Positions 1-64,000 of a DNA stretch of 64,000 nt are shown piece after piece. Location: the NCBI RefSeq assembly GCF_001424485.1, contig NZ_LMQC01000021.1, positions 1,249 to 65,248 of the forward strand. The letters are read 5' to 3'. Within the stretch, counting starts at the first letter, position 1. The number at the start of each line of letters is the position of its first letter. Below the pieces are notes generated by a model, which saw only the letters and a program-made list of their open reading frames with translations, was not told where the DNA came from and did no database searches. A program made the position numbers and the translations under genes. This DNA is from Modestobacter sp. Leaf380. GTDB taxonomy: Bacteria; Actinomycetota; Actinomycetes; Mycobacteriales; Geodermatophilaceae.

Positions 1-2
1 CC

Positions 3-308
3 ACGGCGGGGGCCTTCGAGCCGCTGGCCGTGGCCGGGGCCCGGCACGTGGCCGGGCAGGTGGCCGCGGCGATCGCGAACATGCACGACCTGGAGACCGC
101 CCGCAGCGAAGTCACCAACCTGCAGGCCGCGCTGCAGACCCGCGCCGGCATCGAGCAGGCCAAGGGCATCCTGATGGCCGTACACGGCTGCAGCGCCGAG
201 GAGGCGTTCGCGATCTTGTCCAAGGAGTCCCAGGACACCAACACCAAGCTGCGCGAGGTCGCCGAGCAGGTCGTGGCCCGGATGCGGGGGCAGTCGACCG
301 GTCTGTAG
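3..308 (+). CDS. GAF-ANTAR regulator, C-terminal part (5' truncated by window)
   Basis: Open from the window edge, so the N-terminus (probably a GAF sensor) is missing. The last ~60 residues form an ANTAR domain: a helix starting LQTRAGIEQAKGILM, then the SAEEAFAILSKESQDTNTKLREVAE stretch split over two helices. ANTAR proteins bind dual-hairpin RNA motifs and act as antiterminators, usually triggered by a sensor domain. A short helical linker (ANMHDLETARSEVTNLQAAL) precedes the domain, as in GAF-ANTAR proteins. It lies 92 bp upstream of an RsbW-like kinase and near a STAS protein, so it probably belongs to a stress-signalling group. The target RNA cannot be seen here. Confidence 0.85.
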   Translation, partial: TAGAFEPLAVAGARHVAGQVAAAIANMHDLETARSEVTNLQAALQTRAGIEQAKGILMAVHGCSAEEAFAILSKESQDTNTKLREVAEQVVARMRGQSTGL

Positions 309-400
309 GCGCTGCCGTTGCACCGAGCGATGTGGGATCTCGGGTGCCCGGGCCGGGATCGTGGCGAACTGCATCCTCGCGCAACGAGGGGTCCAACAGA

Positions 401-937
401 GTGGCCAGGCGTGGTGCGGTGGAGGTACTGGTGAGGCAGGAGGGTGCGGGGGATGCCCCTGCTGGCTCCTCCGAGGGTCACCTGCATCTGGCCGCCTCAT
501 GGCAGCGTGATGCACCGCCCCCACCGGCCGACCCAGCACGGCTGGTCCTCCAGCTCCGTTCGCTGCGCGGGCTGAGCAGTGTGCGCCGCCAGGTCGGGGA
601 GTTCCTGCGGACCTCGTTGCCCCCAGCGCTGGGCGATGGTGTCGTCGACGACGCTGTCGACAGCGCGGTGCTGGTGATCGATGAGATGACGTCGAATGCC
701 CTTCGACACGGACGCCCCCCCTCGGACTTGCACATCGGGGACGAGCCCGGCCGCTGGACGGTCGTGGTCACCGATGCAGCGCCGGACCTGGTGCCCGTGC
801 CCGCCGTGAACCGGCCGGCTGGTGCCGGCGGCTACGGCCTGTACGTGATCACCGACCTCACCGCCAGCCACGGCGTGCACTACGAACGGGACCGCAAGAT
901 GGTCTGGGCGACCGTGCTCAAGCCGGACGGCCCATGA
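401..937 (+). CDS. RsbW-like ATP-binding anti-sigma / switch kinase
   Basis: About 178 aa. A disordered N-terminus is followed by a single HATPase_c_2 domain. The N-box reads DEMTSNALRHG, the G1-type box VVTDAAPD and the G2-type glycine run GGYGLYVI; these bind ATP-Mg in the GHKL fold. Such stand-alone kinases in actinobacteria phosphorylate STAS antagonists or sequester sigma factors. The start is uncertain: GTG at 401 follows a GAGGGG run, and an in-frame start also exists at 332. The convergent gene downstream encodes a STAS protein, a natural partner, but that protein lacks the usual phospho-serine (see that entry). Confidence 0.75.
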   Translation: MARRGAVEVLVRQEGAGDAPAGSSEGHLHLAASWQRDAPPPPADPARLVLQLRSLRGLSSVRRQVGEFLRTSLPPALGDGVVDDAVDSAVLVIDEMTSNALRHGRPPSDLHIGDEPGRWTVVVTDAAPDLVPVPAVNRPAGAGGYGLYVITDLTASHGVHYERDRKMVWATVLKPDGP

Positions 938-985
938 CCTGCCCCGATCGCGACGTGGGCAGGTCCGGCAGGCCAGCCGCCTGGA

Positions 986-1429
986 TCAGGCCGCTGGCCG
1001 GCGGCCGAACGCCCGCTGCTGGCCGACGCCGCCGTCACGGGCAGGCACGTCAACGACGTGCCCTGCAAGGCCAACGAGGTCCAGGAGGCGTGCCAGGTGC
1101 GGCCGCGGTGCGTGCAGGGTCAGCGGGATGGCGTGCCGGCTGGCGGTGTGGCTGGTCTGCACGAGCAACCGCAGGCCGCAGGCGCCACAGAACGACACCC
1201 GGGACAGGTCGATGGCCACCGAGGCCGGCGCAGTGCGCCACACGTTGTCCAGGGCTCGTGCCAGCGGGTAGCTGGTGAAGGAGTCGATCTGCCCGCCGAC
1301 AGTCAGCAGGGGCCGCCCGGGCACGCTCAGCACCACCCAGCAGCCCCCATCGTCGTGCAGGCGCTCGCCGGGCAGGATGCTCGCGACGGGCTTCATCTGC
1401 GCCGCGGGATCCTGCACGGGAGCACACAT
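986..1429 (-). CDS. STAS-domain protein (anti-sigma factor antagonist-like)
   Basis: 147 aa if the ATG at 1429 is used; the frame stays open further upstream to 1597. The fold signature is clear: a first strand LLTVGGQIDSFTSYPLARAL, the segment APASVAIDLSRVSFCGACGLRLLVQ, and a C-terminal helix pair ending LLDLVGLAGHV. In SpoIIAA/RsbV proteins the segment after the conserved F reads D-S-S/A-G, and the first Ser is phosphorylated by the RsbW kinase. Here it reads C-G-A-C-G, so both Asp and Ser are absent. It may therefore act constitutively or bind a different partner. It is convergent with the RsbW-like gene. Confidence 0.7.
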   Translation of the reverse strand: MCAPVQDPAAQMKPVASILPGERLHDDGGCWVVLSVPGRPLLTVGGQIDSFTSYPLARALDNVWRTAPASVAIDLSRVSFCGACGLRLLVQTSHTASRHAIPLTLHAPRPHLARLLDLVGLAGHVVDVPARDGGVGQQRAFGRRPAA

Positions 1430-1898
1430 GGCTGCCTCTCCGCCCAGCAGCTCCGCGACCCGGCTGTTGCCGGACTGGCTGAACTGAGCCCCCCCGCTGG
1501 TCGCCCACCCCAGGACCTGGGGTGGGCGTGGGGGACTCTCCTCCGCCCCGGCCCGCACTGTCCACCGACCGAAGGCTTGATCTCCCAGCTCGTGCACCGG
1601 GTGGCACTGTGCGGGACCCAGATCACGACATCTGCTCGCGGAGCCAGCAGGGACGACGCGCCCTCGTGCAGTCGGAGGAGTGCGCTGATCACGAGGACGA
1701 CCGTGGCGCGCCAGGGGATGCCTTCGCTACGGCGGGCAGGGAGGCCCACAGCCCGTGGATCGACATGCCGCGCCGAAGGTGTGTCCACCGCGGTCCCGGG
1801 CCGAGCGAGTGAGTCGGGGCAGAGCGGGGTTGTGCGCGGCGTCGTCACGTCAGATGCCCACTGCGTCGACCAGGTCGTGGAGCCACATGCCGGCGGCG
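1430..1898. other. Gene-poor stretch upstream of the STAS gene
   Basis: No reading frame here resembles a protein family I know on either strand. The frames that stay open overlap each other and have low-complexity composition. It may hold the promoter of the STAS gene and decayed sequence continuous with the EAL fragment to the right. Confidence 0.4.
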
Positions 1899-2186
1899 TC
1901 AGCGGCCTCGGAGGAGGGGCGAGGTCGCCGAGGTCGGGAACAGGGGAGCGGGCTTGCGGGCCAGGCGGAACCATTCGTCGATCGGTTGCGGGCGTCCGGT
2001 GAGGTAGCCCTGGGGGCTGTCGCATCCCAGCTCGTGGGCCAGTCGGATGCTGTGTCGAACGATGGCGACGGCGGCTGGGTCGCTGTTGATGCCGGTGATG
2101 AGTGCTCGGTCGAACTTGACCTCGTCCACGGGCAGGCGGTGGAGGTAGGCCAACGAGCTGCAGCCGGTTCCGTAGTCGTGCAGCAG
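1899..2186 (-). pseudogene. EAL-domain (c-di-GMP phosphodiesterase) fragment with internal deletion
   Basis: Reading leftwards from about 2186 the frame gives LLHDYGTGCSSLAYLHRLPVDE, matching the DDFGTGYSSLxYLxxLPVDxxKID segment of EAL domains, then FDRALITG and AIVRHSIRLAHELG. It then jumps directly to CDSPQGYLTGRP, the end of the domain. The intervening RVVAEGVE segment with its catalytic glutamate is missing, an apparent in-frame deletion between two ELG-coding stretches. The N-terminal half of the domain, with the EAL motif itself, is also absent because the frame abuts a transposase remnant. It cannot hydrolyse c-di-GMP. Confidence 0.75.
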
Positions 2187-2195
2187 TCCCCAGCT

Positions 2196-2300
2196 CTGTC
2201 AGGCTGGCTGCACCACTACAACCACCACCGGCCCCACACCGCCCTGGGCAACCTCCCACCCATCACCCGGTGCACCAACGTCACCGAGCAGTACAGCTAG
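2196..2300 (+). mobile_element. IS481-family transposase, C-terminal remnant
   Basis: The frame ending in TAG at 2300 reads WLHHYNHHRPHTALGN, then PPITRCTNVTEQYS. This is the characteristic tail of IS481-type DDE transposases (W-x-x-x-YN-xx-RPH-xAL). Nothing before about 2196 on this strand continues the transposase; the sequence switches directly to the antisense EAL fragment. Only some 34 codons remain and no terminal inverted repeat could be identified. It is a scar of past insertion and rearrangement. Confidence 0.75.
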
Positions 2301-2786
2301 GCGTCGCTGATCCCGAGGTGATCAGCTCAGGGACGGCCACGCCAAGTACATGAGCGATGGCCGGCAGGTGATGACGTGGGATCGGTGTGATCCCGCGTTC
2401 CCAGTGGGACCACGTGGAGCGCGAAACACCCAAGGCCTGGGAGACGTGGGCGCCCGGTAGCTTCGTACGCGCTGTCAGCGCCGCTAGATCAGGGAGCACG
2501 ACCGCATCCGCGCGGCTGGGGGATGGCCTACCAGTGCCTCGGTAAGACAGCCAGGAGCGGTTTTTAGCAGGCGGGCCAAGTGGGTTTGGTAGGACGGCGC
2601 CGGGCTATGTGTGCCGGCTTCCCAGTGGGCAATTGTTGAACGGGACACTCCCAGTTCGGTCGCGAGACCTGCTGCAGTAAAGCCGGCCACCCGACGAAGT
2701 TGGGCAAGGGTGGGCGGTGAGATTGATGCCTCGGACGCTTCATCAAAGTGCCCGTCAGCCGCCGGTATCGATCGATGCAACGTCAT
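2281..2786 (-). pseudogene. Double-XRE HTH regulator, apparently frameshifted
   Basis: Two helix-turn-helix units of the XRE/Cro type lie in different frames. Frame 1 (2786 to stop at 2484) contains LRRVAGFTAAGLATELGVSR and STIAHWEAG. Frame 2 (open from 2499 to 2281) contains ALTARTKLPGAHVSQALGVSRS and TWSHWERG. Each is a plausible HTH_3 core and together they resemble regulators with tandem HTH domains; the frames overlap by 16 bp around 2484-2499. Either one gene suffered a single-base frameshift there, or two small coupled proteins are made. An in-frame start also exists at 2828, but that lies inside the terminator-like hairpin. The 3' end overlaps the transposase scar. Confidence 0.5.
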
Positions 2787-2798
2787 CCCCAAGCCAGA

Positions 2799-2845
2799 CG
2801 TCTGGCTCACCGACGATGCTTGAAGCACTGCCGGTGAGCCAGACG
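2799..2845 (-). terminator. Hairpin downstream of the P450 gene
   Basis: A perfect 14-bp inverted repeat (2799-2812 with 2832-2845, CGTCTGGCTCACCG and its complement) has a 19-nt loop and starts 6 bp after the P450 stop codon. It is the likely end of the catabolic operon transcript. No T-run follows, as is common in high-GC actinobacteria. Confidence 0.6.
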
Positions 2846-2851
2846 GGGATG

Positions 2852-4042
2852 TCAGGGCAGCAACCGGACCGGCATGTGCTCGAAGGCCACGAGACGGTCG
2901 GTCCGGACCTCCGTCGGGGAACTGACCAGCTCGATACCGGAGTATCGCTTGGCGACCTCGGTCAGCACGGCGTCGACCTCGGCCCGGGCCAGCATCTGCC
3001 CGGCGCAGGAGTGCACGCCCAGTCCGAAGGTGAGGTTGCGGCTCTCGTCCGGGGAGCGGGTGTGGTCGAATTCGTGCGGAGCACTGAACACCGCAGGGTC
3101 ACGGTTTGCTGCGCCGATGGGGAACTTGACGCAGGAGCCCGCGGGTACCGCGACACCGTGGATGTCGATGTCCTCGGTCGGGAAGCGGGTGATGATCAGT
3201 TCGACGGGGTTCAGGCGAGCGACCTCGTTGACGATGTTCTCCCGGCTGGCAGGTTCATCGCGGTAGACCTGCATGATGTCCGGACGCTCGGCGAACAGCT
3301 TGATCGCCGAACCGATGAGGTAGGCGGGATTCGGCCCGCCGGACATGTAGAGGATGACCGTGGTCTCGAGGACCTCCCGCCAGGTCAGCTCACCTCGGGC
3401 GTGCGCTGCAAGCAGGTCATCAGCCAGCCCGACGCCCGGCTCGGCCTGCTTAGCACGTAGGTGCTGTTCGGTCTCGGCGAACAGGTAGTCCAGCCCGGCC
3501 TGGCTGGTGGCGGCGATCTCGTGGCCGGGCGCGGTGGCGTTGATGAGCATGGCATCCCACAGCGCCCAGAAGATCCGCTCGACGTCGCCTTCGGGCATGT
3601 CCAGCATTCGGCACATCGTGATGTGGGTCGGGCTGACCCCGATGTCGAAGTGGGCGTCGACGACCTGGCCAGGCTCAAGTGCGTCGAGGAAGGCAGCGGT
3701 CAGCTCGCTGGTCGTCGCCGACCACTTGGCCGCGCTCTTGGGGGACAGCCAACGGTTGGTCAGCCGCCGCATCCGGGTGTGCAGCGGGGGGTCCAAGGAC
3801 AGCACCGTGCTGTTGAAGATCTGCCACGGGTGACTCTCCGCCCACCCCGGCTCCACGATGCTCATGACCGGCAACCGCGCGGCGTGCATGGTGTCCCCGT
3901 GGCCGAGCACCACGAAGGTCCCGTCGCCTGTGCGGTGCACCGGGGCGATCTGGCGGGCCCGGTCGTACCAAGGGTGCGGGTCGGCCCGGAACGCCTCGTC
4001 GTTCCAGGGAAACAGGTCCTCGGTCGGGGGCGAGACGGTCAT
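2852..4042 (-). CDS. Cytochrome P450 (P450cin-like context)
   Basis: 396 aa, normal for a soluble bacterial P450. ATG at 4042 has GAAGGA upstream. The haem loop is FGLGVHSCAG with ligand Cys346, and the ExxR motif is E273-V-A-R276. The I-helix reads YMSGGPNPAYLIG (residues 232-244): the usual acid-alcohol pair (D/E-T) that delivers protons to oxygen appears to be Asn238-Pro239. P450cin (CYP176A1) is known to lack the conserved Thr too, having Asn there. Together with the adjacent flavodoxin and reductase this suggests a flavodoxin-driven class I system hydroxylating a terpenoid-like substrate, later processed by the BVMO in the cluster. The substrate is inferred only. Confidence 0.9.
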   Translation of the reverse strand: MTVSPPTEDLFPWNDEAFRADPHPWYDRARQIAPVHRTGDGTFVVLGHGDTMHAARLPVMSIVEPGWAESHPWQIFNSTVLSLDPPLHTRMRRLTNRWLSPKSAAKWSATTSELTAAFLDALEPGQVVDAHFDIGVSPTHITMCRMLDMPEGDVERIFWALWDAMLINATAPGHEIAATSQAGLDYLFAETEQHLRAKQAEPGVGLADDLLAAHARGELTWREVLETTVILYMSGGPNPAYLIGSAIKLFAERPDIMQVYRDEPASRENIVNEVARLNPVELIITRFPTEDIDIHGVAVPAGSCVKFPIGAANRDPAVFSAPHEFDHTRSPDESRNLTFGLGVHSCAGQMLARAEVDAVLTEVAKRYSGIELVSSPTEVRTDRLVAFEHMPVRLLP

Positions 4043-4091
4043 GGCAATCCTTCGGGAGTAGGAGCAGAGGTTGAAGCGGGAGAGCGGAGTC

Positions 4092-4541
4092 TCAGGCTGA
4101 GACGCCGAGCAGCGTGGTTGCCCACTCCTGGGCGAGATCGGTGGCCGGCTCGCCGGACGCGGCGTCGTGCTTGGCGGTCTCACCCAGCTGACGCGCCCCG
4201 AGCTCGACGAGGGTCGACCGCAGGGTGTCGATGCCGTTGTTGTAGGTCTCGTAGACGCTGTCACCCAAACCGAAAGCCCCGAACGACAAGCCGCTGAGGT
4301 CGGGCCGCTGCTCGACCAGCTGGTCATGGAAAGGGGCGGTGGTCTCGGGCAGGTCGCCCTCCCCGTAGGTCGAGGTGATGAACACAGCCCGCTCAATGTC
4401 AGCCAGGTCGGCGATGTCGATGTCGGCCATCTCGACGATGACGGTCTGCAGGCCCTGGCCCTGCAGGACCTCGGCGACGTCATCGGCGACCATCTCGGCG
4501 TTGCCTGACTCGGTGCCGTAGTAGATGTGGACGATGCTCAT
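4092..4541 (-). CDS. Flavodoxin (cindoxin-like redox partner of the P450)
   Basis: 149 aa. FMN-binding signatures of short-chain flavodoxins are present: the phosphate loop YGTESGNAE near the N-terminus, the STYGEGDLPE loop, and FGAFGLGDSVYETYN. The C-terminal part GETAKHDAASGEPATDLAQEW resembles my recollection of cindoxin (CinC), the flavodoxin that feeds P450cin, more than ferredoxins usually paired with actinobacterial P450s. It overlaps the upstream reductase gene by 4 bp (ATGA), so the two are translationally coupled, and the P450 follows 49 bp later. Its likely job is carrying electrons from the reductase to the P450. Confidence 0.9.
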   Translation of the reverse strand: MSIVHIYYGTESGNAEMVADDVAEVLQGQGLQTVIVEMADIDIADLADIERAVFITSTYGEGDLPETTAPFHDQLVEQRPDLSGLSFGAFGLGDSVYETYNNGIDTLRSTLVELGARQLGETAKHDAASGEPATDLAQEWATTLLGVSA

Positions 4542-5839
4542 CGGTTGCTCCTCGGGTGGGTTGCTGGGCTGTCGGTGGTCGGGCGGACCAGATCGCCGAT
4601 TCCGGCGGCGACAAGGAGCTCGTCCCGGCTGGTGAACTTCGTGCGACACCGATCAGGGGCCGCACGTTCGACCTCAGCCCGGTCGATGGACTGCCAGTCG
4701 GTGAACGAGGTCCGATCGGTCGGCAGTCGATCACCCAGTCCACCGAGACCCGGACGGGTCGCCGGTGGCACCGTCTCCAGGTACTCGGAGACGGCAAGGG
4801 CGGTGGCGATGGCCAGCTTGCGGTTCTCGGCGAGGTTTCCCAGTCGCCCGCTCATGCATCCACCTACGGAGAACATGTGGTCGGCATCCATGCTGGGCAC
4901 GACGGGGTGCTCGGGTGCCAGGTCGAAACCGATGGCCGAGACGACAGTGTCGACGGTCAGGTTGTGCTCGGTCTCCTCATCGGTGCTGGTGACCACCACA
5001 GCAAGGCCATCTGCGGACTCGATGCGGCGCAGGCGTTGACGGAAGCGGATATCGATGACGACGGCGTCCTCGGGCAGGTCGGCACCCCGGGCGACGGCCC
5101 CGTCAGGGTGGGGCACGCCGTCGACACGCAGGTCGACGGCGGAGACGTGGGCCAGCTCCTTGACCATCGAGGGGTCCCACCTGGCCTGGTCGGGGGTGCT
5201 GCGGCCGAGGATGTGGATGGTGCGTACACCTCGCCGGACGAGGCCGTCCCGCGCGTCGTCGTTGATGTCGGACCCGGAGAGCTCTGCTGCAGACTTGGTG
5301 AGCAGGCGGGCCAGATCGGCGGCCACGTTCCCGGTGCCCACGATGGCGATGTGCTGACCGAGGTCGGGAATGCCGGTCCTGCGTGCAGGGACGTCTGGGT
5401 CGGAGTTGATCAACCGCAGCAGAGCGCCGGAACCGAGGACGGTTGCCCCCGGATCTTGGGGCACACCCAGAGGTCGATCGGCCGGCAGCCCGGTGGCCAC
5501 GACCACCGCGTCGAAGGTCTCGGTGAGGTCGTTCCAGCTGAGGGGGCCGTCGTCGTGGATACGGACGTTGCCGGCGAAGTGGACGTCGGGCTGCCCGAAC
5601 AGCCTGTCGAACTGCCGGTGGACACCCTTGGCGCCCTGGTGATCGGGTGCGATTCCGTACCGGATCAGTCCATACGGGGTCGGCAGGGAGTCGAAGACGA
5701 CCACTTCGACGTCGGGCTGCTTCTTGCGCAGCGCCAGGGCGGTGAAGCAACCGGAAGGTCCGCATCCGACGACGGCCACCCGGTGCGCCGGGGTTCGCCG
5801 GGAAGCGGTCGACCCTTGATCGGGACGGCATGCGGTCAT
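4538..5839 (-). CDS. FprA/adrenodoxin-reductase-type NAD(P)H oxidoreductase
   Basis: 433 aa. An N-terminal FAD site VAVVGCGPSGCFTALAL is followed by the family's PYGLIRYGIAPDHQGAK segment, and a second Rossmann site IAIVGTGNVAADLARLL binds NAD(P)H. The ATG near the glycine-rich conserved C-terminal stretch (SVGGCMSGRLGNLAENRKLA) closes the FAD domain. FprA-type enzymes pass electrons from NADPH to ferredoxin or flavodoxin. Immediate coupling to the flavodoxin gene assigns it as first component of a three-part P450 chain. It lies after a strong hairpin that separates it from the FAH gene, so it may be expressed at a different level from the upstream genes. Confidence 0.88.
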   Translation of the reverse strand: MTACRPDQGSTASRRTPAHRVAVVGCGPSGCFTALALRKKQPDVEVVVFDSLPTPYGLIRYGIAPDHQGAKGVHRQFDRLFGQPDVHFAGNVRIHDDGPLSWNDLTETFDAVVVATGLPADRPLGVPQDPGATVLGSGALLRLINSDPDVPARRTGIPDLGQHIAIVGTGNVAADLARLLTKSAAELSGSDINDDARDGLVRRGVRTIHILGRSTPDQARWDPSMVKELAHVSAVDLRVDGVPHPDGAVARGADLPEDAVVIDIRFRQRLRRIESADGLAVVVTSTDEETEHNLTVDTVVSAIGFDLAPEHPVVPSMDADHMFSVGGCMSGRLGNLAENRKLAIATALAVSEYLETVPPATRPGLGGLGDRLPTDRTSFTDWQSIDRAEVERAAPDRCRTKFTSRDELLVAAGIGDLVRPTTDSPATHPRSNR

Positions 5840-5875
5840 CGAGTGGTGTCTCCTTCCAGATCAGTGTTGTCGGGG

Positions 5876-5923
5876 CCTGCGGTCACGTGCCACGAGTTCG
5901 GCGCACTGGCACGTGACCGCAGG
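5876..5923 (-). terminator. Strong 17-bp hairpin inside the catabolic cluster
   Basis: A perfect 17-bp inverted repeat (5876-5892 with 5907-5923) has a 14-nt loop and sits between the FAH stop codon and the reductase start. It could terminate the upstream BVMO-ALDH-FAH message, act as an attenuator or stabilise a processed 3' end. No T-run follows. Confidence 0.6.
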
Positions 5924-5933
5924 GATCAGTGGG

Positions 5934-6827
5934 TCAGCGGACGGTGTTGCGCACGGAGCCCACGTGTTGCACGCGGACCTCCACGGTGCTGCCGGGGGCC
6001 AACCACCGGGGCGGTGTGCGCTTGGATCCGATGCCCTCGGGGGTGCCGGTGGCGATGATGTCGCCGGGGGACAGCTCGAGGAACTGGGACACGTAGGACA
6101 CGATCGCTGCGACGGAGAAGATCATCCGAGCCGTGGTCGAGGACTGCATCTGCTCGCCGTCGACCCAGGTGGATACCTGCAGGTTCTGCACATCGCCGAC
6201 CTCATCGAGGGTGACCAGGGCAGGTCCGCAGGGAGTCGAGCCGTCCACGGCCTTGCCGGGCAGCCACTGGGTGCCGTTGTACTGCAGATCCCGGGCCGTC
6301 AGGTCGTTCACGACGGTCAACCCGGCCACATGGTCCAGCGCCTGCTCCTCGGTGACCCGACGACACCGCCGGCCGATGACCACGCCGACCTCGCCCTCGA
6401 AGTCCAACTTGTCCGACACGCTGGAGCAGGCGATGTCGTCGGCAGGTCCGATCAGGGTGCTGGCGAACTTGGCGAAGACGTCGGGGTGCGTGGGCAGCGC
6501 TCGTCCGGTCTCCCCGACGTGGTCGGCGTAGTTCAACCCGATGCACAGCACCTTGGCCGGGTCGGTGACGGGCGGACCGAGGTGCACCTCGTCGACGGAG
6601 CCCACAGCCGTGGGCGAGCCGGCAGCCAACTGCTGGTCGACTGCGGCGCTCAGCTCGGGCAGCTGGTCACCGAACCTGTCCAGAACGGTGCGCACCGTCA
6701 GCGCGGTCGCGTCGTCCACGCCGTAGGTGGTGCCGCGCAGGAGTCGGGCGAGGTCGTACACCGAGTCCTCGACCAAGATTCCGGCCTGGTGGGCGTTGGC
6801 GCCGCGGGCGTAGCTGACCAGCTTCAT
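5934..6827 (-). CDS. Fumarylacetoacetate hydrolase (FAH) family protein
   Basis: 297 aa. The C-terminal FAH domain holds the metal-binding acids: KLDFEGEVGVVIG (two Glu), NDLTARDLQ (Asp), and the GTPEGIG turn near the end; KVLCIGLNYADHVGE marks the domain start. Members hydrolyse or decarboxylate C-C bonds in acylpyruvates and related 1,3-dicarbonyls, or isomerise hydroxyketo acids in aromatic and terpenoid catabolism. Placed between the aldehyde dehydrogenase and the P450 redox genes on the same strand, it probably cleaves a late ring-opened intermediate. Which member of the family it is cannot be told from sequence alone. Confidence 0.85.
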   Translation of the reverse strand: MKLVSYARGANAHQAGILVEDSVYDLARLLRGTTYGVDDATALTVRTVLDRFGDQLPELSAAVDQQLAAGSPTAVGSVDEVHLGPPVTDPAKVLCIGLNYADHVGETGRALPTHPDVFAKFASTLIGPADDIACSSVSDKLDFEGEVGVVIGRRCRRVTEEQALDHVAGLTVVNDLTARDLQYNGTQWLPGKAVDGSTPCGPALVTLDEVGDVQNLQVSTWVDGEQMQSSTTARMIFSVAAIVSYVSQFLELSPGDIIATGTPEGIGSKRTPPRWLAPGSTVEVRVQHVGSVRNTVR

Positions 6828-6870
6828 CGGATCCCCCGCAGGTCGTGGTGCACGGCGGGCTGGTGGGCAA

Positions 6871-8241
6871 TCACAGGAAACGCACCAGCTTCTTGTTCGC
6901 GAACTCGTCGAGCCCGAAGCGCCCCAGCTCGCGACCCATGCCCGAGGCCTTGACGCCGCCGAAGGGCATGTTGGGCAGGCTGCGGGTGGGGCCGTTGATG
7001 CCGACCATGCCTGCCTCGAGGCGGCTCGCGACCTGGTCGCCGAGCTCGAGGTCGCGGGTGAACACCGCAGAGCCCAAGCCGAAGCGGGAGTCGTTGGCCA
7101 GCTCGACAGCCTCGGACACGGAGTCGACGCGGTAGAGGACGGCGACCGGCCCGAAGATCTCCTCGGCGTAGGCCCGCATCTGCGGGGTGACCCCGGTCAG
7201 CACGGTGGCGGGGTAGAAGGCGCCGGGGCCCTCGGGGACGACCCCGCCCAGGTGCAGCGTCGCGCCGTGGGCGACGGCGTCCTCGACCTGCTCGGCGACC
7301 TCGCGGCGGCCGGACTCCGACGCCATCGGGCCCATCTTGGTGGTGGGGTCGACCGGGTCCCCGGTGGTCCACTTGCCGGCGCGCTCCAGGAAGGCGGCCA
7401 GGAACTCGTCCCACACGTCGGTGTGCACGATGATCCGCTTGGCCGAGGTGCAGGACTGGCCGGCGTTGGCGAAGCGGTTGGCGTCCGCGGCGGTCACCGC
7501 GGTCTCCAGGTCGGCATCGGCCAACACCAAGTAGGGGTCGGACCCGCCCAGCTCCAGGACGACCTTCTTCAGGTGCCGGCCGGCCTGCTCGGCGACGGCC
7601 CGCCCAGCTTCCTCCGAACCGGTCAACGACACCCCGTGGACACGGTCGTCGGCGATAATGTCGTTGACCTGCCCGGCCGGGATGACCAGGTTCTCGTAGA
7701 GGCCTTCCGGTGCGCCCGCGTCGGCGGCGATCTGCGCCAGCGCGAGGCTGGTCTGCACGCAAGAGCGGGCGTGCTTGAGCAGCACCGGATTGCCCAGGAT
7801 CAAGCTGGGGGCCACGAACCGAGCCACCTGGTACAGCGGGAAGTTCCACGGCATGACCCCGAGCAGCGGGCCGATGGCGCTGGTGCGGACCAGGGCTCGA
7901 CCGCCGCCGGCGATGTCGAGCTCCTCGTCGGCCAGCAGCGTCGGACCCTGCTGGGCGTAGTAGTCAAAGATGGTGGCCGACAGCTCCACTTCGCCCTCGG
8001 CCTGGGCCAGTGGTTTGCCCATCTCGGTGGCCACGAGGCGGGCGAGCTCGCTCTTGCGCTCACGGTGCAGCTGCGCGATGCGGGTCAGCACCTTGCCGCG
8101 GTCGGCGAGGGATGTCTCGCCCCAGGTCGTGTAGGCCTGGGTGGCGCGAGCCAGAGCGGCGTCGACCTGGTCGGCGGTCATGAGTTCGTGCTCGGCGATC
8201 GGGTCGCCGGTCAGTGGGCTGATCGTCTGGAAGGTGGGCAT
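6871..8241 (-). CDS. NAD(P)-dependent aldehyde dehydrogenase (succinate-semialdehyde type)
   Basis: 456 aa, the short form typical of GabD1/YneI-type succinate-semialdehyde dehydrogenases. The general base Glu lies in VLELGGSDPYLVL and the nucleophile Cys in NAGQSCTSAKR; MPWNFPLYQ and the EEIFGPV segment are also present. A very good ribosome site (GGAGGTCACC) precedes ATG 8241. The first residues PTFQTISPLTGDPI are usual for the family. In this operon it most likely oxidises an aldehyde released after BVMO or lactone cleavage; succinate semialdehyde is a possible but unproven substrate. Confidence 0.9.
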   Translation of the reverse strand: MPTFQTISPLTGDPIAEHELMTADQVDAALARATQAYTTWGETSLADRGKVLTRIAQLHRERKSELARLVATEMGKPLAQAEGEVELSATIFDYYAQQGPTLLADEELDIAGGGRALVRTSAIGPLLGVMPWNFPLYQVARFVAPSLILGNPVLLKHARSCVQTSLALAQIAADAGAPEGLYENLVIPAGQVNDIIADDRVHGVSLTGSEEAGRAVAEQAGRHLKKVVLELGGSDPYLVLADADLETAVTAADANRFANAGQSCTSAKRIIVHTDVWDEFLAAFLERAGKWTTGDPVDPTTKMGPMASESGRREVAEQVEDAVAHGATLHLGGVVPEGPGAFYPATVLTGVTPQMRAYAEEIFGPVAVLYRVDSVSEAVELANDSRFGLGSAVFTRDLELGDQVASRLEAGMVGINGPTRSLPNMPFGGVKASGMGRELGRFGLDEFANKKLVRFL

Positions 8242-8272
8242 CGGTGACCTCCGGGGGATCGGTGTTGGGGAA

Positions 8273-9895
8273 TCAGTGCGCGGCAGGGGCGGAGGTGCGG
8301 TAGCTGGGAAAGCCTTGGGTGGACTCCTGGTCGGAGATCTCCAGGTATTTGTCCAGGCCGCCGACGTAGAAGTTGGCCGTCTTGGGCTTGCGCTTGCCCG
8401 GGATGTTCGCGCCGAAGATCCAGGACTCGGTCTCCAGGAACAGGGAGCCCTCCAGCGCCTCGAGGCAGGTGGTGAGCCAAGCGTCCTCGTCCTCGGGCCG
8501 CAGCTCGATAGTGGCGCCGGGCTCGTCCTTCACCGAGGCGATCGCCCGGGCGATCCACCGGCCCTGCACGCCGATGGCGACCGGGTTGTTCACGAATGGG
8601 CCGTTGGGGCCCAGGACCATGAACATGTTCGGGAAGCCGGCGACGGTGACGCCCAGATGGCTGCGGGGCCCGTCGGCCCAGTGGTCGGCCAGGGCCTCGC
8701 TGTTTCGGCCGCGGATGTCTACGCCGCGGTAGCTGCCGTCCACGGCGTCGAACCCGGTGGCCATCACCAGCACGTCCAGCTCGTGTAGCTCGCCGTCGGC
8801 CGTGCGGACGCCCTCGGCGACGAAGGTCTCGATGGGGTTCTCTCGCGTGAAGACCAGGTCCACGTTGGGCTGGTTGAAGATCTCGAAGTAGCCCGAGTCG
8901 CAGATCGGGCGGCGGGCGAAGATCTCGGTCGGGGTGAGCTTGCGGGCCGTGTCGGGGTCCTTGACGATCGAGGCGATCTTGCGGTGGATGAAGTCCGCGG
9001 CCGCCGCGTTCGCGGCCCGGTCGCTGGTCATGTCGGCGAAGGTCTCGGCGGTGAAGGTGTAGTTCCCGCCCTTTTGCCAGGCCCACTCATAGATCGCCTC
9101 GCGCTCCTCGTCGGAGACGTCGAAGGTCTTGCGGGTGGTCTCGTCGACGCCGAACCCGATCTTGCTGGTGGTGAACTCCGACCAACGGTCCTCGATGTCG
9201 GTCTTGAACGAGGCCATCTCTTCCGGCGTCCAGGCGCGGTTGCCGGCCGGGACGGTGTACTGCGCGGTGCGCTGGAAGGAGGTCAGGTGGCCCACGACCT
9301 TGGCCAGCTCGGTCATCAGCTGTACGCCGGTGGAGCCGTTGCCGATGACCCCGACGCGCTTGCCGGCCAGCTCGAGGTCGGCCGGCCAGTCGCTGGTGTG
9401 CACGACGCGTCCGGCGAAGTCCCCAATTCCAGGGAAGTCGGGCACGTTCTTGTTCGACAGCAGCCCCAGAGCGGTGACCAGGAACCGGGCGCGGTAGACG
9501 CCCTTGTCCGTCTGGACCACCCAGGTGCTGTTCTCCTCGTCGAAGACCGCGCTCAGCAGCGAGGTCTCAAGCCGGAGGCGGGCGCGCAGACCCCACAGGT
9601 CGACGGCGTCCTCGAGGTACTTCTGGATATCCGGGCCGGGCACGTAGCGGGTGGTCCAGCCGGGGTTGGTGGCATCGAAGAGCTCGCGTTCGAACGGGAG
9701 CTGGTACATGTAGCTCTGAGTGTCAGACAACGCCCCGGGGTAGCGGTTGGCGTACCAGGTGCCGCCGACGGCTGGTGCCCTATCGATGAGCACGGCATCC
9801 AGCCCGAGGTCGGCAGTCAGTCTGCGGAGGGCGGTGAGCCCCCCCATCCCAGCTCCCACGACAAGTGCGTCCACCTCGGTCAGCGTGTCGTTCAC
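8273..9895 (-). CDS. Type I Baeyer-Villiger flavin monooxygenase
   Basis: 540 aa. The FAD Rossmann site is VVGAGMGGL and the NADPH site VGVIGNGSTG. The BVMO fingerprint FxGxxxHxxxW is present as F160-A-G-R-V-V-H-T-S-D-W170, followed by Pro. GTWYANRYPGALSD is the usual cyclohexanone monooxygenase family segment. BVMOs insert one oxygen next to a ketone to give an ester or lactone. A P450 alcohol product oxidised to a ketone would be a natural substrate, as in cineole or camphor breakdown. The start is GTG 9895 with GGTGGGAGA upstream. It is first of the structural genes after the regulator. Confidence 0.92.
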   Translation of the reverse strand: MNDTLTEVDALVVGAGMGGLTALRRLTADLGLDAVLIDRAPAVGGTWYANRYPGALSDTQSYMYQLPFERELFDATNPGWTTRYVPGPDIQKYLEDAVDLWGLRARLRLETSLLSAVFDEENSTWVVQTDKGVYRARFLVTALGLLSNKNVPDFPGIGDFAGRVVHTSDWPADLELAGKRVGVIGNGSTGVQLMTELAKVVGHLTSFQRTAQYTVPAGNRAWTPEEMASFKTDIEDRWSEFTTSKIGFGVDETTRKTFDVSDEEREAIYEWAWQKGGNYTFTAETFADMTSDRAANAAAADFIHRKIASIVKDPDTARKLTPTEIFARRPICDSGYFEIFNQPNVDLVFTRENPIETFVAEGVRTADGELHELDVLVMATGFDAVDGSYRGVDIRGRNSEALADHWADGPRSHLGVTVAGFPNMFMVLGPNGPFVNNPVAIGVQGRWIARAIASVKDEPGATIELRPEDEDAWLTTCLEALEGSLFLETESWIFGANIPGKRKPKTANFYVGGLDKYLEISDQESTQGFPSYRTSAPAAH

Positions 9896-9984
9896 AGAAA
9901 TCTCCCACCTTTTTGGGTGACGGTAGAAAAAGTGTTTCTCCCCGCCCTGACAAGCGTGGCCAACGATTCGTTCGCCAGCGTGGT

Positions 9985-10000
9985 CCTAACGCATGTTAGG
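9985..10000 (-). promoter_or_regulatory. Candidate LysR operator upstream of the BVMO operon
   Basis: CCTAAC-GCAT-GTTAGG is a perfect 6-bp inverted repeat 90 bp before the BVMO start, in the 177-bp gap between the LysR stop and the BVMO. LysR regulators bind interrupted dyads of this kind (T-Nx-A). A half-site-like GTTAGTTAGG occurs at about 11048-11057, upstream of the LysR gene itself. Confidence 0.45.
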
Positions 10001-10072
10001 CAGATTTCGGCAGTGTGATCTAGGGGATATTCATGCGATCCGTCCACTAAACTGTTCCTGCTGGAGCAACAA

Positions 10073-10999
10073 TTACAGGTGGGTGGTTTCGCCCGGTCCG
10101 GTGTCCACCTGTCGACGGATCTCATCCAGCGCCACCTGAACCGCCGGGGTCAGTCCGGTCCGCCGCCAGATGACTCGTAGGTGGACGTCGGGCAAGGGTG
10201 CGACATCGGCCGGCGCCAGGGGGACGAAGGTGACATCGGGCCCTTCGTGCCGTTCGGCAGCGGAGGCCAGTGCCAGGTGGCAGCCCACGCCGGCCCCGAC
10301 CAGTGCGATACAGGAGGCCGTATCGGGGGCGAACTGCACGTTGTCCACCGCAGCCCCGGCGGAGAAGCCGAGGCGCCATAACCGGTCCGTGGTGATGGAG
10401 CCTGTCGCGTAGGGCAGCGAGACGAACGGCTCCCGGGCGACCCGCGCGAAGCGCAGGGCGGGTTCACCGGCAAGTCGATGGGTTGCGGGCAAGGCCAAGA
10501 CCAGGCTGTCGGGCATGACCACCTCGCCGGCGATGCCGGGCGGAAGCTGGTCGAACCGGCCCAGGGCGATGTCAGTGCGCCCTTCGACGATGTTGGCCAG
10601 CGCCGGCCTGGAGATGACTTGGCTGGTCAGCTCGAGCCTCACCTGCGGGTGTCGGTCGCGCATGTGACGGGCCAGCGCCGCCAGGACCCGATGGGCTGCC
10701 ACACCGGAGAACTCCACCCGCGCCACACCGGTTTCGCCTCGCCGGACGCTCTCGGCGGTTTCAGCGACCCGGCGCAACGCCGCGACCGCTTCGCGGGCTG
10801 GCTCCAGCAGGGCCCGGCCCAGCGGGGTCAGAGCGACCGAGCGGGTGTTGCGATCGAAGAGGCGGTCGCCGAGCTCGTTCTCCAAGCCGCTGATGGTTCG
10901 GCTGAGCGGCGCCTGGGCCATGTAGAGCTGGTCGGCGGCTCGACCGAAGTGCAGATGCTCGGCCACAGCAAGGTATGCCTGCAGATGACGGACGTCCAT
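10073..10999 (-). CDS. LysR-type transcriptional regulator of the catabolic cluster
   Basis: 308 aa from ATG 10999 (an upstream in-frame start at 11029 would add ten residues). The N-terminal winged HTH is classic: MDVRHLQAYLAVAEHLHFGRAA, then QLYMAQAPLSRTISGLENELGDRLFDR. The effector-binding domain follows, with the DIALGRFD and GVGCHLALASA segments. It precedes and points the same way as the BVMO operon and is divergent from the 2-hydroxyacid dehydrogenase at 11273; the 273-bp divergent gap could carry promoters for both. It probably activates the cluster on binding a pathway intermediate. Confidence 0.9.
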   Translation of the reverse strand: MDVRHLQAYLAVAEHLHFGRAADQLYMAQAPLSRTISGLENELGDRLFDRNTRSVALTPLGRALLEPAREAVAALRRVAETAESVRRGETGVARVEFSGVAAHRVLAALARHMRDRHPQVRLELTSQVISRPALANIVEGRTDIALGRFDQLPPGIAGEVVMPDSLVLALPATHRLAGEPALRFARVAREPFVSLPYATGSITTDRLWRLGFSAGAAVDNVQFAPDTASCIALVGAGVGCHLALASAAERHEGPDVTFVPLAPADVAPLPDVHLRVIWRRTGLTPAVQVALDEIRRQVDTGPGETTHL

Positions 11000-11272
11000 G
11001 AGGACCCTCTCAGAGGTGACTGCCGGCACACTCTACCCGAACAAGTGTTAGTTAGGGAACCGTGTGGAGGTGCCGGCGCCGTTGCCCCACCAGGCGCGGA
11101 GGAGCGGACCACCGAACCCCAACTGATCCTCGATCAGCACCACAGTGACGCCATTCCGGAAAGAGACGGATTGGCCCGAGGTATCGCTGTTCTCGCTCGG
11201 TAGCGTCGGAATTCATCGGTCCCGCCGTGACGGTGACCGACGATTTCCGACACCTGGGCAGAAGGACGAGTC

Positions 11273-12250
11273 ATGAATTTTGAGACCGCACTAGGCAGTG
11301 GTTCGACCGTGACCGGGGGGACGCTCCTGGTGGCTCCCCACCAGTTCCCACACCTGGAACGGGAGGTTGCGCTCGCCGAGGAATTCGGGCTCGAGCTGGT
11401 CGCCGCTGAGGACAAGACCGCGTTTCGCGCCGGCATGTCGGAGGCCGCGTTGGTCTTGGTCACTCCTTATGCCAGGGTGGAGCCCGAGGACTTCGCGGCG
11501 ATGAAGCGTTGCCTGGCGGTGGTTCGCTACGGCATCGGCTACGACAACATCGACGTAGCGGCAGCAGCGACCGCGGGCATCCCGGTGTCCATCGTCCCGG
11601 ACGGGTCGACAGAGGAAGTTGCCTCGCACGCGCTGGCGCTGGGGCTGTCGCTGGTTCGTCGGGTCCCCGCCGGATCTGCGGCCATCGCCGGTGGGGCATG
11701 GGTCGGGAAGATCGCCTACGACGCGCCTCGATTCACCGATCTCGACGTCGGCATCATCGGCTTGGGCCGCATCGGTCGTCAGGTGGCTGACTGGTACTCC
11801 GCCTTGGGCGCGACGGTCAAGGTGCACGACCCCTTCATCGAATCCGACCGCAGCTATGCCGTGGTCCCGCTGGAGGACGCGCTGGTGACTTCTGACGTTG
11901 TCTCCCTGCACGTCCCCCTGTCCGACCAGACCCGCAACATGATCTCCGCCGACGTGCTCCAGCGGATGCGACCGGGTGCGGTTCTGGTCAACGTCTCGCG
12001 AGGGGGCCTGGTGGACGAAGAGGCCCTCGCGGCAGCCTTGACCGCAGGACAGATCGCCGGCGCCGCTCTGGACACCTTTGCCACCGAGCCTGTCTCTGCG
12101 GACAACCCGCTGCGGCAGGCACCCAACGCGATCTTGACCCCGCACATGGCTTGGCGCTCGAACCGTGCGGTTGAGGCCGTCCAGCAGGGCGTCATCGACC
12201 GTTGTCGCCTCGTGCTGACCGGTCAGCCTCTCATCGACCGAGTCGCCTGA
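11273..12250 (+). CDS. D-isomer-specific 2-hydroxyacid dehydrogenase (CtBP-like)
   Basis: 325 aa. The NAD Rossmann site is VGIIGLGRIGRQVADW. The catalytic set is visible: Arg in VNVSRGGLVDEEAL, Glu in LDTFATEP and His in LTPHMAWRS. VVRYGIGYDNIDVAAA and the EEVASHALAL segment are typical of the C-terminal-binding-protein branch. The start ATG 11273 has GAAGGA upstream. It would interconvert a 2-keto acid and a D-2-hydroxy acid. Being divergent from the LysR gene, it may be co-regulated with the catabolic operon, or with the TetR gene downstream. Confidence 0.88.
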   Translation: MNFETALGSGSTVTGGTLLVAPHQFPHLEREVALAEEFGLELVAAEDKTAFRAGMSEAALVLVTPYARVEPEDFAAMKRCLAVVRYGIGYDNIDVAAAATAGIPVSIVPDGSTEEVASHALALGLSLVRRVPAGSAAIAGGAWVGKIAYDAPRFTDLDVGIIGLGRIGRQVADWYSALGATVKVHDPFIESDRSYAVVPLEDALVTSDVVSLHVPLSDQTRNMISADVLQRMRPGAVLVNVSRGGLVDEEALAAALTAGQIAGAALDTFATEPVSADNPLRQAPNAILTPHMAWRSNRAVEAVQQGVIDRCRLVLTGQPLIDRVA

Positions 12251-12453
12251 GGAAGGCGCATCACCCGGGTCGTCACTGCGCCGTCCGGGACAACCGGCCG
12301 GCGGCTACTTCTCCCAGCCAGTCAGTATCCTTGAACAGGACGGCTTTCGCCATGATGTACGACGGCACTGCCGGCTCCGCCACCGATGTCCGGATGCCTC
12401 CCCAAGTCGCCCTGCACGTGGTGCGCCGGCCTGACCGAATCGGAGGGGTGCGT

Positions 12454-13134
12454 GTGGCCACTCCCTCTCTGAGGCAAGCACTCCAGCACTTCCGGGCTCG
12501 ACTGCAGCAGTACGACTGGTCGACGCAGACCGACTCCCGCCGTCGGATCCTGGAGGTCTACCTTCAGCTGGCCCTGGTGAAGGGCTTTAACGGCGTCACC
12601 ATGCGGATGATCGCCAGCGAGCTGCGCATCAAGGCCCCCAGCCTCTACGCGCACTTCCCCCAGGGACGAGATGAGATCGTCTCGGAGTCGATGCGCTGGC
12701 ATTTCCACAAGTTCGGGGACGCCGTCCTGACCGAGCTGGCCCAGGTCGCCACCCCTGATGACGCGTGGACCGCGCTAGTGCGCGTGCACGTCAGCAGGCA
12801 GTTGCAACTGCCGGAAAGCAACCTGTGGGACCTGCTCATCGCCACCGACCGCATGGTCGGGCTGCTACCACCGGAGGTCAGCCGCGAGGCCGATGAGTTG
12901 GTCGGCCACTACGAGCAGGTCTGTCTGGCTGCTGCGGTCGAGATGGGCTACACCGAAGCCGACCACGGGCTAGCGGTGGTCATGACCCTGCTGGAAGGGG
13001 CGACCCGCTGGTGCGGAACGGTGACTGACCCCCTCCAGCTCGCCACCCATGTGCGACGGGCTGATGAATTGAGCCGCGCCATGCTGGCTCTGACCGCCAC
13101 CTGGGGCCCAATCGCCCACGAGCAGGTCGGGTAG
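12454..13134 (+). CDS. TetR-family regulator
   Basis: 226 aa from GTG 12454, chosen because CGGAGGGG lies just upstream. The frame is open further 5' but that part is not TetR-like. The HTH reads SRRRILEVYLQLALVKGFNGVTMRMIASELRIKAPSLYAHFPQGRDEI. The C-terminal ligand domain has no recognisable subfamily mark. It lies 203 bp after the hydroxyacid dehydrogenase and ends at a hairpin. The ligand is unknown. Confidence 0.85.
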   Translation: MATPSLRQALQHFRARLQQYDWSTQTDSRRRILEVYLQLALVKGFNGVTMRMIASELRIKAPSLYAHFPQGRDEIVSESMRWHFHKFGDAVLTELAQVATPDDAWTALVRVHVSRQLQLPESNLWDLLIATDRMVGLLPPEVSREADELVGHYEQVCLAAAVEMGYTEADHGLAVVMTLLEGATRWCGTVTDPLQLATHVRRADELSRAMLALTATWGPIAHEQVG

Positions 13135-13155
13135 CGAACCCCCACCCGCGAACTC

Positions 13156-13174
13156 CCGCTCTTGCCGAGAGCGG
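13156..13174 (+). terminator. Hairpin after the TetR gene
   Basis: CCGCTCT-TGCCG-AGAGCGG, a 7-bp stem with a 5-nt loop, sits 22 bp after the TetR stop and before the malic enzyme start. Confidence 0.5.
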
Positions 13175-13251
13175 TTCACAGCCGGGCCCATTATCGGCGG
13201 CACCTGCACGTTCCGTTTGTGGCTCCGGCCCCATCTCTCCAGGAGAGACCC

Positions 13252-14451
13252 ATGCCCCGTTCGACACTGGACGCTCGGCGCCCTGCCGACCGCTTCGCCG
13301 ACGACCCCGCCTTTGCGGTGCACGAGGGCGGCAAGCTCTCGGTGCGCACCAAGGCCCCGATCACGTCGATCGCCGACCTCGCGCTCACCTACACGCCGGG
13401 GGTGGCCCGGGTGTCCAGCGCCATCGCCGCGGAGCCCGAGCTGGCCCGGCGCTTCACCTGGGCGCCCCGGGTGGTCGCGGTGGTCTCCGACGGGACGGCG
13501 GTGCTCGGCCTCGGTGACATCGGCCCCGCTGCCGCCCTGCCGGTGATGGAGGGCAAGGCCTGCCTGTTCCGCGAGTTCGCCGACCTGGACAGCGTGCCGA
13601 TCGTGCTGTCCACCACCGACGTCGACCAGATCGTGGCCACCGTCCTGGCCATCGCGCCGTCCTTCGGCGGGATCAACCTCGAGGACATCAGCGCGCCGCG
13701 GTGCTTCGAGGTCGAGGCCCGGCTCAAGGAGCAGCTGTCCATCCCGGTCATGCACGACGACCAGCACGGCACGGCGATCGTCGTCCTGGCCGCGCTGCGC
13801 AACGCCGCGAAGGTGACCGGCCGGCAGCTGTCGGACCTGCGGGTCGTGGTCTCCGGCGCCGGCGCGGCCGGGGTGGCCTGCACCAAGATCCTGCTCGAGG
13901 CCGGCGTCGGCGAGATCGCCGTCGCCGACTCGCGCGGCCTGCTGCACGCCGGCCGCGAGGGCCTCACCGGCACCAAGCAGTGGCTGGTCGAGCACACCAA
14001 CCCCAGTGGTCGGTCCGGCACGATGGTCGAGGCCCTCGCGGGCGCCGACGTCTACCTCGGGCTGTCGGGTGGTTCGGTGGCCGAGGAGGCGATCGCGGCC
14101 ATGGCCCCGGGCTGCATCGTGTTCTCCCTGGCCAACCCCACGCCCGAGGTCGACCCGCAGATGGCCGCCAAGTACGCCGCGGTGGTCGCCACCGGGCGCA
14201 GCGACCTGGCCAACCAGATCAACAACGTGCTGGCCTTCCCGGGCGTCTTCCGCGGCGCCATCGACGCCGGGGCCACCGCGATCACCGAGGGCATGAAGCT
14301 GGCCGCGGCCACCGCGATCGCCGACGTCGTGGGCGACGAGGTCCGGCCCGACTACATCGTGCCCTCGCCGCTGGACCGTCGCGTCGCCGCGGCCGTGGCC
14401 ACCGCGGTCGCCGCCGCCGCCCGGGCCGAGGGCGTCCTGCGACGGCCGTGA
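13252..14451 (+). CDS. NAD(P)-dependent malic enzyme (short form)
   Basis: 399 aa; ATG 13252 with AGGAGA upstream. The malic domain has [36 protein letters not shown] and the metal/substrate segment [14 protein letters not shown], then [17 protein letters not shown]. The NAD-binding domain has [17 protein letters not shown]. The phosphotransacetylase extension of MaeB is absent. It decarboxylates malate to pyruvate, linking the TCA cycle and gluconeogenesis or supplying NADPH. It overlaps the next gene's GTG start (GTGA), so the MFS carrier is co-translated. Confidence 0.93.
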
Positions 14452-15779
14452 GCTCGAGTTTCGGGGGCGCCGACGTCCTTCGCCGGCGGGCGGCGGTATC
14501 AGCCCTGTACTTCCTGCCCGGCGTGGCAATGGCCACGTGGGTGGTTCGCACCCCCACCGTCCGGGACGCCCTGGATGCCTCCACCGGGGAGATGGGCTGG
14601 GTGCTGGCGGGCCTGTCGGGGGGCTCCATGGCCGGGATCCTCGCCTCCGGCCGCCTCGTCGCCCGGTTCGGTGCACGCCGGATCATTGCGGGGGGCACCG
14701 CGGCGGTGCTGGCCGGGCTTGTGCTGGTCGGGGTAGGTACCGGGCTGGGGTCGGCAGTAGTTGTCACGGCGGGCCTCGCCGTGCTCGGTGCCGGGATAGG
14801 TGGCGGAGACGTAGCGATGAACGTGGAAGGTGCGGCCATCGAGCACCTGAGCGGCCGACCGTTCCTCCCGGTACTGCACGGGTGGTTCAGCCTCGGCACC
14901 GTGGTCGGAGCGGTCATCGGCCTCGGGGCGGCGGCGCTAGGCCTCCCGATGGTCTGGCACGCGCTCGGACTGGCGGTTGTCGGCGTGGCCGGAGCGGTGG
15001 CGGTGATCGACTGGGTGTCCGCGGAGTCCGGCCGACGGCCAGCGGGTGCCCAGGTCGAGCAGCGGAGGGCATCCGGGGTCCGGCGCTGGCGGGATCGTCG
15101 GTTGCTCGTCGTCTGCATCTGCGTCGTCGGGGTCGCCCTGGCCGAGGGAGCGGCGAACGACTGGCTGCCGTTGCTGGTCATCGACGGCCACGGCTTCCCC
15201 GATGCCTGGGGCTCAGGCGTCTACGTCATCTTCGCCGCCGCCATGGCCACGGGGCGCTTCGGCGGTGGATGGGTCGTGAACCGGGTGGGGCCAGCCCGCG
15301 CCTTGGTGCTCAGCGGGCTGACCGCTGCGACGGGCGTAGCGCTCGTCGTGCTCGTCGACCAGGACGCGATCGTCGTGGGCGCGGTAGTGCTCTGGGGGCT
15401 GGGGTCGGCGCTCGGCTTCCCAGTCGTGCTGTCGGCCGCAGGCCGTACCGGGCCCGACTTCGCCGCACGGGTCGCGGCGGTGTCCACGGTCGGCTTCACC
15501 GCGTTCCTCGTCGGACCTCCGGTGCTGGGGCTGGTCGGGGAAGACAGTGGGTTGCGGGCCGCCATGTTGGTGCCGCTCGCGTTCATCTTGGTCTCCACGG
15601 CGCTGGCCCCGGCGCTCACCCGGGTCGCCCCCATGTCGGCGGGGCGAGGCGTGGCGGCGGACCGGGACCCGTCCTCGGACTGGCCGTGGCTGTGCAGATC
15701 GTGCGCCACGATGAACGAACCCCGCCGACGTCGGTGCCGGGACTGCAGGACCAGGCGGGAGTCCGTCGGTGGCAGGTGA
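14448..15779 (+). CDS. MFS transporter with C-terminal RanBP2-like zinc finger
   Basis: 443 aa; GTG 14448 overlaps the malic enzyme stop. About 12 hydrophobic segments form an MFS carrier of the FucP/YfkF-like 'sugar MFS' type (GWVLAGLSGGSMAGILASGRL; GWFSLGTVVGAVIGL; ALGFPVVLSAAG). After the last membrane segment the tail reads DPSSDWPWLCRSCATMNEP and continues with a basic CRDC: W414-x-C416-x2-C419-x3-N423-x6-C430-x2-C433. This is exactly the RanBP2-type zinc-finger spacing. I know no MFS family with this tail. Coupling to malic enzyme might suggest a dicarboxylate-related role, but the substrate is unknown. Confidence 0.8.
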   Translation: MSSSFGGADVLRRRAAVSALYFLPGVAMATWVVRTPTVRDALDASTGEMGWVLAGLSGGSMAGILASGRLVARFGARRIIAGGTAAVLAGLVLVGVGTGLGSAVVVTAGLAVLGAGIGGGDVAMNVEGAAIEHLSGRPFLPVLHGWFSLGTVVGAVIGLGAAALGLPMVWHALGLAVVGVAGAVAVIDWVSAESGRRPAGAQVEQRRASGVRRWRDRRLLVVCICVVGVALAEGAANDWLPLLVIDGHGFPDAWGSGVYVIFAAAMATGRFGGGWVVNRVGPARALVLSGLTAATGVALVVLVDQDAIVVGAVVLWGLGSALGFPVVLSAAGRTGPDFAARVAAVSTVGFTAFLVGPPVLGLVGEDSGLRAAMLVPLAFILVSTALAPALTRVAPMSAGRGVAADRDPSSDWPWLCRSCATMNEPRRRRCRDCRTRRESVGGR

Positions 15780-15793
15780 TAGCGGCCGGCTCG

Positions 15794-17164
15794 TCAGCGG
15801 GGTTGCCGCGCGTCGCCGCGCAGGGCCGTGGCGGCTACGAGCTCGGCGACCGGGGTGCCCAGCGGGGCGTGGCGAATCGCAGCCCACAGCCCGGTCGCAG
15901 CGTCCGGCCCAGCGCAGTCGGCGAATTTTGCCGCAAGCTCGGCCTCGGTCATCGGGTTGGCGTTCTTCCCGCGTGCCACATCAGCGACCACCTCCACGCG
16001 ACGTCCCGAGACGGTGGTGACCTCCACCGCTGTCGGGAACTGCGGCTGGTCCCGCAGACGATCGTCGACGTGCACCTCGACCCGGGACATCAAGGTCCGC
16101 ACGGCGGGGTCGGTTACGGCGGCGTCGGTGAAGTCGGCGATCCCCAGCGCGCCACGAACCAGGGCGGCCGCCACCGTGTAGGTGGCGCTGAAGCGCGCCT
16201 CGTTCCCGGTCTGCGGGTCGGCGTAGATCAGCAGGCGCGGCGCCTGCCCACTGATGCCCACCCTGATTCGAGCAATGTCCTCATCGACCAGTTCGCGGAC
16301 GGCCACGGCGGCGTCGATGCCGGTGTGGGTGGCGCCGCACGAGGGGAAGGGCTTGATGGCCAGCCCATACGGCGCCATCAGAGACCAGTCGCTGCCCAGC
16401 CGCGACGTGGTGGCGGCCAGGTCGGAGACCCCACCTGTGAACGCCGCCGCGAAGCCGATGGGGCTTTCCAGCGCCGCGTCGTTCGCGTCGAAACCGCGGG
16501 CGGCCAGAAGGGTCGCCTGGACGGCGGACGCGGCGGCAGCGCCGGCGTTCAGGGGCTTGGTCATGGTGCCGAAATTGGTACGCAACCCGGCGGCACGCGA
16601 GGCCGCAATCCCGAGTGCGTGCCGTATGCCCCGGTCGTCCAGACCGTGGATGCGAGCCGCGGCGGCCGCCGCGCCGATCGTGCCGATGACCCCGGTGGAG
16701 TGGAACCCCTCGCTGAGTTCAAGGGCACCCCCGAGAGCGGCGTCGAGCTCGAAGCCGACGACGTAGGCGGTGAGCGCCAGTTCGACGTCGGCTCCCGACG
16801 GTTCGCCGATCGCGAGCACCGCCGGCACGATGGAGCAGCTGGGGTGCCCGTACAGCGGGTGGTTCGTGTCATCGAAGTCCATCGCGTGGGCGCACACGCC
16901 GTTCGCGAGGGCCGCGGATTCACGTGAGGTGCCGCCGCCGCCGAGGATTCCCGCGACCGGTCGCGCGCCCTGTTCCAGCACGTGGTCGACGATGAGTTTC
17001 CCCACCTGTTGACGGCGTCCGGCCAGAGCTACGCCGACGAGGTCGGCGACAGCTTGACGGGCCCGGTGCACGGCAAGCTCGGGCACGTCGGACAAGGTGA
17101 GGTCGCGGACGAACGCGGCGACCTCTCCGGTGACGAGCTGCCCGGTGCGTCTTGCGACGGTCAT
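15794..17164 (-). CDS. MmgE/PrpD family protein
   Basis: 456 aa, full length for the family. Signatures: ADLVGVALAGR, GGGGTSRESAALANGVCAHAMDFDDT, the HPSCSIVPAVLAIGE segment, GFHSTGVIGTIGAAAAAAR, and KPFPSCGATHTGIDA. Members include 2-methylcitrate dehydratase, cis-aconitate decarboxylase and iminodisuccinate epimerase; the exact reaction cannot be assigned. It follows the APC permease on the same strand 109 bp downstream, with a strong hairpin between, so the permease may import its substrate or precursor. There is no PrpB/PrpC nearby, which argues against a methylcitrate cycle role. Confidence 0.85.
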   Translation of the reverse strand: MTVARRTGQLVTGEVAAFVRDLTLSDVPELAVHRARQAVADLVGVALAGRRQQVGKLIVDHVLEQGARPVAGILGGGGTSRESAALANGVCAHAMDFDDTNHPLYGHPSCSIVPAVLAIGEPSGADVELALTAYVVGFELDAALGGALELSEGFHSTGVIGTIGAAAAAARIHGLDDRGIRHALGIAASRAAGLRTNFGTMTKPLNAGAAAASAVQATLLAARGFDANDAALESPIGFAAAFTGGVSDLAATTSRLGSDWSLMAPYGLAIKPFPSCGATHTGIDAAVAVRELVDEDIARIRVGISGQAPRLLIYADPQTGNEARFSATYTVAAALVRGALGIADFTDAAVTDPAVRTLMSRVEVHVDDRLRDQPQFPTAVEVTTVSGRRVEVVADVARGKNANPMTEAELAAKFADCAGPDAATGLWAAIRHAPLGTPVAELVAATALRGDARQPR

Positions 17165-17236
17165 TGTTCTGCTCCCCTCGACGTGAACGGCGGCGAGGGC
17201 CCGAAGCCGGGCACCCGCCGCCGTGGTTCTGCTACA

Positions 17237-17278
17237 TGTGACCTGACTGCCCTCCGGTCGGCGGGCAGTCAGGTCACA
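17237..17278 (-). terminator. Perfect 16-bp hairpin at the APC permease stop
   Basis: 17237-17252 (TGTGACCTGACTGCCC) pairs with 17263-17278 across a 10-nt loop. The stem includes the permease stop codon (17274-17276), so terminator and reading frame overlap. It lies between the permease and the MmgE/PrpD gene. Confidence 0.6.
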
Positions 17279-18740
17279 GGGACTCGCGACCGATGCGCTG
17301 GTACACGTCGGGACGGCGGGTCCGCAGGACCCGGGCCAGCACGACTCCGCCGATGAACAGCGCGAAGGTGAACACCAGGAAGGTCGTGGTCAGGGCACCG
17401 GTGTCCCCGATCAGGTCGGAATAGTTGACGATCGCCAGGTAGGCGATGACAGCAAGGCCGACCGCGGCCAGCAGCGGGGCGATGACCGTGGACCACACAG
17501 ACGCGTCCTCGCGGCCGTTGCGGCGGAAGTAGACGAACACCGCGATGCTGGTCGCCACCAGCAGGAGAAGCACCGCAAAGGTGCCCACGCCGCTGGCCTT
17601 GGCGTACAGCAGGTCAGGCGAGGTGCCGGCCAGCGCGAAGATCGCGATCAGAACGGCGTACAGGATGCCGATGACACTTGCGGACACGAACGGTGAGCCG
17701 TGCCGGGGGTGAACCCGGCCCAACTTGGCGGGGAGCACGCCGTCGGTCCCGAGCGAGTACAGGTAGCGCGATGCCACGTTCTGGATCGAAAGCATCGAAG
17801 CCATGATCGAGGTAAGGAACAGCACCGTGATGATGTCGACCGCCGTCTTGCCGATCATGGTGGTGAGGGCGCTGTTGAAGATGCCGGCCGTGTCGGCCTC
17901 GGCGGCCCCCTGGACGTCGTTGGCCCCGAAGAAGGCGATGTAGGCCCACGCGGCGACGGCGTAGAAGACGCCGATGCTGCTCACCGCGATCATCGTGGCT
18001 CGGGGGATGGTGCGCCGGGGGTCCTTGACCTCCTCGCGGTAGATCACCGTGGCCTCGAAGCCGAAGAAGTTGCTCAACACGAAGAGCAGCGCCAGCCCGA
18101 TGTTCGGGTCGGTTACCCACGGCAGAGACAGCACGGCCCCGCCTGAGTCGGCCCCGTTCCCGCTGGCGAACGACGCCACATTGAAGATGATCACGACGAT
18201 GACCTCGAGCAACATCACCACCGTCAGAACCCGCGCCGAGAGATCGATGCGCCGATAGGCCAGGGCAGTCACCAGGGCGACGATGGCCAGGGCCAGCCAG
18301 TACCAGGGGATGGTGGGGCCCCCGAGGTCGACGATGTAGCTCTGCAGCGTGACGGCGAAGAGAGCAGGGGCGAAGAAGCCGGTCGCGGCGTAGCCGAAGG
18401 TGGCCAGGAACGCTCCACCCAGTCCGGCGGACTTGCCCAAACCAGCGGTCACGAAGGAGTAGAACCCACCGGGGTTCTCCACCCGGCGACCCATCTGGAT
18501 GAAGCCGATGGAGAACAGGACCAGGAGGACGGTGGCGAGCAGGTAGATGGCCGGGCCGGTGGTGCTGCTGAACAGCAGGAGGACGGGGATGAATCCGGCC
18601 ACAGTGGTCAGGGGGGCCGAGAAGGCGAGGACGCTCATGACGAGTTCGCCCACACCCATGTTGCCCTTGAGGGTCTGTCGCCCCTCCGAGCGCTCCGTCG
18701 AGGCTCCCGCGCCGGGGCTACCCGTGATGTCCGCTGCCAT
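17274..18740 (-). CDS. APC-superfamily amino acid/amine permease
   Basis: 488 aa with about 12 hydrophobic segments in the cytoplasmic membrane. Typical APC features: LKGNMGVGELVMSVLAFSAPLTTVAG at the first helix, GFIQMGRRVENPGGFYSFVTAGLG at helices 2-3, and FFGFEATVIYREEVKDPRRTIPRAT after helix 6. Strong AGGAGGA upstream of ATG 18740. The substrate is unknown. Its neighbour, an MmgE/PrpD enzyme, may act on the imported compound. Confidence 0.9.
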   Translation of the reverse strand: MAADITGSPGAGASTERSEGRQTLKGNMGVGELVMSVLAFSAPLTTVAGFIPVLLLFSSTTGPAIYLLATVLLVLFSIGFIQMGRRVENPGGFYSFVTAGLGKSAGLGGAFLATFGYAATGFFAPALFAVTLQSYIVDLGGPTIPWYWLALAIVALVTALAYRRIDLSARVLTVVMLLEVIVVIIFNVASFASGNGADSGGAVLSLPWVTDPNIGLALLFVLSNFFGFEATVIYREEVKDPRRTIPRATMIAVSSIGVFYAVAAWAYIAFFGANDVQGAAEADTAGIFNSALTTMIGKTAVDIITVLFLTSIMASMLSIQNVASRYLYSLGTDGVLPAKLGRVHPRHGSPFVSASVIGILYAVLIAIFALAGTSPDLLYAKASGVGTFAVLLLLVATSIAVFVYFRRNGREDASVWSTVIAPLLAAVGLAVIAYLAIVNYSDLIGDTGALTTTFLVFTFALFIGGVVLARVLRTRRPDVYQRIGRESL

Positions 18741-19476
18741 GTCCAGTCCTCCTGATCGACCCCGAGTCAGTCATCGAGGTGTGTGACGTCCCTGCATGGC
18801 GCGTGAGCAGACGAAGAGCGCTCGATCGCGCAATTCCCAGCAGGTTGGTCGCGGACGCTACCGCTCAATGGCCGAGTACTGCTGATCACATTCTTGCGTT
18901 TGCAAGGGACGAGTATTGCCGGAGGAGCAATGGCGACCCGGCCACGGAGGAACCCGGGTCGAGCAACCGCACCGACGGCGATCACCGCGGTCAGGTCGTT
19001 GTCGAGCAGACGCAACGTGGGCGAAACGCCCTGTTCACAGCGCGGGTTAGGGGAACCTCGCCCGTCGGCAACATGGACGACGTCCGAGGCAGAGCACTGG
19101 CACAAAATCGGTGGACGTCCTCCATCTGTTCCCCTGGGAGGCGGGGAATGAACAATCATCAGCGTATGGGATTAAAGCGATCAAAACTCGATCAGCAGTT
19201 CCGACGAAGGTGCGCAGCGCGACTGGCGACGCCCGCTTTCGGATCAATATGAGTACCAACGATGCGCCGGTGAGCGTCATCTGACGACGAGTTCTGCGTC
19301 CGGCCAGAATGATGAATTGCCATCCGCGCGGCAGCACCGACCTCGCTGAACACACCCAAGGCTCGCGAGTCCCAGGACGACAGCAGTGGGGGAGCGGAGG
19401 CGACGGCGCCTGAGCAGCAGCCGGCCAGCCGCCCCGCGCTCGAACACCCCGCCCGACCACCAGCACCGCATCGCCG
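18741..19476. other. Intergenic stretch with no convincing gene
   Basis: Open frames on both strands overlap, are Arg/Ser/Pro-rich and match nothing I recognise. It must include the permease promoter at its left end; otherwise it looks like decayed DNA leading into a frameshifted small gene. Confidence 0.4.
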
Positions 19477-19811
19477 GTGCCGTGGCTGGTCATCCTGCAG
19501 CTGCCCAACAGCACCGCCGACCGTCTCCGGGACACCGCCCGCCAGCGGGGTGTCACCTACGAGGAACTGGCGCTGGACGCCGTCGAGGCGACCGCAGACC
19601 AACTCGCTGCCCAGCGACCCGAAACCGCGCCGAAGGCCTGTTCGCCGGCGAGCGGGTCGCCACCCAGGTTCGCCCCGGAGGTCGTCGGAAGGTGTCCATC
19701 AAGCTCACCGAGACCAGCATCGACCCCCTCGACGACCTGGCCACCCAGCACGGCGCCTGCTCCCGCAGTGAACTCGTGGCAACCGCCCTCAACGCCCATC
19801 TAGCCGACTAG
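19477..19811 (+). pseudogene. Ribbon-helix-helix-like small protein, frameshifted
   Basis: Frame 1 from GTG 19477 gives LVILQLPNSTADRLRDTARQRGVTYEELALDAVEATADQLAAQ. Frame 2, from about 19632, gives GLFAGERVATQVRPGGRRKVSIKL and then a C-terminal RHH-like unit ending SELVATALNAHLAD before TAG 19811. The two halves read as one plausible protein whose frame changes near 19620-19640. RHH proteins are often antitoxins, but no toxin gene is visible next to it. It could be a genuine mutation or a sequencing error. Confidence 0.45.
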
Positions 19812-19900
19812 ATCATCTCTCAGCTCAGGCGCGACGCGGGGCTGGTCCACTACTTCGTCGTAGTCCTCAAGGACTAGCCAGCACGCGCTGAACAGCCCGT

Positions 19901-20863
19901 ATGGCCGATGGCGTCCGTTGTTCGGTCGCCGATGCTGAAGTGGTGATCGAGCTGAGCGCGTTGTCCAAGAAGTACGGCGACAAGACCGTGGTGTCGAATC
20001 TGACGGCGGTCATTCGGCCGGGGCATGTGACCGGGTTCCTGGGGCCGAATGGGGCGGGGAAGTCCACGACGATGCGGATGGTGCTGGGTCTGGATCGGCC
20101 CACGTCCGGGCAGGCGACGGTCAACGGGCACTCCTATCGTGCGCTGCGTGCCCCGCTGCGGGAAGTCGGTGCGCTGCTGAACCCCCGGTCGGTGCACCCC
20201 AAGCGGACCGCCCGGGCTCACCTACGGGCGCTCGCCGCCGCCGGGGGTGTCCCAACCAGGCGGGTAGACGAGGTGCTGGAGCTGGCGGGCATCACCGGGG
20301 TGGCCGACAAGCCAGCTGGCGGCTTTTCCCTGGGGATGACCCAGAGGCTGGGAGTCGCAAGCGCGTTGCTCGGTGACCCGGGCGTAGTCATCCTTGACGA
20401 ACCGGTCAACGGCCTGGACCCCGACGGTGTGCTGTGGATCCGCACACTGACCCGTCGCTTGGCCGCGGAGGGCCGCACGGTGCTGGTGTCCTCACACCTG
20501 ATGAGTGAGATGTCCCTGACCGCTACGCACCTGCTGGTGATCGGCCGCGGCCGGCTGCTGGCCGACACCCCAATGGCGGACTTCATCGCCGCGTCCGGCG
20601 AGACCTACGTGCGACTGCGCAGCCCGCGCCTGCCGGAACTCATCCCGCTCATCGAGGGCCCGGACACCATCTGGTCCTCCCACCAGGTCGGCGAGGTTCA
20701 TGTCCGTGGACTGGGTGCTGCCGAGATCGGCGACCGGGCCGCCGCTGCCGGCGTACCGCTGCACGAGCTGACCGTGGTTGAGCCATCGCTGGAGGCGGCC
20801 TTCATGAAGTTGACCCGAAACGAGCGCGATTACCGCGCCGACGCGCAGGAGGACCCCCGATGA
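19901..20863 (+). CDS. ABC transporter ATP-binding protein
   Basis: 320 aa from ATG 19901. The homologous part begins VIELSALSKKYGDKTVV, so the GTG at 19943 is an equally likely start (306 aa). Walker A is GFLGPNGAGKST; the signature motif is degenerate (FSLGMTQRLGVASALL); Walker B is VVILDEPVNGLDPDG; the H-loop lies in VLVSSHLMSE. This is the BcrA/NatA-like branch with a C-terminal ~80-aa extension. It overlaps the permease gene by 4 bp (ATGA). With the downstream two-component system it resembles drug- or peptide-resistance modules. Confidence 0.9.
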   Translation: MADGVRCSVADAEVVIELSALSKKYGDKTVVSNLTAVIRPGHVTGFLGPNGAGKSTTMRMVLGLDRPTSGQATVNGHSYRALRAPLREVGALLNPRSVHPKRTARAHLRALAAAGGVPTRRVDEVLELAGITGVADKPAGGFSLGMTQRLGVASALLGDPGVVILDEPVNGLDPDGVLWIRTLTRRLAAEGRTVLVSSHLMSEMSLTATHLLVIGRGRLLADTPMADFIAASGETYVRLRSPRLPELIPLIEGPDTIWSSHQVGEVHVRGLGAAEIGDRAAAAGVPLHELTVVEPSLEAAFMKLTRNERDYRADAQEDPR

Positions 20864-21687
20864 GCACCACCCACAGCCCCGCTCCGGCCGTTCGAAACCA
20901 ACTGGGTCAGCCGCCCCGCACCGCCTCTAGAGGTGGCCTGATGAGAGCGGAGTGGATCAAGTTCTCCTCTCTGCGGTCAACATGGGTGACGTTGGTGGCC
21001 GTGATCGTGGCGACCGTCGGTTTGGGCTGGTTGTTCGCCGCCGTGGCCGCAGCGGCCAGCTCCAGCGGGGACGCCCCGCTGGGTGCCGTCAGCGGGGTCG
21101 CGTTGAGCCTGGCCGGTGCGCAGATCGCTTGGATCGCGTTCGGGGTGCTGGGCGTGCTGGAGGTGACCGGGGAGTACAGCCACGGCAGCATCGGGCCGAC
21201 GTTCTCCGCTGACCCGCGCCGCTGGCCCACCCTGCTAACCAAAGTTGCTGTCCTCGCATTCGTGGTGCTGATCACCGGCGGTGTTTCGGTGCTGACCGCC
21301 TTCATCCTGGGGCAGGCAGCGCTCGGGGGGGCAGCGTTGTCCCTGACTGACGACGGTGTCGTCCGGGTCCTGGTCGCCACCACCGTGTACCTGGCTGGGC
21401 TGGGTCTGATCGGGCAGGCGCTGGGCTGGCTGCTGCGCTCCACCGCCGGCGCAGTTGCCGCGTTGTTTGGGCTGGTGTTCCTGCTGCCTGGGCTCGGTCA
21501 GCTGCTGCCCTCGAGCTGGGGTCCCGACGTTGTCCGCTGGCTTCCCGCCCAGGCCGGCCAGGCCGCACAGTCTCTGGTGCCCGGTGAGGGTGACCTGGCC
21601 CCGGTGACCGGGTTGGTCGTCTTTCTGATGTGGGTCCTCCTGGCTCTGGTCGCCGCGGCTGTAGCCACCTCCCGCCGCGACGCCTAG
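20860..21687 (+). CDS. ABC-2 type transporter permease
   Basis: 275 aa with about six hydrophobic segments; the soluble start leads into MRAEWIKFSSLRSTWVTLVAVIVATVGLGW. EVTGEYSHGSIGPTFSADPRRW is the conserved loop of ABC-2 permeases. It pairs with the upstream ATPase through a 4-bp overlap. Likely exporter of, or protection against, a membrane-active compound. Confidence 0.88.
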   Translation: MSTTHSPAPAVRNQLGQPPRTASRGGLMRAEWIKFSSLRSTWVTLVAVIVATVGLGWLFAAVAAAASSSGDAPLGAVSGVALSLAGAQIAWIAFGVLGVLEVTGEYSHGSIGPTFSADPRRWPTLLTKVAVLAFVVLITGGVSVLTAFILGQAALGGAALSLTDDGVVRVLVATTVYLAGLGLIGQALGWLLRSTAGAVAALFGLVFLLPGLGQLLPSSWGPDVVRWLPAQAGQAAQSLVPGEGDLAPVTGLVVFLMWVLLALVAAAVATSRRDA

Positions 21688-21694
21688 CCCCAGT

Positions 21695-21710
21695 CCCCGG
21701 ACATCCGGGG
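21695..21710 (+). terminator. Short hairpin after the ABC permease
   Basis: CCCCGGA-CA-TCCGGGG, a near-complete 16-bp palindrome 8 bp after the permease stop. It is short-looped, so it could be a weak terminator or a protein-binding site. Confidence 0.35.
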
Positions 21711-21748
21711 TTCTGCTGATGCTTCAGCGGATGAGGACCACAGCCCCA

Positions 21749-21764
21749 CCATCACACGTGATGG
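21749..21764 (+). promoter_or_regulatory. Palindrome overlapping the small ORF ribosome site
   Basis: CCATCAC-AC-GTGATGG, a perfect 7-bp inverted repeat whose right arm runs into the GGAGGGAG ribosome site of the next ORF. It may be an operator for the response regulator encoded downstream, or a hairpin that gates translation. Confidence 0.4.
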
Positions 21765-21774
21765 AGGGAGCCCT

Positions 21775-21978
21775 GTGAGCAAGACATCCGAGCTCGACAT
21801 CGTCACCGCCGGGGCAGTGGTCCTCCCCTCGAGCCTCGACACGCACCAGGGCTGGGCCGGGTGGCTGCTCGCAACCTGGCCCAGCCACCCAGCCACCCGA
21901 TCTAGGGAGGCCGTCGGCTCTGCCAACCTGTCGACGTGCGCCAACGACCCATCAGATGGCTCTCCACCGGCAAGGTGA
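21775..21978 (+). CDS. Small protein with peptide-leader-like N-terminus
   Basis: 67 aa. GTG 21775 follows an excellent ribosome site (GGAGG, 7-nt spacing) and the stop lies 4 bp before the kinase ATG, so it is positioned as a real gene of the operon. The N-terminus KTSELDIVTAGAVV resembles leader peptides of secreted peptides (E-L-x-x-V-x-A/G-G). The rest (LDTHQGWAGWLLATWP, then Ser/Thr-rich sequence with one Cys) matches nothing I know. It could be a peptide precursor, a regulator of the kinase or a chance ORF. Confidence 0.45.
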   Translation: MSKTSELDIVTAGAVVLPSSLDTHQGWAGWLLATWPSHPATRSREAVGSANLSTCANDPSDGSPPAR

Positions 21979-21982
21979 CCTC

Positions 21983-23287
21983 ATGATTGCCAGCAATGAG
22001 CGGCAACGGAGGCCTGAGCACCTTGCGCCGGACGACGCCAAGCGACGCTGGACCCAGGATCTGGATCTCAGCGGGTGGTTGGACCTAGTCCGCCAGGGCC
22101 GTGCACTGCGAGGTGCCTCCGCCGTCGCACGTGACGTTATCCCGGTGGCCGCGGTAGGGGCATTCGGTGCCCTGTTCCTTGCCGCAGACCCTGGCCCGGA
22201 CCCACTGTGGCTGTCGGCGCTAGTTGTCGGAGTCCCGCTGTTCCCGGCACTGGTCCGGCACCGACGACCCCTCCCGGCGTTCGCCACCACAGCCCTAGCA
22301 GCCGTTGTTGCCTTCCTCGTACTAGGGCTGACCGGTGGGGTGCTCACCATCCCCGTCCTGGCCGTGCTGCTGTGCCTGGTAACGGTGGTCGAGCACGCCC
22401 CCGACTGGGCCGCCGGCGCTGCGGTCACCCTCGCCGCTGTCCTCATCGGCGCAACGCTGCTAACCCCCCCATCCACCGGGGACCGGCCCGTGTTCCTACT
22501 GTCTGCGCTGGGCGTCGCAGCGGTCGCCCGGGGCCGCAACCGCCGCGCCCGGCGGATGGTCCTGGCCAGCCTGCGCGACCGAGCCGAGCAGGCTGAGCGC
22601 ACTCAACGCACGATGGCACAGGCAGCGGTTGCCGACGAGCGGCGCCGGATCGCCCGTGAGGTGCACGACATCGTCTCCCACAACATTGCCGTCATGACCA
22701 CCCTGGCCGACGGGGCCACGGTGGCCTTGCGCAACGACCGCGGTTTAGCGGACGCGTGCGAGGCGGTGCAGGCGATCGCCGGTACCGGCCGCGAGGCGAT
22801 GCAGGAGATGCGCGCCCTCCTGGGTGTCCTTCGTGACCCCGACGACCCGACCGACTTCGGCGATAGTGGCCGTCCCCCCGCACCTGGCCTGGCTGACCTC
22901 CAGGCCCTGGTCGACCAGGTCCGCACCGCCGGGCTGCCCACTGTCCTGCAGGTCCACGGCAAGCCGGTCCCACTCGGAGGCGGGACAGGCCTGACGGTCT
23001 ACCGGTTGGTCCAAGAGGCACTGAGCAACAGCCTGCGGCACGCATGCAACGCCACCTCGGCATCGGTGTCCCTGCACTGGGCTGATTCCCACCTCTCCAT
23101 CACGGTGACCGATGACGGTCATCCGCCGACATTCCCGGCCCCGTCGGGCGGTCTGGGTCTGGTCGGGATGCGGGAGCGGGTGCTCGCACACGGCGGCACG
23201 GTGACGTCTGGACCGATGGCGGCGGGTGGCTGGGGCGTCCGCGCCCGCCTGCCGCTGACCGCCCCCCACCCGGAGGTGGCCACGTGA
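21983..23287 (+). CDS. DesK/NarX-type sensor histidine kinase
   Basis: 434 aa. An N-terminal membrane region has about 4-5 hydrophobic segments (residues ~40-170). The HisKA_3 dimerisation helix follows, DERRRIAREVHDIVSHNIAVM, with the phospho-accepting His in REVHD. The HATPase domain has VYRLVQEALSNSLRHA (N-box) and GGLGLVGMRERV (G2 box). ATG 21983 is chosen over an upstream start because of AAGGTG before it. It overlaps the response regulator by 4 bp (GTGA). Confidence 0.92.
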   Translation: MIASNERQRRPEHLAPDDAKRRWTQDLDLSGWLDLVRQGRALRGASAVARDVIPVAAVGAFGALFLAADPGPDPLWLSALVVGVPLFPALVRHRRPLPAFATTALAAVVAFLVLGLTGGVLTIPVLAVLLCLVTVVEHAPDWAAGAAVTLAAVLIGATLLTPPSTGDRPVFLLSALGVAAVARGRNRRARRMVLASLRDRAEQAERTQRTMAQAAVADERRRIAREVHDIVSHNIAVMTTLADGATVALRNDRGLADACEAVQAIAGTGREAMQEMRALLGVLRDPDDPTDFGDSGRPPAPGLADLQALVDQVRTAGLPTVLQVHGKPVPLGGGTGLTVYRLVQEALSNSLRHACNATSASVSLHWADSHLSITVTDDGHPPTFPAPSGGLGLVGMRERVLAHGGTVTSGPMAAGGWGVRARLPLTAPHPEVAT

Positions 23288-23934
23288 TCACGGTGGTGCT
23301 GGCAGACGACGAGCCCCTGGTCCGGATGGGTCTGGGCATGGTGCTGGGCGGAAGTGACGACATCGACGTCATCGGCCAGGCCGGCACCGGATCTGAAGCG
23401 GTCGACCTCGCCCGACGGCTGCGACCCGACGTCGTGGTGATGGACATCCGCATGCCTGGCACCGACGGGGTCGCCGCCACGAGGCAGATCGTCGCCGCCG
23501 GACTCCCCAGTCGGGTGCTCGTCTTGACCACCTTCGACCTCGACGAGTACGCCTTCGCCGCCCTGCAAGCCGGTGCCAGCGGCTTCCTCCTCAAGACCTC
23601 CGACCCCGACCGCCTCGTCGAGGCCATCCGCACCATCGCCCGAGGCGACGCCGTCGTGGCCCCCCGCGTCACCCGCCGCCTGCTGGACACCTTCGCCACC
23701 CAGCTCCACCCCGCTGCCCCCGTCCAGGACCCGCGGGTAGGCAAGCTGACCGACCGGGAACGCGAGATCCTCCAGCAGCTGGCAACCGGACGATCCAACG
23801 CCGAGATCGCCGCGCAGCTCTACCTATCGGAGTACACCGTCAAGGCACACGTCGCCCGGGTCCTGAGCAAGCTCGAACTCCGGGACCGCACCCAAGCAGC
23901 CATCTTTGCCATACGGGCTGGCCTCGCCGATTAG
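23284..23934 (+). CDS. NarL/FixJ-family response regulator
   Basis: 216 aa. The receiver domain has acidic VLADDEPLV, phospho-Asp in VVVMDIRMPGTDG, the Thr/Ser position in VLVLTTFDLDEY and Lys in GFLLKTSDP. The C-terminal LuxR HTH reads LTDREREILQQLATGRSNAEIAAQLYLSEYTVKAHVARVLSKLEL. It is paired with the preceding kinase, and the likely target is the ABC transporter operon 3.4 kb upstream, as in LiaRS- and DesKR-like modules. Confidence 0.93.
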   Translation: MITVVLADDEPLVRMGLGMVLGGSDDIDVIGQAGTGSEAVDLARRLRPDVVVMDIRMPGTDGVAATRQIVAAGLPSRVLVLTTFDLDEYAFAALQAGASGFLLKTSDPDRLVEAIRTIARGDAVVAPRVTRRLLDTFATQLHPAAPVQDPRVGKLTDREREILQQLATGRSNAEIAAQLYLSEYTVKAHVARVLSKLELRDRTQAAIFAIRAGLAD

Positions 23935-24491
23935 AGACACGGGTCGAAGCACAGGGACCCGCAGTTCGGCCATCTCGGTGGAGACCTGGTACCCGCGTGC
24001 AGAACCAGAGCGCGCCTGGGAAGGTAATCCAGCCCGGGCACATCAATTTCGGAGACGGCAGACCACACGGACCAGACAGGGCGTCATGCGGAGTGCGCGT
24101 TCAGACGTAGCCCGCCTGAGTCGTGCGGTAATTCCGTCGTGCTGAAGGCGTCATCCGAGTGGCTGGGACGTTTCTCCCGAGCCAGGCCGCGACGGAATGG
24201 GCACAAGTCGCCCCGAGGGGGCGGGGCGGGGCGGGGTCAGGGTGCTCAGAGGCAAATACAGATGGTGATGCCGAGCAGACCAACGCCGACCGTGGTCCTG
24301 GCCGGGCAGCTGCCGCTAGGCGGCATGGCGATGCCCGCGGTTGCGACGGTGGGTGCCGCGACCCCGACCGAAGCGGTGGGCGCGGCGACCCCGGCGACCC
24401 CAGCCACGCCGGCGAAGTCGTCCGCGGGACGAAGCCAATTCGGCGGTCGCTCAGGAAGCGGTGCGCGGTGTCCAGCAGGACCTTGACGTCG
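23935..24491. other. Intergenic stretch, GC-rich repeats only
   Basis: No convincing gene. A low-complexity run around 24350-24420 repeats a GCGACCCC-like unit. It gives Ala/Thr/Pro-rich reading frames that look artificial. Confidence 0.35.
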
Positions 24492-24731
24492 GTGTCGAAG
24501 GCGTTCGCGTCCCTGGACCTCGATGCCTATGACATCTGGCTGGAGTACGCCGCCCTCGGCGGCGACTGGCCGCTGGCGTTCGTCGAGTTCGCCCTAACAC
24601 TCGACGGGCCCGCCGCCAGCGCGGAGTACCTCGTGCTGGTCCAGGCCATCAACGAAGTCCTCATCGACCGCGACGGGGACCAGCGGGCCTCCCGCCACCT
24701 CAGGCAGCAGACAGCCAACCCGGGCCTGTGA
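24492..24731 (+). CDS. Small hypothetical protein
   Basis: 79 aa from GTG 24492. The sequence AYDIWLEYAALGGDWPLAFVEF, then QAINEVLIDRD, resembles short actinobacterial hypothetical proteins with a W-L-x-Y-x-ALGG core and a QALNE stretch. I recognise the style but know no function. The start is uncertain because the frame is open further upstream. No operon partner. Confidence 0.4.
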   Translation: MSKAFASLDLDAYDIWLEYAALGGDWPLAFVEFALTLDGPAASAEYLVLVQAINEVLIDRDGDQRASRHLRQQTANPGL

Positions 24732-25172
24732 CGGTTGCCTGACCGCAGTGCGACGTGGCTGCGGCGGGCAGCCGCAGGCGCACCACGACTGCTCTACGAC
24801 GGTGCGAACCTCGATCAGAGGTCGGTTGGCTGCAGCTCGCCGGACTCGATGCGGCACCGATCGTCTCGGTGGTCGGGCTCGATGAGCCTGCCGTTGCCTC
24901 TCCCCGACGGCGCGAACCAAACCACCAACTCGGCCGGTGGAGCCGAAGCCCGTCCGGCATTGCGTGCTGACCAGAAACCCCGGTATGTGGGCCCACGAAA
25001 ACCGGCCCACAACGTGGTCCAAAAGAGGAGCGCGGCAAAGCCGGGCCACGTGTCGCCCGTGCCTGGCGAATACTGGACGGTGCTCCTCCCTCCGCGTCGA
25101 CCGACCGTCGGTGCACTGCTGGGGCTCAGTTGTGGTCGGGCGTCGCCCCCGTTCAGGCGGCAGGGCATGCTG
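24732..25172. other. Intergenic stretch, nothing recognised
   Basis: Several overlapping frames, none family-like. It lies between the small hypothetical gene and the 3' end of the epoxide hydrolase. Confidence 0.35.
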
Positions 25173-26387
25173 CTAGCTGCTTCGGTGCCCTCCTGTTGGG
25201 GAGTGCGTCCCTGGTGGGTTGGCCGCGGTGAGTACGGCCGTGAGGCTCTCTTGGATGTCACGGACGAACGCGTCCGGGACTTCGAGTGAGGGGAAGTGGC
25301 CCCCTGCGTCCTGCACCTGCCAGCGGACGATCTGTCGGTAACGTTTCTCCACCCAGGCCAGCGGCCACTTCTCGATGTCGTGGGGGTAGATGCTGATCGC
25401 GGTGGGGACTCCGACCCGCAGGTCAGGGTCGAGGGAGTTCCAGCTCTCCCAGTAGATGCGGGCCGCTGATGCCCCGCTGCGCGTCAGCCAGTACAGGGTG
25501 ACGTTGTCTAGCACGGCGTCGCGGGAGATCGTCTCGAACGGGCTGCCTTCGGTGTCGGTCCATTCGGCGAACTTGGCCAGGATCCAGGCCAGCAGCCCGA
25601 CGGGGGAGTCGACGAGTGAGTACCCGATGGTCTGCGGGCCGGTGGCCTGCTCCTTGCCGTAGCTGGTGCGGTGGGTTGCGAAGTCGTGGGATCCCGCCAC
25701 CCAGCTGAGTTCGACCTCGGTCAGTCCGTCGGTCGTCAGTCCGGGGGGAGCTGGTGCGAGCGTGGTGTGGATGCCCATGACCTGCTCGGGGAAGCGACCG
25801 CCGAGGATCGTGGTGATCACTCCGCCCCAGTCGCCGCCGGCGGCGGTAAACCTGTCGTAGCCGAGCCGTCTCATGAGCTCGACCCAGGCGGAGGCGATCT
25901 TCTCCGTTCCCCAGCCCGTGGTTGTCGGCTTGTCGCTGAACCCGAAACCGGGCAATGAGGGCACCACGAGGTGGAACGCGGGGACATCGGCGCTGCCGGG
26001 TTCGACCAGGTCGTCGAGGACGTCGAGGTACTCCACGATGCTGCCCGGCCAGCCGTGGGTGAGGACCAACGGAGTCGCATCTGCGCGCGAGGACCGACAG
26101 TGCAGGAAGTGGATCCCCAGCCCGTCGATGCACGTGCGGAACTGGCTGACACCATTAAGGCGGCGCTCGAACGTGCGCCAGTCGTACCCGGTGTGCCAGT
26201 AGTCAACGAGGTCGTCGAGGACGTCAAGGGGCACCCCTTGAGCCCACCGCGACCGGCCCGACACGTCCCCGCTGATTGTCTCGGGTTCCGGCAGTCGTGC
26301 TGAGGCCAACCGCGCGCGGAGATCGGCGAGGTCCACGTCCGGTGCCCGGAACGCGAAAGCTTCCACGTCGTCATCTGTTCGGCTCAT
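25173..26387 (-). CDS. Epoxide hydrolase (EHN-type alpha/beta hydrolase)
   Basis: 404 aa from ATG 26387. The N-terminal EHN domain (DVDLADLRARLASARLPEPE; WAQGVPLDVLDDLVDYWHTGYDWR) is typical of microsomal-type epoxide hydrolases. In the hydrolase fold, HGWPGS is the oxyanion loop, GGDWGG holds the nucleophile Asp, and AGGHFPSLE the catalytic His. The tyrosines that protonate the epoxide would lie in the cap region (QTIGYSLVDSP; IYPHDIEKWP). It opens epoxides to diols. It is monocistronic here and may serve detoxification or the oxidative catabolism encoded further left. Confidence 0.9.
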   Translation of the reverse strand: MSRTDDDVEAFAFRAPDVDLADLRARLASARLPEPETISGDVSGRSRWAQGVPLDVLDDLVDYWHTGYDWRTFERRLNGVSQFRTCIDGLGIHFLHCRSSRADATPLVLTHGWPGSIVEYLDVLDDLVEPGSADVPAFHLVVPSLPGFGFSDKPTTTGWGTEKIASAWVELMRRLGYDRFTAAGGDWGGVITTILGGRFPEQVMGIHTTLAPAPPGLTTDGLTEVELSWVAGSHDFATHRTSYGKEQATGPQTIGYSLVDSPVGLLAWILAKFAEWTDTEGSPFETISRDAVLDNVTLYWLTRSGASAARIYWESWNSLDPDLRVGVPTAISIYPHDIEKWPLAWVEKRYRQIVRWQVQDAGGHFPSLEVPDAFVRDIQESLTAVLTAANPPGTHSPTGGHRSS

Positions 26388-26667
26388 CTGTCCACCCACA
26401 CCGAGCAAGACTGGCACGGCGAGACTGCGACACGCATCGGTGCCGTGCTCAGCCAAAGATCGTCCCGACTGGGCGGCTCACAAGTCCCCGTTTGTGAACC
26501 GCTGGACTGCCGTTCGATCCGTCGCTCGAACCCGCAGCTCGAGACCGGGGAAGGGTGACCGAAACCCGTTCCGGAAACAACGGACCACGACCCCGCCCTT
26601 CGGAGGTTGTGAATCAACAGCGGAATGGCGGCGGCCTTACAGGGTCACGAGACCAGCAAGAGATTTT

Positions 26668-26677
26668 TGTGTACACA
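26668..26677 (+). promoter_or_regulatory. Putative operator of the toxin-antitoxin operon
   Basis: TGTGTACACA is a perfect 10-bp palindrome 29 bp before the antitoxin ATG. Its core TGTACA is the hexamer known for YefM-YoeB autoregulation in E. coli, and this antitoxin belongs to the Phd/YefM family. Confidence 0.6.
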
Positions 26678-26705
26678 GTTGCAAATGCAGCGTAAGATCG
26701 TCTGT

Positions 26706-26969
26706 ATGGACACCATCTCAGGTGAGGTCACCACCCGCGAGCTGCGCGGTCAGCTCTCCGACGTGTTGGGTCGTGCGATGTACGGCGGGGAGCGCATCGG
26801 GGTGACCCGCAACGGCAAGTTGGCCGCTGTGGTGGTCGGGGTCGCCGACCTGGAAGCCCTGGAGGCGCTGGAGATGTCTCAGGACGTAGCTGCCTACCGG
26901 GCGGCCAAGGCCGCCGACGACGGGGAGCGGGTGTCGTTGGCCGAGGTGCGTGACGAGCTCGCTGGGTGA
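26706..26969 (+). CDS. Phd/YefM-family antitoxin
   Basis: 87 aa. The N-terminal DNA-binding unit TTRELRGQLSDVLGRAMYGGERIGVTRNGKLAAVVVGVADLEALEAL is diagnostic of the family. The C-terminal tail (YRAAKAADDGERVSLAEVRDELAG) is charged and flexible, as expected for wrapping a toxin. It overlaps the toxin start by 4 bp (GTGA). It should neutralise the toxin and repress the operon through the TGTACA palindrome upstream. Confidence 0.92.
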   Translation: MDTISGEVTTRELRGQLSDVLGRAMYGGERIGVTRNGKLAAVVVGVADLEALEALEMSQDVAAYRAAKAADDGERVSLAEVRDELAG

Positions 26970-27226
26970 CGTACTCCGTCGAGTTCACCACCGCGGCTGC
27001 GCGGCAGCTGCGCAAGCTCGACCGCCCCGTGCGCGTCCGGCTCATCGCTGCCATCGGTGACCTGGCCGAGGACCCGCGTCCGGTGGGAGCGACCAAGCTG
27101 GTGGGGGAGCAGACCGCCTGGCGCATCCGGGTGGGGGACCATCGCGTGATCTACGACGTCCTCGACGAGGCGCTGGTCGTGACCGTCGTCCGTGCCGGAC
27201 ACCGCCGGGAGGTCTACGACCACTGA
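26966..27226 (+). CDS. RelE/ParE-family toxin
   Basis: 86 aa. YSVEFTTAAARQLRKLDRPVRVRLIAAIGDLAEDPRP begins the RelE fold; the core strands LVGEQTAWRIRVGDHRVIYDV and a C-terminal VVRAGHRREVY carry the basic residues of RelE-type mRNA endonucleases. Translationally coupled to the antitoxin. It lies about 150 bp from the tRNA-Pro scar, fitting a role in keeping an integrated element. Confidence 0.92.
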   Translation: MTYSVEFTTAAARQLRKLDRPVRVRLIAAIGDLAEDPRPVGATKLVGEQTAWRIRVGDHRVIYDVLDEALVVTVVRAGHRREVYDH

Positions 27227-27377
27227 CCCGGCGCCTCCCGTCGTGGCCGAGTACAGCAACCGGTACGGCAACGCAGTCCGGACGACCCCGCACAGCGACG
27301 GACGGCCTCGGACGCCGTCACCGCCGGACCTGCGAGAACACGACGTGCGCGGACGGCGCTGGACCCCACGCTGCGGG

Positions 27378-27419
27378 CTGGGGTCAAGGTGTCGCAGGTT
27401 CAGATCCCGTCAGCCCGAC
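27378..27419 (+). other. 3' fragment of a tRNA-Pro gene (attachment-site scar)
   Basis: From the anticodon loop (CTGGGG) on, the sequence reads as the second half of an actinobacterial tRNA-Pro: TCAAG stem arm, variable loop, T-arm GCAGGTTCAGATCCCGT and acceptor strand CAGCCCG plus A73. No CGGGCTG 5' acceptor strand, D-arm or 5' anticodon stem lies upstream, so it is not a complete tRNA. Integrative elements that use tRNA 3' ends leave such copies at the far junction. The orientation places the element to the left. Confidence 0.65.
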
Positions 27420-27437
27420 GGGGGAGTTGCAGGCCAG

Positions 27438-27468
27438 AAGCGGGCCGTCCTCATCGGGCGGCCCGCTT
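27438..27468 (+). terminator. Rho-independent-type hairpin after the tRNA fragment
   Basis: AAGCGGGCCG pairs perfectly with CGGCCCGCTT over an 11-nt loop, 18 bp past the tRNA fragment. It is the expected terminator of the original tRNA-Pro gene, so the downstream side is probably the native chromosome. Confidence 0.75.
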
Positions 27469-27724
27469 CGTGCGTGTGTGCAGCAATGGGCGCGGCGGGC
27501 CCCGACACCGTCGGCACCCACGAGGGCCACCCGGACCGTCACGGCACTGCTCCGCGACGAGGAGCAGGCAGGGAGATCGGTGGGCCTGCCGATGCCCGAC
27601 CGGGTCCTGCTCGGTTCGATCGGGGAGAGCCCCCGGACGCGGTGGGGCGGGCCCTCGGCGGAGGAGGCACCGTGCAGGCAGTGGGCGACGACGGGCGACG
27701 ACCAGCCCACGCGGACCGGTGCCG

Positions 27725-28405
27725 GTGAGCGCCGGCGGGCGCGGGGCATCCGGCTGGAGCGCGCCGTGCCAGTCCATCCTGTCCCGGCGTCGGGTGCTCA
27801 TCTGCCTGGCCGGCGGCGTCCTCGTCGGGATGGGTGTCGCCCTGGTCGGGGCGGCCGACGTCGCGGTCCTCGCCGGGTGGACGGTCGCTGCGGCCGCCCT
27901 GCTCGTGTGGGTGTGGCGGATCAGCTGGCGCCGCAACCCGGAGCAGACCCGGTTGTTGGCCGAGGAGGAGGGACGGACCCACGCCACGGACACCGCCGTC
28001 CTCGGCGCCGCGGTCGTCAGCCTGGGGGCGGTCGTGGAGACGCTGGTCCGGTCCAGGTCCATGGACCCCGTCGGCATGGTCGCCGTCGTCCTCGGCCTGC
28101 TGGTGGTGATCCTGTCCTGGGCGCTGGTGAACACGGTGTTCGCGCTGAAGTACGCACGCTGGTTCTACGCCGCGGGTCGCGACGGCGGCATCGACTCCGG
28201 TCAGCCCGATCCGCCCGCGCTGAGCGACTTCGTCTACCTCGCGTTCACGGTGGGCATGAGCTCGGCGGTCTCCGACACCCGGCTCGTGGCCACCCGGGTC
28301 CGCAAGCTCACTCTCGGGCACGCCCTGCTGTCCCATCTGTTCGGCACGGTCGTCGTGGCGGTCGCCGTGAACCTGGTGACGAACCTCGGCCAGCCCGGTC
28401 AGTGA
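27725..28405 (+). CDS. DUF1345 membrane protein (copy 1)
   Basis: 226 aa from GTG 27725, chosen to match the paralogue at 32926 (224 aa). Four to five hydrophobic segments; the shared core reads EEEGRTHATDTAVLGAAVVSLGAVV and ALKYARWFYAAGRDGGIDSGQPDPP, then SDFVYLAFTVGMSSAVSDT, all typical of DUF1345. Function unknown. The two copies flank the dehydrogenase/PfpI cassette. The 3' end overlaps the convergent LuxR-type gene by a few bases. Confidence 0.85.
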   Translation: MSAGGRGASGWSAPCQSILSRRRVLICLAGGVLVGMGVALVGAADVAVLAGWTVAAAALLVWVWRISWRRNPEQTRLLAEEEGRTHATDTAVLGAAVVSLGAVVETLVRSRSMDPVGMVAVVLGLLVVILSWALVNTVFALKYARWFYAAGRDGGIDSGQPDPPALSDFVYLAFTVGMSSAVSDTRLVATRVRKLTLGHALLSHLFGTVVVAVAVNLVTNLGQPGQ

Positions 28406-29267
28406 CGCCAGGACAGCTCCGGTCCGGGCGGGTGGCACCCGGCCGGCACGTACAGGCCGTACCGCTCGGCCCGGACGGCGGCCAGCGTCCGGGTCGGCGT
28501 GCCCAGCTTGAGCAGGATGTGCTCGACGTGGGTCGCCACGGTGCGCTCCGCCACGACGAGGGCCTCGGCGATCTCGGGGTTGCTCGCCCCGTCGACCAGG
28601 TACCCGAGCACCTCCAGCTCCCGGGGGGTCAGGGCGTCCAGGTCCCCGGCGGGGGAGATCAGCAGGACGGTGGTCGGTGGTCCGCCGCGGGCGCCCCGGT
28701 GTCCAGCGCGGTGACCCGCACGTGACCGAGCGCGGCACCCCGGGCGCCGGTGGGCCACAGGAAGGAGGTGCCCAGGCGGCAGACCCCGATCCGCTCGGAC
28801 GCGGCGGCCGCCACGGGTGATCCGGCATGCAGCAGCGGGTGGGGTTCCAGTCCCGGGATCTCGAGGCAGCCGCCGTCGGGTGCGAGGACGGCGCCGGCGA
28901 CGACGTCGGGGACGCGCCGGACGGCGTCGAGCACGGCGCGCATCGGGTCGACCTCCTCGGCCAGCAGGGGGAGCACCTGCCCGAGCAGCTGCCACCTCCC
29001 CGGGCCCGGTGGCCGTCCGTCCCGGGCCCGCAGCAGCAGGTGGCCGACCTCGCGGCCATCGCCGGTCACCAGCGGGACCCGGGTCGGTTCGTCGTCCCGG
29101 GGGGATCGGTCGTCGGTGCAGCGGTGGCCCGGGGGGACCTGGGCCACCCGTGCGGTGTGGGCGGGCAGGAGGTGCTGCAGGAGCGCGAGCACCGACTGCA
29201 GGCGTCCCGACCCCGCGCCTGGCGGGTCCGGGGGGAGCGGGTCCGGGGGGAGCGGGTCCAGGTGCAC
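28399..29267 (-). pseudogene. LuxR-type regulator interrupted by a frameshift
   Basis: From GTG 29267 the frame encodes a sensor-like region (LQSVLALLQHLLPAHTARVAQV; GHVRVTALDTGAPA) and then stops at 28659. The correct continuation is in another frame from about 28690: TTVLLISPAGDLDALTPRELEVLGYL and EIAEALVVAERTVATHVEHILLKLG, a complete LuxR HTH ending at 28399. The switch lies in a GC-rich run, so a one-base indel (real or sequencing) separates sensor and DNA-binding domains. If real, no functional regulator is made. Confidence 0.65.
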
Positions 29268-29526
29268 GACGGCCTCCGGCGGCCCAGGGCCGCAGGTCGG
29301 GTCGGGGCCGCGACTTCTTGACGGCCAGGAGCGCAGACCGGACTCCGGCGGACGTCCCCGCTGCCCGGCGCCCGTGCTCCGTGCCGAGCCTCCCCGACCG
29401 GGCCGAGCTCCTCAACCCGGGGAGCCCGCCGACGGATCGGCAGGTCTGCCGATGCCGGGGCCACCCGGTCCCCGCTTCGATCGGTGTGGACCCACACCCG
29501 GTGGGTCGGTCCCCGGAGGAGGCATC

Positions 29527-30681
29527 GTGAAGGCAGTGGTCTACGACGGACCGCGGCAGGTGAGCGTCAAGGACGTACCCGACGCCCGGATCGAGCGGGA
29601 GACGGACGTGCTGGTGCGGGTCACCTCGGCGAACATCTGCGGCTCGGACCTGCACATGTACGAGGGCCGCACCGACTTCGAGACCGGTCGCTGGTTCGGG
29701 CACGAGAACCTGGGCCAGGTCGTGGCAGTCGGCAACGGGGTGGACCAGGTGCGGGTCGGCGACTGGGTCGTCCTGCCGTTCAACATCGCCTGCGGGCACT
29801 GCAAGAACTGCGAGCGGCAGCTCACCAACTACTGCCTCACCGCCCAGCCGGAGCCGAGCATGGCCGGTGCCGCCTACGGGTTCGCCGACATGGGCCCCTA
29901 CGGCGGCGGCCAGGCCGAGCTGCTGCGCGTGCCGTGGGGTGACTTCAACTGCCTGCGGCTGGGGGAGGACGCCGAGGAACGGCAGACCGACTACGTGATG
30001 CTCGCCGACATCTTCCCGACCGGCTACCACGCCACCGAGCTGGCGGGCGTGCAGCCCGGCGACCAGACGGTGGTCTACGGCGCCGGTCCGGTCGGGCTGA
30101 TGGCCGCGCTGTCGGCGACCATCAAGGGCGCGAGCAAGGTCATGGTCGTCGACCGCAACCCCGACCGGCTGCGGCTGGCCGAGTCGATCGGCGCGATCGC
30201 CATCGACGACTCGGCGGTCGACCCGGTGCAGGCGGTCCTGGACCAGACCATGGGGCTGGGCGCGGACAACGGCTGCGAGTGCGTCGGCTACCAGGCGCAC
30301 GAGCCCGACGGGCAGGAGCAGGCGAGCCTGACCATGAACCGGCTCATCGCCTCGGTGCGGTTCACCGGGCGCATCGGGAACGTCGGCGTCTTCGTGCCGC
30401 AGGACCCGGGAGCCAGCGACGAGCTGGCCAAGCAGGGCAAGGTCGCCCTCGACTACGGGCTCTTCTGGTTCAAGGGCCAGCACATCGGCAGCGGCCAGGC
30501 GCCGGTCAAGAAGTACAACCGGCAGCTGCGCGACCTGATCGCCGCCGGCAAGGCCGAGCCGTCGTTCATCGTCAGCCATGAACTCCCCCTGGACCGGGCA
30601 CCGGAGGCCTACCAGCACTTCGACGCCCGCGACCAGGGGTGGACGAAGGTCGTGCTGCACCCCGCGATGGCGGGTGCCTGA
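29527..30681 (+). CDS. Zinc-dependent alcohol dehydrogenase (formaldehyde dehydrogenase-like)
   Basis: 384 aa; GTG 29527 with GGAGGA upstream. The catalytic zinc ligands are in ICGSDLHMYEG (Cys) and GHENLGQV (His-Glu); the structural zinc loop is CGHCKNCERQLTNYC. The NAD site is VVYGAGPVGLMAALSA. Insertions such as ECVGYQAHEPDGQEQ and LFWFKGQHIGSGQAPVKKY match the glutathione-independent formaldehyde dehydrogenase branch. First gene of a tight cassette with PfpI, a small unknown protein and a second dehydrogenase; an aldehyde-stress or detoxification role is plausible. Confidence 0.9.
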   Translation: MKAVVYDGPRQVSVKDVPDARIERETDVLVRVTSANICGSDLHMYEGRTDFETGRWFGHENLGQVVAVGNGVDQVRVGDWVVLPFNIACGHCKNCERQLTNYCLTAQPEPSMAGAAYGFADMGPYGGGQAELLRVPWGDFNCLRLGEDAEERQTDYVMLADIFPTGYHATELAGVQPGDQTVVYGAGPVGLMAALSATIKGASKVMVVDRNPDRLRLAESIGAIAIDDSAVDPVQAVLDQTMGLGADNGCECVGYQAHEPDGQEQASLTMNRLIASVRFTGRIGNVGVFVPQDPGASDELAKQGKVALDYGLFWFKGQHIGSGQAPVKKYNRQLRDLIAAGKAEPSFIVSHELPLDRAPEAYQHFDARDQGWTKVVLHPAMAGA

Positions 30682-30682
30682 C

Positions 30683-31258
30683 GTGGCCGGGGAGCTGAGC
30701 GGACGCCGGGTCGCCGTCCTGGCGGCCGACGGCGTCGAGCGGGTGGAGCTGGAGGAGCCACGCCGGGCACTCGAGGACGCCGGGGCACGCACCGACGTCC
30801 TGTCGATCACGACCGGTGAGATCCAGGCCCGTGACCACGACCTGACCGACGCCGGCACCTTCGGCGTCGACCGGCTCGTGGGTGCCGCCTCGGTCGAGGA
30901 CTACGACGCCCTGCTGCTGCCCGGGGGCACCGTCAACCCGGACAAGCTGCGGATGGACGCCGACGCGGTGCGCTTCGTCGGGGCCTTCGTCCGGACGGGG
31001 AAGCCGGTGGCCTCCATCTGCCACGGCCCCTGGACCCTGGCCGAGGCCGGCGTGGTCGACGGGCGGCGGCTGACCTCGTGGCCCAGCGTGCGCACCGACC
31101 TGCGCAATGCCGGCGCCGAGGTGGTGGACGAGGAGGTCGTGACCGACGGCAACCTCACCACCAGCCGGTCACCGGAGGACCTGCCGGCGTTCTGCGCGCG
31201 CATCGTGCAGGAGTTCGCGCGGGCCCCGCAGAGCACGGCCGCAGGAGGCCGGTCGTGA
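30683..31258 (+). CDS. PfpI/DJ-1 family protein (type 1 amidotransferase-like)
   Basis: 191 aa from GTG 30683, one base after the dehydrogenase stop. RRVAVLAADGVERVELEEPRRALEDAGA carries the conserved Glu; the nucleophile Cys sits in the elbow PVASICHGPWTLAEAG. YDALLLPGGTVNPDKLR is the usual mid segment. Family members are reported as deglycases, glyoxalase III-like enzymes or proteases (YhbO/PfpI). With two aldehyde/alcohol dehydrogenases around it, protection against reactive carbonyls is a reasonable inference. Confidence 0.9.
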   Translation: MAGELSGRRVAVLAADGVERVELEEPRRALEDAGARTDVLSITTGEIQARDHDLTDAGTFGVDRLVGAASVEDYDALLLPGGTVNPDKLRMDADAVRFVGAFVRTGKPVASICHGPWTLAEAGVVDGRRLTSWPSVRTDLRNAGAEVVDEEVVTDGNLTTSRSPEDLPAFCARIVQEFARAPQSTAAGGRS

Positions 31259-31737
31259 GCGCCCTCGGGACGGTGGCGTCCCTGGCGTCCAAGGCGGGCG
31301 GCACCGTCGTCCGGCAGGTCCGCTCTGCCCTCGGGCACGACGGGCCGGGCGCGGCGGGGCCCCCGGCGTCCGGGTGGCTGGCCGTCACGGTCTGCCGCGA
31401 GCCGGCGGAGGTCGACGCCGCGGCACTGCCGAGGTCGCTGGCCTCGTTCGGCGACGGCATCGAGACGCGGACGCGCCCGGCGCCGGGCGGCAAGGGCACC
31501 GAGCTGGCCGCGCGACTGACCCGGCGCCCGGCCGGGCGGTCCCCCGCCCCGGCGCGGCTGGCCGGCAGCGGTGCGCAGGGCGACCTGCGGGCCGCGCTGC
31601 GCGAGGCCAAGCAGCTGATCGAGGTGGGCGAGGTCCTCGCCGTGGACCCCACCCCCCACGGCGAGCGGAACGCCACGCCGGCCGGCGAGGCGCTGGAGGG
31701 CGCCACCCGACGGGCGCCGAGAGGAGGAGTGCTGTGA
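31255..31737 (+). CDS. Small conserved hypothetical protein (SRPBCC-like fragment?)
   Basis: 160 aa; GTG 31255 overlaps the PfpI stop and its own stop overlaps the next GTG, so it is a true cassette member. WLAVTVCREPAEVDAAALPRSLASFGDGIETRTRPAPGGKGTELAARL looks like part of an SRPBCC/cyclase fold. The C-terminal half LRAALREAKQLIEVGEVLAVDPTPHG is a conserved-looking motif I cannot name. Function unknown. An association with the carbonyl-stress enzymes is suggested only by position. Confidence 0.7.
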   Translation: MSALGTVASLASKAGGTVVRQVRSALGHDGPGAAGPPASGWLAVTVCREPAEVDAAALPRSLASFGDGIETRTRPAPGGKGTELAARLTRRPAGRSPAPARLAGSGAQGDLRAALREAKQLIEVGEVLAVDPTPHGERNATPAGEALEGATRRAPRGGVL

Positions 31738-32909
31738 AGGCGGTGACCTGGCGCGGCGTGAACGAGATCGGCGTGGAGGACGTCCCCGAGCCGACGATCC
31801 TCAACGACCACGACATCATCCTCGAGGTCGGGCTGTCGGTGACCTGCGGCTCTGACCTGCACCTGATGGGCGGCTACATCCCGGCGATGCGGTCCGGCGA
31901 CGTCCTCGGGCACGAGTTCATGGGCAGGGTCGCCGAGGTCGGCAAGGGGGTGACCAGGCACCGCGTCGGCGACCGCGTGGTGGTCGTGTCCTTCATCAGC
32001 TGCGGGCAGTGCTGGTACTGCCGGCAGGGGCTGTTCTCGCTGTGCGACAACGGCAACCCCAACCCGGGGATCACCGAGGCGCTGTGGGGCCAGGCCATCG
32101 GCGGCTGCTTCGGGTACTCGCACGCCCTCGGCGGCTACGCGGGCAGCCACGCCCGCTACATCCGGGTGCCCTACGCCGACCAGGGCGCGTTCACGATCCC
32201 GGACGGTGTGTCCGACGAGCGGGCGCTGTTCGCCTCGGACGCCGCCCCCACCGGCTGGACCGGTGCGGACCAGGCGGGGGTGCAGCCCGGCGACGGGGTA
32301 GCGGTGTGGGGCGCCGGCGGGGTGGGTCAGATGGCTGCCCGCAAGGCGATGCTCATGGGGGCCGAGCGGGTCGTGGTCATCGACCGCATCGACAACAGGC
32401 TGGGCATGGTCCGCACCCACATCGGCGCGGACACCCTGGACTACGAGCAGGTGGACGTCCCCGCCGAGCTGCGGGAGATGACCGGTGGCCGCGGACCGGA
32501 CGTCTGCATCGAGGCCGTGGGGATGGAGGCCCACGGCACCGGCCCGCAGTACCTGTACGACCAGGTCAAGCAGCAGCTGAGGTTGCAGTCGGACCGGCCG
32601 ACGGCCCTGCGGGAGGCCGTCTACGCCTGCCGCAAGGGGGGCACGGTCTTCGCCCTCGGCGTGTTCGGCGGTCTGGTGGACAAGTTCCCGATGGGCGCGA
32701 TGATGAACAAGGCGCTCACCCTGCGCGGGGCCCAGCAGCACGGGCACCGCTACGTGCCCGAGATCCTCGACCTGATGAGCCGCGACGAGGTGCGGACCGA
32801 GCACCTGGCCACCCACGTCCTGTCCCTGGACGACGGTCCGAAGGGCTACCGGATGTTCAAGGAGAAGGAGGACGGGTGCGTGCGCGCGGTGTTCCGTCCC
32901 GGCTCGTGA
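31734..32909 (+). CDS. Zinc-dependent alcohol dehydrogenase, second copy type
   Basis: 391 aa. Catalytic zinc ligands in TCGSDLHLMGG and GHEFMGRV; structural zinc loop SCGQCWYCRQGLFSLCD; NAD site VWGAGGVGQMAARKA. Insertions (TEALWGQAIGGCFGYSHALGGYAG) are typical of the longer formaldehyde-dehydrogenase-like ADHs. It differs clearly from the enzyme at 29527, so it is not a recent duplicate. GTG overlaps the stop of the small upstream gene. The DUF1345 copy 2 follows 16 bp later. Confidence 0.9.
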   Translation: MKAVTWRGVNEIGVEDVPEPTILNDHDIILEVGLSVTCGSDLHLMGGYIPAMRSGDVLGHEFMGRVAEVGKGVTRHRVGDRVVVVSFISCGQCWYCRQGLFSLCDNGNPNPGITEALWGQAIGGCFGYSHALGGYAGSHARYIRVPYADQGAFTIPDGVSDERALFASDAAPTGWTGADQAGVQPGDGVAVWGAGGVGQMAARKAMLMGAERVVVIDRIDNRLGMVRTHIGADTLDYEQVDVPAELREMTGGRGPDVCIEAVGMEAHGTGPQYLYDQVKQQLRLQSDRPTALREAVYACRKGGTVFALGVFGGLVDKFPMGAMMNKALTLRGAQQHGHRYVPEILDLMSRDEVRTEHLATHVLSLDDGPKGYRMFKEKEDGCVRAVFRPGS

Positions 32910-32925
32910 AGCACGGGGGACTCCC

Positions 32926-33600
32926 GTGAGCGCCGCCGGCTCGGCGGCCGGGGTCACCACGGATGGGCGCGGGACGATCCTGTCCTGGCGCCGTGTGCTC
33001 CTCAGCCTCGCCAGCGGGGTCGTCGCCGGCGGGCTCGTCGTGGTGGCCGGGATCCCCGAGCTGGCGGTCCTCCTCGGGTGGCTGGTGGCCGCCGGCGGGC
33101 TGCTCACCTGGGCCTGGCGGATCAGCTGGCCCTGCGACGCCGAGGGCACCCGGCGGCTGGCCGAGGAGGAGGGTCGCACCCGCGCCACCGACACCGCCGT
33201 GCTGGCCGCGGCGGTCGTGAGCCTCGCCGCCGTCGTCGAGGGGCTGGTCCGCTCCGGGTCCGGCGACGCCGTCGGGGTCGCGGTCGTCGTCCTGTGCGTG
33301 CTCGTGGTGATGGTGTCCTGGGCGCTGGTGACCACCGTCTTCGCCCTCAAGTACGCCCGCCGCTTCTACGCCGACGGGCCCGACGGCGGGATCGACTTCG
33401 GGCAGCGCGAACCGCCTGCCTACAGCGACTTCGCCTACCTGGCGTCGACGGTGGGCATGAGCTTCGCCGTCCCGGACACCCAGCTGGAGTCCCGGGTGAT
33501 CCGCAAGGTCGCGCTCGGCCACGCCCTGCTGTCCTACCTGTTCGGCACCGTGGTCGTCGCCGTGGCGGTCAACCTGGTCACCGACCTCGGCCAGGGGTGA
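32926..33600 (+). CDS. DUF1345 membrane protein (copy 2)
   Basis: 224 aa, GTG 32926. Closely similar to copy 1 at 27725: EEEGRTRATDTAVLAAAVVSL, ALKYARRFYADGPDGGIDFGQ and YSDFAYLASTVGMSFAVPDT line up residue for residue. Four to five membrane segments. It is last of the cassette ADH-PfpI-small protein-ADH, close enough for a single transcript. Function unknown. Confidence 0.88.
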   Translation: MSAAGSAAGVTTDGRGTILSWRRVLLSLASGVVAGGLVVVAGIPELAVLLGWLVAAGGLLTWAWRISWPCDAEGTRRLAEEEGRTRATDTAVLAAAVVSLAAVVEGLVRSGSGDAVGVAVVVLCVLVVMVSWALVTTVFALKYARRFYADGPDGGIDFGQREPPAYSDFAYLASTVGMSFAVPDTQLESRVIRKVALGHALLSYLFGTVVVAVAVNLVTDLGQG

Positions 33601-33647
33601 CGTGGCAGCGGCGCCGGCCGTGGTCCAGCATCGTGCGCCTGCCCCAG

Positions 33648-33980
33648 TCCTCGGGGTCCCACCACCGCGCTGCCGTCCGGTCGCACGACCGTCGGCAGAT
33701 CGTGTCCACCGTCCAGCGGTTGTCCACCGAGCGGGGCTTCGCCGGCACCCCGGTCGTCCGGGTCGCCCGGGAAGCGGGCGTCGCCTCGACGACGGTGTCC
33801 ACGCACGTCCCGCAGAACGCGCTGGGCACCTCCGGCAACGTCCTGTTCCTGGTCGCGCTCAGCCAGGAGACCGGCCTGGTCGTCGACCTCGTCCAGGAGT
33901 CGGAGCTGCAGCTGGACGCGGCGACGGCGTCGCTGCCCCGGTTCGCCGAGGCCGTCACCGACTGGACCGCCGGTCCGATG
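33648..33980 (+). pseudogene. TetR-like remnant
   Basis: One frame reads HDRRQIVSTVQRLSTERGFAGTP and VVRVAREAGVASTTVSTHVPQ, close to a TetR helix-turn-helix. The normal K-x-x-L-F continuation is missing, no start codon with a ribosome site is evident, and the frame runs into unrelated sequence. I read it as a decayed regulator that may have served the neighbouring cassette. It could also be a divergent intact protein. Confidence 0.35.
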
Positions 33981-34180
33981 AGGTGGCGACCCCGTCCGTC
34001 CGTCAGCTCGACCGGACGAGGCCTGAGCCTGGGTCCGGACCCTGGCCTGGGAGCACCATGTCCACTGTCCCGCCGACGACACGTCCCGCAGGCCCGCCCG
34101 GCGTGCTGCGCGGCGGCGACCACGCCGAGGAGCGCACCCGCAGACGGACGAGCCGGTCGTCGGCGGAGCACACTCGCCCC

Positions 34181-35098
34181 GTGAAGGTCGTGGTGGCGGG
34201 TGGGTCCGGGTCCCTGGGACGTCGGTTGACGGCTGACCTGGCCGCGCGGGGGCACGAGGTCGTGGTCCTGTCCCGGAGCCCGCGGTCCGGCCCCGTGCGG
34301 TAGGTGGCGTGGGACGGCGTGACCGTCGGCCCCTGGGCCGTGGAGCTGGCCGGGGCGGCGGTGGTGAACCTGGCCGGCGAGCTGGTGGACCGCCGTCCGA
34401 CCGCGGCCAACACCGACCTGCTCACCCGGTCGCGTGTGCAGCCGACGCTGGCGTTGCGCGCCGCCGCCGAGCGGCTCGACGAGCCCGTGCCGGTGTGGGT
34501 GCAGGCCAGCACGACGGCGATCGTCGGGGATGCCGGCGAGACGCTGGTCGACGAGGACACGCCGCCGGGGGACGGCCCGCGGCAGATGACCGAGGTCGCG
34601 CGCCGGTGGGAGGAGGCGGCGGCCGGGGCGAACGCGGTGCGGCAGACGGTGCTGCGCACCAGCGTCGTCCTGGACCGGGACTCCCCGGCGCTGGACCGGC
34701 TGGTGTGGCTCACCCGGTGTGGCCTGGGCGGGCGCATCGCCGGCGGGCGGCAGTGGGTCAGCTGGCTGCACGTGGAGGACTGGCTGGCCGTCACCCGCTG
34801 GAGCCTGGGCATCGACGAGCCGGCGGCACCGGCACCGGCACCGGAGGGTGTGCTGATCGCGTCGTCGCCGAACCCGGTGCGCAACGCCGAGCTCATGGCG
34901 ACCCTGCGGTCGGTGCTGCACCGTCCGGCCGCGCCGCCGACGCCTGCAGCCCTGCTGCGCCTGGGGGCGGTGCTGCTGCGCACCGACCCGGCGCTGGCCC
35001 TCACCGGGCGACGGGCGGTCTCCCGCCGGCTGGCCGAGGCCGGCTTCGCGTTCGGTCACCCGGAGCTGCGGGGGGCGCTGACCGACCTGCTGCGGTGA
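34181..35098 (+). pseudogene. TIGR01777-type epimerase interrupted by in-frame TAG
   Basis: GTG 34181 starts KVVVAGGSGSLGRRLTADLAARGHEVVVLSR, a Rossmann NAD(P) site of the YfcH/SulA-like epimerases. At 34301-34303 an in-frame TAG stops it. The same frame continues immediately as VAWDGVTVGPWAVELAGAAVVNLAGE and runs to 35098 with WVQASTTAIVGDAGE, RTSVVLDRDSPAL and the C-terminal NPVRNAELMATLRSVLHRP, all family-typical. The stop replaces what is usually one or two residues before VAWDG. Either a nonsense mutation, a sequencing error, or less likely readthrough. Confidence 0.75.
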
Positions 35099-35135
35099 GT
35101 CGTCCGCCGACGCCCGGACCTGTCACGATCCGACG

Positions 35136-35531
35136 ATGACGGCACGCATCTCCCACGTCAGCATCGACTGCGTCGACGCCCACGCCCTCTCGGAGTGGTG
35201 GAAGCAGGTCCTCGGCTTCGTGGACGTCGACGGCGACCCCAACGTGCCCGGCGACGAGGAGTGCACGATCGTCTCGCCGAGCACCGGGGAGCGGCTGCTC
35301 TTCCTGGAGGTGCCCGGGTTCGACACCGGCATCCCCAAGCGGGTCCACCTGGACCTGCGCCCGGTCGAGCGCTCCCGCGACGAGGAGCTGGAGGTGCTGC
35401 TCGGGCTCGGTGCGACCCAGGTCGCCGACCACCGGGGCATCCACGGTCCGGGCACCGGCTGGGTCGTCCTGGCCGACCCCGAGGGCAACCAGTTCTGCAT
35501 CCTCCGCGGCGGTCACGAGCCCACCGCCTGA
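35136..35531 (+). CDS. VOC/glyoxalase superfamily protein
   Basis: 131 aa. ARISHVSIDCVDAHALSEWWKQVLGF starts the fold and GTGWVVLADPEGNQFCILR ends it, both diagnostic of the actinobacterial glyoxalase-like group. Repeated beta-alpha-beta-beta-beta units usually bind a metal and small ligand. Substrate unknown. Monocistronic, with a very short gap after the epimerase gene. Confidence 0.85.
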   Translation: MTARISHVSIDCVDAHALSEWWKQVLGFVDVDGDPNVPGDEECTIVSPSTGERLLFLEVPGFDTGIPKRVHLDLRPVERSRDEELEVLLGLGATQVADHRGIHGPGTGWVVLADPEGNQFCILRGGHEPTA

Positions 35532-35683
35532 GGGACGCCGACCACCCCCGTCGGGTGAACCCGGCCCGCGACCGGTGTCAGGGCCGCGGCCGGCGGGCAC
35601 CAGGTCCACGAACGACGCTGGAGCGGTGCCCACACCCGGACGACGGGCGGGACCGCAGGGGTACGACGTGTGACGAGGAGTGA

Positions 35684-36016
35684 GTGGTGGAGACCTTCGT
35701 GGCCTCATCCGTGCTGGAGACGACGGAGGCACACGCCTGGGAGGCCGGTCTCGCCCTGCGGGTCGACGTCCCGCCGGGGATGTCGGTGCGGGAGGACCCG
35801 CACGTCCCCGAGGTCTTCTACCTGGAGTCCTCCCTCGCGGCCCCGGACGCCGCGGGCGCGATCGAGCTGGCGGCCCGGGTCGCGGTCGCCGTGGCCGCCG
35901 CCGCCGGTGTCCCGATGGTCGTGGACGAGGTCGTCGTCATCGGCGCGTGCGGGGTGACCCGGTGGGCGGCCGACGTGGATGCCGCCGTGGGGTCGGTGGA
36001 CTCCAGCTCGTCCTGA
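35684..36016 (+). CDS. Hypothetical protein
   Basis: 110 aa from GTG 35684 (or 35687), preceded by GAGGAG. VFYLESSLAAPDAAGAIELAARVAVAVAAAAGVPMVVDEVVVIG looks like an alpha/beta protein with real coding bias. I do not recognise the family. It lies 52 bp before the Nei gene, same strand. Confidence 0.55.
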   Translation: MVETFVASSVLETTEAHAWEAGLALRVDVPPGMSVREDPHVPEVFYLESSLAAPDAAGAIELAARVAVAVAAAAGVPMVVDEVVVIGACGVTRWAADVDAAVGSVDSSSS

Positions 36017-36068
36017 CCGGGCCGGTCGCCGACCCGCCCCGTCGTGCACCCGCATACCGTGGGCCCCG

Positions 36069-36875
36069 ATGCCCGAAGGTGACACGATCTACCGCCTCGC
36101 CCGTCGCCTCGGCGTCCTCACCGGGACCGAGGTCACCGGCAGCGACTTCCGGGTCCCCAAGCACGCCACCGCGGACCTGACCGGGGCGCGCGTGCTGGGC
36201 ACCGTGGCCCGGGCCAAGCACCTGCTGACCCGGCTGGACCTCGCCGGCGACGCGCTCACGCTGCACACGCACCTGCGGATGGACGGCGAGTGGAGCGTCG
36301 TGGGCGTGGGCAAGACGCTGCCCCGCCGGATGATGGGCGACGCCCGGCTGGTGCTGAGCACGACCGGTGCCACCGCGATCGCGCTGCGGATGCCGGTGGT
36401 GGAGCTGCTGCCCACCAGCGCCGAGGACACCGTCGTCGGGCACCTGGGACCCGACCTGCTCGACGACCGCGTGCCGGTGCCCGAGCTGATCGCCCGGGCC
36501 ACCGCGAACCTGGAGGCCCAGCCCGAGCGGCCGCTGATCTCGGCCCTGCTCGACCAGCGCGTCGTGGCCGGACTGGGCAACGTGTGGGTCAACGAGCTGT
36601 GCTTCCTGCGCGGCCACCTGCCGCTCACCCCGGTCGGTGAGGTGGACGTCGAGCCGCTGGTCCGTCTCGCCGTCCGGGCGATGCGGTTCGCCGTGCAGCC
36701 CGGTGGTCCGGGACGGGTGACGACCGGCAACACCCGGCCCGGCCAGCGGTACTACGTCTACGGCCGGACCCGGGAGCCCTGTCGGCGCTGCGGGACGCCG
36801 CTGCAGTTCTCCGCCGAGGTCGTCGGCGACCCGGAGAACCGGCACACCTGGTGGTGCCCCAGCTGCCAGACCTGA
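36069..36875 (+). CDS. Fpg/Nei-family DNA glycosylase (endonuclease VIII-like)
   Basis: 268 aa. The N-terminus MPEGDTIYRLARRL gives the catalytic Pro2-Glu3 of the family (Nei type, with D-T rather than the Fpg E-V). LHTHLRMDGEW, the ALLDQRVVAGLGNVWVNELCF helix-two-turn-helix and the C-terminal zinc finger CRRCGTPL with the closing WWCPSCQT are present. It removes oxidised pyrimidines and nicks the abasic site. Start ATG is fixed by the need for Pro2. Normal length. Confidence 0.93.
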   Translation: MPEGDTIYRLARRLGVLTGTEVTGSDFRVPKHATADLTGARVLGTVARAKHLLTRLDLAGDALTLHTHLRMDGEWSVVGVGKTLPRRMMGDARLVLSTTGATAIALRMPVVELLPTSAEDTVVGHLGPDLLDDRVPVPELIARATANLEAQPERPLISALLDQRVVAGLGNVWVNELCFLRGHLPLTPVGEVDVEPLVRLAVRAMRFAVQPGGPGRVTTGNTRPGQRYYVYGRTREPCRRCGTPLQFSAEVVGDPENRHTWWCPSCQT

Positions 36876-37034
36876 GCGGTCGCCCCGGCGCGGCACCGGC
36901 GTCGCGGCCCTGCCCGGACCGGACAGCGGCTACGGTGGGCTGAGGAACCACGCCGTCCGTCGACGGTCCGGTGCCGCGTGAGCGCGCACGGCGTCCCGCG
37001 CCCGCGGTCGCTCCCGACCAGCCAGGGACGTGCC

Positions 37035-37877
37035 GTGACCGTTCCTGCGCCACACGTGGGCTGCCGGCGGCAGCGACAGCGCGCCCGGGTCCGGGAGCGT
37101 GTCGTGCTCGCGGCCAGGCGGCTCTTCCACGAGCAGGGGTTCGCGGCGACCACCGTGGAGCAGGTCGCCCGGGCCGCCGACGTCGCGACCGCCACGGTCT
37201 ACGCGCACGCCGCCACCAAGGAGGAGCTCTTCTTCCTGGACCGGCTGCCGGCCGTGCTGTCCCCGGAGACCCTGCGCCCGGACCACGACGGGGGCCCGTG
37301 GGACGAGGCGCTGGTCGCCCGCCTCGTCGCCGCCCAGGAGTCCGACCTCCGGTCCCTGGTGGACCCCGACTGCCGGCAGGTGGCTCGCGAGATCGAGGCC
37401 ACGCAGGCACTGCTCCGGCACGAGCGGACGCTCTTCGCCCGGGCCGAGGTGGTGCTGGCCGGCGTCATCGGGGAGCGGACGCCCGCGGTGCCCGCGGCGC
37501 TGCTGGCCGCGCTGTTGATGACCACGCTCCGCGTGCAGGGCCACGACGGGCGCCGCCGCCTGCTCGCCGGGACGGCGGGACCGGCCGACGTCGATGCCCT
37601 GGTCGCGGACCTGCCCCACCTGCTGTCCACCGCCCTGGCGCTGGGTTCCCAGGACCCGGCGCCAGCCGACCGCGACGACCGGGTCGGTGCGCACGAGCAG
37701 CGCCGGGCCGAGCTGCACCAGGAGGTGGGCCGACTGCACGACCGGGCGGCAGCCCTCGCTGCACGCGCCGCGGACGCCTGCCGACGGGCTGCCGAGAACG
37801 GGGCCGCCGCCCGGGAGTCCCGGACCCGGGCTCAGGCCGCCCGGGTCGAGCGCCGCAGGCGGTGGCCCGGGCGGTGA
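37035..37877 (+). CDS. TetR-family regulator with C-terminal coiled-coil tail
   Basis: 280 aa from GTG 37035 (the frame is open to 36978). The HTH is RVRERVVLAARRLFHEQGFAATTVEQVARAADVATATVYAHAATKEELFF. Beyond the usual ligand domain the protein carries about 60 extra residues, rich in Glu, Arg and Ala with heptad-like spacing (RRAELHQEVGRLHDRAAALAARAADACRRAAE), ending in a basic patch. This tail could add oligomerisation or DNA contact. No target gene is evident; neighbours are unrelated. Confidence 0.85.
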   Translation: MTVPAPHVGCRRQRQRARVRERVVLAARRLFHEQGFAATTVEQVARAADVATATVYAHAATKEELFFLDRLPAVLSPETLRPDHDGGPWDEALVARLVAAQESDLRSLVDPDCRQVAREIEATQALLRHERTLFARAEVVLAGVIGERTPAVPAALLAALLMTTLRVQGHDGRRRLLAGTAGPADVDALVADLPHLLSTALALGSQDPAPADRDDRVGAHEQRRAELHQEVGRLHDRAAALAARAADACRRAAENGAAARESRTRAQAARVERRRRWPGR

Positions 37878-37916
37878 GCAGCGCGGGCCGGCGACCGCAG
37901 GTGCGGGGTGCCCTCC

Positions 37917-38261
37917 TCAGGGGGCTGCCGTCTCCCCGGTGACGTGGGCGACGACCGGCTCGATGACCAGCTGGCCGATCAGGCCGTCCCGCAGGGAGAA
38001 GCGGTGGACGAGGTCCACGACGCCGCCGGGGAAGTCGCCCTCCAGGTGCTCGGTGACGGTCCAGTGGTCGTCGTCCAGGCGGGCCGAGCCGGTGCGCTCG
38101 GTCGTGTAGGTCCACTCCGAGGAGCTGCGCTCCAGCCAGGCGGCCACCTCGGTGCGGCCGGTGTGCGTGCGGCCCTCGTCGGTGACGGAGGCGTCGGGGG
38201 TGAACAGGTCGGGGGAGCGGTGGGTGGCGTAGGCCGTGACGACGGCGGGCAGCTCGGTCAT
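37917..38261 (-). CDS. SnoaL/NTF2-like protein
   Basis: 114 aa. LPAVVTAYATHRSPDLFTPDASVTDEGRTHTGRTEVAAWLERSS is the usual opening helix and loop of the SnoaL-like fold. The C-terminal strands include GGVVDLVHRFSLRDGLIGQLVIEP. Such small cones bind or isomerise diverse ligands. It is divergent from the MerR gene at 38343 across 81 bp with strong dyads, so the MerR protein may control it. Confidence 0.8.
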   Translation of the reverse strand: MTELPAVVTAYATHRSPDLFTPDASVTDEGRTHTGRTEVAAWLERSSSEWTYTTERTGSARLDDDHWTVTEHLEGDFPGGVVDLVHRFSLRDGLIGQLVIEPVVAHVTGETAAP

Positions 38262-38290
38262 GCCGACCACCGTGCGGCCTCCCCCCGGGA

Positions 38291-38335
38291 GAGGGTCCAG
38301 CCGGTGGACCCTCCCGCTGGGGGAGGGGGCAGAGT
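38291..38335 (+). promoter_or_regulatory. MerR-type promoter with 19-bp spacer and nested dyads
   Basis: Two overlapping inverted repeats lie here: GAGGGTCCA (38291-38299) with TGGACCCTC (38305-38313), and CCCTCCC (38309-38315) with GGGAGGG (38321-38327). TGGACC (38305-38310) as -35 and CAGAGT (38330-38335) as -10 leave a 19-bp spacer containing the second dyad, the known MerR promoter layout. Transcription would start at about 38342, right at the MerR GTG. Confidence 0.6.
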
Positions 38336-38342
38336 CCGGCCC

Positions 38343-39146
38343 GTGCTCAGCATCGGGGAGTTCGCCGGCCTCACCCACCTCAGCGTCCGGACTCTGCGCC
38401 GCTACCACGACAGCGGTCTGCTGCAGCCGGCCCAGGTGGACCCGCTGACCGGCTACCGCTCCTACACCGCCGAGCAGATCCCGACCGCGCAGGTCATCCA
38501 CCACCTGCGGGCCCTGGACCTCCCGCTGGACGACGTCCGGGCGGTGCTCGGAGCCGGGGACCCCGGCACCCGGGCCGAGCTGGTCGCCCGGCACCTGCAG
38601 CGGTTGGAGGACCAGCTGGCGCGCACCCGGGCCGCGGCCGCCTCGCTGCAGCGGCTCCTGGCACCGGGGCCGGTGGACGTCGAGCTGCGCGCGGTGCCGC
38701 CCACGGAGGTCGCCGCGGTCGCGGCCGTCGTCGCGCTGGACGACGTGCTGGGCTGGTACGCCGGCGCCGTGGCTGAGCTGGACGCCGTCGTGCCGCACCC
38801 CGACGGCCCGCCCGGTGGCGCCTACGACGACGAGCTGTTCACCGCCGGACGCGGCCGGGTGCAGGTGCACCTGCCGACGGGGGAGGCGCCCACGCGCGGC
38901 CGGGTGCGTCCGGTGCTCCTCCCGGGGGTGGAGCTGGCGGTCCGCACGCACGTCGGGGACCACGACACGATCGACGTCACCTACGGCGAGCTGGGGCGGT
39001 GGGTCGCCGACCACGCCCTCGCCGTCGCGGGGCCGGTCCGGGAGACGTACACGGTCGGGCCGCGGGACACCCCGGTGGCGGCCGACTGGCGCACCGAGAT
39101 CGGCTGGCCGGTCTTCCGACTGACCCCTCCGCCTACACGAGAATGA
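38343..39146 (+). CDS. MerR-family regulator with GyrI-like effector domain
   Basis: 267 aa; GTG 38343 probably on a nearly leaderless message. The winged HTH is LSIGEFAGLTHLSVRTLRRYHDSGLLQPAQVDPLTGYRSYT, followed by a dimerisation helix (ELVARHLQRLEDQLARTRAAAASLQRL). The C-terminal ~120 residues look like a BmrR/GyrI-type multidrug-binding domain (VELRAVPPTEVAAVAAVV; LPGVELAVRTHVGDHDTIDVTYGELGRWV). It likely senses hydrophobic compounds. Its stop codon lies inside a Zur/Fur-like palindrome that precedes the MFS exporter. Confidence 0.88.
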   Translation: MLSIGEFAGLTHLSVRTLRRYHDSGLLQPAQVDPLTGYRSYTAEQIPTAQVIHHLRALDLPLDDVRAVLGAGDPGTRAELVARHLQRLEDQLARTRAAAASLQRLLAPGPVDVELRAVPPTEVAAVAAVVALDDVLGWYAGAVAELDAVVPHPDGPPGGAYDDELFTAGRGRVQVHLPTGEAPTRGRVRPVLLPGVELAVRTHVGDHDTIDVTYGELGRWVADHALAVAGPVRETYTVGPRDTPVAADWRTEIGWPVFRLTPPPTRE

Positions 39147-39163
39147 ACATCATTCCCGTGTAG
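39133..39163 (+). promoter_or_regulatory. Zur/Fur-like box 1 (31-nt palindrome) before the MFS exporter
   Basis: A 31-nt imperfect palindrome with 13 of 15 pairs matched, centred at 39148: arms CTACACG and CGTGTAG around the core GAATGA-ACA-TCATTC. The core matches the TGAnAAtnATTnTCA-style Zur/Fur pattern. It covers the MerR stop and ends 12 bp before the exporter GTG, so binding would block exporter transcription. It shares its core with boxes at 43217 and 45064. Confidence 0.6.
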
Positions 39164-39174
39164 GGTCACCCGCC

Positions 39175-40416
39175 GTGGCGACCGTCTGGCAGGCCCCCGG
39201 CTTCCGCTCCTTCCTCGGGGCCCGGGTGGTCGCCGGCGCCGGCTACGCGATCACCGGGGTGGCCCTGCCGCTGCTGGTCCTGCAGCTGTCCGGCTCGGCC
39301 TTCCTGACCGCCGCCGTCTCCGCGCTGGAGGTCGCGCCGTACCTGCTGTTCGGGCTCGTGGCCGGCGCACTGGCCGACCGGGTCGACCGCCGCCGTCTCA
39401 TGCTGACCTGCCAGGCCGTCGCCGGGCTGGCACTGGCCACCGTGCCGCTGGCCGCCGCGGCCGACGCGCTCACGGTGCCGCACGTCCTGGTCGTCGCGCT
39501 CGTCCTGCACTCCGCCTTCGTCTGGTACGACGCCGCCTGCTTCGGCACCCTCCCCGCCCTGGTCGGCCGCGACCGGCTCGCCCCGGCCAACAGCGTCGTG
39601 TTCACCACCGCCAGCGTCGTCGAGGTGTCCTTCCCCGCCGTCGCCGGACTGCTCATCGCCACCGTCGGCCCCGCCTACGCACTGGGTGCCGACGTGGTCG
39701 CCTACGCCGTCGCCGCAGCCCTGATCGCCTCCATCGCGGTACCGCTGTCACCCGCCCGGGACGACGCCCCGCCGGCCCCCGCGGGTGTCGTGGCCCGCAC
39801 CGCCGGCGAGATCCGGGAGGGCCTGCGGTTCCTGTGGCACCAGCCGGTGGTGCGCGCACTGACCCTCTTCGGCTTCGGCCAGTCGGTGACCGCCGGGGCG
39901 GTGGGCGGGCTGCTCGTCGTCTTCGCGGTCGACGGGCTGGGCCTGGACCCCGGCTCGGGGTGGGTCGGTGCGGTGTTCGTCGCCACCGCCGTCGGCGGGC
40001 TGCTGGCCGGGGCCGGGCTCCCGTGGCTGTCCCGCCGGCTGCCGGTCGGCTGGATCAGCATCGGCGCCTACGCCGCCAACGCGGTGCTGGTCGTCGCCCT
40101 GGCCCTGGTGCCCGGCACCGCCGCCGCCCTCGTCCTGCTGGTGGCCTGGTCGGCGTCCTCGGTGCTGGCCGTGGTCAACGGGATCACCGCCCGCCAGCAG
40201 GTGACCCCCGACGGGCTGCAGAGCCGGGTCAACACCACCGCCCGGATGATCGCCTGGGGCGGGGCCCCCGTCGGCGCGCTGGCCGGCGGCGTGCTCGCCA
40301 CCGTCACCGACGTCCGGACGGCGTACCTGCTCGCCGCCCTCGGGGTGGCCACCAGCGCCGTCCTGGCGGCCCGCTCCCCGCTGCGGCGCCGCGAGCTGGT
40401 CACCGCCGCGGTCTGA
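39175..40416 (+). CDS. MFS exporter, EntS-like (MFS_3)
   Basis: 413 aa, GTG 39175. About 12 hydrophobic segments. WQAPGFRSFLGARVVAGAGYAITGVALPLLVLQLSGSAF and the A-motif-like loop LADRVDRRRLM identify the MFS_3 group, which contains the enterobactin exporter EntS. The position between a metal-box-like operator and a siderophore-type importer suggests export of the product of the RiPP cluster to the right. It is convergent with the importer ATPase; the stops are 3 bp apart. Confidence 0.85.
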   Translation: MATVWQAPGFRSFLGARVVAGAGYAITGVALPLLVLQLSGSAFLTAAVSALEVAPYLLFGLVAGALADRVDRRRLMLTCQAVAGLALATVPLAAAADALTVPHVLVVALVLHSAFVWYDAACFGTLPALVGRDRLAPANSVVFTTASVVEVSFPAVAGLLIATVGPAYALGADVVAYAVAAALIASIAVPLSPARDDAPPAPAGVVARTAGEIREGLRFLWHQPVVRALTLFGFGQSVTAGAVGGLLVVFAVDGLGLDPGSGWVGAVFVATAVGGLLAGAGLPWLSRRLPVGWISIGAYAANAVLVVALALVPGTAAALVLLVAWSASSVLAVVNGITARQQVTPDGLQSRVNTTARMIAWGGAPVGALAGGVLATVTDVRTAYLLAALGVATSAVLAARSPLRRRELVTAAV

Positions 40417-40418
40417 GG

Positions 40419-41237
40419 TCAGGCGTCGTCCCGCCGGTCCCCGGTGGGCACGAACATCGGCCGGCCGGTGACCGGGTCGGGCACCACCACCGCCTCGACG
40501 TGGAAGACCTCGCGCAGCAGGCCGGGGGTGAGCACCTGCTCCGGGGTCCCGTCGGCGACGACGGCGCCGCGGTGCAGGGCGACCACCCGGTCGGCGAAGC
40601 GGGCGGCCTGGTTGAGGTCGTGCAGCACGACGACGACCGTGGTGCCCCGCTCGTCGCAGCGCCGCCGCACCAGCCGCAGCAGTTCCAGCTGGTGGGCGAC
40701 GTCGAGGAAGGTGGTCGGCTCGTCCAGCAGCAGCGTCGGGGTGTCCTGGGCCAGGGCGAGGGCGATCCAGGCCCGCTGGCGCTCCCCGCCGGACAGCTCG
40801 TCCAGCCGGCGGTCGGCGAGGTGGTCGACACCCGCGGCGGTCATCGCGTCGGCCATCGCCTCGTCGTCGTGACGGCGCAACGCGCCGAACGCACCGACCC
40901 AGGGGTGCCGGCCCTGCTCGACCAGCTCGCGCACGCGCAGCCCGCCGGGCCCCTGCGGGTCCTGGGTGAGCAGCGCGACCCGGCGGGCGACCTGCGGCCC
41001 GGGCCAGTCGGCGATGTCCCGCCCGTCCAGGACGACTCGGCCGCCCCGGGTGGGCACCACCCGGCCCAGGGTCTGCAGCAGCGTGGACTTCCCGGACCCG
41101 TTGGGCCCGACCAGGCAGGTGAGCCGGCCGGGCTCGGGGACCAGGTCCACGCCGTCGAGCACCCGGCGCCGGCCGTAGCCGGCGACCACCCCGTGCGCGG
41201 TGGGGACGGCGGCCGGGGGAGGCGGCGGTGCGGTCAT
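40419..41237 (-). CDS. Siderophore-type ABC importer ATPase (FecE/FepC-like)
   Basis: 272 aa. Walker A VGPNGSGKST, Q-loop LLTQDPQ, signature LSGGERQRAWIALALAQ, Walker B LLLDEPTTFLD and H-loop VLHDLNQA are intact. The RHPWVGAFGALRRHD segment is typical of iron-siderophore/B12 ATPases. It is last of a three-gene minus-strand operon with two permeases (ATGA overlap), working with the lipoprotein encoded divergently at 43279. Confidence 0.93.
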   Translation of the reverse strand: MTAPPPPPAAVPTAHGVVAGYGRRRVLDGVDLVPEPGRLTCLVGPNGSGKSTLLQTLGRVVPTRGGRVVLDGRDIADWPGPQVARRVALLTQDPQGPGGLRVRELVEQGRHPWVGAFGALRRHDDEAMADAMTAAGVDHLADRRLDELSGGERQRAWIALALAQDTPTLLLDEPTTFLDVAHQLELLRLVRRRCDERGTTVVVVLHDLNQAARFADRVVALHRGAVVADGTPEQVLTPGLLREVFHVEAVVVPDPVTGRPMFVPTGDRRDDA

Positions 41238-42259
41238 CGGCGGGACCTCCGGAGCAGGGCGAGCAGGACGGGTCCGCCGACCACCGCGGTGACCGCGCCG
41301 ACCGGCAGGCCGGTCACCTGGCTGGCGGCACCGGGCAGCGAGACGGTGGTGCTGTAGGCGACCAGGTCGGCGGCGGAGAGCAGGACGGCACCCAGGACGG
41401 CGGCGACCGGCAGAAGCGCGCGGGCATCGGCGCCGACCAGGCGGCGGGCGACGTGCGGGGCGAGCAGCCCGACGAAGGCGACCGCCCCGGTCGCGGACAC
41501 CGCGGCGGCCGCCAGGGCGACGGCCAGCCCGAGCACGAGCAGTCGGGTGCGGTCGGCGGGCCGGCCCAGCGAGGTCACCAGCGGGTCGTCCAGCTGGAGC
41601 AGGTTGACCAGCCCGGCGGACAGCAGCCCCACCGGCACGCCGGCCAGCAGCCACGGCCAGAGTGCTGCCCAGTCGTCCCAGGTGCGGGCGTTGAGGGAAC
41701 CGACGAGCCAGCGCAGCACGCTGCCCAGGGAGTCCCGGCGCCCCAGCAGCAGCAGGCTGGTCAGCGCCGTGCACAGCGCGGCGACGAGTGCGCCGACCAG
41801 GACCAGCCGCCCGGGGGCCGAGCGGTGTCGCCCGGCGACCAGCCACGTCGCCGCGCCGGCGGCGAGACCGCCCAGCAGTGCGGCGACGGTGGGGGCGGGG
41901 GACAGGCCGGTGCCCGCGGCCACGGCGAGGGAGGCCACCACGCCCAGTGCGGCCCCGGTGGTCACCCCGACGAGCCCGGGCTCGGCGAGCGGGTTGCGGG
42001 TGACCGCCTGCAGCACCGCCCCGGACAGCGCCAACAGGGCCCCGGCGCCCAGCCCGACCAGCGCCCGCGGGAGCCGGAGGTCGACGACGAGCACCCGGTG
42101 GAACGCCGAGGTGGGGGAGCCGGTGAGCGCTGCCCACACGTCGTCCGGGGGCAGCGGCAGCCGTCCGACGGCCAGGTGGGCGGTGAGCAGTGCGGCCGCG
42201 GCGGCCACCCCGCCGACGACGAGCACGACCACCCGCCCGGGGCGGGCCACCCCGGTCAC
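41234..42259 (-). CDS. FecCD-family permease 1
   Basis: 341 aa with about nine to ten hydrophobic segments. RLPRALVGLGAGALLALSGAVLQAVTRNPLAEPGLVGVTTGAALG is the diagnostic FecCD segment, and GAVAFVGLLAPHVARRLVGADARALLPVAAVLGA the coupling loop. GTG 42259 overlaps the stop of permease 2 (GTGA). Forms the heterodimeric channel with the second permease for import of a metal chelate or similar ligand. Confidence 0.92.
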   Translation of the reverse strand: MTGVARPGRVVVLVVGGVAAAAALLTAHLAVGRLPLPPDDVWAALTGSPTSAFHRVLVVDLRLPRALVGLGAGALLALSGAVLQAVTRNPLAEPGLVGVTTGAALGVVASLAVAAGTGLSPAPTVAALLGGLAAGAATWLVAGRHRSAPGRLVLVGALVAALCTALTSLLLLGRRDSLGSVLRWLVGSLNARTWDDWAALWPWLLAGVPVGLLSAGLVNLLQLDDPLVTSLGRPADRTRLLVLGLAVALAAAAVSATGAVAFVGLLAPHVARRLVGADARALLPVAAVLGAVLLSAADLVAYSTTVSLPGAASQVTGLPVGAVTAVVGGPVLLALLRRSRR

Positions 42260-43233
42260 CACCCCTGCCTCCGCAGCGCCACCAGCAGCAGGGGGACGCC
42301 GAGCACGGTGGTGGCGATGCCGACCGGGAGCTCCACCGGGGCCAGCACGGTGCGGGCGAGCAGGTCGGCACCGACCAGCAGCACGGCACCGGCCAGGCCG
42401 GCGGCGGGCAGCACGCGGGCGCTGACCGAGGTGCCGCCCAGCCCGCGGACCAGGTGCGGGGACAGCAGCGCCACGAACGCCACCGGCCCGCAGACCGCCA
42501 CCACCGCCGCGGTCAGCGCGAGGGCCACGGTCACGACGGCGAGCCGCAACCGGGCCGGGCGGACGCCCAGGGCGGCGGCCGCGGGGTCGCCCAGGGCGAG
42601 CACGCCCAGCGGTCGGCGCAGCAGCCAGGCGCCGAGTGCGGCGGGCAGCAGCAGCGGTGCGAGCACGAGGACGTCGTCCCAGCCGCGACCGGCGAGGCTG
42701 CCCAGCAGGTACCGCAGCAGCAGGTCGACGTCCCCGGCGGTGCCCAGGCTGACCACGGCGACGACCAGGCCGGACAGCACCGCGGACACCGCGGCGCCGA
42801 CGAGGACGACCCGGGTGGCGTCCCGGGAGGTGCTGGCGGCCAGCAGGACGACGAGTCCGGCGGCGGCTGCGCCGAGCAGGGCGAGCGGCGCGCGCAGCCC
42901 CAGCGGGACGGGCAGGGCCAGCACCGTGCTGGTGGCCGCGACGAGGGCGGCGCCGGAGGAGACGCCGAGCAGCTCGGGCCCGGCCAGCGGGTTGCGCAGC
43001 CCGTCCTGCAGCAGCGCGCCGGTCAGGCCGAGGGCGGCCCCGCAGAGGGCGCCGAGCAGGACGCGGGGGGCCCGGACCCGGGCGAGCGTCAGCTCCTGCA
43101 CCGGGTCCGCGACGCCGGTCGCCCAGGCCCGCAGCAGGCCCGGGCCCAGGGCCAGCAGGACCAGGGCGGCCAGCACGACCAGGCCGACGGCCACCAGCCA
43201 CCGCAGCCCCGGTCTCGCGAGAACGATTGTCAT
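42256..43233 (-). CDS. FecCD-family permease 2
   Basis: 325 aa. RAPRVLLGALCGAALGLTGALLQDGLRNPLAGPELLGVSSGAALV and GPVAFVALLSPHLVRGLGG show the family, distinct from but paralogous to permease 1. The ATG at 43233 lies inside the second Zur/Fur-like box, so transcription may start very close to it. First gene of the permease-permease-ATPase operon, divergent from the binding protein. Confidence 0.92.
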   Translation of the reverse strand: MTIVLARPGLRWLVAVGLVVLAALVLLALGPGLLRAWATGVADPVQELTLARVRAPRVLLGALCGAALGLTGALLQDGLRNPLAGPELLGVSSGAALVAATSTVLALPVPLGLRAPLALLGAAAAGLVVLLAASTSRDATRVVLVGAAVSAVLSGLVVAVVSLGTAGDVDLLLRYLLGSLAGRGWDDVLVLAPLLLPAALGAWLLRRPLGVLALGDPAAAALGVRPARLRLAVVTVALALTAAVVAVCGPVAFVALLSPHLVRGLGGTSVSARVLPAAGLAGAVLLVGADLLARTVLAPVELPVGIATTVLGVPLLLVALRRQGW

Positions 43234-43239
43234 TACCGC
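43217..43239. promoter_or_regulatory. Zur/Fur-like box 2 between importer operons
   Basis: GCGAGAACGATTGTCATTAC core, centred at about 43228; it shares GAGAACGATTGTCATT exactly with box 3. It overlaps the permease 2 start on the minus strand and lies about 40 bp before the binding-protein GTG on the plus strand, so one site could silence both divergent units. Confidence 0.6.
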
Positions 43240-43278
43240 TAACCTAGCGCCTCCGCACCCCCGCCCCGAGAGGCCCCC

Positions 43279-44274
43279 GTGAACCGCACAGCTGCCCGCC
43301 CGACGTCCCGCACACCCCGGACGGTGGTCGCCACCGCCCTGGCCGGCCTCCTGCTCGCCGGCTGTTCCACCGACGCCGCCGAGGACACCGCCACCGCCGA
43401 GGGGGGCGCGGTGCAGACCCACACCGACGCCTCCGGCACCGAGCTCGAGCTGCCCGGCGAGGTCACCCGGATCGCCTGCCTCACCGCGATCTGCGGCGAC
43501 GCGCTGGCCGAGCTGGACCTGCAGCCGGTCGCCTACCGGGACCGGCTCGTCGTCGACGACCGCTTCTGGGGCCCCGACACCGACATGGTCGAGATCACCG
43601 GCGCCTTCGGCGAGGAGGACCTGGAGGACGTCGCCTCCGCCGAGCCCGACCTCGTCGTCGGCCTGCTCGGGGCGCACGACGGGCTGCGGGCCGGCCTGGA
43701 GCCGATCGCGCCGCTGCTGCTGGTGGACCCGCAGAGCTGGCAGGACTCGGTCGAGGTGCTGGAGCTGATGGGTGAGCTGACCGGCCGCCAGGACCGGGCC
43801 AGCGCGGCCGCCGAGGCGTTCACCGCGACGCTGGAGGAGGCCCGCGAGGAGGCCGACCGGCGCGCCGACGCCGCCGGTGGGCCGGCCAGCAGCATGGCCG
43901 TCTACGGCTCGCCCGACGGTCTGTCCGTCGACAGCGACGCCACCCCGGTCGGTTCGGTGCTCGCCGAGCTGGGGGAGTACCCCTGGTCCGGTGACGTCGC
44001 CGGCGGCCACTCGCCCGCCGTCCCGGTGTCGGTGGAGGAGGTGCTGGCCGTCGACCCGGACGTCGTCTTCGCCCAGACCCTGTCCTTCGGCGCGGTCGAG
44101 GCGACCCCGCTGTCCCAGGAGCTGGCCGCGGACCCGGTGTGGGCCAGCCTGGGCGCGGTCCGCGACGGCCGGGTCACCGAGGTCGACGCGACCCTCTGGG
44201 GCACCGGTCGGGGCACCCGCACCCTGACGCTGGTGCTCGAGGAGGCCCTGGACCTGCTGTACCCGGTGGGCTGA
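43279..44274 (+). CDS. Siderophore-type ABC substrate-binding lipoprotein
   Basis: 331 aa; GTG 43279. Signal peptide with basic start and lipobox LLAG-C29, so it is anchored on the outer face of the membrane. Peripla_BP_2 (FepB/FhuD-like) fold: ASGTELELPGEVTRIACL at the start, EDLEDVASAEPDLVVGLL and VEEVLAVDPDVVFAQ. Two cysteines (C-x4-C in ACLTAICGD) near the first strand are unusual. Divergent from the permease operon through the metal-box region, and followed 4 bp later by the SagB-like oxidase, linking import to RiPP synthesis. Confidence 0.92.
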   Translation: MNRTAARPTSRTPRTVVATALAGLLLAGCSTDAAEDTATAEGGAVQTHTDASGTELELPGEVTRIACLTAICGDALAELDLQPVAYRDRLVVDDRFWGPDTDMVEITGAFGEEDLEDVASAEPDLVVGLLGAHDGLRAGLEPIAPLLLVDPQSWQDSVEVLELMGELTGRQDRASAAAEAFTATLEEAREEADRRADAAGGPASSMAVYGSPDGLSVDSDATPVGSVLAELGEYPWSGDVAGGHSPAVPVSVEEVLAVDPDVVFAQTLSFGAVEATPLSQELAADPVWASLGAVRDGRVTEVDATLWGTGRGTRTLTLVLEEALDLLYPVG

Positions 44275-44278
44275 CCCG

Positions 44279-45055
44279 GTGTCGGCCGCTCGGGCGGGGC
44301 AGGGTGGTGAGGACCTGGCGCTGGTGCGCCGGGTGCACGCCGAGCTCGGGTCCCGCCCGACCGGCCGGGGCCGGTCGGCGACGCTGCCGCCGGACCCCGT
44401 GGCGACGACGGTCGTGCTGCCGCCCGCGCGGCCGCTGCCGCCGGTGACCGTCGAGCAGGCGCTGCTCCGCCGGCGGTCGGCCTACACCTGGGGTCCTGGG
44501 CAGATGGCCCTGCCCGACCTGGCGGACCTGCTGCGCTGGTCCCTGGGGGTCCAGCGGGAGGTCCTGCTGCCCGACGGCCGGCGGCACCGCGCGGGCGTGG
44601 CGCCCTCGGCCGGCGGGCTGCCCTCGCTGGAGCCGTGGCTCGTCGTCCGCGGGCCGGGCGCGCTGTCCCCGGGCGTGCACCGGGCCGACGTGCGGCACAC
44701 GGACGGCGGGGGTGGCGGCACGCTGACGCGCACCCGCGCCGGTGACCCCACCGACGCGTTGACGGCGGTGCTGGACCAGCCGCCGTTCGCCACCCGGGCC
44801 ACCGTCGTGGTGGTGCTGGTGGCCCGGCTGGACCTGACGCTGCCCACGTACGGGCCGCGGCACTACCGCACGCTCCACCTGGACGCCGGCATCGCGCTGC
44901 AGAACCTGCAGCTGGTCGCGACCGCGCTGGACCTCCCGGGCTGTCCGGTCTCGGGGTTCTCCGACGAGGGTCTCGCCGCCCTGCTGGCACTGCCGGGGAC
45001 GGCGTTCCCCGCGGCCCTCTTCGTCTCCGGGAGCCGGGTGCAGACATCCCGATGA
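44279..45055 (+). CDS. SagB-type FMN-dependent azoline dehydrogenase
   Basis: 258 aa; GTG 44279 just after the binding protein stop. Nitroreductase fold with SagB marks: ALLRRRSAYTWGPGQMALPDLADLLRWSLG, the VAPSAGGLPSLEPWLVV loop and the C-terminal HLDAGIALQNLQLVATALDLPG. These enzymes oxidise azolines to azoles in linear azol(in)e-containing peptides. Together with a YcaO and a small precursor nearby it points to thiazole/oxazole-type RiPP maturation. The precursor has no Cys, so oxazoles or methyloxazoles would be expected. Confidence 0.85.
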   Translation: MSAARAGQGGEDLALVRRVHAELGSRPTGRGRSATLPPDPVATTVVLPPARPLPPVTVEQALLRRRSAYTWGPGQMALPDLADLLRWSLGVQREVLLPDGRRHRAGVAPSAGGLPSLEPWLVVRGPGALSPGVHRADVRHTDGGGGGTLTRTRAGDPTDALTAVLDQPPFATRATVVVVLVARLDLTLPTYGPRHYRTLHLDAGIALQNLQLVATALDLPGCPVSGFSDEGLAALLALPGTAFPAALFVSGSRVQTSR

Positions 45056-45063
45056 CACGACGT

Positions 45064-45083
45064 TGAGAACGATTGTCATTCCT
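45064..45083 (+). promoter_or_regulatory. Zur/Fur-like box 3 before the RiPP precursor
   Basis: TGAGAACGATTGTCA at 45064-45078 fits the TGAnAAtnATTnTCA pattern at all fixed positions except one t-to-c. It lies about 60 bp before the precursor GTG and shares its 16-nt core with box 2. Confidence 0.6.
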
Positions 45084-45140
45084 GCTTGGCTGTCGGACGT
45101 GTCCCACCCGGGGCACGGCAACCGAGCCGAGGAGTCCACC

Positions 45141-45278
45141 GTGAACGAGTTCTTCCGCACCGAGAAGGTCCGCACCGCCCCGGCCGCCACCCACTCGGCG
45201 ACCCACAGCAACGCCCTCGTGGAGAACCCCTTCGAGGAGATCGCCGTCCAGCCCGAGCCGGCCGCCACCGAGCGCTGA
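45141..45278 (+). CDS. Putative azole-RiPP precursor peptide (45 aa)
   Basis: GTG 45141 with GAGGAG and 7-nt spacing. The peptide has no cysteine; its outstanding feature is a tandem Ala-Thr-His-Ser (A16-T-H-S19, A20-T-H-S23). If YcaO and SagB-like enzymes act on Thr17, Ser19, Thr21 and Ser23, the result would alternate (methyl)oxazoles with histidine imidazoles, an array suited to metal binding. The C-terminal NPFEEIAVQPEPAATER could be a recognition follower and the N-terminal NEFFRTEKV a short leader. It is flanked by its own metal-box-like promoter and a strong hairpin. Identity is inferred from context. Confidence 0.7.
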   Translation: MNEFFRTEKVRTAPAATHSATHSNALVENPFEEIAVQPEPAATER

Positions 45279-45291
45279 CCAGCTCGTGACC

Positions 45292-45328
45292 GCGCCCGCC
45301 CGTCCGGCACCGCCGGGCGGGCGGGCGC
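45292..45328 (+). terminator. Intercistronic hairpin after the precursor (attenuator-like)
   Basis: An 11-bp perfect outer stem (GCGCCCGCCCG with its complement), a T-G wobble and a 5-bp inner stem give 17 pairs with a 3-nt loop. It lies 13 bp after the precursor stop and 22 bp before the next ATG. It probably lets the precursor be made in excess over the enzymes. Confidence 0.7.
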
Positions 45329-45350
45329 CCCTCCACCCCCGGGAGACCCG

Positions 45351-46076
45351 ATGACCCCCCGCCTGCGCGAGTCGCCCCTGCTCACCCCGGGCACCGCCCT
45401 GCTGCCCCGCGACACGGGCTGGCTGCTGCGGACCGCCGACGGCACCGAGCACACCGTGCTGCTGGACGAGGCGGACACCGGCGCCCTGCTCGACGCGCTC
45501 GTCACCGGCACCCTCCCGGCCCTCCCGGCCGCCCGCCGTGCCCTGCAGGCGCTGGTCCTCGCCGGGCACGCCGTCGCCCCGGACGCCGACCCGGCGCCCC
45601 GGGTCGCCGTCTCCGGTGCAGGCCCGCTGGCCGCCGCGGTGGTCGACGCGCTGCGCGCCACGGGCGCCGTCCCGGTCGCACCGGGGGAGGCCACCACCGT
45701 GGTGCACCTCCTCGACGCCGCCCCCGGCCCGACCGGTCCGCCGGCGGGCGAGCTGGCCTGCTGGGTCGAGGGCCACCGGCTGGTGCTCACCCCCGTCGCG
45801 GTCAGCGCGCCGGACACCGCCGCCCGCCACCGCGCCGCGCACCGCCCCGCTGCCCCGACCGAGGACGGCGTGGTCTCCGGCCGCCCGGTGCCCTCCCCGC
45901 GGGCCCGCGTCCTGGCGGCTGCCCTCATCGCGACCGAGGCCGTGCGCCGGGCCGAGATCGCGCCCGCCGGACCACGCCCGTTCGACCGGGACGACCACCT
46001 GGCGACCGTGCTGGACCTGCTGACCCTGCACGTCACCCGGCACCCGGTCCTGCCGGTGCCGCCCGTCCCCGCGTGA
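45351..46076 (+). CDS. RRE/ThiF-like cyclodehydratase partner protein
   Basis: 241 aa; ATG 45351. The first ~75 residues (LLPRDTGWLLRTADGTEHTVLLDEADTGALLDALVTG and ARRALQALVLAGHAV) look like a PqqD-type winged-helix RiPP recognition element. The following PRVAVSGAGPLAAAVVDALRATGA is a short Rossmann segment as in ocin-ThiF or E1-like C-proteins, which bind the leader and activate YcaO. It is shorter than most C-proteins and no zinc-binding cysteines are seen. Overlaps the S15 hydrolase gene by 4 bp (GTGA). Confidence 0.7.
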   Translation: MTPRLRESPLLTPGTALLPRDTGWLLRTADGTEHTVLLDEADTGALLDALVTGTLPALPAARRALQALVLAGHAVAPDADPAPRVAVSGAGPLAAAVVDALRATGAVPVAPGEATTVVHLLDAAPGPTGPPAGELACWVEGHRLVLTPVAVSAPDTAARHRAAHRPAAPTEDGVVSGRPVPSPRARVLAAALIATEAVRRAEIAPAGPRPFDRDDHLATVLDLLTLHVTRHPVLPVPPVPA

Positions 46077-47416
46077 GGGACGGCGCGCACCGGGTCGGTG
46101 ACCTGGGCACCCGGGTGACGCTGCCCGACAGCGCACCCCGCGCCGTGCTCGTCGTCCGGACGCCGTACGGGGCCGACGCCCACCGGGCCGAGGGAGCCGC
46201 CTGGGCGGCCCGGGGTGTCGCCTTCGTCGTGCAGGACGTCCGTGGCCGGCACACCTCGCCGGGGGACTTCGCGCCCTACGCCGGCGAGGGGCCCGACGGC
46301 CTCGCGCTGCTGGCCTGGGTGCGCAGCTGGACCGCCGCCCCCGTCGTGCTGCAGGGCTCCTCGTACGGGGCGCACTGCGCCCTGGCGACCCTCGACGCGG
46401 CGGCCGGGACGCCCGGCGCGCCCGCCCCGGACGCCGTGGCGCTCGCCGTGCCGGCGCCGGGGCTGGGGGAGACCGCGCGGACGCCGGACGGCGCCTTCCT
46501 GCTGCAGTCCCGGTTGGGCTGGTGGACCGAGCACGCGCACACCCCGACACCGTCGCCCGTGCCGGCCGCCCTGCCCGGGCTGTGGCAGCGGCTCCCGGTG
46601 ACCACCGCAGGCGATCACGCCCCCCGGCCGGTGCCCTCCTGGCGCCGGGTGACGGCTGCCCGGCGCACCGACGACGAGCGGGCCCGGCTGCTGGCCGCCC
46701 AGACCTGCCCGCTGCTCGTCGTCGGCGGCACCGCCGACTGGTTCGCCCGCGAGGCCGTACGCACCTGGGCGGACTGGGGCGGCCCGGCCCGGCTGGTGCT
46801 GGGCCCCTGGGACCACGGCCTCCGCGGTGCCTCCCGCGCCGCCGTCACCCTGGACTGGCTGGACGCCGTCGGGCACGGCCGGCCGGCCGAGGGGGCCCTG
46901 GTCGTCGACGGCCGGGGGGCGCAGCGCGAGCTGGGCAGCTGGCCGGCCGCCGTCCGCGGCACCGTCCTCGCCGGCGGGGTCGTGCACGCCGACGCCCGCC
47001 ACCCACGCCCGTCCCCGCCGCTGGGCAGCCGCACCCTGGCCCCCGGTCCCCGGGCCGACCAGCTGGTGCTCCCGGTCCCACCGGCCGCGGTCGACCCCGG
47101 CGGCGGCCTGACCGGCGACGTCACCGTGACCGTGCGCGCCGACGGCCCCGGCCACTGGTGCGCCTCGCTGGCCCTCCGCGGACCGGGCGGGGCGCTGCAG
47201 GAGCTCGCCCACGGTGGCTCCACCGGTCCGCGGGTCCGGCTGGGGCCCGTCGTCGTCCCACCCGCGGACGGCGGCGACCTGGTCCTCGTCGTCTCCCCGC
47301 ACGACTTCCCGCGCCACGCCCGCGACCTGCAGTCCGGTGCCGACCACCTCACCGGCACCGGGCCCGCCCCGGCCCGCCGCACCGTCCACGCCGTCGAGAT
47401 GGAGACCCCCGCATGA
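46073..47416 (+). CDS. CocE/NonD (S15-like) serine hydrolase
   Basis: 447 aa. Alpha/beta hydrolase with S15 marks: VVRTPYGADAH, VVQDVRGRHTSPGDFAPY, nucleophile elbow G95-S-S97-Y-G99, acid in VGGTADWFAREA and His in LGPWDHGLRG; the C-terminal beta domain (TVTVRADGPGHWCASLAL) is the usual jelly-roll. The family includes X-Pro dipeptidyl peptidases and ester hydrolases. Coupled on both sides to RiPP genes, it may trim the precursor or hydrolyse the mature product after uptake. No secretion signal is visible. Confidence 0.85.
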   Translation: MRDGAHRVGDLGTRVTLPDSAPRAVLVVRTPYGADAHRAEGAAWAARGVAFVVQDVRGRHTSPGDFAPYAGEGPDGLALLAWVRSWTAAPVVLQGSSYGAHCALATLDAAAGTPGAPAPDAVALAVPAPGLGETARTPDGAFLLQSRLGWWTEHAHTPTPSPVPAALPGLWQRLPVTTAGDHAPRPVPSWRRVTAARRTDDERARLLAAQTCPLLVVGGTADWFAREAVRTWADWGGPARLVLGPWDHGLRGASRAAVTLDWLDAVGHGRPAEGALVVDGRGAQRELGSWPAAVRGTVLAGGVVHADARHPRPSPPLGSRTLAPGPRADQLVLPVPPAAVDPGGGLTGDVTVTVRADGPGHWCASLALRGPGGALQELAHGGSTGPRVRLGPVVVPPADGGDLVLVVSPHDFPRHARDLQSGADHLTGTGPAPARRTVHAVEMETPA

Positions 47417-48762
47417 GCCTGCTGACCGTCGAGGACCTCGTCGACCCCTGGTGCGGCCTGGTCCAGGCCCTGCACCCGGTGGAGCGGCTGCCCGGGATGC
47501 CCGCCGCCTACGTCGGGCTCACCGCCCAGGTCGCCGACGCCCGGGTGCACGGCACCTGGCCCAACGACCTGGTGTCGCTGGGCACCACGTTCGGCGACCC
47601 CGCCGGTGCGCGGATCGCCGCCATCGGCGAGGCCGTCGAGAGGTACTGCGGCAACCACGTCCCCGACGGCCTCCGCCGGGCGAGCGCCGCCCGGCTGCGG
47701 GCCGAGGGGCACCGGCTGCTGGGGCCCGAGGACCTGCCGTTCTTCGCCGACTGGCAGCACGACCAGCCCGAGTTCCCCTTCACCCGGTTCACCGACGACG
47801 TCGAGACCAGCTGGGTGACCGGCACCGGCGAGGACGGCCCGGTCCTCGTCCCGGCGTCCTGGGTGCACCTGAACTGGCGCAGCGGACCGCGCCGCGCCGA
47901 GCCCTGGCTGCACCCGCTCAACTACGCCGGCATCGCCACCGGCCAGGGCGCCGCCGACGCCACCCGCCGCGGGCTCCTCGAGCTCGTCGAGCGCGACGCG
48001 CTGTCCTCCTGGTGGCACCTGCGCCGGCCCGCCGCCGGCATCGACGTGGACAGCGTCCCGGGGCTGCGCGACCACCTCGGGGACACCCGGCTGCAGGTGC
48101 ACCTGCTGGCCCTGCCCAGCGACCTCGGCGTCCCCGTCGTCGCCGCCGTCGTGCACGACCCCGTCACCGGCATCGCCGCCGGCGGGTTCTCCGCCAAGCT
48201 CGACCCCGCCGAGACCGCCACCAAGGCGGTGCTGGAGGCCGTGCACAGCTGGGTCTTCACCCTGGGCATGCTCGACGCCGACGGCTGGGTCTTCCAGGCG
48301 ATGGACGCCGGCGTCCTGTCGGCGGGGCTGTACTTCCCGCACCGACCCGACCGGGACTACCGGGACCTCACCGGCCCCCGGTGCGAGCGGGTCCGCGACC
48401 TGGGCGCCCAGGCCCAGGTCTGGCTGGACCCCCGCGTGCAGGCCGAGCTGCTGCCCCGGTTCACCGCCCCCGCCGAGCGGGTCCCGCTGAGCTCCCTGCC
48501 GGTCGGCACCGAGGCGGGGCTGCGGGCCGCGCTGGCCGCCGGGGGGCACGAGGTGGTCGTCTGCGACCTGACCACCCCCGACGTGGCACTCACCCCGCTG
48601 CGCGTCGTGCGGGTCTGCGCCCGCGGCCTGATCCCCAACGCCCCGGCCGCCTTCACCTACTTCGGACTGCCCCGCTGGCGTGAGCTGGCCGGCCGGCTCG
48701 GGCTGCCCGCGGACCCGAGCGACCCGGACAGCCTCCTGCTGCTGCCCCCGCCCAGCCTCTGA
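47413..48762 (+). CDS. YcaO cyclodehydratase
   Basis: 449 aa; ATG 47413 overlaps the hydrolase stop (ATGA). ATP/Mg-binding motifs: IGEAVERYCG (residues 71-80) and LLELVERDALSSWW (188-201), both standard for YcaO. The C-terminal end is proline-rich (LLLLPPPSL), in the place where azoline-forming YcaO proteins carry PxPxP. YcaO enzymes use ATP to activate an amide backbone and cyclise Ser, Thr or Cys side chains. No TfuA or radical partner is present, so heterocyclisation rather than thioamidation is most likely. Confidence 0.92.
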   Translation: MSLLTVEDLVDPWCGLVQALHPVERLPGMPAAYVGLTAQVADARVHGTWPNDLVSLGTTFGDPAGARIAAIGEAVERYCGNHVPDGLRRASAARLRAEGHRLLGPEDLPFFADWQHDQPEFPFTRFTDDVETSWVTGTGEDGPVLVPASWVHLNWRSGPRRAEPWLHPLNYAGIATGQGAADATRRGLLELVERDALSSWWHLRRPAAGIDVDSVPGLRDHLGDTRLQVHLLALPSDLGVPVVAAVVHDPVTGIAAGGFSAKLDPAETATKAVLEAVHSWVFTLGMLDADGWVFQAMDAGVLSAGLYFPHRPDRDYRDLTGPRCERVRDLGAQAQVWLDPRVQAELLPRFTAPAERVPLSSLPVGTEAGLRAALAAGGHEVVVCDLTTPDVALTPLRVVRVCARGLIPNAPAAFTYFGLPRWRELAGRLGLPADPSDPDSLLLLPPPSL

Positions 48763-48844
48763 ACCACCGCCCGGGGACGCGGGGCGTGGGCCGACCCGGG
48801 TGCGGGCACTAGCCTGGTCGCCGGCAGCACGGGGGAGCTGGGGA

Positions 48845-49486
48845 GTGGGTGGGGACGGCGTGACGCGGGCGGACGGACGGTCGGGGGACGCAACGGTCCC
48901 GGCACCCTCGCGGGACGAGCTGGGCGACCGGGTGCTCACGGTGCCCAACGCCCTCTCGGTGCTGCGCCTGCTCGGGGTGCCGCTGTTCCTCTGGCTGCTG
49001 CTGGGCCCGCAGGCCGACGGCTGGGCCGTGGTCGTGCTGATGGTCTCCGGCGTCACCGACTGGGCCGACGGCAAGCTCGCCCGGGCTCTGGGCCAGTCCA
49101 GCCGGCTCGGGGCGCTGCTGGACCCCGCGGCCGACCGGCTCTACATCGTGGCCACCCTGGTCGCCTTCGTCCTCCGCGACGTCGTCCCGCTGTGGATCGT
49201 GGCCGCACTCGTCGCCCGCGAGGTCGTCCTGGGGGTCGTGCTGCTCGTGCTGCGCCGGGCCGGGTGGCCGCCGCTGCAGGTCCACTACCTGGGCAAGGCC
49301 GCCACCTTCATCCTGCTCTACGCCTTCCCCCTGCTGCTGCTGGCCGCCGGCACCGGCTGGCTCGCGCCCGTCGTCGCCCCGCTGGCCTACGCGCTCACCG
49401 TCTGGGGATCCGCGCTGTACCTGCTGGCCGGCGTGCTCTACGTCGTCCAGGCGGTCGGGCTGCTCCGCCAGGGCCGCACCGCGTGA
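48845..49486 (+). CDS. CDP-alcohol phosphatidyltransferase (PgsA-like)
   Basis: 213 aa from GTG 48845 (48860 is equally possible). The catalytic motif D-G-x2-A-R-x8-G-x3-D-x3-D is complete in DGKLARALGQSSRLGALLDPAADR. About five to six membrane segments. It transfers a phosphatidyl group from CDP-diacylglycerol to an alcohol (glycerol phosphate or similar). Its place before DUF881-sbp-DUF881-gcvH corresponds to pgsA2 (Rv1822) in M. tuberculosis. Overlaps the DUF881 gene by 4 bp. Confidence 0.88.
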   Translation: MGGDGVTRADGRSGDATVPAPSRDELGDRVLTVPNALSVLRLLGVPLFLWLLLGPQADGWAVVVLMVSGVTDWADGKLARALGQSSRLGALLDPAADRLYIVATLVAFVLRDVVPLWIVAALVAREVVLGVVLLVLRRAGWPPLQVHYLGKAATFILLYAFPLLLLAAGTGWLAPVVAPLAYALTVWGSALYLLAGVLYVVQAVGLLRQGRTA

Positions 49487-50442
49487 GCGCCCCAGCGCCG
49501 CCGCGCCCCCCGGGCCGGTCACTGGGTTCCTCGCTGCTGGACCAGGTGCTCGCCGAGACCGTCGACCCCGCCTACGCGCGGGCCGCCGAGGCCAGGCGGG
49601 CCCGCGCCGAGACCGCCGCGGCCAGCGGCTCCGCGCCGGTCCCCGAGCGCGGCCGACGCCGGGGGCAGGCCCTGGTCGCCGTCACCATGGTCCTGGCCGG
49701 CCTGCTCGCCGCCCTGACCTACTCCGAGGCCTCCTCGGGCGCCGAGGGCCGCGAGGAGATCCGCGAGGCGCTCATCGCCGACATCGACCGGGAGTCCGCC
49801 GTCACCGACGACCTGGTGACGTCGCTGACCGACCTGCAGGGCGAGGTGACCGCCGCCCGCGACGAGGCGCTGGCCGCCAGCTCCGTCGGCCAGCAGGCGC
49901 TGGCCCGGCTGGCCGCGGCCGAGGCCGGCGCCGCCGCCTCGCCCGTCCGCGGGCCGGGGCTGCTCGTCACGCTGGGCAACCCGCTGCCCTCGGCCGACGA
50001 GGACCCGGTGGGCGGGACCGGCACCGACGACCCCACCGCCGTGGTGCTGGACCGGGACCTGCAGCTGCTGGTCAACTCGCTGTGGGCCGCCGGCGCCGAG
50101 GCGATCAGCATCGACGGCCAGCGGCTGGGCCCCACGACGGCCATCCGGCAGGCCGGCGGGGCGATCCTGGTCGACTTCCGCCCGGTCAGCAGCCCCTACG
50201 AGGTGCTCGCCGTCGGCGACCCCGACCAGCTCAACAACGGCTTCCTGCGCTCCCCGGAGGCCACCTACCTGGCCAGCCTGGAGATCTCTTACGGGATGGT
50301 CTTCACCTTCGGCCGTGCCGACGACCTCGCCCTGGCCGGCGCCAGCAGCACCGAGCTGCGCGAGGCCGGTGTCGTGCCCGAGCCCACCGCGGCACCCGGC
50401 GACCCCGCCCCGGCGCCCGCCACCGACGAGGACGGAGACTGA
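49483..50442 (+). CDS. DUF881 membrane-anchored protein 1
   Basis: 319 aa; GTG 49483. One membrane helix (GQALVAVTMVLAGLLAALTYSEA) after a ~65-residue cytoplasmic part, then a coiled-coil (IADIDRESAVTDDLVTSLTDLQGEVTAARDEA) and the DUF881 domain, GPGLLVTLGNP with NSLWAAGAEAISIDGQRLGPTTAIRQAGGAILVDFRP. Counterpart of Rv1823. A cell-envelope or division role is suggested in the literature for DUF881 proteins. Confidence 0.9.
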   Translation: MSAPAPPRPPGRSLGSSLLDQVLAETVDPAYARAAEARRARAETAAASGSAPVPERGRRRGQALVAVTMVLAGLLAALTYSEASSGAEGREEIREALIADIDRESAVTDDLVTSLTDLQGEVTAARDEALAASSVGQQALARLAAAEAGAAASPVRGPGLLVTLGNPLPSADEDPVGGTGTDDPTAVVLDRDLQLLVNSLWAAGAEAISIDGQRLGPTTAIRQAGGAILVDFRPVSSPYEVLAVGDPDQLNNGFLRSPEATYLASLEISYGMVFTFGRADDLALAGASSTELREAGVVPEPTAAPGDPAPAPATDEDGD

Positions 50443-50446
50443 CCCG

Positions 50447-50779
50447 GTGATCCCCATCCTCGGCCTCGCGGTCGGCGTGGTGCTCGGCCTGCTGCTGGAC
50501 CCCAACGTCCCGGTGTGGCTGCAGCCCTACCTGCCGATCGCCGTCGTCGCCGCGCTCGACGCGGTCTTCGGCGGCATCCGCGCCCGCTTCGACGGGATCT
50601 TCGACGCCAAGGTGTTCGTGGTGTCCTTCGTGTCCAACGTCGTCGTCGCCGCGCTGATCGTCTTCCTCGGCGACCAGCTCGGCGTCGGCGCGCAGCTGTC
50701 CACGGCCGTCGTCGTCGTCCTGGGGATCAGGATCTTCGGCAACGCCGCGGCCATCCGCCGGCACCTGTTCCGGGCGTGA
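50447..50779 (+). CDS. sbp: Small basic membrane protein Sbp (DUF1290)
   Basis: 110 aa; GTG 50447. Three hydrophobic segments; LGLAVGVVLGLLLDPNVPVWLQPYLPIAVVAALDAVFGGIRA is the family hallmark, and GVGAQLSTAVVVVLGIRIFGNAAAIRRHLF the end. Found next to DUF881 genes in Gram-positive bacteria, as here (Rv1824 counterpart). Molecular function unknown. Confidence 0.92.
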   Translation: MIPILGLAVGVVLGLLLDPNVPVWLQPYLPIAVVAALDAVFGGIRARFDGIFDAKVFVVSFVSNVVVAALIVFLGDQLGVGAQLSTAVVVVLGIRIFGNAAAIRRHLFRA

Positions 50780-50789
50780 GGGCGGCCCG

Positions 50790-51563
50790 GTGAGCGAGCA
50801 GCAGGTGGACCGGCCCGACGACACCGCGGCCGCGGCTGCGGAGCCCGAGCAGTCCCCGTGGCGCCGGTGGCGCTCGGGACGACGGGACCGGCTGGCGGCC
50901 GCGCTCATCGGCGTGCTGACGCTGCTGCTGGGCTTCGCCTTCGCCGTCCAGGTGCGCAGCACCGACGCCGACGGCACCTACGCCGGGGCGCGCGAGGAGG
51001 ACCTGGTCCGCATCCTCGACGAGGTGAACGCCCGGGAGGACCGGCTGCGCGACCAGATCGCCGAGCAGCGCGCGGCCCTGGAGCAGCTGACGAACTCCGA
51101 CAGCCAGGCGGCCACCGCACTCAGCGAGGCCGAGCAGCGGGCCACCGCGCTGGGCATCCTCAACGGCACCATCCCCGCCCAGGGCCCCGGGATCACCATG
51201 ACCATCACCGACCCGGCGGGGGAGGTGTCGGCGGCGGTGCTGCTCAACGTGGTCCAGGAGCTGCGCGGCGCGGGTGCGGAGACCATGCAGGTCGACGGGG
51301 TGCGGATCGGGGTGTCCAGCGCGGTGACCGGTGACCCCGGCGCGCTGCAGATCGACGGCGAGGACCTGCAGGCCCCCTACGAGGTGGTCGCCATCGGGTC
51401 GGCCCAGGACCTGTCCGTGGCCATGCAGATCCCCACCGGGGTCAGCTCCACGGTCCGCGGCAAGGGCGGCGACGTCCGGATCGAGCAGTCGGACCTGGTC
51501 GTCGTCGACGCGTTGCGGGTGCTCGACGACCCTCAATACGCTGACCCCGACGACGGCGACTGA
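50790..51563 (+). CDS. DUF881 membrane-anchored protein 2
   Basis: 257 aa; GTG 50790. One membrane helix (LAAALIGVLTLLLGFAFAVQV), a coiled coil (REEDLVRILDEVNAREDRLRDQIAEQRAALEQL) and DUF881 core GPGITMTITDPAGEVSAAVLLNVVQELRGAGAETMQVDGVRIG. Paralogue of the gene at 49483 with sbp between, matching Rv1823-Rv1825. Confidence 0.9.
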   Translation: MSEQQVDRPDDTAAAAAEPEQSPWRRWRSGRRDRLAAALIGVLTLLLGFAFAVQVRSTDADGTYAGAREEDLVRILDEVNAREDRLRDQIAEQRAALEQLTNSDSQAATALSEAEQRATALGILNGTIPAQGPGITMTITDPAGEVSAAVLLNVVQELRGAGAETMQVDGVRIGVSSAVTGDPGALQIDGEDLQAPYEVVAIGSAQDLSVAMQIPTGVSSTVRGKGGDVRIEQSDLVVVDALRVLDDPQYADPDDGD

Positions 51564-51640
51564 CACCGGCCCACGCCCCGCGTGGACCGCGACCCGGCAC
51601 CCGGGCCCGCCGCAACCCCCTCACCTCCAGGAGACCCCTC

Positions 51641-52045
51641 GTGAGCACGCCTGACGACCGCCGCTACACCGACCAGCACGAGTGGGCCCAGGTCCAGGGG
51701 CCCGCCGGGGCCGCCACGGTGGTGCGGATCGGCATCACCGACCACGCCCAGGACGCCCTGGGCGACATCGTCTTCGTGCAGCTGCCCGAGGTCGGCGAGG
51801 AGATCGCCCCCGGCACCGCGATCGGCGAGGTCGAGTCGACCAAGAGCGTGTCGGACGTCTACGCCCCGCTGGCCGGCACCGTGAGCGCCGTCAACGGCGC
51901 CCTGGCCGAGACCCCGGAGACCGTCAACTCCGACCCGTACGGGGAGGGCTGGCTGATCGAGATCGAGGTCACCGGCGACGACGGCGACCCCACCGAGCCG
52001 CTGCTGGACGCCGCCGCCTACCAGGCGCTCGTCGAGCAGGGCTGA
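51641..52045 (+). CDS. gcvH: Glycine cleavage system H protein
   Basis: 134 aa. RYTDQHEWAQVQ start, ITDHAQDALGDIVFVQLPEVGEEI and lipoylated Lys68 in GEVESTKSVSDVYAP. NSDPYGEGWLIEIEV is the C-terminal mark. The lipoyl arm carries the aminomethyl group between the P, T and L proteins. gcvP lies 9 kb downstream; gcvT and an L-protein gene are not in the window. Confidence 0.96.
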   Translation: MSTPDDRRYTDQHEWAQVQGPAGAATVVRIGITDHAQDALGDIVFVQLPEVGEEIAPGTAIGEVESTKSVSDVYAPLAGTVSAVNGALAETPETVNSDPYGEGWLIEIEVTGDDGDPTEPLLDAAAYQALVEQG

Positions 52046-52316
52046 CGGCCCGCCGTCCCCGTCCCGGGTGCGGCGATCACTATGCTCGGACCCGCCGGTC
52101 GGCAAGACCTCGACGACCGGCGCGCACCACCGGGTGGGGGCAGACCCTCACCCTCCAGGTCCGGTTGACCCTCGGGTCGGCCGACTGGTTCCATGACCCC
52201 GGCCCGCCCGCTCCTGCGGCGGCCGACCCACGGCGGGCCACCCGGCCCACCGTCCGCCGGCCGGCCGCGGCCCGAGAGGGACGCGGCGGCGCCGCCTGCT
52301 CACCGGAGGAGAACCC

Positions 52317-52835
52317 GTGCACTGCACTCGTTGTGGACACCAGAACCCCGAGGGCAGTCGCTTCTGCGCGCAGTGCGGCTCCGCCCTCTCTCCCGAGCGC
52401 GTCGGTGAGTCCACCAGCGTGATCCCCAAGGTCGGCGGTGAGGACTCCGGTGAGCAGGCCGAGGTCGTCGAGTCCCCGGCCGACGCGCACGCCGGTGCCG
52501 TCGAGTCCCTGCCCGCGGGGTCGGCGCTGCTGGTCGTCAAGCGCGGCCCGAACGCCGGCAGCCGGTTCCTCCTGGACCAGGAGGTCACCACCGCCGGTCG
52601 GCACCCCGACAGCGACATCTTCCTCGACGACGTGACCGTGAGCCGCCGGCACGTGGAGTTCCACCGCGAGGGCGGCGGCTTCACCGTGCACGACGTCGGC
52701 AGCCTCAACGGCACCTACGTCAACCGCGAGCCGGTCGACGTCGCCTCCCTGGCCGGCGGTGACGAGGTCCAGATCGGCAAGTTCCGGCTCGTCTACCTGA
52801 CCGGGCCGCGCACCGGCGAGCCCGCCTCGTCGTGA
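52317..52835 (+). CDS. garA: GarA/OdhI-like FHA protein with N-terminal zinc ribbon
   Basis: 172 aa. The N-terminus MHCTRCGHQNPEGSRFCAQCG is a C-x2-C / C-x2-C ribbon. GESTSVIPK is in the place of the phospho-threonine ETTS motif, and the FHA domain GSRFLLDQEVTTAGRHPDSDIFLDD with VSRRHVEF and SLNGTYVN is complete. In GarA the phosphorylated N-terminus binds the FHA domain and releases 2-oxoglutarate dehydrogenase and glutamate dehydrogenase. M. tuberculosis GarA (Rv1827) has no zinc ribbon that I recall. Overlaps the ftsR gene by 4 bp. Confidence 0.9.
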   Translation: MHCTRCGHQNPEGSRFCAQCGSALSPERVGESTSVIPKVGGEDSGEQAEVVESPADAHAGAVESLPAGSALLVVKRGPNAGSRFLLDQEVTTAGRHPDSDIFLDDVTVSRRHVEFHREGGGFTVHDVGSLNGTYVNREPVDVASLAGGDEVQIGKFRLVYLTGPRTGEPASS

Positions 52836-53626
52836 CCGCGGCGCCCCGGCCCGAGCCGGACGCCGACACCCAGCCCCGGTTCACCATCGGCGAGGTCCTG
52901 GCCAGCGTGCGCGGGGAGTTCCCCGACGTCACGATCTCCAAGATCCGCTACCTCGAGGGCGAGGACCTGGTCCACCCGCAGCGGACGCCGTCGGGGTACC
53001 GCAAGTTCTCCACCTCCGACGTCGCCCGGCTGCGCTTCGTGCTGGCCGCGCAGCGGGACCAGTACCTGCCGCTGCGCGTCATCAAGGAGCACCTGGACGC
53101 CCTGGACCGCGGGGAGCCGCTGCCCGACGGGACCACCCGGGTGACCGGCCAGCCCCCGGTCCCGGCGTCGGCCCCCGACCCCGACCCGGAGCCGACGCCC
53201 GTGGGCAGCGGCGCCGAGGCCGCGGTCGACGACGTCGCGGCCGGGGAGCCGATGTCCCCCGAGGACTTCGGGGCCGCCGCCGGGCTCGACCCGGTCCAGC
53301 TGGCCGACTGCGTGCAGTACGGCCTGCTGACCCCCGACGCCCAGGGGCGCCACCCGGTCGCCGACCTGCCGATCGCCAGCGCGGCCGGTGGCCTGGCGCG
53401 GCACGGCATCGAGGCCCGGCACCTGCGGGTCTACCGCAGTGGGGCCGAGCGGGAGGCCCAGCTGCTCGAGCAGGTCGTGGCACCGGGCCTGCGGGCCCGC
53501 TCGGAGGAGGCGCACACCCGCGCCGCCGAGCAGCTGCGCGACCTCGCCGCGCTGTCGGCCCAGCTGCACACCGCGCTGCTGGAGTCCCGGCTGCGTGACG
53601 TCCTCGGGGAGCCCCTGGCCGACTGA
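52832..53626 (+). CDS. ftsR: FtsR-like MerR-fold regulator of cell division
   Basis: 264 aa. The winged HTH reads FTIGEVLASVRGEFPDVTISKIRYLEGEDLVHPQRTPSGYRKFS, followed by ARLRFVLAAQRDQYLPLRVIKEHLDALDRG, typical of FtsR/Rv1828. After a Pro-rich linker, a C-terminal ~110-aa domain (EDFGAAAGLDPVQLADCVQYGLL; HLRVYRSGAEREAQLLEQVVAP) is the conserved effector part. FtsR activates ftsZ in Corynebacterium. GTG overlaps the garA stop. Confidence 0.88.
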   Translation: MTAAPRPEPDADTQPRFTIGEVLASVRGEFPDVTISKIRYLEGEDLVHPQRTPSGYRKFSTSDVARLRFVLAAQRDQYLPLRVIKEHLDALDRGEPLPDGTTRVTGQPPVPASAPDPDPEPTPVGSGAEAAVDDVAAGEPMSPEDFGAAAGLDPVQLADCVQYGLLTPDAQGRHPVADLPIASAAGGLARHGIEARHLRVYRSGAEREAQLLEQVVAPGLRARSEEAHTRAAEQLRDLAALSAQLHTALLESRLRDVLGEPLAD

Positions 53627-53776
53627 GGCGGGCGTACCGTGTCGCCGTACGGACGGTGACCCGGACGCCCCTCCCCGGGGTCCCGGCGGCACCGGCCCGG
53701 ACAGACCAGACGACACCCGCCGACGCCGGGCCGCACACCGCGGCCGCCGTCGGCACCACGCGGGAGGAGCCACACC

Positions 53777-54268
53777 GTGCAGGAGCTGCGAGTCGTCGGT
53801 GTCCGGGTCGAGCTGCCCGGCAACCAGCCCATCCTGCTGCTGAAGGAGACCCAGGGGGAGCGTTACCTCCCGATCTGGATCGGCGCGGTCGAGGCTGCCG
53901 CCATCGCCTTCGAGCAGCAGGGCGTCCGGCCGGCGCGGCCGATGACGCACGACCTGCTGCGCGAGGTGGTGACCGCCCTGGGCGCGAGCCTGGAGGCCGT
54001 GCACATCACCGAGATGCGCGACGGCATCTACATCGCCGAGCTGGTCTTCGGGGACGAGCGCACCGTCAGCGCCCGCCCCTCGGACGCCGTCGCCCTGGCC
54101 GTGCGGACCGGTGCCCCCATCTACGGCGCCGAGCAGCTGCTCGACGAGGTGGGCATCGAGATCCCGGACGAGCAGGAGGACGAGGTCGAGAAGTTCCGCG
54201 AGTTCCTCGACCAGATCAGCCCCGAGGACTTCGAGGCCGGCTCCGGCGGTCCGGGCACCCAGTCCTGA
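53777..54268 (+). CDS. DUF151 bifunctional nuclease family protein
   Basis: 163 aa; GTG 53777. VVGVRVELPGNQPILLLKETQGERYLPIWIGAVEAAAIAFEQQGV, PMTHDLLREVVTALGA and SARPSDAVALAVRTGAPI are family signatures. Equivalent to Rv1829 in the conserved order. Plant and bacterial homologues have RNase and DNase activity; the role here is unknown. The acidic C-terminus (EDEVEKFREFLDQISPEDFE) is usual. Confidence 0.92.
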   Translation: MQELRVVGVRVELPGNQPILLLKETQGERYLPIWIGAVEAAAIAFEQQGVRPARPMTHDLLREVVTALGASLEAVHITEMRDGIYIAELVFGDERTVSARPSDAVALAVRTGAPIYGAEQLLDEVGIEIPDEQEDEVEKFREFLDQISPEDFEAGSGGPGTQS

Positions 54269-54361
54269 CTGGCGGTGACCGTGTGACCACGCACCGAGGG
54301 TCCGCAGGTCACGGTCCGGTCACCCTCTCGGGTGAGCTGCTCGACACGCCGTCGCCCTCGG

Positions 54362-54431
54362 TTGACCGCCCCTGGGCACGGGCCTAGGTTCGCAGAACGA
54401 CCCCGGTGTGACTCACACGGATGTGACTCAC
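54362..54431 (+). promoter_or_regulatory. Promoter and direct repeats upstream of the merR gene
   Basis: TTGACC (54362-54367) and TAGGTT (54385-54390) are separated by 17 bp, a good sigma-A-type promoter. Just downstream, TGTGACTCAC occurs twice (54407-54416 and 54422-54431) with a 15-bp period. The repeats overlap the early transcript and may be an autoregulatory site for the MerR protein encoded next. Confidence 0.6.
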
Positions 54432-54489
54432 GGGTTGCGCGACACCAGCCCCGACCACGGGGCGGACGCACCACGAGGAGGACGCTGAC

Positions 54490-55056
54490 GTGAGCGATCA
54501 GAACAGCGGGCAGGGCCAGCTGTTCACCGACGCAGCAGTCGGCGCACCCTCCTACGACGAGGCCGACAGCGAGGCCTTCGGCTACCGCGGTCCCACGGCG
54601 TGTGCCGCCGCTGGTATCACCTATCGGCAGTTGGACTACTGGGCGAGAACAGGTCTGGTCTCCCCGTCGGTCCGCACCGCCACCGGGTCGGGCACCCAGC
54701 GCCTCTACAGCTTCCGCGACATCCTCGTCCTCAAGGTCGTCAAGCGACTGCTGGACACCGGGGTCTCGCTGCAGAACATCCGCAAGGCCGTCGACCACCT
54801 GCGTACGCGGGGGGTCAAGGAGCTGTCCAACATCACGCTGCTCTCCGACGGCGCGACCGTCTACGAGTGCACCTCCGCCGAGGAGGTCGTCGACCTGCTC
54901 GCCGGCGGCCAGGGCGTGTTCGGCATCGCCGTGTCCGGTGCGTTGCGCGAGCTGTCCGGTGAGCTCGCCGAGCTGCCCGCCGAGCGCATCGACGGGCGCA
55001 CGCTCGACGCCGACGACGAGCTGTCCGCCCGCCGCCGCCGTCGCGCCACCGCCTGA
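54490..55056 (+). CDS. MerR-family regulator (Rv1830-type)
   Basis: 188 aa. HTH: FGYRGPTACAAAGITYRQLDYWARTGLVSPSVRTATGSGTQRLYSFRD, then helix LVLKVVKRLLDTGVSLQNIRKAVDHLRTRG and the small C-terminal dimer/effector part (LLSDGATVYECTSAEEVVDLLAGGQGVFGIAV). It is the usual neighbour between the DUF151 gene and gcvP; Rv1830 homologues affect growth and division. A terminator follows directly. Confidence 0.92.
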   Translation: MSDQNSGQGQLFTDAAVGAPSYDEADSEAFGYRGPTACAAAGITYRQLDYWARTGLVSPSVRTATGSGTQRLYSFRDILVLKVVKRLLDTGVSLQNIRKAVDHLRTRGVKELSNITLLSDGATVYECTSAEEVVDLLAGGQGVFGIAVSGALRELSGELAELPAERIDGRTLDADDELSARRRRRATA

Positions 55057-55068
55057 GCCACACCCTCC

Positions 55069-55102
55069 CGAGAGCCCCCGCCGGCAACGGCGGGGGCTCT
55101 CG
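55069..55102 (+). terminator. GNRA-loop terminator after merR
   Basis: A perfect 15-bp stem (55069-55083 with 55088-55102) closed by a GCAA tetraloop, 12 bp after the merR stop. A -10-like TAGCGT at 55153 then serves gcvP, so gcvP is its own unit. Confidence 0.85.
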
Positions 55103-55168
55103 TGCGTCCAGGCCCCACGCGCCCGTTCCGTCACCGGCCGGACGCGCTCCGCTGGTAGCGTCTGAGCA

Positions 55169-58168
<3,000 letters not shown>

Positions 58169-58185
58169 GCCGGCTCAGCGCGGGG

Positions 58186-58575
58186 TCAGCCCGGGGTCTT
58201 CACCGTGACCACCGGGCAGTGTGCCTCGGCGATCACCCGCATGGCGTTGCTGCCCAGCAGAAACTTCATGGTCACCGACCGGCGTCGCACCGGCAGCACC
58301 ACCATGTCCGCGCCCTCGGACAGGGTGATGAGCGCCTGGGCGACGTCCTCGGGCTGCTCGTGGAGCACGTAGTCCACCCCGGCAGCGGCGGTCGCGGACT
58401 CGATGAGGTCCCGGGTGGCCACCGACAGGTGCACCGGTGCGCTGGGGGTGTCCCCGGTGCTGGGCACCAGGACGGCGGTGGTCTGCAGCCGGCGGGCCCG
58501 CTTCAGGCCCCAGGTCAGGGCGGCGCTGCCTTCGGGACGGTCGTTGACGGCGATGACGACGGGTGCGGGGGTCAC
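58186..58575 (-). CDS. Universal stress protein (UspA family)
   Basis: 129 aa. VVIAVNDRPEGSAALTWGLKRAR start and the C-terminal LLGSNAMRVIAEAHCPVVTV; the usual G-x2-G-x9-G-S/T ATP motif is only partly kept (the middle glycines differ), so nucleotide binding is uncertain. It lies 52 bp downstream of the CitMHS carrier on the same strand and may be co-transcribed. Confidence 0.88.
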   Translation of the reverse strand: MTPAPVVIAVNDRPEGSAALTWGLKRARRLQTTAVLVPSTGDTPSAPVHLSVATRDLIESATAAAGVDYVLHEQPEDVAQALITLSEGADMVVLPVRRRSVTMKFLLGSNAMRVIAEAHCPVVTVKTPG

Positions 58576-58627
58576 GGTCTCTCCTGGGTGCTCGTGCTCG
58601 GGTGTGTGGGTGTGCCTGGGCCGGCCG

Positions 58628-60067
58628 TCACGCTCGGAAGGGGACGACGCCGATCAGCAGCGCGACGGCCAGCATCGACAGCGAGCACAGCGCGGCCCGC
58701 CAGATGACCTTCTTGTGGTGGTCGGCCAGGTCGACTCGGGCCAGCGAGATCAGCAGCAGCATCGCGGGGACCAGCGGGCTGGTCATGTGCACCGGCTGGC
58801 CGATGATCGAGGCGCGCGCCATCTCGACCGGGGTGATGCCGTAGTTGGCCGCGGCCTCGGACAGGATCGGCAGCACGCCGAAGTAGAAGGCGTCGTTGCT
58901 CAGGAAGAACGTCAACGGCATCGACAGCACACCGGTGAGGACGGCGAAGTACGGCCCCCAGCTCTCCGGGACGACGTCGACGATCCAGCCGGCCATCGCG
59001 GTGTCCATGCCGGTGGCCGAGAGCACGGCGACCAGCACGGCGGCGGCGAACACCATGGAGACCACGGCGACGATCGAGGACGCGTGCTCCTTGATCCGCT
59101 CGGCCTGCTCGGCCGGGCTGGGGAAGTTCACCAGCAGGGCGATCGCACTGAAGACCATGAAGACGAAGAACAGCGGGACCAGGTCCAGGCCGAGCAGCAC
59201 CAGCAGGGCGACGGTGAGCGAGGCGTTGAACCACAGGAGTCCCGGCCGCAGGCTGGCCCGTTCGGGATCCAGGCCGGTCGCGGCGGGGCCGTCGGCGTCC
59301 TCGGGGGTGGTGGGGACGTCGTCGGCCTCGCTGTCGTCGTCGCCGCCCGCCGGGCGCGCCACCGGACGGCGTCCGCCACCGGGCCCGCCGGTGCGGAACG
59401 CGCCGACCCCGGCGAGCTCCTGCTCACGGACCTCGGTGAGGGAGATGCCCCGCTTGGCGAGCCTGCGCCGCTCGCCCAGGCCCATCAGGACCGACAGCAG
59501 CAGTACCATCGCGAACCCGGCGACCATGCTGGGCACCATCGGGTTGAACAGCTCGGTGGGGGAGACGTCCAGCGCCGTGGCCGCCCGGATGGTGGGCCCG
59601 CCCCAGGGCAGGATGTTGAAGACGCCGTTGGCCAGGTTCGCCGCGACGGTCAGCGTCACCGGGGACAGCCCCAGCCGCAGGTAGATGGGCAGCATGGCCG
59701 AGACGGTGATGATGAACGTCGTCGAGCCGTCGCCGTCGAGGGAGACCACGCCGGCCAGCAGGGCGGTGCCCACGACCACCCGCACCGGGTCGTCACCGCA
59801 GACCCGCAGGATGCCCTTGATCAGCGGGTCGAAGAGGCCCACGTCGATCATCAGGCCGAAGAAGATGATCGCGAAGAACAACAGCGCCGCGGTCGTGGCG
59901 AACCCGCCGACCTGTTCCTCCACGGCGTCACCGAGGTCCGACCCGGCACCCGCGACGATCCCGAAGACCACCGGGACCAGGATCAGGGCGACCACCGGCG
60001 AGAGCCGCTTGGTCAGGATCAGGGCCATGAACACGGCGACCATGCCGAATCCGAGAAGTACGAGCAT
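58628..60067 (-). CDS. CitMHS-family metal-citrate/tricarboxylate transporter
   Basis: 479 aa, ATG 60067. About 11-12 hydrophobic segments; GVVSLDGDGSTTFIITVSAMLPIYLRLG, ANGVFNILPWGGPTIRAA and FFLSNDAFYFGVLPILSEAA, QPVHMTSPLVPA are CitMHS signatures. A ~60-aa hydrophilic loop (GGPGGGRRPVARPAGGDDD) splits the halves. It imports citrate as a metal complex. Divergent from a CitA/CitB-type two-component system that should control it. Confidence 0.92.
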   Translation of the reverse strand: MLVLLGFGMVAVFMALILTKRLSPVVALILVPVVFGIVAGAGSDLGDAVEEQVGGFATTAALLFFAIIFFGLMIDVGLFDPLIKGILRVCGDDPVRVVVGTALLAGVVSLDGDGSTTFIITVSAMLPIYLRLGLSPVTLTVAANLANGVFNILPWGGPTIRAATALDVSPTELFNPMVPSMVAGFAMVLLLSVLMGLGERRRLAKRGISLTEVREQELAGVGAFRTGGPGGGRRPVARPAGGDDDSEADDVPTTPEDADGPAATGLDPERASLRPGLLWFNASLTVALLVLLGLDLVPLFFVFMVFSAIALLVNFPSPAEQAERIKEHASSIVAVVSMVFAAAVLVAVLSATGMDTAMAGWIVDVVPESWGPYFAVLTGVLSMPLTFFLSNDAFYFGVLPILSEAAANYGITPVEMARASIIGQPVHMTSPLVPAMLLLISLARVDLADHHKKVIWRAALCSLSMLAVALLIGVVPFRA

Positions 60068-60201
60068 CGTCGCTCCATCCGATCTGGACGGGCCCGGTGT
60101 GCGGGCCCCCGCCGACCCGACCGGTCGCGGTGGTCCGACGCTAGGAGGGGTGGCGTGCGTCACCGGGCTTGCGCGCGCAGAGATCGGTTGTCCGCGATGA
60201 C

Positions 60202-60228
60202 CTCGTTGTGCTCGTTGTGCGCAACGAG
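60202..60228. promoter_or_regulatory. Repeat element in the citrate divergent promoter
   Basis: CTCGTTGTG occurs twice in tandem (60202-60210, 60211-60219), and the second copy forms an 18-bp near-palindrome with GCAACGAG to 60228. It lies 15 bp before the kinase start and about 135 bp from the carrier start. Candidate binding site of the CitB-type regulator. Confidence 0.5.
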
Positions 60229-60242
60229 CCGGGTAGCCTCCG

Positions 60243-61880
60243 GTGGTGGATCCCCGCCGGTGGACGTTCACCCGGCAGACCCTCGCCGTCCTGGTGCTGC
60301 TGGTCACGGCGGTGCTCGTGGTCGCTCTCGGCGGCTCGGCGGTCGTGCTGCAGCGGCAGGCCGACCAGAACGCCGGGCAGGTCGCCCTGGCCCTGGCCCG
60401 GGCGGTGGCCGAGGACGAGGTCGTCCGGGCCGGTGCCGCCCGCGCCAGTGACGCGCCGGCACCCGCCGACGACGCGGCCCGCGCCGACCTCGTGGACGGA
60501 CCGGTGCAGGCGGCCGCGGAGGCCACCCGGCGGCGCACCGGTGCCTTCTTCGTCGTCGTCACCGACGCGCGGGGGCTGCGCCTGTCCCACCCCGAACCCG
60601 AGCGGCTCGGGCTGCCGGTGAGCAGCGACCCCTCCGTCGCCCTGGCCGGGGGAGAGGTCGTCGAGGAGGGCACCGGCACCCTCGGGGAGGCGGCCCGCGC
60701 CAAGGTGCCGGTCCGGGCCCCGGGGCAGGACCGGGTGGTCGGTGAGGTCAGCGTCGGCGTGCCCGCCGTCGAGGTGGACCGGCTGGCCCGGGACGCGACC
60801 CTGCTGGCGACCGCCACGGCCGTGCTGGCCCTGCTCGGCGGGGTCGCCGGTGCGGTGCTGCTGGCGCGCCGGCTGCGGCGGCTGACCCACGGCGTGGAAC
60901 CCGAGGAGCTGGGCGCCCTGCTGCAGGGCCACGAGGCGGTGCTCCACGGCATCGGGGACGGCGTCGTCGCGGTCGGCCCGGACGGCCGGGTCGTGCTGGC
61001 CAACGAGGAGGCGGTGCGCCTGCTGGGCCGACCCGTCGGCGCCGGGGACACGACCGGGGACTGGCCCGCGGCGCTGCGGCGGCTGGTGGCCGACCCCGAC
61101 CCGGTCGCCTCGCTGACCGTGCTGGGCGACCGGGCCCTGCTGTGCTCCTCCCGACGGGTCCAGCGCGACGGGCGGGCACTGGGGGTGGTCCTGACACTGC
61201 GTGACCGCACGGACGTGGAACTGTTGACCCGCCAGCTCGACGCGGTCGCCGAGGCCGGGACCGTGCTGCGCGCCCAACGACACGAGTTCGCCAACCGGCT
61301 GCACCTGGTCGCCGGCCTGCTGGACGCCGGCGCCGGCGCGGAGGCCGCCGAGTACGTGCACACGTTGCTGGGCACCGGACCGCTCGGCACCGCCGTCGAG
61401 GGACTGGACGCCGTCCGGGACCCCTACCTGCAGGCATTCGTCGCGGCCAAGGCCGCACACGCCCGCGAGGGCGGGGTGCAGCTGCGACTGGGCGGGGTGG
61501 CCGTCCCGGGTCGGCTCACCGACCCGGTCGACGTCACGACGGTGCTGGGCAACCTGGTCGACAACGCGGTCGCCGCCCTGGCGGGCCGCACCGGGGGGGT
61601 GGTCGAGCTGGACCTGGTCCAGGACGGGGACACCCTGGTGCTCGCGGTCGCCGACAACGGACCCGGGGTCCCCGCCGAGCTCGGCGACCGGGTCTTCGAG
61701 TCCGGGGTGACGGGCCGGCCCTCCGGTGAGGGTGGCATCGGGCTCGGTCTGGTCCGCCAGGTGGCCCGGGCGCGGGGCGGTGCGGCGCGACTGGCGTCGG
61801 CCGGTGGCGACGGCGAGCTCGGCGGCGCGGTGTTCGTCGTGGAGCTGCCCGGGGTGCTGGAGAGGGGAGCGGGCCGATGA
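60243..61880 (+). CDS. CitA/DcuS-type sensor histidine kinase
   Basis: 545 aa; GTG 60243 (or 60246). TM1 at residues ~10-32, an extracytoplasmic PAS/Cache sensor (~33-180, FFVVVTDARGLRLSHPEPERLG), TM2 at ~183-205, a cytoplasmic PAS (GVVAVGPDGRVVLANEEAVRLLG), the SPOB-type His box LRAQRHEFANRLHLVAGLL and an HATPase domain (LGNLVDNAVAAL; GIGLGLVRQVA). The RHEFxNxLH box is diagnostic for citrate/C4-dicarboxylate sensors. Coupled to the response regulator. Confidence 0.93.
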   Translation: MVDPRRWTFTRQTLAVLVLLVTAVLVVALGGSAVVLQRQADQNAGQVALALARAVAEDEVVRAGAARASDAPAPADDAARADLVDGPVQAAAEATRRRTGAFFVVVTDARGLRLSHPEPERLGLPVSSDPSVALAGGEVVEEGTGTLGEAARAKVPVRAPGQDRVVGEVSVGVPAVEVDRLARDATLLATATAVLALLGGVAGAVLLARRLRRLTHGVEPEELGALLQGHEAVLHGIGDGVVAVGPDGRVVLANEEAVRLLGRPVGAGDTTGDWPAALRRLVADPDPVASLTVLGDRALLCSSRRVQRDGRALGVVLTLRDRTDVELLTRQLDAVAEAGTVLRAQRHEFANRLHLVAGLLDAGAGAEAAEYVHTLLGTGPLGTAVEGLDAVRDPYLQAFVAAKAAHAREGGVQLRLGGVAVPGRLTDPVDVTTVLGNLVDNAVAALAGRTGGVVELDLVQDGDTLVLAVADNGPGVPAELGDRVFESGVTGRPSGEGGIGLGLVRQVARARGGAARLASAGGDGELGGAVFVVELPGVLERGAGR

Positions 61881-62554
61881 CCGACCTGACGGTGCTGGTG
61901 GTCGACGACGACTTCCGCGTGGCCGAGCTGCACGCGCGGGCGGTGGCCGGGGTGCCCGGCTTCGTCGTCGCCGGGCAGGCCGGGACACGCGCGGCGGCCC
62001 GGGCGGCGGTGACCGCCCGGCGGCAGTCCGGCGCAGCCCCCTACGACCTGGCGCTCGTGGACCTGTACCTGCCCGACGGGTCGGGGCTGGGGCTGCTGCC
62101 CCAGCTGGACTGCGACGCGCTCGTGCTGTCGGCGGCCACCGAGCTGCCCACCTTCCGCGCGGCGCTGCGCGCCGGGGCGCTGGGCTACCTGGTGAAGCCC
62201 TTCCCCGAGCGGGTGCTCCAGTCCCGACTGCGGGCCTACGCCCGGTACCGCCGGGTCGTCGACGACGCCGTCGACCTGGACCAGGAACTCGTGGACGCCG
62301 CGCTGCACGCGCTGCGCGGGGACGGCGGCAGCGTGACGCGATCGGCGTCCAGCGCGACCCGTGACCTGCTGCTGCAGGCGATGCGGACCGCGGGGGAGCC
62401 GCAGTCGGCAGCCGACCTGGCTGCGGTGACCGGGGTGTCCCGGGCGACCGCGCAGCGTCACCTCGCGGCGCTGGACGCCGACGGGCGGCTCGAGCTGGAG
62501 CTGCGGTACGGCAGCACCGGCCGGCCCGAGCAGCGCTACAGCCCGCGCGGCTGA
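61877..62554 (+). CDS. CitB/DcuR-type response regulator
   Basis: 225 aa. Receiver: VLVVDDDFRVAELH acidic pocket, phospho-Asp in LALVDLYLPDGSG, LSAATELPTFRAALRAGALGYLVKPF. The C-terminal HTH (QSAADLAAVTGVSRATAQRHLAALDADGRLELEL) is the CitT/DcuR-like winged helix. ATGA overlap with the kinase. It should activate the divergent CitMHS gene on citrate. The 3' end overlaps the convergent pepP gene by 19 bp. Confidence 0.93.
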   Translation: MTDLTVLVVDDDFRVAELHARAVAGVPGFVVAGQAGTRAAARAAVTARRQSGAAPYDLALVDLYLPDGSGLGLLPQLDCDALVLSAATELPTFRAALRAGALGYLVKPFPERVLQSRLRAYARYRRVVDDAVDLDQELVDAALHALRGDGGSVTRSASSATRDLLLQAMRTAGEPQSAADLAAVTGVSRATAQRHLAALDADGRLELELRYGSTGRPEQRYSPRG

Positions 62555-63996
62555 GTGCCGGCGTCGGCCATCCAGGCGACCAGCTCGTCGCCGTCGGTGG
62601 GCAGGGCGTCCGACAGCACCCGGGCGGCGCCGTCGGTGACCACCAGGTCGTCCTCGATCCGCACCGCCAGCCCGCGCAGCTCGTCGGGCACGGTGCGGTC
62701 GTTGACCTGGAAGTAGAGACCCGGCTCCACCGTCAGCGCGTGGCCGGGCTGCAGGGTGGTGGCCAGGTACTCGGCGCCGTCGACGCGGGCGCAGTCGTGC
62801 ACGTCGAGGCCGAGCAGGTGGCTGGTCGAGTGCAGCGTGTACCGGCGGTGTGCCCCGGCGCCGGGCCGGGCGAGGTCGGGGTGCAGGGCGTCGTCGGCGG
62901 ACCAGGCGGTGACCCCCCAGCGGTGCAGGTGGTCGGCCAGCACCCACTGCGCGGCGGCGTGCGCGGCCAGGAAGGCGTTGCCGGCCCGCACCTCGGCGAT
63001 GCCGGCCAGGTGCGCCTCGCGGACGGCGTCGTAGACCCGCCGCTGCACCGGCGTCCAGCTGCCCGACACCGGCATGGTCCGGGTGACGTCGGCGGTGTAC
63101 AGCGACGTCGTCTCCACGCCCATGTCGGCCAGCAGCAGCTGTCCGGCCACGATGTCGCCGTCGACGGGGGCCCAGTGCAGCGAGGTGCCGTTGGCCCCGG
63201 CCGCGACGATCGAGGAGTAGCCGACGTCGTTGCCCTCGAACCGGGCCCGGCGCCAGAAGGTGCCCTCCAGCCAGCGCTCGCCGCGCCGCCCGTCGCCGGC
63301 GAGCAGTCCCGGCAGCTCGGCGACGACGTCGGCGAACCCGCGGGCGGTGGCCGCGCACGCCTCGGCGAGCCGGTCGACCTCCCAGGCGTCCTTGACCGCG
63401 CGCAGCCGGTCCACGGTCAGCTCCAGCTCCCGGGAGGCGGCCCCGGGCAGCAGGGCGTCGACGTCGGCGTCCACCCCGGCGAGCAGGCGCACCGGGCCCG
63501 GCCGGCCGGCCAGGTCGGCGGCCAGGTCGGTGCGGGGGCGCACGGCGACGGCGAGCCGCCGCGCGGTCGGCTCGGCGCCGGGGACCCCGCCCACCCACAG
63601 CGCGCCCTCGCGGCGGTCGGTGACGTAGGTCAGCGTCCCCGGGCCGGCCGAGGGCGGCAGGAAGACCGTGGCGCCGTCGGCGTCGAGCACCAGCACGGCA
63701 CCCTCGGCCTGGTCGCCGGTCAGCCAGGTGTAGGCGCTGGCCGGCCGGAAACCGAAGACGGTGTCGTTGGCCCGCACCGGCGCCGTCCCGGCGGGGACGA
63801 CGACGGTGCCGGCGCCCAGCGCGGCCAGCAGCCGGGCGCGGTGGTCGGCGGCGGCCTCGGCGGCTCCGTCGACGGCGGGGTGGGCGACGACGGGTTCGGG
63901 GCCCCACCCGTCGGCCAGGGTGGTCTGGACCCAGGGCCCGAAGGGCTGGTCGTGCGGGGCGCGGCGGGTGGCGGCGTCGGCGGGCAGCTCGCTCAT
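62536..63996 (-). CDS. pepP: Xaa-Pro aminopeptidase (aminopeptidase P)
   Basis: 486 aa, complete (ATG 63996). The N-terminal AMP_N domain (RLLAALGAGTVVVPAGTAPVRANDTVFGFRPASAYTWLTG) precedes the pita-bread fold. Five metal ligands are visible: Asp in LLADMGVETTSLYTADVTRT (two), His in TSHLLGLDVHD, Glu in TVEPGLYF, Glu in VRIEDDLVV. It removes N-terminal residues before proline using two Mn ions. Confidence 0.95.
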   Translation of the reverse strand: MSELPADAATRRAPHDQPFGPWVQTTLADGWGPEPVVAHPAVDGAAEAAADHRARLLAALGAGTVVVPAGTAPVRANDTVFGFRPASAYTWLTGDQAEGAVLVLDADGATVFLPPSAGPGTLTYVTDRREGALWVGGVPGAEPTARRLAVAVRPRTDLAADLAGRPGPVRLLAGVDADVDALLPGAASRELELTVDRLRAVKDAWEVDRLAEACAATARGFADVVAELPGLLAGDGRRGERWLEGTFWRRARFEGNDVGYSSIVAAGANGTSLHWAPVDGDIVAGQLLLADMGVETTSLYTADVTRTMPVSGSWTPVQRRVYDAVREAHLAGIAEVRAGNAFLAAHAAAQWVLADHLHRWGVTAWSADDALHPDLARPGAGAHRRYTLHSTSHLLGLDVHDCARVDGAEYLATTLQPGHALTVEPGLYFQVNDRTVPDELRGLAVRIEDDLVVTDGAARVLSDALPTDGDELVAWMADAGTQPRGL

Positions 63997-64000
63997 GGGA

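Follow-up and report, generated by a model that had tools for sequence, protein, structure and literature searches.

A streptamidine-family RiPP cluster with Zur-type boxes in Modestobacter sp. Leaf380 and its possible role in zinc acquisition

The stretch of 64,000 nucleotides of Modestobacter sp. Leaf380 DNA analysed here (the window) contains a streptamidine-family RiPP cluster, that is, a cluster of an already described kind, in which an MFS exporter replaces amiT1/T2. Zur-type boxes stand before its precursor gene and its importer genes, and we consider it somewhat probable that the locus belongs to the Zur regulon and that its two-histidine peptide is exported and recaptured for zinc acquisition. 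The streptamidine (ami) cluster was described in Streptomyces albidoflavus J1074 (MIBiG BGC0002115; PMC8442711). Such clusters have been reported from more than 230 species, and no role was assigned to streptamidine; metal import was proposed by its authors because of the fecBCDE-like genes, and signalling or development was also suggested (PMC8442711). The relevant features of the window are:

39132..39164, no strand: 33-bp palindrome at the MFS promoter (arms of 15 nt, spacer of 3 nt)
39175..40416, + strand: MFS exporter, in place of amiT1/T2 (PF07690 and PF05977 above cut-off)
40419..41237, - strand: AmiF-type ABC ATPase (FecE-like)
41234..42259, - strand: AmiF-type FecCD permease (PF01032, 259 bits)
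42256..43233, - strand: AmiF-type FecCD permease (PF01032, 235 bits)
43218..43232, no strand: Zur-type box where importer and SBP-SagB genes diverge (CGAGAACGATTGTCA, 9/10)
43279..44274, + strand: AmiF-type siderophore-class substrate-binding protein, SBP (PF01497, 75 bits)
44279..45055, + strand: AmiE-type SagB-family dehydrogenase (TIGR03605, 81.5 against a cut-off of 78.4)
45064..45078, no strand: Zur-type box, 62 bp 5' of the precursor start (TGAGAACGATTGTCA, 10/10)
45141..45278, + strand: AmiA precursor, 45 aa, GTG start (NF040714, the NCBIfam streptamidine model, 41.1 bits against a cut-off of 40)
45292..45328, + strand: 17-bp hairpin between amiA and amiB (z = -3.5), a possible partial terminator
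45351..46076, + strand: AmiB, probable RRE/E1-like partner of the YcaO
46073..47416, + strand: AmiC hydrolase, S15/CocE-NonD (PF02129, 82.4 bits), the proposed leader peptidase
47413..48762, + strand: AmiD, YcaO (PF02624, 168.6 bits)

The presence of exporter, importer, SagB, precursor, S15 hydrolase and YcaO, claimed in a preliminary description of this DNA, is confirmed by curated models. The stand-alone YcaO (AmiD), the E1-like AmiB and the AmiC hydrolase lie beside amiA, and both the FecBCDE-type importer (amiF1-F4) and the dehydrogenase AmiE are present. This gene set is that of the published streptamidine cluster (PMC8442711), and the earlier statement that no described azole RiPP was known with this whole logic is not supported; an undescribed azole RiPP was rejected, since the precursor matches NF040714. 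The YcaO (198 bits against TIGR03604, under the cut-off of 219) is 76% identical to those of loci in G257 and G267, both surrounded by the same ami set. The best tblastn segment between AmiC and the locus of another S. albidoflavus strain (L084) has 38% identity, and the direct match of the SagB-like protein to a Streptomyces AmiE candidate is weak. AmiB had been called RRE/ThiF-like, for which the sole profile match is sub-threshold (TIGR03882, 17.2 bits against 36.9); its predicted model matches the McbBCD complex and TruD in Foldseek (E ~2e-7) with low TM-scores (0.36-0.41), and AmiB is probably the RRE/E1-like partner of the YcaO. The closest solved structures to the SBP are mostly siderophore-binding proteins. 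As for the exporter, its MFS assignment stands, and the EntS model NF007792 is far under cut-off (102.8 bits against 324). The ABC exporters amiT1/T2 are absent among the genes of the cluster, where the MFS gene stands instead; since the make-up of ami clusters varies and deletion of amiT1-T2 merely lowered production (PMC8442711), we treated this absence as non-defining. Among 100 family loci, 18 (the window counted, and one locus counted twice) contain an MFS homologue at some position.

The AmiA core is inferred to be THSATH, followed by SNALVENPF, the streptamidine core being HLSATH. This sequence fits motif A (Ser3-Ala4, His6, then SNALV), and among the 86 core repeats selected by SNxLV all have S3, A4 and H6, a single invariant Ser, no Cys and exactly two His, at positions 1 and 6 or, in five of them, at 2 and 6. 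THSATH is short and lacks Cys, unlike the Ser/Thr/Cys-rich core of a LAP, and such regions are equally lacking in the streptamidine family (PMC8442711). For THSATH minus water, a computed [M+H]+ of 635.2896 is predicted. Relatives with motif-B precursors lack both His in their cores, and two of them (L132 and L137) nonetheless carry the box; since these relatives lack the pair, we rejected the idea that the conserved His prove metal binding.

In order to score the boxes, we counted the positions matched of the ten specified in TGANAANNNTTNTCA, the Zur motif being used in its published form (PMC5472717). The scores of the amiA box and of the importer/SBP box were each reached by none of 2000 shuffles of their own region. 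The preliminary description had proposed three similar palindromic boxes; those of amiA and the importer hold, and the exporter box is weak, its score of 7/10 being reached by 101 of 2000 shuffles. The palindrome at the MFS promoter holds two overlapping weak Zur-like sites (at 39138 and 39144, 7/10 each), and a strict three-box Zur model was rejected, the exporter box being weak and part of another palindrome. In the 4.76-Mb genome, a 17-mer with up to three mismatches gave eight matches (six distinct sites, all three boxes among them), against none for its reversed control. With at most one mismatch, the published actinobacterial Zur box occurs at only four places in the genome; two of the three cluster boxes fit it, and one of the four places lies before an ArsR-type gene and zur.

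A Zur protein is encoded in the genome, and the ArsR-type gene adjoining zur has a perfect box upstream. The best matches of this regulator are 3mwm (E 3e-49) and M. tuberculosis FurB 2o03 (1e-46), with iron Fur at ~1e-16. Because the exact motif gave one site only in the ami-bearing genome G388, one mismatch was allowed, which gave 8 sites against 2 for the reversed control in G257, 14 against 3 in G388 and 15 against 10 in G501 (whose own ami box, with two mismatches, falls outside its 15 sites); as the reversed control also matches, single sites are not proof. In these three genomes the motif is also found upstream of znuA-type, ABC-3, cation-efflux, L31, L33 and FUR genes. The published box thereby occurs both at promoters of the cluster and at canonical Zur targets. 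From the 37 sites, neighbours were read for 18 (some positions being taken as the stretch centre, up to ~60 bp off), four more are ami sites, and nine zinc-looking neighbour proteins were chosen for HMM checks; the neighbours of others of the 18 (e.g. L149, L150, L154, L155, L157, L163, L166, L167) had no obvious zinc link.

Within 150 bp 5' of amiA, a Zur-type box (at least 8/10) is found in 81 of 83 family members, including the streptamidine-producing species, and in 45 of 46 non-redundant loci, with a median gap of 66 bp to the gene; the two exceptions are L060 and L130. The chance rate is 3.2-3.6% in shuffles and 2.3% in windows drawn at random from these loci, and the reversed pattern occurs in 4 of the 83. 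Left out of these 83 are 13 of 100 loci in which the search pattern found no precursor, together with four duplicates and one false row (the minus strand of L053). Upstream of the SBP gene, boxes scoring at least 8 are likewise present in 48 of the 100 loci (28 of them perfect, duplicates counted) and in 37 of 45 named Streptomyces loci. In 16 more distant YcaO loci boxes are patchy: a site of at least 9 occurs somewhere in 13, and among the five with a motif-B-like precursor a box lies just upstream only in L179 (9) and L171 (8), the best scores there being below threshold in L168 (7), L169 (6) and L177 (6).

The conserved boxes, together with the motif at canonical targets, suggest that Zur probably represses the streptamidine family and that production occurs when zinc is short, and the earlier claim of metal regulation is, for precursor and importer, supported by sequence as zinc/Zur control. 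Such a switch on the ami genes points to a peptide that probably helps cells to cope with or to fetch scarce zinc. In the mechanism that we propose, Zur would, under ample zinc, be bound at the amiA and importer/SBP-SagB boxes and repress these genes. Upon zinc shortage AmiA would be made and, by analogy with the streptamidine pathway, presented by AmiB to modification, the core being dehydrated by AmiD and the leader cut off by AmiC, with an N-terminal amidine forming on THSATH. The two-histidine peptide would then leave via the MFS protein and be retrieved by the FecBCDE-type importer, most likely as a zinc complex; boxes, export and recapture together lead to the proposed role in zinc acquisition. 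Compared with the hexapeptide obtained from Streptomyces, the active form may be a larger molecule.

More tentatively, and rather as a possibility, the whole actinobacterial streptamidine family may be a ribosomal zincophore system of Zur-repressed two-His amidine peptides, exported and recaptured via FecBCDE-type importers. The hexapeptide of 2021 would then be trimmed or free of metal, a product of partial repression, and the negative metal-binding tests would be explained in this way. Purified streptamidine failed to bind any of the seven metals tested, zinc among them, and the amiD mutant resembled the wild type under metal starvation (PMC8442711). We counted against the zinc-acquisition reading these negative tests on streptamidine, the box kept in the His-less L132 and L137, the weak exporter box, the boxless L060 and L130, the patchy distant loci and the control in G501 (10 against 15).

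The same tests, the suggestion of signalling or development by their authors (PMC8442711) and the box retained in L132 and L137 speak for an alternative in which Zur controls the cluster and the peptide, instead of chelating, signals zinc starvation, helps to spare zinc or acts on neighbours, and is sensed or recycled through the importer. We regard this alternative as unlikely, though worth serious attention: the importer is of the siderophore class with an SBP resembling siderophore binders, the boxes are common to importer and amiA, and all 86 motif-A core repeats examined retain two His. That the product is an azole (oxazole) metallophore, with SagB oxidising azolines and the known amidine hexapeptide as a fragment or shunt product, is improbable. 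AmiE is essential even though streptamidine holds no oxidation, and masses accumulated in the amiE mutant fit oxazolines (PMC8442711); a SagB-type protein above cut-off lies in the window, and given the essential AmiE an oxidised and larger product is still conceivable. Nevertheless, the preliminary description's azole is not supported: the characterised family product is a six-membered amidine, isolated as the major form and free of azoles (PMC8442711), and the cores have one invariant Ser and no Cys.

Control by a regulator other than Zur (a Fur of the iron type or, at the exporter, the neighbouring MerR) is very improbable. The amiA box does resemble an E. coli Fur box, 61 of the 83 matching it at 13 or 14 of 19 positions, the 33-bp palindrome at the exporter is accompanied by a gene for a MerR protein that has a GyrI-like domain, and the importer region of the window has an 11/19 IdeR-like match, reached by 12 of 300 shuffles; against this stand the Zur-type regulator of the genome itself and the motif at znuA-type, L31, L33 and FUR genes in ami-bearing genomes. 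The IdeR/DmdR consensus is not enriched 5' of amiA, and iron control through it was rejected, at least 11/19 being found in 8 of 83 amiA regions, below the 18% of shuffles. An ordinary secondary-metabolite cluster with irrelevant boxes and no metal role, as the lack of any bioactivity or metal phenotype found for streptamidine might suggest (PMC8442711), deserves almost no credence given boxes positionally conserved in 81 of 83 members against ~3% by chance.

Compared with the J1074 ami cluster, the present one has the same precursor family, AmiB, AmiC, AmiD, SagB-type AmiE and FecBCDE-type importer, and boxes before both amiF1 and amiA are also found in L084; it differs in having a single MFS exporter where J1074 has two ABC exporters, in the divergence of importer and SBP-SagB genes and in the His at positions 2 and 6 of the inferred core. 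The ami clusters of Nocardioides/Pimelobacter (L123, L133, L138) likewise have an MFS homologue, SagB, importer and amiA boxes and His 2 and 6, with the core THSAGH instead of THSATH; in L043 (the same locus as L133) and L044 the MFS gene lies directly 3' of the YcaO gene, unlike here. Methanobactin is a ribosomal peptide metallophore with dedicated transport, for copper, with oxazolone/thioamide ligands and no YcaO. Klebsazolicin and bottromycin are antibiotics for which we know of no zinc control or importer, and to our knowledge there is no known ribosomal zincophore. Both antibiotics are amidine RiPPs with a YcaO-made ring (PMC8442711). Biosynthesis of coelibactin, a putative zincophore of Streptomyces coelicolor, is Zur-controlled (PMC5472717, PMC6103462), as proposed here for the ami cluster; it is a non-ribosomal peptide of unrelated chemistry. 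Our literature search found no report linking streptamidine clusters to Zur or zinc control, nor of a zinc response of any ami cluster. The box before precursor and importer makes a zinc role directly testable: a zinc-carrying peptide would be a ribosomal zincophore, and even without chelation a RiPP in the zinc-starvation regulon would be unexpected and could explain an overlooked function.

In a comparison within the genus for an empty site, the two genes flanking the cluster are 12 kb apart here and at least ~115 kb apart in the five relatives with both on one contig. As this spacing differs, it is only the presence of the cluster in one of the 112 genomes of the host's family that suggests its horizontal gain.

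Based on its gene content and on family matches, the cluster in the window firmly belongs to the streptamidine family, whose set is described in PMC8442711 as amiF1-F4 (FecBCDE), amiA, amiB (TruD-like), amiC (hydrolase), amiD (YcaO), amiE (dehydrogenase) and amiT1-T2.

Genes of the cluster in the window, in order
39175-48762, mixed strands: whole cluster
First in order, + strand: MFS exporter, curated family match over cut-off
After the MFS gene, - strand: ABC ATPase, then two FecCD permeases, curated family matches over cut-off
After the permeases, + strand: siderophore-class binding protein, then SagB-type dehydrogenase, curated family matches over cut-off
After the SagB-type gene, + strand: 45-aa precursor, curated family match (NF040714) over cut-off
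Between precursor and hydrolase, + strand: unannotated 241-aa protein, the single cluster protein with no curated family over cut-off
After the 241-aa protein gene, + strand: S15/CocE hydrolase, curated family match over cut-off
Last in order, + strand: YcaO, over the Pfam cut-off, below that of TIGR03604

The precursor passes NF040714 with 41.1 bits (cut-off 40), the YcaO shares 76% identity with loci in two other genomes (G257 and G267), and a related Rhodococcus plasmid locus carries the annotation "streptamidine family RiPP, amiA" beside its own CocE hydrolase and YcaO. The window differs from the streptamidine cluster in its MFS exporter, its THSATH core and its gene order, and is a variant of an already described kind, not a new kind. 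The 241-aa protein, whose gene is separated from the precursor gene by a 17-bp hairpin, aligns with S. albidoflavus AmiB at 31%. At the top of the Foldseek matches for its predicted structure (mean pLDDT 86.6, pTM 0.67) stand TruD, a heterocyclase, and a chain of the McbBCD microcin synthetase complex (E 2e-7, probability 1.00). TM-scores are only 0.36-0.41 and the rmsd is large, which points to a different placement of the domains; the model fits an E1-like/RRE partner.

The azole product proposed in the preliminary description does not follow, since the characterised streptamidine is reported in PMC8442711 as a dehydration product of HLSATH that carries a six-membered amidine and no azole. 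According to the same paper AmiE is essential although no oxidation is visible in streptamidine, so that a larger, oxidised product is conceivable.

Metal regulation was approached with the Zur core TGANAANNNTTNTCA, derived from the 21-bp actinobacterial motif presented in PMC5472717. The amiA box (45064-45078) matches all 10 positions and the importer box (43218-43232) 9/10. With at most one mismatch, the 4.76-Mb genome holds just four sites, and the reversed pattern none.

Zur-core sites in the genome
Site 1: promoter of an ArsR-type gene adjoining the zur homologue
Sites 2 and 3: the two ami boxes
Site 4: within an ORF resembling an integrase by reading alone, taken as a chance match

For the genome's own regulator, 3mwm (E 3e-49) and FurB 2o03 of M. 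tuberculosis are both far better matches than iron Fur. We take 3mwm, entitled "putative metal uptake regulation protein", to be S. coelicolor Zur. A Zur box has been published for the smtB-zur operon of M. smegmatis (PMC7174638). The MFS gene and the adjacent regulator gene, of MerR/GyrI type, are separated by a stretch with a 33-bp palindrome (39132-39164), which could be a MerR operator, instead of or besides a Zur site.

Across the family we compared 100 loci (the window, 19 and 80 further ones), giving 83 distinct precursor upstream regions. A site of at least 8/10 lies within 150 bp upstream of the precursor in 81/83 regions, and one of at least 9/10 in 59/83; as these loci share descent, they do not count as independent events. 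When the regions were Markov-shuffled, the rates were 3.2% and 0.4%, respectively; random windows from the same loci gave 2.3% (at least 8/10), and the reversed pattern 4/83. After thinning for shared 8-mers, 45/46 regions have the box. In the middle 80% of regions, the box lies 60-84 bp ahead of the start codon. Such a box is missing within 150 bp in two loci: L060, a second cluster copy close to a contig end, and L130, from a non-actinobacterial MAG (Thermoanaerobaculia) whose YcaO is ami-like and whose precursor contains ALVENPF. Genome G192 has three YcaO copies of the family, two of them in L060 and L054; the box precedes amiA in L054 and is absent in L060. Boxes of at least 8/10 precede the SBP gene in 48/100 loci (28 perfect; duplicate loci counted in), and S. 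albidoflavus NRRL B-1271, of the same species as the streptamidine producer, has 9/10 boxes before both amiF1 and amiA. Among more distant YcaO relatives, Zur-type boxes are patchy.

The IdeR/DmdR iron consensus shows no enrichment. In three ami-bearing genomes, the Zur motif (at most one mismatch) occurs 8, 14 and 15 times, and the reversed pattern, as control, 2, 3 and 10 times; the ami box of G501 has two mismatches and hence lies outside its list. Gene neighbours were inspected for 18 of these 37 sites. Nine that looked zinc-related, and were selected as such, were confirmed by HMM (four ZnuA-type, ABC-3 permease, cation-efflux, L31, L33 and FUR), and an obvious zinc link is absent for about half of the 18. 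Classic Zur targets include zinc importers, alternative ribosomal proteins and zur itself (as given in PMC6103462), as well as zitB (PMC5472717). From motif and context, the regulator of the ami boxes is predicted to be Zur rather than another.

This family-wide link is apparently unreported, as the literature searched showed none: a term search of the main text of the 2021 streptamidine paper (PMC8442711) gave no occurrence of Zur; streptamidine with zinc returned that paper plus one apparently unrelated item, judged by its listing; and no report linking YcaO/RiPPs with Zur or a zincophore was among the matches listed (the best 20 where there were more, outside subscription papers).

Zinc shortage would most likely release Zur, allowing the precursor, its enzymes, the importer and probably also the exporter to be made; the peptide would be exported and then return through the FecBCDE-type importer. 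We infer that it may carry zinc back into the cell: the importer is of the siderophore class, it shares its regulation with the precursor, and two His are present in all 86 motif-A core repeats (Ser3-Ala4 and His6 followed by an SNxLV-type sequence). This conflicts with the data of PMC8442711, where purified streptamidine is reported to bind none of seven metals and the amiD mutant to have no starvation phenotype. Possibly the assayed hexapeptide is a trimmed form, the complex falls apart during LC-MS, or the defect of the mutant is hidden by ZnuABC; a signalling role for the peptide, instead of zinc carriage, is a serious rival.

Elsewhere in the window's own genome, a weaker Zur-like site (L006, contig C4, 1501-1517; 3 mismatches to the 17-mer) is flanked by genes for a TIGR03943 putative permease subunit and a Nik/Cnt-like ABC ATPase and adjoined by a Cu/Zn-efflux-like gene (below its cut-off), possibly marking a further zinc target. 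In several Streptomyces loci (L069, L071, L074, L079 and L131), a further Zur-like site, TGATAACCGTTTCCA, recurs near position 20200 of the locus, downstream of the ami cluster. The core-ALV unit occurs in tandem repeats within single precursors in L049, L050, L053, L056, L103 and L107.
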